A stretch of DNA of 28,946 nt. It comes from a virus. Positions 1 to 28,946 of the stretch are shown one piece after another. The stretch is from IMG/VR virus record IMGVR_UViG_3300008952_000225, positions 1-28,946 of that record. One strand, written 5' to 3'. Position numbers and translations under genes: made by a program. The notes beneath the pieces were generated by a model. That model was not told where the DNA came from. It saw nothing but the letters and a program-made list of their open reading frames with translations, and made no database searches. How positions within the stretch are numbered: position 1 is the stretch's first letter; every line of letters begins with the position of its first letter.

Positions 1-14
1 GGTTTCATTTGCAT
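1..14 (-). CDS. Start of a further gene, cut by the window edge
   Basis: The Dam stop codon overlaps a new start in the arrangement TGATG, giving an ATG at 14-12 followed in the same frame by a second ATG at 8-6. The reading frame then leaves the window after Met-Gln-Met-Lys. The base run AGGGTGA just before the second ATG could act as a ribosome binding site. This repeats the one-base overlap seen between the ParB-like gene and dam, so the operon probably continues. Nothing can be said of the product. Confidence 0.4.
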
Positions 15-910
15 CACCCTATAATTAGTATCTCTGATGAAGAACCCATTTTCTTTTGTTTCACGTTCTTCATGCCATAAGCCCATTCAGCGTCAACGAT
101 TTTATAATTTTTATATAAATCCCTAATCTCTGGAGAGTCATTGTAAGAAAGAACCCAGTTTTTTCTCTGTGTCAAAATATCATGCAAGCCTTTGTGGTCG
201 AATGATGAGTGTAGGTCTCCGTCTTTTCCATAAAGCCTGTCTCTATCCATCCAGTATCCATCAATAAGCTTGCCAGTTCTTTCATCAGCATGCTCTGGTA
301 TGTATTCTTTCTTTAGCATATAGGGAGGGTCGAGATATAAAAATGCATCCGGATGCTTAGGGATCGAATCTTTAAAGTGTGCCTGTGCCACTGTTAGGTT
401 TGGCTCCTTGAAGTTTCGAATCCTGTCAATTGACGAGTCGGTAAAACGTGCGTAGGAGGCGCGCTTTGAAAAGCCTCCACTGAAGGTGGCGCCTGAAAAG
501 CTGCTTCGGTTTATCGCATAAAACTTGGCTGCATTTTGCAGAGAGTGAGTCGTCTCAGTACGAAGTTCCTCTCGCAGTTTGTGGAACTCATCCTTCAGTA
601 GCCCTCGTACTGGAACAAGCTCTTCGTCTTTGCGCGACTTGCGCAATAAATAATCCGGATGCGAGACGCGATAGCTATCGGCTGCTTCGGCTAGTTGGTG
701 CGGTGTACTCAGTAGAGATTCCCAAAACCAGACTAAAGGTTTAAAGATGTCGTAGGCGCGAACTTTCGTTCCTCTCTCGGCCACAGCTAACTCAACAGAA
801 CCACCCCCGAGAAAGGGGGAGCAAAGCTCCCCACAGTCTGCGGGAATGAATTCCATTATCGTCTTAACTGCGCGAGATTTACCGCCAGGGTAACGCAGTG
901 GAGTTTTCAT
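14..910 (-). CDS. dam: DNA adenine-N6 methyltransferase, Dam/D12 class
   Basis: This 298-residue protein carries the class-defining features of D12 adenine-N6 methylases. The N-terminal PLRYPGGKSR matches the AdoMet-contacting block at the start of Dam proteins, SPFLGGGSVEL (31-41) is motif I, and the catalytic DPPY tetrad is at 194-197. NRSSFSG (134-140) and LSYNDSPEI (254-262) fit the usual conserved blocks of the family, so the enzyme looks complete and active. It should methylate adenine in a short site, quite possibly GATC, though the target cannot be read from sequence. Its ATG overlaps the stop of the ParB-like gene by one base (TAATG), so the two are almost certainly translated together. 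In phages such enzymes protect DNA from host restriction or mark phage DNA. The family call is firm; the biological role is inferred. Confidence 0.93.
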   Translation of the reverse strand: MKTPLRYPGGKSRAVKTIMEFIPADCGELCSPFLGGGSVELAVAERGTKVRAYDIFKPLVWFWESLLSTPHQLAEAADSYRVSHPDYLLRKSRKDEELVPVRGLLKDEFHKLREELRTETTHSLQNAAKFYAINRSSFSGATFSGGFSKRASYARFTDSSIDRIRNFKEPNLTVAQAHFKDSIPKHPDAFLYLDPPYMLKKEYIPEHADERTGKLIDGYWMDRDRLYGKDGDLHSSFDHKGLHDILTQRKNWVLSYNDSPEIRDLYKNYKIVDAEWAYGMKNVKQKKMGSSSEILIIG

Positions 911-2025
911 TAGTAATTATCCACATCAACAAGTTCGCCACTTTCATAATCATGACTAGCCACAATCTGTGGACACGCACCAATGATGTTATATGGCTTA
1001 TTGCTGCTATCGAGTTGCTTCCCGGTCGCTTTCAAAAATGCATCCAAATCAACGTTGACCGACGCAAGCTGACTCTCAACTAAACTGAACGACATGTTGT
1101 AAAGGTTGTCCAGTTTTTTAATTGATTTAGCTAGTCCGTTTCGAGCTTCGCCCGGGCGATACACACTAGTGTAGAAAATAATATCTACCGGATCGGTACC
1201 CTCGACAATGGCTGGCAAAATACTCTCGCACCAGACGCGTTGAATGTAGGTGTCGTAAGACTTCTCGGAAGCATTCACCAAAACGTACTCGTTCTTATTG
1301 CGATCAAGCTTAAGATTACGCTCGATCCATGAATGCCAAGCATTGGTTTTCTTGCGAAGAATTAAAGACTCATCGCGTGTGCTTTCTTCAATGATAGAAT
1401 TACTCATTTTCGTAATCAAATCCGGCTTAAAGTAGCGCCACAACTCAAGACGCTTTTTGAGCCAATTATTGATATCGCTAAGGCGATCCGCGTCTAGTTC
1501 GCCCGCATTCACTAAGTGAACGCCAGCAGTAACGATATCTCTATAGCCCGCTTTGGTTGAAGGTCGCCCACCAAGGTTGCCTTTGATACCATTGGTTACA
1601 GTGTTGCTGATTGATGCATTTTCGCAATCATAAACTGCAATTGGCAGCCATCGCTCCTTGCGATTAATAGCTGCTTGGGCGCGCCCACGACCGTCGATCC
1701 ATTCACCGTTACTGTCGCGACTTGGTGGCCAATCAACGGTTTCAAAACCATTGTTCTCAAATGAAACTTCAAGTTCATCAATTCGATTGCCATCTATTCC
1801 TTCAAAATCCTCACGAATACCAAGGTTGGCAAAGTTTTCAGTATCAAGATTTACTGTGTTTAAATCAAGAAACTCAAAATGAGAAAAGGTACAGTCCTCA
1901 AACTCAGTAGGGTGTAGACCAGTAAAGTCATTCAGGTCAATAATTCCCTGTCCGTTGAAACCTGGACGGGTGGGTGATCCAACAATATAAGCCTGTTGGG
2001 TGGCTACAATTTGTACATTTGACAT
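910..2025 (-). CDS. ParB/sulfiredoxin-fold protein with ParB box, paired with Dam
   Basis: The 371-residue product has one recognisable region at about 82-132: RIDELEVSFENNGF, then a ParB-box-like IDGRGRAQAA (110-119), then a short hydrophobic strand. This is the core of ParB N-terminal nuclease-like domains, where the D-G-x-x-R motif binds or hydrolyses nucleotide. The remaining 240 residues have no motif I know; a basic, helix-rich stretch (150-235) could bind DNA. No Walker ATPase (ParA) is nearby, so plasmid partition is unlikely. The ATG at 2025 follows AAGGAG at good spacing and a consensus promoter lies about 100 bases upstream, so this is the first gene of its operon. Overlap with dam suggests a joint role such as DNA modification, site choice or nicking of unmodified DNA; that is inference. 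Confidence 0.7.
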   Translation of the reverse strand: MSNVQIVATQQAYIVGSPTRPGFNGQGIIDLNDFTGLHPTEFEDCTFSHFEFLDLNTVNLDTENFANLGIREDFEGIDGNRIDELEVSFENNGFETVDWPPSRDSNGEWIDGRGRAQAAINRKERWLPIAVYDCENASISNTVTNGIKGNLGGRPSTKAGYRDIVTAGVHLVNAGELDADRLSDINNWLKKRLELWRYFKPDLITKMSNSIIEESTRDESLILRKKTNAWHSWIERNLKLDRNKNEYVLVNASEKSYDTYIQRVWCESILPAIVEGTDPVDIIFYTSVYRPGEARNGLAKSIKKLDNLYNMSFSLVESQLASVNVDLDAFLKATGKQLDSSNKPYNIIGACPQIVASHDYESGELVDVDNY

Positions 2026-2029
2026 GATA

Positions 2030-2119
2030 ATAATCTCCTTTTGGCGAAACGCCGGTTAATGTCTAAAAATCTCAAGTGCCGCAGCGATAGAGATTTTGTA
2101 CTTATCTTCTATTGAAGAT
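2030..2119 (-). promoter_or_regulatory. Structured 5' leader of the ParB-Dam operon
   Basis: Three stem-loops can be drawn in this leader of roughly 94 bases. The first (2104-2119) is ATCTTC, loop AATA, GAAGAT and would begin at the predicted first base of the mRNA. The second pairs 2066-2073 with 2090-2097 (AAAATCTC with GAGATTTT on the transcript, 16-base loop). The third (2043-2053) is GGCG-TTT-CGCC and ends two bases before the AAGGAG ribosome site. A 5'-terminal hairpin often stabilises phage and bacterial mRNAs; a hairpin next to the ribosome site could modulate initiation. The structures are seen by eye; function is inferred. Confidence 0.45.
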
Positions 2120-2125
2120 GTCTTT

Positions 2126-2153
2126 ATTATAACACCTTGATTTTAAATGTCAA
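2126..2153 (-). promoter_or_regulatory. Consensus sigma70 promoter for the ParB-Dam operon
   Basis: On the minus strand there is a perfect TTGACA (2153-2148), a 16-base spacer and a perfect TATAAT (2131-2126). Predicted start of transcription is near the A at 2119. It lies between the terminator after gp32 and the ribosome site of the ParB-like gene, exactly where an independent operon promoter is expected. Such a promoter would be read by unmodified host polymerase, suggesting early expression. Confidence 0.85.
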
Positions 2154-2163
2154 TAACTTTTTT

Positions 2164-2211
2164 AAAAAATGAGGGCGCCATATATTTAAGACCGAGGCGC
2201 CCTTTCGGTCT
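2164..2211 (-). terminator. Terminator after gp32 with pseudoknot-forming geometry
   Basis: Reading the minus strand, AGACCGA (2211-2205) pairs with TCGGTCT (2195-2189), and GGGCGCC (2202-2196), which lies in that loop, pairs with GGCGCCC (2179-2173). The second pairing is followed by TCATTTTTT, so it can act as an intrinsic terminator. The two pairings are interleaved: they either exclude each other or form an H-type pseudoknot with two 7-bp stems and connecting loops of 2, 0 and 9 bases. It begins 20 bases after the gp32 stop codon and ends 11 bases before the next -35 box. Confidence 0.65.
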
Positions 2212-2230
2212 CCCAAGAGTCTACTTATTA

Positions 2231-3001
2231 CTAGCCACTCATTAACTCATTAAAAGCACGATCAACCTCATTTTTACCATCAGAGGGAGCATACTTGGCT
2301 GTCTCAGATGAACGACTTTCTGCGGAACCATCATTAGAAAGTTGTTCATCGAGGATTGCGTCTACTTGTACCGAACTTAAACGTTCGAAAAGATCATCAA
2401 AATCCGGCATGCGATCTAGAAGGGCGGGAATCGCCTCTGTATCACCTAGGAGGGATGAAGTATTACGACGCATCTTGAGACTCGTCTGGGGGTAGGCACC
2501 AGGCTTGGTGGGCTTGGTGTATGTTAAAGTAATATCAGTTCCCTCCGTTGCATCTGTGATATCACCATATTCTGGATCAAGGATATAGCCCAGAAGCAAT
2601 TCGTATGCGGTCTTACCGTAGCCGTATACCTTAATTCCTTCATTCTCGCGGCCGCGAACGACCACTGGAGAGAAATACCGAGTTCTCACGAAGAGAGACT
2701 TAGCAAGCTTCTTGCTTTCCTCATCATTGTTGTCAACTCCTTCGCGCCATAACGAAGAAGCAAACTCACAGATGGGGCATTCTTCGCCAAAGTTTCGCTT
2801 TGGACACATCACACCACCTCTGTGATTCCCTACATTATAATGGAAGAACTTTTCCTTCAACGGATCGCCATCGCCTGTAGGCACGATGCGGATATCCGTG
2901 TCGCCCTCGTCTGGTTTAAACCAGGGAGAGTTCCCATTGTCAGTGTTTTCGCCGCGCAATGATGCGAGCTTGCGGCGCATTAGCTCCATGTCAATTGTCA
3001 T
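2231..3001 (-). CDS. gp32: Single-stranded DNA-binding protein, gp32-like
   Basis: The 256-residue product has the layout of T4 gp32. A basic N-terminal stretch (RRKLASLRG, 9-17) resembles the cooperative-binding region. The central OB-fold region has a zinc-binding set with H54 or H60, C66, C75 and C78 (C-x8-C-x2-C), close to the His-Cys3 site of T4 gp32. The C-terminal third is Ser/Asp/Glu-rich and acidic, as in the tail that recruits replication partners. T4 gp32 is about 300 residues, so this is a short version. It coats single-stranded DNA during replication, recombination and repair. The ATG at 3001 follows AAGGAG. It lies downstream of the polymerase and FtsZ-fold genes but also has its own sigma70-type promoter and a dyad in front, and a terminator behind, so its dose is probably controlled separately. 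Confidence 0.87.
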   Translation of the reverse strand: MTIDMELMRRKLASLRGENTDNGNSPWFKPDEGDTDIRIVPTGDGDPLKEKFFHYNVGNHRGGVMCPKRNFGEECPICEFASSLWREGVDNNDEESKKLAKSLFVRTRYFSPVVVRGRENEGIKVYGYGKTAYELLLGYILDPEYGDITDATEGTDITLTYTKPTKPGAYPQTSLKMRRNTSSLLGDTEAIPALLDRMPDFDDLFERLSSVQVDAILDEQLSNDGSAESRSSETAKYAPSDGKNEVDRAFNELMSG

Positions 3002-3032
3002 ATTTTTTTCTCCTTATTAGTATGACTATAGT

Positions 3033-3053
3033 ATATCAAGCGTTCCTTGATAT
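3033..3053. promoter_or_regulatory. Perfect 8-bp dyad at the gp32 transcription start, possible operator
   Basis: ATATCAAG (3033-3040) and CTTGATAT (3046-3053) form a perfect inverted repeat around five bases. It overlaps the predicted transcription start (about 3049) of the promoter at 3056-3084. Placed there it suits a repressor operator; in transcripts that come through from the upstream genes it would also fold as an RNA hairpin about 32 bases before the gp32 start. No U-run follows, so it is not a terminator. Confidence 0.5.
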
Positions 3054-3055
3054 CT

Positions 3056-3084
3056 AATATATCACTCTTGCTCTAGCTTGTCAA
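3056..3084 (-). promoter_or_regulatory. Sigma70-type promoter for gp32
   Basis: The minus strand shows TTGACA (3084-3079), a 17-base spacer and TATATT (3061-3056), one mismatch from the ideal. The -35 box is inside the last codons of the upstream FtsZ-fold gene. With the promoter at 2126-2153 this makes two near-consensus host-type promoters within 1 kb, both serving DNA-metabolism genes rather than virion genes. Confidence 0.7.
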
Positions 3085-3922
3085 GAGTTTCTTGTACTAC
3101 GTTAGTGCGGGCAACGCAGAACCCAAAGTCTTTACCTGTTTCGGTTTCATAGATCCCATAAGAAAGCTTCCTATAGGCATTGTGAGGTTTTTCTTTTAGC
3201 ATCGTAACCATTCTCCGATGCAAGCCTCCATCTGTTTCTAATTTCTCTTTATTTATACATAAATAATAACACACCTCTCTGTCGATGTCAAGGTCAAAGA
3301 ACCATTTTTCTTCAAGTTTTTTCATGTCCAATATTCCAAAGGTTTGGACCCGACAAATCTCAGATGGCTTTGCTAGCACTCCAATTTCAGGTTCGTTGTG
3401 CTCAAAATAATTTATATAATGAACAGTAGAATGAATCATGTTATTGAGAGTGTCATAATATTCTTTCACAGGAATGTTGTGAGCAATTTCTTCCATTTTT
3501 AAATTAGAAATTAATGTGATGCTGTTGAACAATCCCGAACGTGCATACTCCTGTAGAATGCCAAAGGTAGCGTTTTCCATTAACCTGGGTATGCCTGTTA
3601 ATAAGTCCACATCTGGTCTAACATAAACAAGATCGATTTGTTTATCTTTGAGTTGCTCTAAGATCCCTAAACTATAGTTAGAACTCAGAGATGCACCCAT
3701 TACAAAAAATTGTATTCGCTCGTCCGCATCTTTAAAAAACTTTCTAACATCTGGCACATTATTTTCGTGCTCTTCTGGAGTTTCATATGTTTTTAATTTA
3801 AATTTAAATTTAGATGTGCGCTTGACACTATTGTTTAAACAATATACATTATATTGTGGGAGCACTGCGAATTTCTCGGCAATCCTAGAAGCAGCAGTGC
3901 CGAGTCCTACTATCGAAATCAT
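3062..3922 (-). CDS. Divergent FtsZ/tubulin-fold protein without a GTPase signature
   Basis: The 286-residue protein can be laid along FtsZ from end to end by eye. ISIVGLGTAASRIA (2-15) fits the first strand and T1 loop; VYCLNNSVKRTSK (26-38) fits the strand where FtsZ reads VNTDAQAL. FFVMGASLSSNYSLGI (72-87) fits the strand and T4 G-box loop, and IDLVYVRPDVDLLTG followed by RLMENATFGI (to 122) and ITLISN (135-140) fits the next two strands. A two-strand C-terminal domain follows (216-274). The G-box GGGTGTG is replaced by GASLSSN, and the T7 catalytic acidic residues are not apparent. It may bind nucleotide poorly or act as a scaffold. The ATG overlaps the polymerase stop (ATGA). A Rossmann-type protein is the main alternative, since only the N-terminal glycine loop is common to both. 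Confidence 0.45.
   Translation of the reverse strand: MISIVGLGTAASRIAEKFAVLPQYNVYCLNNSVKRTSKFKFKLKTYETPEEHENNVPDVRKFFKDADERIQFFVMGASLSSNYSLGILEQLKDKQIDLVYVRPDVDLLTGIPRLMENATFGILQEYARSGLFNSITLISNLKMEEIAHNIPVKEYYDTLNNMIHSTVHYINYFEHNEPEIGVLAKPSEICRVQTFGILDMKKLEEKWFFDLDIDREVCYYLCINKEKLETDGGLHRRMVTMLKEKPHNAYRKLSYGIYETETGKDFGFCVARTNVVQETLDKLEQE
3250..3291 (-). promoter_or_regulatory. Possible second promoter set inside the FtsZ-fold gene
   Basis: Within the coding region the minus strand has TTGACA (3291-3286), 17 bases, then TATTAT (3268-3263), and six bases further on a perfect TATAAATA (3257-3250), the core of T4-type late promoters. Either could serve gp32, 250 bases downstream. Because the region encodes protein and is AT-rich, chance is a real possibility. 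Confidence 0.3.
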
Positions 3923-5094
3923 ATTTTTAACTCTTCAAAATCAAAATAGTTCTTGGCGGCCCTCACATTAGCTTTGAAATTATCAGTTTCAAACAACCCT
4001 TTGAGAGTGGGAAGCATTTGTCGTTCGCTGTCGTCTAAGTCTATTACAATTTCATCATGTACAATGTGGGAAACAAAAGAGTTGCTCCCTTCTAATAGCT
4101 TATCGATCTCAATTGCCCTGCTTAAAACACGATCTGAGGTTGTGCTTTGAATCAGATAATTTAAAGCTTTTCTCTCGTCAACCAAAATCTCTCTGCCATA
4201 TGGTGTCTTAATATATCCATTATCATACCATTTGTCAAGCAATTTTTTTCTATCATATTGATCCGCTTTGATAGCATCTGATTCGGGATTGTAAAGCCAT
4301 GCAAAAAATAAAGTCTTAGCTGTCTCGCGATCCTGTTTTCCTCCAAATACATGTTTAACGTTCCATTCATGGACGTCTTCCTCTGGCTGTTCTTCTCCCA
4401 TCAAATGAAGGAACGTTCTAAGCTCGGCCGCATTGTAATCAAGCGAAATAAACCAATCGTTGTGAGGCTTTACAAGCTTACGAAATTCTTTCTTAAGTGT
4501 GAGCATGGGAAACGAAATTGGAGAGGTGGTAAGGCGCCCTGTGACCGTGCCAAACAGGTTGTAGTCTACGTAGTAGTAATTTTTCATAAGCTCGTTGGCT
4601 TTGCTGCGTCCACGGGATGAATAATAGAGTTCTCGACATCCTTCTTTATTAAGATTAAGGTTTTGATATTTTATCTTATGGAGAAGTCGATGGGATCCCT
4701 CAAGCAGATCATAATTCGTTGGCTTTTCATAAGTCTTAAATACGTGTTCTGTGACCTTGTTCTTAATCTCGCAAAATTCCATTAAAAAATTTTCAGGCAC
4801 TAAGTCAAAAAAGCAATGATGACGCATGTCAATCTTACCAATTTTAAAGGCTTTCATATAAGCATTGAATCTCTTTTGGGCTCTCTCCAAGTCTGCTTGA
4901 AGTTCTTCGGGGCATGCCTCTTGTAAGGTTTTCCCTTGCGCATACAGCCATGCATATTCAATACCCGGCTCAACAATGGAACCAGTATATCTCCACGTTT
5001 TGGTAAGCCCTGTCGGAATCTCATCAAAATGTAACTTGCCATTGGCATACACGCCAACGCATTCTCTTTTGTCATCAAGCGTTTGGAAAAACAA
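3919..5094 (-). CDS. Compact family A DNA polymerase, no exonuclease domain
   Basis: The 391-residue protein has the family A (Pol I) polymerase core in order: TGRL (185-188); motif A DYNAAELR (219-226) with catalytic D219; motif B R256-x3-K260-x3-F264-x3-Y268, where the usual glycine after Tyr is Asn; GYIKTPYGREI (293-303) and LIQSTTSD (314-321), matching the Pol I blocks before motif C; and motif C VHDE (345-348) with D347. The catalytic residues are intact. No 3'-5' or 5'-3' exonuclease domain is present, and the fingers are short. It should extend primers in phage replication or repair. The start is a TTG at 5094, two bases past the stop of the preceding gene and five bases after GGAG; no ATG occurs in frame until residue 80. 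The stop overlaps the next ATG. T4 itself uses a family B enzyme. Confidence 0.85.
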   Translation of the reverse strand: MFFQTLDDKRECVGVYANGKLHFDEIPTGLTKTWRYTGSIVEPGIEYAWLYAQGKTLQEACPEELQADLERAQKRFNAYMKAFKIGKIDMRHHCFFDLVPENFLMEFCEIKNKVTEHVFKTYEKPTNYDLLEGSHRLLHKIKYQNLNLNKEGCRELYYSSRGRSKANELMKNYYYVDYNLFGTVTGRLTTSPISFPMLTLKKEFRKLVKPHNDWFISLDYNAAELRTFLHLMGEEQPEEDVHEWNVKHVFGGKQDRETAKTLFFAWLYNPESDAIKADQYDRKKLLDKWYDNGYIKTPYGREILVDERKALNYLIQSTTSDRVLSRAIEIDKLLEGSNSFVSHIVHDEIVIDLDDSERQMLPTLKGLFETDNFKANVRAAKNYFDFEELKI

Positions 5095-5096
5095 AT

Positions 5097-6296
5097 TTAC
5101 TCCGTAGCTTCTAAAAGCTTTTTCCTCTTTATAATATAACTCAAAGAGCCACGATAGTCAAATGGTTTATTAAGAATTCGTTCAAATTGTGCAACTGCTT
5201 TCATTGCGCTGTGTGTTCTGTTGATTTCTAACAAGTCGTCCACAAGCAACCGCTTCTCTTCGGGTGAAAACTGCGATTCTTCTTCCATGAATCTAATCTT
5301 AAAATACGTTTCTAAAAAAAATTCTTCTGAAAACTTAAGATTCAAGTAAGCTGGCGTATAGTCAGCGGGGCGAATGGTGATATTGATTGTCTTGCCGTTA
5401 CATTCATCGGTTTTTCTAATATACTTCGGCTTAATTCTATTATATATCGTTAACAGTTGGCCTTTAAAGGTGTGATAGTACGAATTATAAGCCGGCATAT
5501 AATAGGTCCCCAACACCTTGGGAGTTGAATTAGAACCATAAGCGCTGGCATATTGAATCATAGGGGAAGAGCCGATATCAGCAACGAGGCGCCAAGGGAT
5601 ATGTCTATCTACCATAAACCCATAAGAGCGGCACGCATTTAAATAAAACTCCCAATTGTTACTCTCAACAAACTTTTCCATTTTCTCTTTATCGTTGTTG
5701 GGATCCAAATTTGCAATTTCTATTGCCAAGCCGGAAACAGAAGCAGGGCAGCGGCGACTTTTGATATATGCGGGATAGGTGAAAGGAGTGGTGCCGACTG
5801 CACCTTCCAGTGCTGCTGTGAGTTCTTTTATGAATTGTTCAAAATTTTCAAGGTGCACATTTTTCGCCTTGAAGGCGCCTTTAAGTGCATTAGTATAGTT
5901 AGCTTGGTGTGTCTGGTAATGAACACGAGGTTTTTCATACGATTTGTATACTTTAAGGGTGGTCAAAAAAGGATCGGTCGTATCAATTTTTTTAGTCTGC
6001 GCGCAGCGCTCAAACTCTTGCGAGAGCCCCTTGAATGCATCAGCTACAAAATTAATAACCTGTGCGTTCTCCTCTACAGCCTGCTTGTTGGGAAGAGCTT
6101 TCATGTTGGCTCCGGCGCCCATTGTCTCCATAGGTACAAACAATTGAGTCACTCGTCCATATAAAAGCTTTTCTCCAAAATTAAAATCAACTAAATTGTC
6201 ATAACCTAAAGTTATAGAATCATTATTATAAATAGTTTTTTTATAAAACAGTTCGCTCACCGATTCGGCTTTGGGGTCTTCGCTATAAATGCTCAT
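5097..6296 (-). CDS. Unrecognised 399-residue protein, probably virion
   Basis: I place the start at the ATG at 6296, which overlaps the stop of the preceding 1138-residue gene as ATGA and has GGAG nine bases upstream. An ATG at 6341 in the same frame would need a 49-base overlap and has no ribosome site. The product is soluble-looking, rich in Tyr, Asn and Lys, with no signal peptide or membrane segment. Recognisable stretches such as YGRVTQLFVPMET (about 46-58) and a Tyr-rich YYMPAYNSYYHTF (about 267-279) do not point me to a family. Tight coupling to the large upstream protein, and position at the end of the tail/baseplate block, suggest a virion or assembly partner. It is followed after two bases by the polymerase gene, so it marks the junction between structural and replication genes. 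Confidence 0.7.
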   Translation of the reverse strand: MSIYSEDPKAESVSELFYKKTIYNNDSITLGYDNLVDFNFGEKLLYGRVTQLFVPMETMGAGANMKALPNKQAVEENAQVINFVADAFKGLSQEFERCAQTKKIDTTDPFLTTLKVYKSYEKPRVHYQTHQANYTNALKGAFKAKNVHLENFEQFIKELTAALEGAVGTTPFTYPAYIKSRRCPASVSGLAIEIANLDPNNDKEKMEKFVESNNWEFYLNACRSYGFMVDRHIPWRLVADIGSSPMIQYASAYGSNSTPKVLGTYYMPAYNSYYHTFKGQLLTIYNRIKPKYIRKTDECNGKTINITIRPADYTPAYLNLKFSEEFFLETYFKIRFMEEESQFSPEEKRLLVDDLLEINRTHSAMKAVAQFERILNKPFDYRGSLSYIIKRKKLLEATE

Positions 6297-9200
6297 GTGC
6301 CTGACTCCGCTGCTGCTGCCTGACGAGAGGGCAATGTGCATTTACTATAATCAACTTCTTTGTCCTCTTCATCAACCTGCTTCGGCACCACACACCCAGG
6401 CTTCGTTATCTCCGCTACCCATTTTGCTGTAATTTCAGAGTTAGCCACGCCAGGACCAAAGGTGTGTTCCGAACGAATAATCATATGATATCCCCCCACT
6501 CCCAATTGTGTCAAATCGTACTCGCTATTCACACTAGGTGAAAAGCCTGCAGGGTCGATGAATATATAATTGCCGGGAAAAGCACTTACATCTGCATATG
6601 TGCTTATCTTAGCATCATACATTTCTCTCAACTGTTGAAGCCCATCATATCCTTGTTGTTCAAAGCGAACCTCCTTGAGACCTGGAGCGTCAGTCTTAGT
6701 TAAGTTAATGTTTTTAATGATGCCTGTGGGTTTTCCTATCTGATAATGCCAAATGCCTCGCGTTTGATCTTCGTCTTTGTCTCCGTTCATCTTTTCAGTA
6801 GGATAGGTACGCGCAGCGAAATAAACTAAATAATTAATTTCTTTCGCAAAGCCGGGATCGACGATGGCAGTTCCGCGTTGTCCCGAGATGCTTAATAATG
6901 GATAAGAAAGCTCAGACCGGTCGATACGCAAGCGCTTAGCGGGGACGCTTCGTACATCGGTTATCATATCGTCATTTACTGCATCAGCAGGGAGTACTCC
7001 CTGCTCTACCAACAATTGAGTTTGGCGCCAGGCATCGCTGTTTGCGCGCATTGTTGCATCATCCAGTGGCACATCATATGTTGTGCGTTGTATGGCGGCG
7101 GTGATTTCATCGGGGCCATCAACAGTTTCTTTATAAGCAGTCAGCGAAGCTTGTGCTAGTTTAGTAGACTGTTTGGCAACGTTGCTAAAACATGTGTCGT
7201 TGTTCAGGAAGGTTCTTAAAAATTCGTTAAACAAATCATTTAAAAATTTGGGAAGCGGATAGACGGCTTCATCTTTCTTTAACATTTTTTTAGTTAACCA
7301 TTCAATAAAATACCTTACAGATATGGGAACATCGCCCATGCATATCATTTTACTCTCTATGGTGCCGCCCTTCCCGGTGACGGGATCCGCCTTAGTGGTA
7401 TGCACAATTTCCATTGGTCCCAACAACAACCTGAATTTTTTAAAGTTTTCTAAGTAGCGAACATAATTGGCTCTTTCATCCATAATCTGTTGTTCGGTTA
7501 TAATGCCCTCTGGATCGTCAGTGCTGCTTCCCACTGAAACCGATCCTTCGCTGATGTCCACTAGTGTCTTTTCGATCCCTTTCAAAATAATATCAATTAA
7601 ATCACTAATATAAAAATAACTCACTGCTTGTGCAGGGTTGACGTCTCTAAGTGCATTGGTGCGTACTTCAACATCGGAAGATAACTGCTCTGTTAATGTT
7701 GGTTCATAGCCTGGTGGCATGCCCAAAATATATGGCGCTAAATCTATTTCTCCTCGGATGGGACCCTCCGCCTGGAATGTTACCAGTTCTGCTAAAGGAA
7801 TATCTAAGAATTGAATTTTTCTTTCATTGAGCAAATTTGTAACTAAGGACTGCATACTAGTATCAATTTCTGCTTGCATAAGATCTTTTTGAGACGACCG
7901 CAATTCGTTTACTTTTTCGGTCTCGCAAGTTTTATTATATTCTTGATATTGAAGTTTGCGATTCAGTTGACTGACTGTGACTGTAGGATCGCTAAAAATA
8001 TTAAAGACAGATTGGTCAAAGAAGTCTTCTACGTATGCTAAATAATTTAATACAAACTCTACGCGCCCTTGTTCGTCAATATTAAACTCATGAATAGTGG
8101 GAGTGAGATTTAAAGTAATGCACGAATCTTCAATAGCTTTTTTGAGAGGATCGCCCGATGGAATCAAACTATCTGTACCGGGGCGCGCCCAGCCTACGAT
8201 GGCTTTAAGACGAAAGTTTAATTTAGTTTCAGGTACGGTGCTTACGTCATGATCGAGCGGGTTAATCTGATCAGTGGTTACGGGTTTACACCCTTGGGGT
8301 CCGTCAGGCAACCCTCCGGTTTTAAGTGCCAAATCCGCATAAGAATAATCGCCCCGATCTCTTAAAAGCTCATCAAAAGTATTTGCATGCAATACTAGTT
8401 TAGCTTTGATACTCTTTTTAATTGCAAAAGGGTTATCGGCTTCATAAGAAAAGGTAAACTTTTTAATTCCTACTCCGTGGCCACGCCTCTTTTTGTTCAT
8501 CAAAAAGTCTTCAAGATCACCCATGAAACCCCCTCGTAAAAATGGGGCAGCACCTCTATCAATAGCACTTTGCATCGTAGCGCCCCAAGGATATGCCATG
8601 CTCGTATAAAAAGAATCAAACTTCATTTCTATTTGGCTTTCGTTGCCTTTCTTATCACTGATAACTTTAAATAATCTAATCATTGGCTGCAAGCTTGAGA
8701 GTTGTGCTGTCTTCATATCAAAAAATGCTGCTTTGCTGCTATCTCCGTCTTTCCCTATATGTTGAGTTAGTTTGTTCATAAAAGCAAAAGGATCGCCCTG
8801 TGCCAACAAGCATGCATTGGTGCCGCCCCCTTGATAAGGAAGGCTTTTGAGTGCCTGCTCTTCATCGAGCGTTTGTTTAAGTTGAGACAACTGATAAATG
8901 TGACCTAACAAAAAACATTGCTCTTTGAACACGATCCCCTCTTTGCCGGTAGACGTGGCGGACGCAACGAGAGCTTCTTTTCGTTCTTTCAGGTCTGCAC
9001 CCCTGCTCATGGCCGCATCATATGCTTCGCAAGCTGCAGATGTGGCGGGGTCGAATTGGACGCTCGCTAAATCCTCCGCTGAGACGCCTCGGTCCGTGGC
9101 GGTGGCTCGGGCAGCTAAACACTTTTGTCCTACTGCTGAATTTTTTGCGCCTTCAGAGATTCTGGCAATCTCCTCTGGGAGACCTCTCAACATGTCATTT

Positions 9201-9709
9201 TTGTCCATTAATTCTGTGAGAAACTTTCTGTAATCGTCAGTCGCCTGTTTTTGCAGTCCATCGGTGCATTGTGCTAGGTCGGGATAAGCTTCTTTGAAAG
9301 CTTCAATTTTCGCTGTGATGTCCGCCCTGTGCTCGTCGGTCATCAAAGCGGGGTCGAGCCCTTGATGGGTATTGATTTCTCTCTGTATGTTGAACAAAGC
9401 TGTACGAGTGTCCCCAAGTCCGCTCGTTTGGTAGTTACCCACCATCCACGTTCCCCAAATCTTGTTGGCATTGCTCCCTGCGTTCTCCCAAAACTTCTCC
9501 CCTTCTTCGGAGTAGTCGGCATAGTCAGAGCCAATGTTTGCGTCAATCCAAATAGGCGCACCTTCTGTCGTTGGAATAGCTGACCCGTTCTCAGCAGTTT
9601 GAGTAGGATTGGCAGCCGCATGAATCCCCAAGGCTGCCTCTATGTAGGCAGCCTCTAGTTCTTTAATAGCATCAAAATCGGTAACATCTCCATCCCAACA
9701 TCCAGCCAT
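6293..9709 (-). CDS. Large virion protein, probably baseplate or hub component
   Basis: This 1138-residue protein is the largest in the window. There is no signal peptide; the N-terminal 350 residues are charged and helical with scattered cysteines. Near 420-445 is FTFSYEADNPFAIKKSIKAK, followed by a Leu-rich segment, a pattern I associate with large structural proteins of marine myoviruses. The last 130 residues hold a run of beta-type sequence with NYIFIDPAGFSPS and LGVGGYHMIIRSEHTF, like the end domain of phage baseplate or hub proteins in which a glycine-rich turn is followed by two strands. It follows the gp53-type gene by a four-base gap (stop 9713, start 9709) and overlaps the 399-residue gene. 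The baseplate role is inferred from context and texture only; no catalytic motif was found. Confidence 0.55.
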   Translation of the reverse strand: MAGCWDGDVTDFDAIKELEAAYIEAALGIHAAANPTQTAENGSAIPTTEGAPIWIDANIGSDYADYSEEGEKFWENAGSNANKIWGTWMVGNYQTSGLGDTRTALFNIQREINTHQGLDPALMTDEHRADITAKIEAFKEAYPDLAQCTDGLQKQATDDYRKFLTELMDKNDMLRGLPEEIARISEGAKNSAVGQKCLAARATATDRGVSAEDLASVQFDPATSAACEAYDAAMSRGADLKERKEALVASATSTGKEGIVFKEQCFLLGHIYQLSQLKQTLDEEQALKSLPYQGGGTNACLLAQGDPFAFMNKLTQHIGKDGDSSKAAFFDMKTAQLSSLQPMIRLFKVISDKKGNESQIEMKFDSFYTSMAYPWGATMQSAIDRGAAPFLRGGFMGDLEDFLMNKKRRGHGVGIKKFTFSYEADNPFAIKKSIKAKLVLHANTFDELLRDRGDYSYADLALKTGGLPDGPQGCKPVTTDQINPLDHDVSTVPETKLNFRLKAIVGWARPGTDSLIPSGDPLKKAIEDSCITLNLTPTIHEFNIDEQGRVEFVLNYLAYVEDFFDQSVFNIFSDPTVTVSQLNRKLQYQEYNKTCETEKVNELRSSQKDLMQAEIDTSMQSLVTNLLNERKIQFLDIPLAELVTFQAEGPIRGEIDLAPYILGMPPGYEPTLTEQLSSDVEVRTNALRDVNPAQAVSYFYISDLIDIILKGIEKTLVDISEGSVSVGSSTDDPEGIITEQQIMDERANYVRYLENFKKFRLLLGPMEIVHTTKADPVTGKGGTIESKMICMGDVPISVRYFIEWLTKKMLKKDEAVYPLPKFLNDLFNEFLRTFLNNDTCFSNVAKQSTKLAQASLTAYKETVDGPDEITAAIQRTTYDVPLDDATMRANSDAWRQTQLLVEQGVLPADAVNDDMITDVRSVPAKRLRIDRSELSYPLLSISGQRGTAIVDPGFAKEINYLVYFAARTYPTEKMNGDKDEDQTRGIWHYQIGKPTGIIKNINLTKTDAPGLKEVRFEQQGYDGLQQLREMYDAKISTYADVSAFPGNYIFIDPAGFSPSVNSEYDLTQLGVGGYHMIIRSEHTFGPGVANSEITAKWVAEITKPGCVVPKQVDEEDKEVDYSKCTLPSRQAAAAESGT

Positions 9710-9712
9710 AGC

Positions 9713-10051
9713 TTATATCCCCAATGCCTTGAGTGCCTTTTCCAAGTTGATGGGGATAGTCAAGGGAGAGCCTGTGGTTATGTCAGCTTCGCACCCGTAA
9801 CCGTTCCACCACGCAATGACCCACCAATAGCGAGAGTCGCCATAAAATGTGTGAGCTAAGTTATACAACCTATCTCCGTAAGACCATAGATGTACTGTAG
9901 TCTTATGGCGCGACCTCTCGGATACACTAGGATTCTTTATCTTAACCGTGCCGTATTGACGAACTGCCTTTAACCCTCGCTCTTTCAAGAGAGGTTGATA
10001 ATACTCACTGGCATTGATAATAATGTCTTTTCGTTTATATCTTGTTGGCAT
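9713..10051 (-). CDS. gp53: LysM-like baseplate wedge protein, gp53-type
   Basis: The 112-residue protein is dominated by one LysM-like unit at about 55-102: HLWSYGDRLYNLAHTFYGDSRYW in two halves, then WVIAWWNG, then a short strand ending LTIPIN. The order of a YGDRL opening, a Tyr-Gly-Asp turn, the Trp-rich helix and the final G-x-x-L-x-I-P matches LysM-type domains used in phage baseplates, as in T4 gp53 and P2 gpX. T4 gp53 is near 196 residues, so this would be a reduced form. It is preceded by AAGGAG and sits among tail genes, supporting a baseplate wedge role rather than a lysin. A general LysM tail protein is the alternative. Confidence 0.62.
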   Translation of the reverse strand: MPTRYKRKDIIINASEYYQPLLKERGLKAVRQYGTVKIKNPSVSERSRHKTTVHLWSYGDRLYNLAHTFYGDSRYWWVIAWWNGYGCEADITTGSPLTIPINLEKALKALGI

Positions 10052-10071
10052 TAATAAAGTTCTCCTTAATA

Positions 10072-11193
10072 TTAATAGTCGTAGGGATTGGTTAACTCAG
10101 TTCCAAATACTGTCTGCGCTCCCTCGTTTTGAGATTCCCACTCGCCACGCATAGAGGATTTAATATATTCATTGTCCGTATCGCGGTGCTTCTTTACATC
10201 TTGCTTGTATCGGAAGTCTCCTAATACTCCAGCATAGCGCGCTTCAGCATTGGCAGCGTCTTGCTCTGGAGTGTAACCTTCTGGCTCTTCTTGTTCTCGA
10301 TCTAATGCAGGATAGAGGCTTGTGTCGATGCTATTGGATCCGGTCACAATTGTGGCAACATCCCAGCCGGCTGCATATTCAGGCTGATCTGCCCATGGGG
10401 TCTTCACCATCGAATCGTCGACGTCCATGTTAGGAGCACCATAAGGAAAGTTTGTATTGCTAAAGTTAGTGCTGTTTTCCCAACCCAACGCTGTCTCGTG
10501 AATTGCAGAAAAGTCCAAGTTGACCTCAATCATTTTGGGAAGAATTGCGTCCAATGTGACGCCGCTTCCTACTGCTTCTTGACGCGACCAGCGCGCAAGA
10601 GGCTTCTCAATCACGCCAATGTCAGGGTTCTCCAAATTATGATTAACCGTTAAGTTGTTAATGGCTCCCAAAAGTCCCAAATTCGCATCGCGAGTTGACG
10701 AATAGTTATCAAATATTTGCTCGGGTGTTTGACCCTCGGCGCCATTCTGTGCATTAGTCAGCAAGTTCATTACTTTTAATCGAATCAAAGGTGATTGTGT
10801 GATAGTGGTTGCGCTAGCCGGATCTTCATAAGACGGATAGAGAAACTGAATAAGCTTTTGAACTTTCGACAAGTTCTCATAACCCTCACCGGCCGTAGAG
10901 CATGGGATTTTAAATGCCAACGTTATCTTGCGCTGTGTTTGCTTGAACATATAAATAGGATCCGCTCGACCATATACAGATTCCCCACTCCAATCAGAAG
11001 AATAAGTTTCGTTAAAAGCTGTGATAAAAGCTTTAAAATAAACCGATCTTTTCGAGGGCACATGCCAAAACGACAAAACAAAACCTTTATTTGCGAGAGC
11101 ATCTGTGCCGTCCACATCATAGCGTGGAGACAGTTCATCTTTGCGAGGATCATTGTATGCTGAGTTATTGAAAAATTTAGGATCGCTGCTCAT
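10072..11193 (-). CDS. Tail/baseplate structural protein
   Basis: The 373-residue product has a conserved-looking core at about 54-150: FITAFNETYSSDW, VYGRADPIYMF with KQTQRKITLAFKIPC, then NLSKVQKLIQFLYPSY and SPLIRLKVMNLL. The sequence YGR-x-DPI, a strand, an evenly spaced helix ending in YPSY, then a Pro-Leu-Ile strand is a pattern seen in tail-tube-end or baseplate proteins of large myoviruses. The C-terminal 120 residues are acidic and low in complexity with many Glu, Asp, Ala and Tyr. It lies directly after the tape measure with only a 26-base gap containing AAGGAG, the usual place for hub and tube-initiator proteins (T4 gp48 and gp54). The precise role is inferred. Confidence 0.55.
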   Translation of the reverse strand: MSSDPKFFNNSAYNDPRKDELSPRYDVDGTDALANKGFVLSFWHVPSKRSVYFKAFITAFNETYSSDWSGESVYGRADPIYMFKQTQRKITLAFKIPCSTAGEGYENLSKVQKLIQFLYPSYEDPASATTITQSPLIRLKVMNLLTNAQNGAEGQTPEQIFDNYSSTRDANLGLLGAINNLTVNHNLENPDIGVIEKPLARWSRQEAVGSGVTLDAILPKMIEVNLDFSAIHETALGWENSTNFSNTNFPYGAPNMDVDDSMVKTPWADQPEYAAGWDVATIVTGSNSIDTSLYPALDREQEEPEGYTPEQDAANAEARYAGVLGDFRYKQDVKKHRDTDNEYIKSSMRGEWESQNEGAQTVFGTELTNPYDY

Positions 11194-11219
11194 TGTGTTA
11201 TATCTCCTTATTAACTTAA

Positions 11220-13877
11220 TTAGCCGTTGTGCAAATTAAGCTCTTTAACTCTTTTTCCTACTACCTCGATTACAAAGTTGGCCATCTCGTCGCCGTCCAC
11301 TTTAAGAGTAACAGGTTGTCTTACTCTCTCTATTGTTTCGGCGCCGGCTGGGGCTGCAGTTCCTTGAGTGCCGTTAATGATCATTGCCATTTTTTCTACC
11401 GTTGCGCTGGTTCCTGCAGCGGCACGACGATTGGTGGCTGCGCTTAGTTTCTCTACATCCGCTAACGCTTCGAGGTTGCTGGTAAATGTAAGAGTCTTGT
11501 GTGTGTCAAGCTTTCCAATGGTCTCAATAATACCTTCAATCTCAGACCGCACTGCAGCAAGATTTGCTATGTCAGTTAAACCTCCCAAAGAGGAGATAAA
11601 TTCGCCAAAAGCGGCTACCTTTTCAGTGCTCATTAGTGCCATCGAAAGTGCAAGCCCTGCGAAGGCTACTGCGAGGTATCCCACGCCCACTGAAGCTAGA
11701 AGGAGAAGTGGTGCCATAACACCTAAGCCTATAAACAGCGCCAGAAGAGCGCCGGCTTTCGGAACATCTATAGCTTCAAACAACATTGCCATACCGGTGC
11801 CCATAAGCCCGATGCCTGCTGCAGCCATGCCGATGCCGGCGCCAATTGCCAAGAAGACGGCAGCTAAAATAAGCAAACCAGGAGCAACTCCCATTGCAGC
11901 GCCGCCGGCAGCTATCAAAGCAGGCGTTAAGAAATAAAGCCCTACTCCAATAGCAAGCAATACGACTGCCATGCCTGCCATCTGTTCAACACTTAGCAAC
12001 GAGAAGGCTGCAGCCATTAATGCTACACCTGCTGTTGCGAGAAAAATAGCTGCTCCCAATTGCATCATTGGAATTGCTAATTTTTGAATAGAAGCGGCGG
12101 ATGTGTCGCTAACTCTGCTAAGCGCAAACAATGCTCCTGCCATTGCGAATAAAGCTATAACTAATAGGGACGGAGATTTCATAAGCATGCCGGCGGCGAT
12201 GGCGGAGAGCGCCGACGCAAAAAGCATTAGCGGAATCTGAGCCTTCTTGGCTCCAGCTGCTACCATCTGGTTGCTTGACGCCAAGAATATATTTGCCGTG
12301 GCTTGCACCATAGTGGCAACACGGAGCGCAACCATAAATGGAAACAGCAACCTGAGAACAGGGCTAATGTACTGCAGGAATGACACAAATTTTTGAACGG
12401 TCTCTGCTAATTTCAAAAACCCGTCAGCGTTATCAGCTAGAATAGCTTTAAGTTTATCCTGAATGTTCATGACTGCTTGGGCGCGCTCTTTCTGTTCAAT
12501 GAGGGCTTCAGCGCTCTGATTAGAGGAGCCGGCTAAATCATCCATATTTCCAGACAACATTAGCGCAAGGTCGCCCACATCTGCGAGACCTAATGCGTCC
12601 TTATAAAAGTTCTTCTGGTAGTAGCTCATGTCATCAAAGCTTAAACCAGCATCTAAGATTGAATCGCGGATCATACTAAACCTTTCGGCCGGATCGGTAG
12701 TCATCATCAAGTCCATTGCATTTACAAAGTTGCCGCCTAGTGCTGCATTTAGCTTACCGGCTTGTTCTGCCGCGCCTTCGAAGGTATCAAACTTGTTTGT
12801 AATACTCAACAGTTTGTTCATTTCCATGCCTGTAATCTTGGCAATATGTTGCAAGTCCTTAAACGCTTTAACACCTTGATCGCCAAACTTAGCTAGCGCT
12901 TGTCCAGAGGCAGCAAATTCTGCTGCAAATTCTCCTTGATCACGCCCCAACATGCGCGCAGTAGCCGCAAGCTCTCCTTGAACTGCAATTGCATCTCCCA
13001 CTGATAGGTCGAACATCTTCATGGAATTCTGGACACCCTTCGCATAGTCCTCAATGTTCACGCCCAGTTCTGCGGCTAGCGCGCCACTAGTGCGTAAAGC
13101 TTGCTGTTCGGCGCCGCTCATCATTGTATAATCAGTGACAGCTTTAACAAGCGATGTTTCAGCTTTGGTGGCATCTTCAATGCTCACCCCATATTCATTA
13201 AGTGCTTTGTAATTAGCTTTTATCGCTTGTGTATATCTCGGACCTAATTGAAGTTGACGTTCAAATGCTTTAGTTTGTTGATCAAATTGCATTATAAGAT
13301 CGACACCAACTCTCGTTATTTTCTTAATAGCGACTTCCATGCCCGCCAAAGATTTACCCCAAGCTAAACTGGCTGTCGCTCTGGCGCCCTGTTCCATCGC
13401 GGCGCCCCAATCGGCTGCAGCTTTCATCATCTTAGTTTGTAAAGGCGTGCCTTCCGCTAGCTGTGTGTTGATGCGCTGATGAGCGTCTCTAATAGCTTCA
13501 ACCGAGTTTAATTGACCGTCTAACAGCTGCAGATTGTCAGCTAATTGTTGATAATGCGCCTTTTGCTCGGGGCTCATCCCCTCCAGTAGATCCTGGTAAT
13601 CTGCGCCGGCGAGGATGCGCTTACGCATTTCATCTAGAAGTTGTCCTTCAAGCTGTAGTTCTGTCTCTCTTAAAAGTTTTGTCCGTTGGCGATCTGCGTA
13701 CTCATCCTTGATGAGGGCACTATACTCCCCTTCTCTGTTAATGACTTTGTTCAGTGTTTCTAGTCGCGTTTGAAGATCTCGAGTAGTTTCACGCCCTATG
13801 TTTAGTAACCGTTCAGCTATCGCGATTTGCTCGGGTGTGGGAGACGGATTGTCTCCGGGTGGATCACCAATTCCCAT
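11220..13877 (-). CDS. Tape measure protein
   Basis: The 885-residue protein has the three-part texture of a tape measure: a charged helical N-terminal region with coiled-coil character (10-140), an Ala-rich helical middle with FDTFEGAAEQAGKLNAAL (363-380) and GLADVGDLALMLSG (430-443), and a long hydrophobic region (about 500-765) made of several Ala/Gly/Leu/Met membrane-like helices. It should set tail length inside the tube and pass into the host envelope on injection. It is longer than T4 gp29 (590 residues) and does not look like it, but resembles tape measures of other large phages. Position after the tube and gp26-type genes is standard. A terminator and the shared ACTATTTA motif precede it, so it probably begins its own transcript. 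The ATG at 13877 follows AGAGG. Confidence 0.82.
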   Translation of the reverse strand: MGIGDPPGDNPSPTPEQIAIAERLLNIGRETTRDLQTRLETLNKVINREGEYSALIKDEYADRQRTKLLRETELQLEGQLLDEMRKRILAGADYQDLLEGMSPEQKAHYQQLADNLQLLDGQLNSVEAIRDAHQRINTQLAEGTPLQTKMMKAAADWGAAMEQGARATASLAWGKSLAGMEVAIKKITRVGVDLIMQFDQQTKAFERQLQLGPRYTQAIKANYKALNEYGVSIEDATKAETSLVKAVTDYTMMSGAEQQALRTSGALAAELGVNIEDYAKGVQNSMKMFDLSVGDAIAVQGELAATARMLGRDQGEFAAEFAASGQALAKFGDQGVKAFKDLQHIAKITGMEMNKLLSITNKFDTFEGAAEQAGKLNAALGGNFVNAMDLMMTTDPAERFSMIRDSILDAGLSFDDMSYYQKNFYKDALGLADVGDLALMLSGNMDDLAGSSNQSAEALIEQKERAQAVMNIQDKLKAILADNADGFLKLAETVQKFVSFLQYISPVLRLLFPFMVALRVATMVQATANIFLASSNQMVAAGAKKAQIPLMLFASALSAIAAGMLMKSPSLLVIALFAMAGALFALSRVSDTSAASIQKLAIPMMQLGAAIFLATAGVALMAAAFSLLSVEQMAGMAVVLLAIGVGLYFLTPALIAAGGAAMGVAPGLLILAAVFLAIGAGIGMAAAGIGLMGTGMAMLFEAIDVPKAGALLALFIGLGVMAPLLLLASVGVGYLAVAFAGLALSMALMSTEKVAAFGEFISSLGGLTDIANLAAVRSEIEGIIETIGKLDTHKTLTFTSNLEALADVEKLSAATNRRAAAGTSATVEKMAMIINGTQGTAAPAGAETIERVRQPVTLKVDGDEMANFVIEVVGKRVKELNLHNG

Positions 13878-13909
13878 AAATAATACCTCTTATAAACTTG
13901 CGTCTACAT

Positions 13910-13917
13910 TAAATAGT
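13910..13917 (-). promoter_or_regulatory. Shared intergenic motif ACTATTTA before the tape measure gene
   Basis: AAAACTATTTA on the coding strand, 33 bases before the tape measure start and about nine bases after the T-run of the preceding terminator. One of five copies of this element in the late region; a putative late promoter. Confidence 0.4.
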
Positions 13918-13925
13918 TTTTGCAT

Positions 13926-13952
13926 AAAAAAGACAGAGCAATTGCCCTGTCT
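13926..13952 (-). terminator. Intrinsic terminator after the gp26-type gene pair
   Basis: On the minus strand AGACAGGGC, loop AATT, GCTCTGTCT forms a 9-bp stem with a single G-T wobble, followed directly by TTTTT. It lies just after the stop at 13968 and separates the sheath-tube-chaperone block from the tape measure. Confidence 0.85.
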
Positions 13953-13967
13953 AATATAATTCCGTAA

Positions 13968-14261
13968 TTATCGCTTCATGCTGTCTGGAATTTGCGGTTG
14001 ATTATATGGAGTCAAAGTTTGAGTGCGAGAGCCGCCAGATCCTCGAGAAGCTTCTTCAATGGCAGTATTCTCTTTTTCAATCTGTTGCACTAAGCGCCCA
14101 ACAAACCACTTCCGCAAACCAAGAGGCAAATTATAAGCTTCTGAAAATGACCAACCGCCTGAATACTTTAAGAAAAAGAACTGCTCATACACGTTCTCGA
14201 TGTATTCATCGGTCAGGCCAAAAAAAGTCCGCAGTGAGCGGCACCTCCATTTCCTGCTCAT
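13968..14261 (-). CDS. Out-of-frame partner of the gp26-type gene (gp51-like or chaperone extension)
   Basis: This frame lies +1 relative to the preceding gene and overlaps its 3' end. The part that looks like real protein begins at about 14227: LRTFFGLTDEYIENVYEQFF, then LKYSGGWSFSEAYNLPLGLRKWF and a Glu/Lys helix, ending in a Ser/Gly/Pro tail. The ATG at 14261 has only a weak GAG as ribosome site, and a TTG at 14300 has none, so independent initiation is poorly supported. A +1 slip on the seven-T run at 14226-14220 would instead add 83 residues to the upstream protein, giving about 364. The gene order, tube, this pair, tape measure, is that of tail assembly chaperones such as lambda G/GT and P2 E/E'. 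In T4 the neighbours 26 and 51 hold a comparable place. Confidence 0.65.
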   Translation of the reverse strand: MSRKWRCRSLRTFFGLTDEYIENVYEQFFFLKYSGGWSFSEAYNLPLGLRKWFVGRLVQQIEKENTAIEEASRGSGGSRTQTLTPYNQPQIPDSMKR

Positions 14262-15063
14262 AATCACACTCGTTACATTCAAACGTTTGAGTAAGATCAA
14301 TATTAGGCGTTGTAAGCTTATAAACTAGACGCAAGTGGCGCGCATCGCTCGAGGGCATATTATCTACTAAATAGTTAATAGCCTCTTGAGTCGAGTTGCC
14401 ATTCACTGCAACAATAAACTGTCGAAGTTGGCGTGTAATGGGGTTTTCATCTTGTCGTTTCTTGCGCGCATTCTCGATTTGCATCACTAGGTTACGCTCG
14501 TCTACTCCATTCAACAAACGAAAAGCAACTTCGACTTTGGTGCGAGGAAGAACCGTCATAAAGGTTCCATCTTCTTGAAGAGTTGCTTCGTCGGCACTAT
14601 AGCCGTTGCCGTCGTAAACTGAAGCGTCATTCAAATTAAACTCATAGTCCTGCTGGACTCCACATGAAGGACACGTCACACTGGTACCATATTCGCTCCC
14701 ATAGCCAGAGACTCTAGTTGCAATCAAGATTGCATTGCGATCCCCTACCAGTAACGAATCAGCGTTGACATTTTTGTTGACAATAATGCTCTTAATGAGT
14801 CGATCTATTGCAATCCCCTTCTTGAGGAGAGCCCTCGACGTGAGCAAATCTTCTTCTTTTGCGGTCATTTGTTTAATTTCAATAGTATCTTCTCCATGAA
14901 GGGGGTGACCCTCTGGATAATATTTTCCTTTTGAAGGAAGCTCCACAAATTCAGTGGGGACGACAAATGAAAAGCCCTCTGAATTATTATTTTGTACTAC
15001 GGGTGGAGGGGGCGCTTCTACATTAGTTTTTCGTGCGCCTGTCCGATCTGTATTTCTAGCCAA
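14206..15063 (-). CDS. gp26: gp26-type baseplate hub or tail assembly protein with zinc ribbon
   Basis: The 285-residue protein has a Pro-rich N-terminal leader, then VELPSKGKYYPEGHPL (40-55), a block typical of T4 gp26 relatives, followed by IKQMTAKEEDLLTSRALLKKG (63-83) and LVGDRNAILIATRVSGYGSEY (105-125). Two CxxC pairs, C131/C134 and C263/C266, would form a split zinc ribbon. T4 gp26 is about 208 residues. The start is the TTG at 15063 preceded by GAGGTG at about seven bases; no early ATG exists in frame. The position between tube and tape measure, plus a second overlapping frame, suggests an assembly chaperone as much as a hub part. Family call moderate; the chaperone role is inferred. 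Confidence 0.68.
   Translation of the reverse strand: MARNTDRTGARKTNVEAPPPPVVQNNNSEGFSFVVPTEFVELPSKGKYYPEGHPLHGEDTIEIKQMTAKEEDLLTSRALLKKGIAIDRLIKSIIVNKNVNADSLLVGDRNAILIATRVSGYGSEYGTSVTCPSCGVQQDYEFNLNDASVYDGNGYSADEATLQEDGTFMTVLPRTKVEVAFRLLNGVDERNLVMQIENARKKRQDENPITRQLRQFIVAVNGNSTQEAINYLVDNMPSSDARHLRLVYKLTTPNIDLTQTFECNECDYEQEMEVPLTADFFWPDR
14220..14226 (-). promoter_or_regulatory. Seven-T run, candidate ribosomal frameshift site
   Basis: In the gp26-type frame the bases read GAC TTT TTT TGG, four codons before the TGA stop at 14208-14206. A tRNA-Phe on the second TTT can shift forward one base and still pair with TTT, giving GGC CTG ACC in the frame of the downstream partner. A -1 shift would need CTT pairing and would enter the wrong frame. 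Confidence 0.45.
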
Positions 15064-15094
15064 TATACACCTCGTTTTGTTTTAGCTTGTTTTT

Positions 15095-15685
15095 TTAACC
15101 TGCGAAGAACTCGCTGGCACCATCGCCGGCTGCGGCAGTTGAGACGCCGGCTGTCTTCACACGAGCCCAGTCATACTTGAGAGTAACGGAAATTTCAGTC
15201 AAGTCATCTGCGCCATACTCTAAATCACCGTACTTAAGCTCAGTGATAAAAGAATTCCACAGGGTCCATTGCTCTAGGTCCTTTCCTTCTGCATCAATCT
15301 GAGTGATGATTACGGTCCCCAATGCGCTGGCAGACTTTGCCTTAGACATTGAAGTCAAATCGCTGGAATCAGTGGGAGGAGAATATCCGGCCAACTGTAC
15401 GATATCGGAAAGAGTTGCAGTCATGTCTGGATCTACAGGATCAACCAAAGTTACCGTCACATCTTGCCACGTCACCGAGCCAGGATAAAAGAAAGTATGA
15501 TTGAGATATTTGTGTTCCGCCGCGCTTATTTGAAAGGAGGGCTTAGAGCTTGTCTTCGCATACCATAGCAATGCTCCTCCGGTAGCAGACGTTCCAATAC
15601 CTTGAAACTCTACTTTAAATCTAAATTTTCTCTTTGGATCTTTGAGGTCGGCACTCTCACCGAAATTTTCTGACCAGAATGGCAT
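15095..15685 (-). CDS. gp19: Tail tube protein, gp19-like
   Basis: The 196-residue product has the signature of T4-type tail tube proteins: a DPKRKFRFKVEF strand near the N-terminus (16-27), a central VTWQDVTVTLVDPVDPD strand pair (70-86), and near the C-terminus WTLWNSFITELKYGDLEYG with LTEISVTLKYDWARV, the paired strands that form the inner tube wall. T4 gp19 has 163 residues, so this carries a modest insertion and a longer Ala/Gly tail. It polymerises into the rigid tube through which DNA passes. It directly follows the sheath gene, as in T4. The ATG at 15685 has AGGAGT upstream. Confidence 0.88.
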   Translation of the reverse strand: MPFWSENFGESADLKDPKRKFRFKVEFQGIGTSATGGALLWYAKTSSKPSFQISAAEHKYLNHTFFYPGSVTWQDVTVTLVDPVDPDMTATLSDIVQLAGYSPPTDSSDLTSMSKAKSASALGTVIITQIDAEGKDLEQWTLWNSFITELKYGDLEYGADDLTEISVTLKYDWARVKTAGVSTAAAGDGASEFFAG

Positions 15686-15726
15686 AATATGGATACTCCT
15701 GTGTGTTCTAGTTTTAATTAGTGCGT

Positions 15727-15743
15727 AGGGGGAAAATCCCCCT
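15727..15743. repeat. GC hairpin between sheath and tube genes
   Basis: AGGGGG, loop AAAAT, CCCCCT forms a compact 6-bp stem in the 66-base gap between sheath stop and tube start. No T-run follows on the coding strand, so it is not a standard terminator; it may be an RNA processing or stability element that lets tube be made in excess of its neighbours. Confidence 0.5.
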
Positions 15744-15751
15744 CACATCTT

Positions 15752-18670
15752 TTAGTCATCGAAAGAAGCGCCAGTGTTCATGATCACAAAGTCGATGGCA
15801 ATGTATTCAATGGCGCGTGCCGGCTTAATCATAATCTTCGCATACAAAATGTTCTGATCAATTAAGTCTGGCGTTGTTGTAGTTTCGTCCAATATTAACC
15901 TATAGTCGGTAATACCAAACTGACTTTTCACATTCGAAAGAAGGGGCTCAACCAAGCTTGTAAACCTGTTCCAAGTAGCTTGAACGTTCTGTTCGAAGAG
16001 AACCTTTGTAGAAAGAACTGAAATCTGCTTCTTCAAGTAGATAACAAGCCTTCTTACGTTAATCCTGTCAAGAGCCGACTGGGCTTCTTGCAAAGTCTTC
16101 TGACCGAAGACCACAATACCGCTGGAGGGGAATGAAGCAATAGGATTAATATTTGCATCGTATAGAGTGTCGCGATTCTTTGAGGTCAACCTCTCAGAAA
16201 CATGCGTAATGGGGATTCCTGCTGCTCCGTCAGTTAAGCCGCCGCGATTGAACCCGGCTGGCGCAAACCAAACTGCAGTTTTGCGTTGTGAACTTGCAAG
16301 AACTCCCATCATTGCTACACTGGGCGGAATCCACAGGAGACGTCCTGTGTTTTCATCCCGAGTCTGTACCCATGGATAGAAAGTGGCACCGTAACTGGAG
16401 TCAATCCGCCTATCGCGCAGCGCTGTAGCTGCTGCTGAAGGCGTTGTTCCAATTCGATTGGTTTTATCACCCTGGTCATATTGCTCGGCCGAAGGAATAT
16501 ATACCGACGACAAATCAATAAGCGCTAAGGAGTCGGCGCGCTCTTCACAGATGTTAACTGCATGCTGAGTGAGAGAGTCAACCGTGAGTCCTGGAGGCAC
16601 CAACATATTCATGTTGACCGCTTCAGGATCGGATACTGTATCCATGGCGCGCTTCCAGGTATAGTAAGCTGAACTATTTTGTTCCGTAGCTGTACCGGTC
16701 CCTGAGCCACCAGCGCCTGGAATTCCCTTGTTGTACATGGGATCTGGCACCTTCTCGTTAAATCCGTCAAAGCCGCCGAAGAAAGGCATCGTAAAGCTAT
16801 CATAACCTGCCGCTAGCAGCGTGCCGTAAGCGACACTATTTTCAAGGAGGCGTGAGCCAGATACATAGAAGTAGTTGCCACTGGACACACAAACATCGTC
16901 TAATGAGAAGACATAAGCGTGATCCAAGATTCCTGTAGCGCCACCATCACCGCCGCCGCCTGTGAAAGAGGCTCGAAGGATATTGTGATAATCTCCTACG
17001 CTGGGATCAAAAGTGGTGCTATCTGCGGCGCGCGTTGTAGACATCCCAAAGCATGCTCTTGTGGGGTCGGAAATGCCGCCATCAGAAGCTGATAATCTCA
17101 ACCTTACCGAAGGGAAAGTCATTGAAGACGTCAGCGCTGCTGTCCCCCCAGTAGCTCCTGAGAGGTATGGTTTGGCGTTGACGCTTGGGAATGCTCCGAA
17201 AGTTGAGCCAGTATAAAAATACCAGGCGCCCTGTGTCAAAGGTTGTGACGATCCTTGATTCGTAAGGTTCTCTGATCCAACAAACTTGGGCGGACCAAAA
17301 TAGCCATAAGGAAGTAACAGAGGATCTGTCGCGCCAGCTTCGCAGTCGGCATCCATTTTTACATAAACAAACTTAGACTGGTTCGGGTAATCTCCATACT
17401 CCTTAAGTCGTCGTGCTGTCGTGTCCCATACCACATACCGATCACCAATCTTGCGGGCAACAAAGTTAACCGACGTTGGGTCTAAAGTGCACAAATCAAA
17501 TCTTTCCATTACTTCTTGAGCGTTATCGCTATCGGAAAGTCTACGAATTACGACAGAGAATGTTCCATAATCGCTAGTGGAAAGGGCAGACTTACGAATG
17601 TCTTCAATTGTTACTTTACAATTCTTGTGAAGCCATCCGCCATGCCCGCGGCCGACTAGTTGAAAAAGTTTAGGCATATCTTCAATAGCAAAGGATCCGG
17701 CAGTTCCCAAATCCTGAGCAATAACCCAGCCTGTTTTTCCTTCTTGAGAGGCTTGGCGTTTGTTGTTGGGACCCGTAGCTACTGTAGTGCTTAAAGCGAG
17801 AGGTACAATAGCTGCTCCCACAGCGGCTCCAATGAGGCTGTTATCGCGCAAAGTTTGTTCATATGATTCGCCTAACCAATAAGTCTTGAAAGAGGCAGAA
17901 GGATAAAAAGTGCCAGCATCACTCGTCAATTGAGGATTCGTGTTAAGGCGCTTGCGAATAAACGAATCAGACGAATCATCAAAATTAAAATCAATTACTA
18001 TACGCGGAGAAGCATTCTCAGAACTACTAATAATAGCCGTAATAGTGCCGTCACTTGTGGAGGCAACGGCTTTCGCCACTCCCGCATAAGAGGCAGAGGG
18101 GGCGTCCCCTGCGGTCGCGCCGGCGTCGGATCCAATGCCACCACCGCTTAATTCTATGGTAGAACCAGAGTTGACATATACTATTGCTCCCAATGAGCCG
18201 GTACCTAAGTAATTAGATTCCCATCCTTGGTCACCGGAAGCACTAGCAAACAACCAAATGCCGTAGGCACCACCGTTTTCGTGGAGCGTTGAAGCAGGAT
18301 CATTAAGGGTCTCCCATCCGGCGAGACCGTCGCCCGTAGCTGCCGATTCTTGCTGTCCCAAAAGTCGCACATAAGTAAGAGGAGCAACATTAGCATTTAA
18401 GAACGCTTTAGCTGCGTATGTGCCGTACATGGGAGATTGAAGGTTTCCATATCGGGAGATGTCTCCACCACCATTGCCAGGAACTGTGTCTCCGAACATT
18501 TCTACAAATTCAGAGTATGATGCAACCTTTACAGGAGTCATACCTAAGCCCCGTGTGGAGCGCCCGACTACAACGGGTCCTATCTCTTCCGCTGATCTCG
18601 GGATGAACGAGTTGTCTATTTCATTAATAAACACCCCAGGAGATACAAATTTAAAATTCTTAACTGACAT
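15752..18670 (-). CDS. gp18: Tail sheath protein, gp18-like
   Basis: At 972 residues this is well above T4 gp18 (659). The N-terminus, NFKFVSPGVFINEID followed by GPVVVGRSTRG, and the C-terminal 230 residues, from ATFYPWVQTRDENTGRLLWI through RLVIYLKKQISVLSTKVLFE and IEYIAIDFVIMNT, are unmistakable sheath domains that join neighbouring subunits and bind the tube. The extra length lies in the middle (about 150-640), which is rich in Ser, Gly and Thr and reads like surface-exposed beta domains. The protein forms the contractile sleeve that drives the tube into the host. It starts at ATG 18670 after GAGAGGAA. A weak terminator and the shared motif lie in the 111-base gap upstream, so it probably heads a transcript covering sheath, tube and the gp26-type pair. 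Confidence 0.95.
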   Translation of the reverse strand: MSVKNFKFVSPGVFINEIDNSFIPRSAEEIGPVVVGRSTRGLGMTPVKVASYSEFVEMFGDTVPGNGGGDISRYGNLQSPMYGTYAAKAFLNANVAPLTYVRLLGQQESAATGDGLAGWETLNDPASTLHENGGAYGIWLFASASGDQGWESNYLGTGSLGAIVYVNSGSTIELSGGGIGSDAGATAGDAPSASYAGVAKAVASTSDGTITAIISSSENASPRIVIDFNFDDSSDSFIRKRLNTNPQLTSDAGTFYPSASFKTYWLGESYEQTLRDNSLIGAAVGAAIVPLALSTTVATGPNNKRQASQEGKTGWVIAQDLGTAGSFAIEDMPKLFQLVGRGHGGWLHKNCKVTIEDIRKSALSTSDYGTFSVVIRRLSDSDNAQEVMERFDLCTLDPTSVNFVARKIGDRYVVWDTTARRLKEYGDYPNQSKFVYVKMDADCEAGATDPLLLPYGYFGPPKFVGSENLTNQGSSQPLTQGAWYFYTGSTFGAFPSVNAKPYLSGATGGTAALTSSMTFPSVRLRLSASDGGISDPTRACFGMSTTRAADSTTFDPSVGDYHNILRASFTGGGGDGGATGILDHAYVFSLDDVCVSSGNYFYVSGSRLLENSVAYGTLLAAGYDSFTMPFFGGFDGFNEKVPDPMYNKGIPGAGGSGTGTATEQNSSAYYTWKRAMDTVSDPEAVNMNMLVPPGLTVDSLTQHAVNICEERADSLALIDLSSVYIPSAEQYDQGDKTNRIGTTPSAAATALRDRRIDSSYGATFYPWVQTRDENTGRLLWIPPSVAMMGVLASSQRKTAVWFAPAGFNRGGLTDGAAGIPITHVSERLTSKNRDTLYDANINPIASFPSSGIVVFGQKTLQEAQSALDRINVRRLVIYLKKQISVLSTKVLFEQNVQATWNRFTSLVEPLLSNVKSQFGITDYRLILDETTTTPDLIDQNILYAKIMIKPARAIEYIAIDFVIMNTGASFDD

Positions 18671-18722
18671 TAGTGGTTCCTCTCTTTAAAAAATAGATTT
18701 AATTGGTATCACAATTATACTT

Positions 18723-18733
18723 TAAATAGTATT
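18723..18733 (-). promoter_or_regulatory. Shared intergenic motif AATACTATTTA before the sheath gene
   Basis: Eleven bases identical to the copy before the scaffold gene, 52 bases from the sheath start and about ten bases after the weak terminator. A TATAAT-like TATAATTG lies a few bases downstream. Putative late promoter. Confidence 0.45.
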
Positions 18734-18740
18734 TTGGATT

Positions 18741-18760
18741 TCAAAAAGCTTTGACAGCTT
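18741..18760 (-). terminator. Weak terminator after the gp15-type gene
   Basis: On the minus strand AAGCT, loop GTCAA, AGCTT then TTTG: a 5-bp stem whose last Ts lead into a short T-run, 21 bases after the gp15-type stop. The stem is short, so read-through is likely. Confidence 0.35.
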
Positions 18761-18781
18761 CAATAAATTCCAACTTTCACT

Positions 18782-19666
18782 TCAGGAACTGATAATGTAG
18801 AAACCATCGGGGCCTTTTGCCGCGAGCCCTTCTTGAGGGAATGTAACTTCCACGATGTTTTCTTCCACTCTCACAATTGGACGATCATCGTTTTCGCCTT
18901 CTCCAATTAAATATCCCAACACCCGAATCGATACGTCGGACGAAAAAAGACGCAAATCTTCACCCATATTAGACACATTGTTGTTGTGAGCAAACCCTTG
19001 ATCGATAAAAGCTTCGTAAAGGTGACCGTTTCGCTTCATTGTGAAAGAATTAATTTGACCGGTCCTGGTCATAAAAGGCTGCAGCAAACTGTTCATCTGA
19101 GATTGGTATTCACTTTTAATTGTAATCTTATATTCTACATTTACATAAATGGGAATCGGTACAGATAACGACCGGATTACAATTTTTTTATTTACTCTCG
19201 GATAATAGCGCTGCGCGGATCCGGAGCCGTAATTGGCGTTGCGGATGTTGGCAGCAACCGCAAAGTTGCGTGTCTTGTCTTCCACTATCTTACGAGCTAC
19301 CACCATTCTACCGGTGCGTCCGTTCTTATCTTCCGAATATACCTGTGCTTGAAAGGCGCCTTTGCGTGCAGGATCTTTAGTTATGGTTGTCCTTTCCACA
19401 CTAATCAAAGGTAACTTCAGGGCGCCGGCATCATCTCTCAACGCTTTATCATGTTTTATTTGATAAGCTCGTTCAGGCGCTTGCCATAGAACTGGTACCT
19501 GCGTTGTTCCTTCATTGGTGTTTGCACTTAAACGTAATTCATCTTTAACCCAGGAAACAATGGCATAATCTATAGTTTCAATAGTAGAAGAGAGCATCCC
19601 TATCTCACTTAATGTAAGTTGAGAGCCTGCCGGAATCATCGCAAAGTCAAAATCATCAGGTAGCAT
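18782..19666 (-). CDS. gp15: Tail sheath stabiliser/completion protein, gp15-like
   Basis: I start this at ATG 19666, which has AAAGGG eight bases upstream and overlaps the gp14-type gene by 11 bases, giving 294 residues. A TTG at 19732 would force a 77-base overlap without a ribosome site. The middle holds VPIPIYVNVEYKITIKSEYQSQMNSLLQPF in two adjoining blocks, which resembles the T4 gp15 strand-helix region (PIKMIYELSIFTRY and following), and a later strand reads VSIRVLGYLIG. T4 gp15 is 272 residues. It should form the hexameric ring at the top of the tail that caps sheath and tube and binds the neck. Order gp13, gp14, gp15, then sheath supports the call. Confidence 0.68.
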   Translation of the reverse strand: MLPDDFDFAMIPAGSQLTLSEIGMLSSTIETIDYAIVSWVKDELRLSANTNEGTTQVPVLWQAPERAYQIKHDKALRDDAGALKLPLISVERTTITKDPARKGAFQAQVYSEDKNGRTGRMVVARKIVEDKTRNFAVAANIRNANYGSGSAQRYYPRVNKKIVIRSLSVPIPIYVNVEYKITIKSEYQSQMNSLLQPFMTRTGQINSFTMKRNGHLYEAFIDQGFAHNNNVSNMGEDLRLFSSDVSIRVLGYLIGEGENDDRPIVRVEENIVEVTFPQEGLAAKGPDGFYIISS

Positions 19667-20144
19667 CGAATAATCCCTTTCTGGCGCGGCGGCATCGTGC
19701 AGCAATTTCGAAACTGTGGTCAACTTGACCAAACAGCTTTGAAAGCTCTGAGAGTTTTACTATCTCATAGTAATAAGTTCCATATAAAACAAAATCGCCT
19801 TCTCGCACATATAAGTTTTGATCTTCAGTAAGGCGACGTTTGTGAAAATGTATATTAATCTCCCACGTTTTGTCAATACCCGCATTTTCCATATAATCTG
19901 TGGAGTAGTCTGTGAACTCTACTAGAGCATACACACGCACCGGTGGCAAATATGTTTTTTCAATAGCTTCTCCATATAATTCATGAAAATTCGTTCTTTC
20001 CAGATCAATGGGATAATAAAGAATCTGTTGACCAATGACTTTTTCAATTAATTCGTCATTAACTTGCTTAACGAGATCTCGCTCTTTCTTGCCAAAAAAG
20101 AGTGGAGGAGGAGGGGCCGCAGGTCTTTTCCATTCGTTGCTCAT
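19656..20144 (-). CDS. gp14: Neck protein, gp14-like
   Basis: The 162-residue product resembles T4 gp14 in its pattern: a helix (KKERDLVKQVNDELIEKVIG, 19-38), then QILYYPIDLERTNFHELYGE (39-58) matching the YYVPREY...FGED region of T4 gp14, a strand pair around VRVYALVEF, and INIHFHKRRLTED with REGDFVLYG, matching the LSINPNLFKH...EGDLIYFP region. T4 gp14 has 256 residues, so the C-terminal third is missing here. It begins with a Pro-rich leader and an ATG that follows GGGGT, seven bases after the gp13-type stop. It should join the head vertex to the tail. Confidence 0.7.
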   Translation of the reverse strand: MSNEWKRPAAPPPPLFFGKKERDLVKQVNDELIEKVIGQQILYYPIDLERTNFHELYGEAIEKTYLPPVRVYALVEFTDYSTDYMENAGIDKTWEINIHFHKRRLTEDQNLYVREGDFVLYGTYYYEIVKLSELSKLFGQVDHSFEIAARCRRARKGLFDAT

Positions 20145-20151
20145 TGTTTAG

Positions 20152-21426
20152 TTACCCCACAAATATTGGGAGCGGCGAATTCTTAAGGGCCGCCACTGCC
20201 GCATCCGTCATTTCAGCATCCGTCTTAGCCAACTCCTTATAATTTACTCTATCTAGAATTTCTCTCAATTTATCTTTTAAAGCAAGTTGTTCCTCTTTAG
20301 CTTGCGAGAGCAATTCAGCATGATTTAAAGTAACACTTTCGCCCGGTATCGGCATTGTAGCAAACTTGCCACGAATTTGTCCTAACATCTCTTTGCACAG
20401 AGCTAAAGCATATTTACGGATCCATTGTTTGCCCATAGAGTTGATGTTTACATAAGGCAAATTATCAAAAGGAATAGTATTAATGTTGTTGATGCCCTCT
20501 CTTCCGTCATCAAAATTCGCATTTTTATCCCACGCATTTTTCATATCGACATAAAAATTAACCCAAATGCGAGAAGTATCATCAAAGCCCCAATAACTCG
20601 GAGTAGGAAAAAGTCTCAACTTGTTGTCTTTAATTTCATATGAATAGTGAGATGTTCTTGTATAAATTGAATCTTCATACATAATTGCTTGTAATTTATT
20701 CTGCCATGTAGGAATAATCTCGAACGAAGAATCGTCAGCAAACTGTCCATATGTAGAATAATTTCCGACGACTCCTACGCCCCCATAGTAGCCATAAAAG
20801 CGCCACATTGCGCGTGGGGAGCGGAAGAAAACTTTAGTAACAATTACACGCTTATCTCCTACGGCACCTGAATAAGGTACAGCCTTACCGGCTTGATCAA
20901 CACCCGAATTAGAAGCGCTCACAATAATACTTTGTAAGTCGTAATCTTGTACTTCGGAGACGGGCTTAAAAGAGGCCGAATAAATGGGATTGGTCCCTCC
21001 AAATCCAGCCGCTGTTGCGGTTGCATCTCCAATGTTGCGCGCTTGAGCCATTTGAAAGCGAGGATAACGTAAATTAACACCCTCAGGACCACTCAGCCTC
21101 TCGCCCTTGTGGTCAAAAGTTCCTGTAGCGTTGCCCATAACATCAGAAAGAATGTTTTCACTTTGATGTAAATTAACAATATAGGAATATTCTAAAACAG
21201 CTTCTTCATATGCTGCATAAACATTTGCCGGTGTGAGTTCAATGTCCACCACATCGCCGCCAAGTTTCTTATATACATAATTTACCTGCAGCGCAGCACC
21301 GCTCAAAAAATCAGCGGATCCAGTATAAACACCATAAGGGACTGCGGCTGCCACCAAGGCAGTCGACCCTGTGGATGTCAAAACAATTGTGCTAGTTTGT
21401 GATTTAGGGCTAAGCGGTGTAGGCAT
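20152..21426 (-). CDS. gp13: Neck protein, gp13-like
   Basis: The 424-residue protein shows its T4 gp13 relationship best near the C-terminus, where QWIRKYALALCKEMLGQIRGKF is followed by MPIPGESVTLN and a long Glu/Lys helix, ending in PIFVG; T4 gp13 has a matching helix, an LPGG-type loop, a helix and a FFVG end. The middle is rich in Tyr, Phe and Gly and includes RAMWRFYGYYGGVG and SYEIKDNKLRLFPTPS. T4 gp13 has 309 residues; the extra length is in the N-terminal half. It should form the ring under the portal that seals packaged DNA. It starts after AAGGAAA. Confidence 0.74.
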   Translation of the reverse strand: MPTPLSPKSQTSTIVLTSTGSTALVAAAVPYGVYTGSADFLSGAALQVNYVYKKLGGDVVDIELTPANVYAAYEEAVLEYSYIVNLHQSENILSDVMGNATGTFDHKGERLSGPEGVNLRYPRFQMAQARNIGDATATAAGFGGTNPIYSASFKPVSEVQDYDLQSIIVSASNSGVDQAGKAVPYSGAVGDKRVIVTKVFFRSPRAMWRFYGYYGGVGVVGNYSTYGQFADDSSFEIIPTWQNKLQAIMYEDSIYTRTSHYSYEIKDNKLRLFPTPSYWGFDDTSRIWVNFYVDMKNAWDKNANFDDGREGINNINTIPFDNLPYVNINSMGKQWIRKYALALCKEMLGQIRGKFATMPIPGESVTLNHAELLSQAKEEQLALKDKLREILDRVNYKELAKTDAEMTDAAVAALKNSPLPIFVG

Positions 21427-21516
21427 TCAGATGGTTTCCTTCGCAGTAATTAGTAGTCCACGAGACAAAACCCCGACGAGAATTTGCCTTATTCTATATC
21501 TATAAAGGAAAATATT

Positions 21517-21777
21517 TTAAGCGCTGGTGTTTTTACGAGTTCTCTTAGTGCTTTTGGTTTTGCGTTTGCGAGGGCGCTTTGCCTTGGCAACAATCTCGGG
21601 CGCCACAATAGTCTCTTCCTCTTGAGGGATAATTGGGGCTTCGGCCGCAATCACTTCTACGGGAGCCGCAGCTACTTCCACAGGAGGAGGGGTCAGCGAC
21701 AAAGTGGGGGTTTCCACGGCTTGTTCGGCCTCTCTGTGTCGGCGGCTTTTAAGCATTAGTCTTCTTCTTGGGTTCAT
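21517..21777 (-). CDS. Small Pro/Ala/Glu-rich protein with basic ends
   Basis: I do not recognise this 86-residue protein. It has a basic N-terminus (NPRRRLMLKSRRHRE), a low-complexity middle of Pro, Val, Ala and Glu (20-65), and a strongly basic C-terminus (KAKRPRKRKTKSTKRTRKN). It reads as a real gene: AGGAGA lies at good spacing before the ATG, a terminator and the shared ACTATTTA motif are upstream, and it sits in the gap between capsid and neck genes. The charge pattern suits a DNA-associated internal head protein or a capsid-lining peptide; histone-like tails are similar in composition. That is inference. There are 90 bases to the next start, with only a ribosome site seen in them. Confidence 0.65.
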   Translation of the reverse strand: MNPRRRLMLKSRRHREAEQAVETPTLSLTPPPVEVAAAPVEVIAAEAPIIPQEEETIVAPEIVAKAKRPRKRKTKSTKRTRKNTSA

Positions 21778-21807
21778 CTTAATTCTCCTTTATAACGATT
21801 CCATCAA

Positions 21808-21817
21808 TAAATAGTAT
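21808..21817 (-). promoter_or_regulatory. Shared intergenic motif ATACTATTTA before the 86-residue gene
   Basis: GATACTATTTATT on the coding strand, about 30 bases before the start and 10 to 20 bases past the capsid-gene terminator. Putative late promoter for the neck block. Confidence 0.45.
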
Positions 21818-21826
21818 CTAAATTAA

Positions 21827-21859
21827 ATAAAAGAATGCCCCCGCCAAAAGACGGGGGCA
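21827..21859 (-). terminator. Strong terminator after the major capsid gene
   Basis: TGCCCCCG, loop TCTTTTGG, CGGGGGCA on the minus strand, then TTCTTTTATTT. An 8-bp GC-rich stem 26 bases after the capsid stop codon closes the scaffold-capsid transcript. Confidence 0.87.
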
Positions 21860-21885
21860 AGCTTTATAGTTTAAGCACTTAAGGC

Positions 21886-23667
21886 TTAGCTACCTGCCTG
21901 TCCTAAGAGACCCTGCACAATAACTAGACCGTACATATCGGGACGCACCATCTTCTTGGCGTACCGAGTCATCACGCCCTTGCGGGGCACGAAGTCTTCG
22001 GGTCCAAAGATAGTGGGAGTAGTCTGTAGTGGCACATAAGGTGCGTATACATATCCACTCTCAAGGAAGCTGGAACCTCGACGGCCAACCAAGATAACGT
22101 TACGAAGGAAGTAGGGGTCTACAATCACATCGAACTTCTTGGAAAGGCTACCGACCTTAACAGCGCCAACCGTACCGGTTTCATCGTCAGCAGTGATGCT
22201 AGCGCGGAATCCAGCGGTGAACTCAAGGATGTTGGCAACTTCAGGTCCGCAGACGATAAAGTTGGCTCCACCACGGAGAGTTTTACGGTGAATCTGTGCA
22301 GATACATCGTTGATGGTTTCAACAAGAGTCTCATACCACTCACTAACGGTACCGGTGAAGTCAGGAGCCGCAGAGCTAGCACCAATTTCAGCACCAGTTA
22401 CGCGGTTCACAAACAGACCAGGAGAACGTGACCAGTAATAAGTACTCGCCTTCGCTCCGACAATAAGATCCTCAAGAATCTCACGGTCAATCTCAAGAGC
22501 AATCTGCTCAGAGAGAATGCTGGTTAGCTCGACTTCAGCGTCAAGGTTGTGATAGGCATTAAGATCCTGTCCCAACTCTGGCGTCCACTTAGCCTTGAGC
22601 TTCTTGGTAACTGCGGTAACAGCCACGGAGTCGACCTTAATGTCAATCTCAGGGATGTTCTCGTTGTTTTCCAAGCCCCAGACAGTAGTACCAACAATTG
22701 AGCCAAGAGCAGCGCTACCACTAAAGTTATCCGTTTGGGGATAACTAGCTGTGTGAATAGCAGTTGATGCCGTTAACATGCTGTGAAGCTGTGTTGCCGT
22801 AGTCGTTCCACCGTAAGACACGAAAGTCAGATAAACAACACTAGTGGAAGAACCACTGTAGCGCGTTAGACGGCGTGCCTGTACTGGAAGAGCGCTTGCG
22901 GCAGGGTTACCACCAGCAGAGCTTGACTGGTTGAGGCGAGCGTATGAACCACTTGCATCAACGTAGGTGACTGCCACCAGATCCTCTTTGTTGAACTGCG
23001 TAAAGCCACTAATATCCATTGTTGCAACGGCTACCGTAGCGGTACCAGCGTTAGCTTCTAAGTCCGTATCATATCGACACAGCTTAGCAACATCACCAGC
23101 ACTCGAGCTATAAACACTCGAAGTTACATAGGTCAACGTTAGACTGGTGGTAGAACCAGTTGGAGACGAATATGCGTTGTTGAGGTTATAAGGACCTTCT
23201 GACGCATTCGCATCGCTGATAATCACACCTCCAGTGATCTGACTTGCAATTCGACCACCGCCATAGACGGACTCTTCATCACCTGTTGGATCACCATAAC
23301 CTAGACGAGGCAGTCCCGCACCATTGGTGGAGACGGTAAAGTCCAGGAAGAAGATAAGTCCACTTGGTAGACTCATCGGCTGAACGCTAACGAGATCGTT
23401 GGCGATCAAACCTGCAAACACTCGGCGTACAATGGGGAACGCGACGGCTGCAAAGCCTTCGACATCTCCACCGGACATAGTGCTTGACTCACGGAGAAGT
23501 TCCTTAGCTTGGTTCTCGAGCAGTCGCGCCATACTTTGACGATGGCGATCTTGATCAAGTCCCTCTAATAGACCAGTCTTCTCCCACTTACTTAACAATG
23601 CGTTCCCTTCGGCACGCATATCACGATTGACAACACCTTCGGTCAATCTTTCTACTATACTAGCCAT
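21886..23667 (-). CDS. gp23: Major capsid protein, gp23-like
   Basis: The 593-residue protein has the T4-type capsid start: a charged N-terminal region (1-70), then FPIVRRVFAGLIANDLVSVQPM (77-98) and LIFFLDF (104-110), the conserved opening of the HK97-fold in gp23 relatives. KAKWTPELGQDLNAYHNLDAE and the helix after it, and NFIVCGPEVANILE with the DVIVDPYFLRN strand near the C-terminus, complete the fold. A Ser/Thr/Gly-rich stretch at about 150-320 looks like an inserted outer domain, larger than in T4 (521 residues). Sites that fit T4-type maturation cleavage are L58-R59-E60|S61 and V69-E70|G71; the protease is not in this window. It follows the scaffold gene by 30 bases with AGGAGGT, one of the best ribosome sites here, as suits a highly expressed protein. 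Confidence 0.94.
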   Translation of the reverse strand: MASIVERLTEGVVNRDMRAEGNALLSKWEKTGLLEGLDQDRHRQSMARLLENQAKELLRESSTMSGGDVEGFAAVAFPIVRRVFAGLIANDLVSVQPMSLPSGLIFFLDFTVSTNGAGLPRLGYGDPTGDEESVYGGGRIASQITGGVIISDANASEGPYNLNNAYSSPTGSTTSLTLTYVTSSVYSSSAGDVAKLCRYDTDLEANAGTATVAVATMDISGFTQFNKEDLVAVTYVDASGSYARLNQSSSAGGNPAASALPVQARRLTRYSGSSTSVVYLTFVSYGGTTTATQLHSMLTASTAIHTASYPQTDNFSGSAALGSIVGTTVWGLENNENIPEIDIKVDSVAVTAVTKKLKAKWTPELGQDLNAYHNLDAEVELTSILSEQIALEIDREILEDLIVGAKASTYYWSRSPGLFVNRVTGAEIGASSAAPDFTGTVSEWYETLVETINDVSAQIHRKTLRGGANFIVCGPEVANILEFTAGFRASITADDETGTVGAVKVGSLSKKFDVIVDPYFLRNVILVGRRGSSFLESGYVYAPYVPLQTTPTIFGPEDFVPRKGVMTRYAKKMVRPDMYGLVIVQGLLGQAGS

Positions 23668-23697
23668 TTTAAAATACCTCCTATAAATGTATTTGTA

Positions 23698-24885
23698 TTA
23701 TTTAATACCTGCTAGCCGACGCATCCGCTCTGCGAATGGGTCAGTGGGTTGTGCGGACTCTTTACGAGTTGCACGAATTACAGAAGAAGGACGTGTAATA
23801 GCTTCGCTCAGCGATTGTGGGCTTCGCGTTGGCTTAGCTCCCGCTGCGCTTTCTAGCGTCTTATATATTGTCTTTGCTTCTGCTACAGAATCGGCTCTTG
23901 AAATAGCTTCGACAATCTTTTCTTTTTGTCGCTCATTTAAGGAGGTATTTCGTAATACACGATTTGTATAAAGCAAGCGAGCATTAGAGAGATTGGTGTC
24001 TTGCACCGCTTCTTTAAGCTCTGTTGTTGCCTGCTCATATTGGGAAAGTCGCTTTTTGAGTTGCTTATTTTCGAAAGTCAACTCTTCTTTAGCTTTCTTT
24101 AAAGTTTCTAATTCTGCATTAGCATCGGTGCCGCGTCGTCTTGCAAAGTCGCGCTCTACACCCTGCTTTTTCTGAAAGTCTGGTCTGCCGGCCCAACCGG
24201 ATAGCTCATAGCCCATATCAACGGTTAGTTTCTCAGCAATAGAATCAATAAGTTCGTCGGAAATTTCGACATCATCAGTCTCTGTCTCTGCGATGGTGGA
24301 TCCTTTCTTGCCTGAAGCATCTGCGTCATCGGCAGACTCTTCAGCAGCGCTGGCTGCGCCGGCGGATGCATCTGTGTCGCCATACTCAGTAGTTTCGTCG
24401 TCGTCATCTTCCGATAACATATCTTTAAGATCCGACTCATCAAAGGATAGCTCTTCATCAATCTCCGCTTGCAGAGACGCAACGGATTCGCGGAGGGCGC
24501 CCAAATCGAGCGTGACTTCCACATCTTTACCTTCGGGAGGAAGGTTGGTCAAATTGTCACCATTCATTTTCGAGGCACTATCTGTGGCTGCATAAGGAAC
24601 ATCCTCAGTGTCTTCATCTAGTGATTCGTCACTTTCTCCACCTTCGGCTTCAGCAGGCGGTGCGAAGTCACCACCGAGGTCAGCACCCATATCGCCACCG
24701 AGGTCGCCACCCATATCGCCACCTAGATCCAAGTCGGCGCCAAGTTCATCTTGTTCAAGAAGCTTAGTTAAAGCCGTGCGCACCTCATCAGAATACTTAT
24801 CAATTATTGACGATTCAGCATTTTTGAGGGCGGCTTCGCGCAGGGCGGCGGCATCCACAATAGCTTCTTTTAATAGACTAGACAT
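23698..24885 (-). CDS. gp22: Prohead core/scaffold protein, gp22-like
   Basis: The 395-residue protein is very acidic. Residues 45-115 hold Asp/Glu/Gly stretches with five GGDx repeats (55-74); 115-225 are again acidic with many Ser and Ala. A coiled-coil region follows (about 250-300, ELETLKKAKEELTFENKQL), then LLYTNRVLRNTSLNERQKEK and a basic C-terminus. Position just before the capsid gene and the acidic, helical character fit the scaffolding core that is later degraded. The conserved LLY-x-N-x-x-L block near the C-terminus recurs in scaffold proteins of T4-like phages. The start follows AGGGAG, and the shared motif lies 36 bases upstream. Confidence 0.68.
   Translation of the reverse strand: MSSLLKEAIVDAAALREAALKNAESSIIDKYSDEVRTALTKLLEQDELGADLDLGGDMGGDLGGDMGADLGGDFAPPAEAEGGESDESLDEDTEDVPYAATDSASKMNGDNLTNLPPEGKDVEVTLDLGALRESVASLQAEIDEELSFDESDLKDMLSEDDDDETTEYGDTDASAGAASAAEESADDADASGKKGSTIAETETDDVEISDELIDSIAEKLTVDMGYELSGWAGRPDFQKKQGVERDFARRRGTDANAELETLKKAKEELTFENKQLKKRLSQYEQATTELKEAVQDTNLSNARLLYTNRVLRNTSLNERQKEKIVEAISRADSVAEAKTIYKTLESAAGAKPTRSPQSLSEAITRPSSVIRATRKESAQPTDPFAERMRRLAGIK
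24664..24723 (-). repeat. Five 12-bp tandem units in the scaffold gene
   Basis: Five in-frame units encode GGDM, GGDL, GGDM, GADL and GGDF. Met and Leu units alternate, giving a 24-bp higher-order period. The region is a likely site of unit gain and loss by slippage. Confidence 0.8.
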
Positions 24886-24918
24886 ATAGTTCTCCCTAAA
24901 AATAATAGTTTTTCAAAA

Positions 24919-24929
24919 TAAATAGTATT
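24919..24929 (-). promoter_or_regulatory. Shared intergenic motif AATACTATTTA before the scaffold gene
   Basis: Eleven bases identical to the sheath-gene copy, about 36 bases from the scaffold start. CTATAAT stands directly upstream of the element here. Putative late promoter for scaffold and capsid. Confidence 0.45.
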
Positions 24930-24950
24930 ATAGGTTGTGAAAAGACTGAA

Positions 24951-26099
24951 TTATGAACTCACTTTTGTAATTATCCACCAATTTGCACCATCAGACTGAA
25001 GGGTGCAACTAGAATAATTAAATTTGAAGACCATGCTATCTTTAAAAAAATCAATTAGTCCTTCTTCTACACGAACAGTAAGGAGATGTGAGTTCAATTT
25101 ATATTTATTTGTATTTATTTTCTTTATGCGCAACATTCTACCTTTACACTCGCTAGCAGCAGGCAACACAATAGTAACTGCATTTTGGGTGGTATCCGCT
25201 AATAGTGTATAATCGTTCTCCTGCACCTCATATTCCGGTGCCGTTATGGTACTAATTTTCTTAAAGACGGCACCGCGATGCTTAAGAGAGCCTTCGATCA
25301 TAACGCCCCTTCTGGCGCGCAGCGAATCTGTCACCAATTCTCCATCCAAATTTAAAATATTGGTATTGGTATTAAAGGTTAGCCCATTAGATGCTTTTAG
25401 TCCGCTTTTTCCACGTACCTGAACACTGTTAAGGGGTCCTTCTGGGTGAAGAGTTTTAGAATTAATATAAGAAGAATGAAAATTAGCAACAGTTGTTCTT
25501 CTTAATTCTCCTCTCGATGCATCATGTACCAACAAAATATCATCATCGCTAAGATTCTGTCCCTGCGTGGTGATATCAGCACAATTTTTAGGCTCTATAC
25601 ATAGTTCATCATCTTTAAAATCCAAACCTCCGTTGACATCCAGGGCTATCGAAACGCCATGCTCATCAACTTGAATTCCTTTGGTTCCCTTTACTTGTAA
25701 TCGATTGCGCACATTGTGAAGACTGGAGCCTAAATTTAAATGCTGAGCCGAGATAATCCCATTAAATCTATCTGCTGGTACGTCTTGCAAGCCTTCGCCG
25801 GAACCGTAGAATTTGTCTGCTCTAATGGTTTTAGTTTTGAGAGTGGTTCCATCAAAGGTGAGATTATATTCAGCTTTGGCGTTCACTCCCCCTTGAAAGG
25901 TAATAAGCGAATTTTTGGCGCCCCCTTCTAAACGTTGAAAAGGTACTTCTTTTAACGTTGCACACACGCTCTTAGCATCTGTGTCATAAAAAGCGCTAGC
26001 GCTAATCGTACTTTTAAATATTTTAATTCCATCAATCTCTTGATCAGCATGTTGGTCTACTGATCCATCAACTCTACCTTTTAAAACATTATATGCCAT
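24951..26099 (-). CDS. Tail fibre or other virion adhesin
   Basis: The 382-residue product has the texture of a phage fibre: short beta repeats with Asn/Gly turns (AEYNLTFDGTTLKTKTIRADKFYGSG, in two blocks at 75-100), phrases such as LNVGGLDF-type turns and NTNILNLDGELV, and a C-terminal module with YTLLADTTQNAVTIVLPAASECKG (about 297-320), then alternating strands ending in SDGANWWII. The same LPAA-led module ends the two other fibre proteins here. No lyase or peptidase motif was seen. It starts at ATG 26099 after GAGG, 34 bases past the Smr-like gene, and probably shares its transcript. It could be a short fibre or a whisker; binding target unknown. Confidence 0.6.
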   Translation of the reverse strand: MAYNVLKGRVDGSVDQHADQEIDGIKIFKSTISASAFYDTDAKSVCATLKEVPFQRLEGGAKNSLITFQGGVNAKAEYNLTFDGTTLKTKTIRADKFYGSGEGLQDVPADRFNGIISAQHLNLGSSLHNVRNRLQVKGTKGIQVDEHGVSIALDVNGGLDFKDDELCIEPKNCADITTQGQNLSDDDILLVHDASRGELRRTTVANFHSSYINSKTLHPEGPLNSVQVRGKSGLKASNGLTFNTNTNILNLDGELVTDSLRARRGVMIEGSLKHRGAVFKKISTITAPEYEVQENDYTLLADTTQNAVTIVLPAASECKGRMLRIKKINTNKYKLNSHLLTVRVEEGLIDFFKDSMVFKFNYSSCTLQSDGANWWIITKVSS

Positions 26100-26133
26100 A
26101 AGGGGGCCTCGCTCTTATATAATTAGCTCTTTT

Positions 26134-26346
26134 TTATTTATGTGTAACTATTAAACTTCCAAAATTAATACAGCTTTCAAAATGCCACTCTAAATCATAT
26201 TCATTAATAACTGTACGGACAATTTCTTGCATTCGCTCAGAATGACCAGTGATAATTTTACAAGGGACTTTACTTCTATAAATGAATCGATGTACTTTAT
26301 ATTCTGCATCTTCATGAAGAGTGCCGTGTAAGTCTAAAGTATCCAT
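26134..26346 (-). CDS. Stand-alone Smr-domain protein
   Basis: The 70-residue product matches the Smr (small MutS-related) domain almost end to end: LDLHG (4-8) is the family hallmark with its DLH triad, a helix follows (HEDAEYKVHRFIYR), then IITGHS (31-36) stands where the family has the I-x-H/T-G-x-G loop, another helix, and NFGSLIV (61-67) at the final strand. Smr domains nick DNA or cleave RNA. The last glycine of the loop is Ser here, so activity is uncertain. Normal domains have 80 or more residues, so this is minimal. No clear ribosome site precedes the ATG, and a strong terminator ends 14 bases upstream, so expression depends on read-through or an unseen promoter. It lies oddly between two fibre genes. 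Confidence 0.7.
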   Translation of the reverse strand: MDTLDLHGTLHEDAEYKVHRFIYRSKVPCKIITGHSERMQEIVRTVINEYDLEWHFESCINFGSLIVTHK

Positions 26347-26360
26347 CTTAATAATTAGTC

Positions 26361-26393
26361 AAAAAAAAGGATGCCCCCTTTCGAGGGGCATCC
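26361..26393 (-). terminator. Strong terminator after the large fibre gene
   Basis: GGATGCCCC, loop TCGAAAG, GGGGCATCC (with one extra G) on the minus strand, followed by eight Ts. It begins 37 bases after the fibre stop codon and should end the fibre transcript. The rest of the 84-base gap holds no promoter I can identify. Confidence 0.9.
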
Positions 26394-26430
26394 AAAAATA
26401 AAGAATAATCTTAAGATAACTAATGAAATC

Positions 26431-28446
26431 TTAGTAGATTTTCCACAGAGCAGCAGATCCTGCGGTTACAGCAACTAACGAAACAGCACCAAATTCTGAT
26501 TCAAGATCAACTGAGGTGTCGCCATCGATAGTTTGAGTACCGTTTCTGGTAATGACAATTTTAAAACCACCAAGCGCAGCCGCCTTAACGACAACAATGT
26601 CACCCAAAGATGGGGCTGCAGGCAGCGTCCAAACCCTATTTTGACTCAAAGTAGCACTTGCATAGTTAATACCAGCGGACAGAGTTACAACCGCATCTCC
26701 ATGAGAGGTAACTGAAATTGAGTCACCAGACCCAGCAGCAGACAACTGACCAGATGAAGCCGTAAGACCAGAACCAGCCATAAGAGCGACAAGGTCGGCC
26801 CACTTTTCTTTCTTACCATCTCCGGTAGCGCCACCATCAAGGAAAACGATGTAGTCATCAGCAACTGTCATTGCTTGGTCGACCAACAGTGCAGGTGACT
26901 TAGCTACAAAGTTATCCATAGTGATAGTCTGTTGTCCATTGTCAGTGACATCGCACATCAACATTAAGTCGCCGGTCTGCACAGTTGTTTCAGCAGTCAT
27001 ACTCTGAAGTGCCAACCCTATCGTACCGCCGCTGCCGGCAAGTCCCGTAGTGGTTACAGTTCCAGCCATCGCACTAGCGATATCAGCAACCGTATCTCTC
27101 CTCATCAATCCATCAGCATCGCGGAAATAGAGCGAATCTGAACCAACGGCAATAGCGGTATCGGTAACACCCGTAGGGGTGAAAGTACCAGAAAGAGCTA
27201 AGTTGCCACCCAAAATGGTGTTACCAACAACTTCCATCGTGGTAGAACCCGAATATGAGGTTGAAGTAACACCAGCCGTAGAAGTAACACCTGCAGCAGA
27301 CAAAGTGCTTGCAGCGCTCACTGCACCTGTAACGTTCAGTGCACCACCGAGGAAGGCAGCACCAACCATTTGCAAGGTGCTAGAGCCGGAAATCGCGTCA
27401 ATGTAACCTGCATCAACATGAGCTTCAGCCCACTGCAATGCAGCACTACCGAGATCGCTCGTGCTATCCGTTTTAGGGATCACATCCGAAGCAACTCTAC
27501 CAGTAACTGTGACATCATCACCAGCCGCATCACCAAGAGTAACAGCGCCATTTAGCGTAGTTGCTCCGGTTGCATCCAAAGCAGCGAAGTTACCAGCACC
27601 AGGCGTAGTACCACCAATGGTACCGGGAGCAGCCCAAGTGGTACCATCAAGGTTATCAGCATTGAGGTTAGTAACCACAGTGGTAGAAGTAACAACGAAA
27701 GGCGCAGTTCCATCAGCAATATCAGATGTGAACTGTGTAGCTCTCAAGCTGTATGCACCAATGTCCAAGTTAGCCGTTGCCGTTAAGGCAGCCGTTGTGA
27801 TGGTACCAGTACTCGTAATATCATCGATGTAACCAGTATCGATGTGAGCTTCTGCCCATTGCTTTGTCGAAGTACCGAGATCTCTCGCGCTATCAGTTGA
27901 CGGAACAAGATCCGAATCAAACTGACCTGTACAGGTGATAGTATCGGTAGCTTCGTTGCCGAGATCCACATCGCCATTGGCAGCAAGAGTGCTGCTAAAA
28001 GTAGCCGATGTTCCGACAACAGCAGCAAATGTACCAGCGCGGGCGGTATCAGCACCGATGATACCATCGATATTCGTACCAACCAAGTCAGTAGCACTAA
28101 GCTTCGTGACAGAGGCGATTTCGCCCGAGCTATCAAGCACCATACACTTACTAGCTGCAGCAGTACCATTAGTGATACCGTCAAGCTTCTCCATGTCGAC
28201 TTCGTTCAAGTCGGCAGAGCCGATGATGAAAGAAGAACCAGCAGTAATAGAGCCAGTTGCAGCAACGGCGCCACCGAAAGTGGAAGCCCCTACTTGATGC
28301 AATGTTCCTGAACCAGAAACAGCACCGGAATCAGTATCTATCTGAAACCTTAAGGTACCAGCATCGTCATCTCTAATTTCTAGAGTTCCCGATTGTACCA
28401 ATTTGCCTACCATTAAGGCAGGACCTGTTTGAAATTTATAAGACAT
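26431..28446 (-). CDS. Tail fibre protein with internal repeats
   Basis: I start this at ATG 28446, which has GGAGG ten bases upstream, giving 671 residues; a TTG at 28491 in frame lacks a ribosome site. The protein is almost wholly small residues (Ala, Gly, Ser, Thr, Val, Asp) arranged as beta repeats. Two copies of a block with DLGS/DLGT, QWAEAHVDAGYID-type ends recur 142 residues apart. The last 75 residues (RVWTLPAAPSLGD, then QTIDGDTSVDLESE and ALWKIY) are a terminal module shared with the other fibre proteins. It should form a trimeric fibre for host attachment. It is followed by a strong terminator. Confidence 0.78.
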   Translation of the reverse strand: MSYKFQTGPALMVGKLVQSGTLEIRDDDAGTLRFQIDTDSGAVSGSGTLHQVGASTFGGAVAATGSITAGSSFIIGSADLNEVDMEKLDGITNGTAAASKCMVLDSSGEIASVTKLSATDLVGTNIDGIIGADTARAGTFAAVVGTSATFSSTLAANGDVDLGNEATDTITCTGQFDSDLVPSTDSARDLGTSTKQWAEAHIDTGYIDDITSTGTITTAALTATANLDIGAYSLRATQFTSDIADGTAPFVVTSTTVVTNLNADNLDGTTWAAPGTIGGTTPGAGNFAALDATGATTLNGAVTLGDAAGDDVTVTGRVASDVIPKTDSTSDLGSAALQWAEAHVDAGYIDAISGSSTLQMVGAAFLGGALNVTGAVSAASTLSAAGVTSTAGVTSTSYSGSTTMEVVGNTILGGNLALSGTFTPTGVTDTAIAVGSDSLYFRDADGLMRRDTVADIASAMAGTVTTTGLAGSGGTIGLALQSMTAETTVQTGDLMLMCDVTDNGQQTITMDNFVAKSPALLVDQAMTVADDYIVFLDGGATGDGKKEKWADLVALMAGSGLTASSGQLSAAGSGDSISVTSHGDAVVTLSAGINYASATLSQNRVWTLPAAPSLGDIVVVKAAALGGFKIVITRNGTQTIDGDTSVDLESEFGAVSLVAVTAGSAALWKIY
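27391..27512 (-). repeat. Fibre repeat, second copy
   Basis: Encodes VTGRVASDVIPKTDSTSD and LGSAALQWAEAHVDAGYID. It lines up without gaps with the block 426 bases away. DNA identity is partial, so this is an old duplication kept by protein structure. Confidence 0.7.
27817..27938 (-). repeat. Fibre repeat, first copy
   Basis: Encodes CTGQFDSDLVPSTDSARD and LGTSTKQWAEAHIDTGYID, the partner of the block at 27391-27512. Confidence 0.7.
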
Positions 28447-28522
28447 ATATTTATACCCTCCAAGATATATATTTGTATTAAACAGGCTCAATATGTCGAA
28501 ACATACGTCACCCGTTCATTTA

Positions 28523-28530
28523 TAAATAGA
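28523..28530 (-). promoter_or_regulatory. Shared intergenic motif CTCTATTTA before the large fibre gene
   Basis: The coding strand reads AACTCTATTTATAAATG about 77 bases from the fibre start, a looser copy of the ACTATTTA element. On the opposite strand the same bases give a perfect TATAAATA, the T4-type late promoter core, but pointing away from the genes. Confidence 0.35.
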
Positions 28531-28550
28531 GTTCTCGAGGGGATCAATAG

Positions 28551-28937
28551 TCAATAAACGAAGAATTTACCGATGCCGTTGCAATAAATCTGGATGCTTG
28601 CATAGGGTGACTGTAAAAGTACTTCATTTTGTCCATCTATTACATCATCACCGGTGCATGTAATAGTGACAGGATATGAATCTACCGCCCCTCCCTCGTC
28701 TTTTATGATATACGTTTGCCCATTTAAAAGAGCAGTAGCAGCCGGAAGAGTTAACGTAATAGTGGAACTGAGAGTGTCAGACTGTATTCCTATTAGATAA
28801 TCAATTTCTTGAATTGTGTAATCAGCGGCGACTACTTTTCTCACATAACCAATTCCGCCAAACATTTGAATTTGATAAGCCCGCAACTTGAACAGGCGGC
28901 CGGGATCCATAAAGATCCCATTGTTTTTAAAGTTCAT
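28551..28937 (-). CDS. C-terminal fibre module, possibly 5'-partial
   Basis: An ATG at 28937 gives 128 residues, but the frame stays open to the window edge nine bases upstream and no ribosome site is visible there, so this may be the end of a longer fibre gene. The product contains YTIQEIDYLIGIQSD (about 41-55), then ITLTLPAATALLNGQTYIIKDEGG and VTITCTGDDVIDGQ, ending in KFFVY. This is the same terminal module that closes the two other fibre proteins, beginning with LPAA and followed by an IDG turn, and is common at the ends of virion adhesins. Function: receptor-binding or structural fibre part. Confidence 0.6.
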   Translation of the reverse strand: MNFKNNGIFMDPGRLFKLRAYQIQMFGGIGYVRKVVAADYTIQEIDYLIGIQSDTLSSTITLTLPAATALLNGQTYIIKDEGGAVDSYPVTITCTGDDVIDGQNEVLLQSPYASIQIYCNGIGKFFVY

Positions 28938-28946
28938 GAAGCCTAC

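Follow-up and report, generated by a model that had tools for sequence, protein, structure and literature searches.

On the evidence of its predicted fold, its Pfam matches and its motifs, the 70-residue protein encoded at positions 26134 to 26346 on the minus strand of the window is a complete, minimal but divergent Smr domain, which we call mini-Smr. The window is the whole virus record IMGVR_UViG_3300008952_000225 and comprises 28,946 bases. The mini-Smr gene is an optional cassette and is maintained by selection. Our best explanation, which we hold with evenly balanced confidence, is that mini-Smr is a stand-alone protein that binds or cleaves RNA, acts on translated mRNA, and is expressed late from a leaderless message. 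If so, a phage Smr protein without an accessory domain would reveal the capabilities of the Smr domain by itself, and would also bear on whether phages use it in handling ribosome collisions or the turnover of mRNA.

All 22 called genes of at least 90 residues in the window lie on the minus strand. The mini-Smr frame begins at an ATG and reads MDTLDLHG...ITGHS..., as the earlier note had it, placing DLH at residues 5-7 and TGHS at residues 33-36. A longer frame or an alternative start was rejected, there being merely four codons between the preceding in-frame stop and the ATG. Upstream of mini-Smr lies a fibre-like gene (26431 to 28491, minus strand), for which the fibre reading is that of the earlier note and no strong family match was obtained. 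Downstream is the gene for a 382-residue protein, here called the MAYNVLKG protein (24951 to 26099, minus strand), which is a conserved neighbor with no family match. The major capsid protein gp23 is encoded further on (21886 to 23667, minus strand; Gp23 match with E 4.7e-74). The best tblastn records for this protein include an uncultured phage, Flavobacterium phage immuto, Microcystis phage Mel-JY01 and Rhodothermus phage RM378, with identities of 40-51% over 62-68% of the protein. The phage carrying mini-Smr belongs to a T4-related group, probably of the Far-T4 type. At the right end of the window, the open reading frame at 28551 to 28946 has a weak T4 gp9/10-like match.

Searching IMG/VR with the single protein as query identified 7 relatives, and an alignment of eight sequences identified 104 related stretches; these are redundant, and 80 were kept, some of them from overlapping samples. 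Two huge phages and bacteria also encode mini-Smr. The 52 family representatives are 65-80 residues long, with starts set in this analysis, and at this size mini-Smr has no MutS-type ATPase. An AlphaFold2 model built from a 50-row alignment has a pLDDT of 94.4 and the order strand-helix-strand-helix-strand-strand. The top five VIA-align matches to this model are all Smr domains, with 62-70 of the 70 residues aligned: those of MutS2 from Thermus (Z 11.0), Deinococcus (10.6) and Bacillus (10.3), human N4BP2 (9.4) and E. coli YdaL (9.1). Other folds appear from Z 8.7 downward, interspersed with more Smr chains, and the lead of the Smr domains is clear but modest. The predicted fold is thus that of a complete Smr domain, in keeping with the earlier proposal that this is close to the smallest Smr domain possible and at odds with the fold unlike Smr that the same note had allowed for.

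Pfam Smr (PF01713) matches 44 of the 52 representatives at E<=0.1, the best at 9.8e-6. For the window protein itself the match is 17.1 bits (E 0.0064), below the gathering cut-off of 25.7, and we therefore speak of a divergent Smr-fold family rather than of a curated Pfam member. Foldseek ranks Smr chains first (best E 0.0099). Profile-profile comparison by hhalign gives weak matches, both to 12 canonical Smr sequences cropped so that the N-terminal DLH is removed (probability 10%, E 0.0032) and to 14 that include DLH (probability 2.1%, E 0.022); the TG/HG motifs are in register in both. Because Foldseek and profile-profile support is weak, the assignment rests on fold, Pfam matches and motifs together. 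The window protein has no NCBIfam match at E<=0.01, no PHROGs family is matched by more than three of the 52 members (best E 0.01), and a PDB search with an eight-row sequence profile returned a single match, a chance hexokinase.

L6, H7, I32, G34 and S36 are invariant in the 52 representatives, and position 5 is Asp in 51. The DxH motif of mRNA-cleaving Smr proteins is thereby kept (D in 51 of 52, H in all), whereas GxG is replaced by GxS in all 52, and the residue before it, His in canonical proteins, is Thr in 51. Mini-Smr thus shares DxH, but not GxG, with SmrB, Cue2 and NONU-1. E. coli SmrB, an mRNA endonuclease acting at collided ribosomes, likewise has LDLHG and an Smr domain without a MutS part, but is 183 residues long, has an N-terminal extension that the 70-residue mini-Smr lacks, and carries HGxG in place of ITGxS; BLASTP aligns just 19 residues of the two (E 0.11). 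MutS2 C-terminal Smr domains are the best structural matches (Z 10.3-11.0), and yet mini-Smr has neither the ATPase nor the KOW domain nor HGxG of MutS2, and has DLH where the B. subtilis protein, as given in the available part of PMC10897456, has DLR. Eukaryotic N4BP2-type (family 2) Smr domains resemble mini-Smr in their TGxG-like second motif (accessible text of PMC3200294), which is TGxS here, and in structure (Z 9.4). They differ in that mini-Smr is stand-alone, is found in phages and bacteria, and has Ser for the second Gly. Stand-alone Smr proteins of Bacteroidota, with open frames of 168-288 residues, keep DLH in 13 of 14, but they also keep HGxG, have an insertion after DLH and are longer.

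Our literature search on the Smr domain or small MutS-related proteins together with phage found no phage Smr family of this type, judged by title among the matches listed. The term Smr is absent from the available main text of PMC4360716, PMC7824862 and PMC7198788. In the accessible part of PMC3200294, the earlier phage Smr protein on record is the repressor of Lactobacillus phage phiFSW, which is like mini-Smr in being a phage-encoded Smr domain without an N-terminal stretch. It is unlike mini-Smr in being described as a repressor, the comparison being one of description and not of sequence.

Chromosomal relatives provide a lead to function. A search of 99 genomes (a Flavobacteriales MAG and relatives) gave one weak match besides seven strong chromosomal mini-Smr relatives. 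Six of the seven strong relatives, all six in small genomes, have a same-strand ABC-F gene adjacent or one gene off, and ABC-F is near mini-Smr in 6 of 10 chromosomal relatives overall; G131 and three Chloroflexota relatives have no comparable ABC-F neighbor. NCBIfam names ABC-F in two of these loci, one above the cut-off and one below it, where the gene is incomplete at the end of the locus, and all six ABC-F genes match NCBIfam-named ABC-F at 68-100% identity over the part present. The six ABC-F-linked genomes have no canonical Smr match at E<=1e-4, while 14 of the 20 other genomes of the set have one; these are the proteins in which DLH is kept in 13 of 14. The ABC-F linkage and the missing canonical Smr are suggestive, in genomes that are related, possibly incomplete, and may reflect one event. 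In the huge phage LR756502 (642 kb), an RNase R-like gene (positions 6670 to 8610 of locus L009) lies about 1.5 kb from mini-Smr.

Smr proteins are now viewed as ribosome-collision factors in bacteria and eukaryotes, and the available part of PMC10897456, which reports this, associates mRNA cleavage and RNA binding with the DxH and GxG motifs. We propose that mini-Smr would act late in infection, binding mRNA, most likely on ribosomes that are translating or have stalled, and probably cleaving it in the manner of SmrB by means of DxH. Its targets may be host messages, early phage messages or those on collided ribosomes. A role on translated mRNA is favored over one on DNA because DxH is kept, because of the ABC-F neighbors and because of the RNase R-like neighbor in LR756502. 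The earlier note had offered a stand-alone factor acting on host DNA or mRNA as one option; that mini-Smr stands alone is supported, and mRNA is its possible target. Mini-Smr has neither KOW nor any of the other parts that aid MutS2 and SmrB in binding to collided ribosomes, and its net charge of -3 (family median -2) is unlike that of a typical nucleic-acid binder. The changes from GxG to GxS and from His to Thr may mean that RNA binding or catalysis differs from that of canonical Smr domains. A broader reading is that proteins with DxH plus TG[NHK]S, 65-80 residues long and with nothing attached, form a new Smr subtype that replaces canonical Smr near ABC-F in some small-genome Flavobacteriota. 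Phages would then use it late and leaderless to cut mRNA on ribosomes, thereby freeing those that have stalled or steering ribosomes toward virion messages. We put this forward tentatively, as a picture that is unlikely to hold as a whole.

The strongest alternative is that mini-Smr is a non-cutting regulator which binds RNA or the ribosome and uses the Smr fold for binding alone. The loss of GxG throughout the family is what such a protein might show, and there are precedents: the B. subtilis MutS2 Smr domain binds collided ribosomes without mRNA cleavage (accessible part of PMC10897456), and the phiFSW repressor is itself filed as an Smr domain without an N-terminal stretch (available text of PMC3200294). 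The near-universal retention of the catalytic D and H speaks against it, whereas elsewhere in the Smr family the His has been lost repeatedly (accessible part of PMC10897456), and we regard a purely binding role as possible but rather doubtful. That mini-Smr acts on DNA, cutting or binding branched or recombining molecules and so aiding phage recombination or repair, seems to us unlikely. Older work proposed such a DNA role for MutS2 Smr domains, and T4-type phages replicate via recombination. The placement of mini-Smr between gp32 and UvsX in one lineage, a counterpoint to an RNA role, points to DNA, these being its neighbors in 19 loci and in two more of variant order. Against this, the DNA-repair location is just one of several and six chromosomal relatives lie near ABC-F. 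Moreover, mini-Smr keeps DLH, a motif that the available part of PMC10897456 describes as catalytic in SmrB and as rare among MutS2 proteins.

The genomic locations of mini-Smr are varied. We grouped 93 loci by location, a number that includes six duplicates of contig stretches already counted. The place occupied in the window, between the fibre gene and the MAYNVLKG gene and upstream of scaffold and gp23, accounts for 38 of the 93, and the gp32-UvsX region for 21, gp32 and UvsX having been identified in one locus (L007) and extended to others via sequence clusters. Another 25 lie beside other conserved neighbors, and for two large examples of these, tested in L008, Pfam gave nothing and PHROGs no more than an unknown family; the remaining nine are elsewhere, four of them on bacterial contigs. 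On a 58-row tree of mini-Smr proteins with few firm forks, locations cluster, with 8 changes against a shuffled mean of 33.7. Several copies per phage were looked for and rejected, each of 20 records, many of them fragments, having exactly one match.

Presence or absence at the same place in relatives, a comparison proposed in the earlier note, shows a gene that comes and goes whole. Mini-Smr stands in front of the MAYNVLKG gene in 25 of the best 80 of 141 relatives of that gene and is absent in 55. In close pairs, for example L140/L145 and L184/L194, the entire frame is present or absent between similar flanks. On a FastTree phylogeny of 61 MAYNVLKG relatives (near-copies removed; 18 with mini-Smr, 43 without) presence or absence of mini-Smr changes 13 times, and well-supported branches require 10 of these changes. 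Shuffling gives a mean of 15.5 changes, with no more than 13 in 27-39 of 500 shuffles. Mini-Smr was found elsewhere in none of 20 records searched from the 55 loci with an empty fibre site, all partial; the 20 one-copy records, searched with a somewhat larger alignment, served as the only control. In 11 of 47 distinct Smr-less junctions (among them L164, L166, L174, L182 and L190), a pair of CTATTTA-type boxes is found at a spacing of 18 nt, and such tandem boxes might be deletion scars.

The earlier note had linked mini-Smr to exchange of the neighboring fibre genes by recombination. Whole-gene presence and absence between close relatives at the fibre site, and the 13 changes on the MAYNVLKG tree, are the behavior to be expected of a cassette promoting such exchange. 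Judged by location the link is not borne out, however: 55 of the 93 loci are not at the fibre site. In addition, Smr-less relatives retain the layout of fibre gene, terminator and box, and the flanks alone could therefore serve recombination. We consider a fibre-exchange function very improbable. The least credible reading, that mini-Smr is a remnant of a longer inactive gene (a possibility the earlier note had raised) or a chance open frame, draws on its short length and weak single-sequence Pfam score, and is ruled out for practical purposes by the 104 relatives, by representatives whose 65-80 residues do not mark them as fragments, by the complete predicted fold, and by dN < dS in all 18 differing gene pairs (dS saturated in four; a 19th pair identical), with a dN/dS ratio of 0.35 in L044/L054 and below 0.2 in the other pairs.

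Behind the upstream fibre gene lies an intrinsic terminator (26361 to 26393, minus strand), consisting of a hairpin of 10 pairs, 7 of them GC (26393-26369), with eight T directly after it (26368-26361). The folding energy of 26355-26430 is -23.3 kcal/mol, compared with -12.3 for shuffles (z -4.2). From the T-run to the mini-Smr ATG there are 14 bases (26360-26347), exactly as described earlier. The same arrangement of hairpin and T-run recurs in every one of the 23 distinct regions upstream of fibre-site mini-Smr genes, the window included, and in each a CTAnTTA box follows the terminator. In the window this is a CTAATTAT box (26358-26351, minus strand), a variant of the CTATTTA promoter-like box of this phage group, which ends 4 nt before the ATG and whose promoter function is inferred. 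A second CTAATTAT box (26126-26119, minus strand) precedes the next gene, with GAGG and then an ATG downstream of it.

We surveyed the 100 bases upstream of 350 called genes in the window and in pieces of five related records. No heptamer there is more strand-biased than CTATTTA, which occurs in 41 regions and in none on the reverse strand; ACTATTT is found 39 times forward and 3 times reverse. Across the whole sources, CTA[TC]TTA occurs 109 times forward and 12 times reverse, with 52 of the 109 outside called genes. The CTATTTA-type box is likely to be the late promoter of this phage group. It is like T4 late promoters, described in the accessible part of PMC2988020 as having a single AT-rich box of 8 bp, roughly one turn ahead of the start, and no conserved -35 element; the same source gives a/gC at -13/-12 for late promoters of phage Aeh1. 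The available part of the Far-T4 paper (PMC4360716) states that T4 core genes of transcription regulation were not detected. The earlier statement that mini-Smr has no visible promoter stands for sigma-70 types, which match 23500-28946 at chance level (9 found, 11.2 expected) and were rejected, and is qualified by the promoter-like CTAATTAT box. The box reads ACTATTTA in this phage group, unlike the T4 late box, which is TATAAATA. Sites with at most one mismatch to TATAAATA number 59 in the whole window on both strands, 5 of them exact, against 34.3 expected from 100 shuffles; none lies between the terminator and the Smr start, and this box was rejected as the mini-Smr promoter.

The same statement held that mini-Smr has no clear ribosome site, and this part stands: the window gene has no clear Shine-Dalgarno sequence (anti-SD energy -0.2 kcal/mol). 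With ACTATTTA occupying -13 to -6, as the late box does in T4, a 4-nt gap would put the A of the ATG at +1. The mini-Smr mRNA is accordingly spaced such that a leaderless message is predicted, which is the likely explanation of the missing ribosome site, and the upstream terminator would keep this message apart from the fibre transcript. Box-to-start gaps were counted in 31 loci, namely the 23 distinct fibre-site regions and 8 of 13 further loci (L162, L163, L186, L188 and L189 were left out). The gap is 3-7 nt in 27 of these, with a mode of 4 nt; it is 4 nt or fewer in 18 of those tabulated first, and 3 nt in L214. In the other four (L006, L041, L043 and L160) it is 14-15 nt, and in all four the Shine-Dalgarno match is strong (-6.4, -9.5, -8.4 and -6.6 kcal/mol, respectively). 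The median energy in 25 short-gap loci is -0.2 kcal/mol (shuffles 0.6), with values of 0.6 and 2.8 in the short-gap L206 and L214; for comparison, it is -6.4 for 42 distinct MAYNVLKG genes and -6.05 for all 350 genes. Two exceptions, L014 (-6.4) and L149 (-5.5), combine a short leader with a good Shine-Dalgarno energy, but in these the purine stretch is upstream of the box. An uncultured phage group in which late expression is likely to be leaderless, and in which a Shine-Dalgarno sequence accompanies a longer leader, offers a direct test of late-promoter geometry and of leaderless translation. In L062, L078 and L085 (where Smr ends near 5234, 5234 and 1901), the C-terminal SIYG is encoded by the CTATTTAT box of the next gene. 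At position 19656 of L130, a CTACTTAT box lies just 5 nt before the ATG of another gene, which is a second candidate for leaderless expression.
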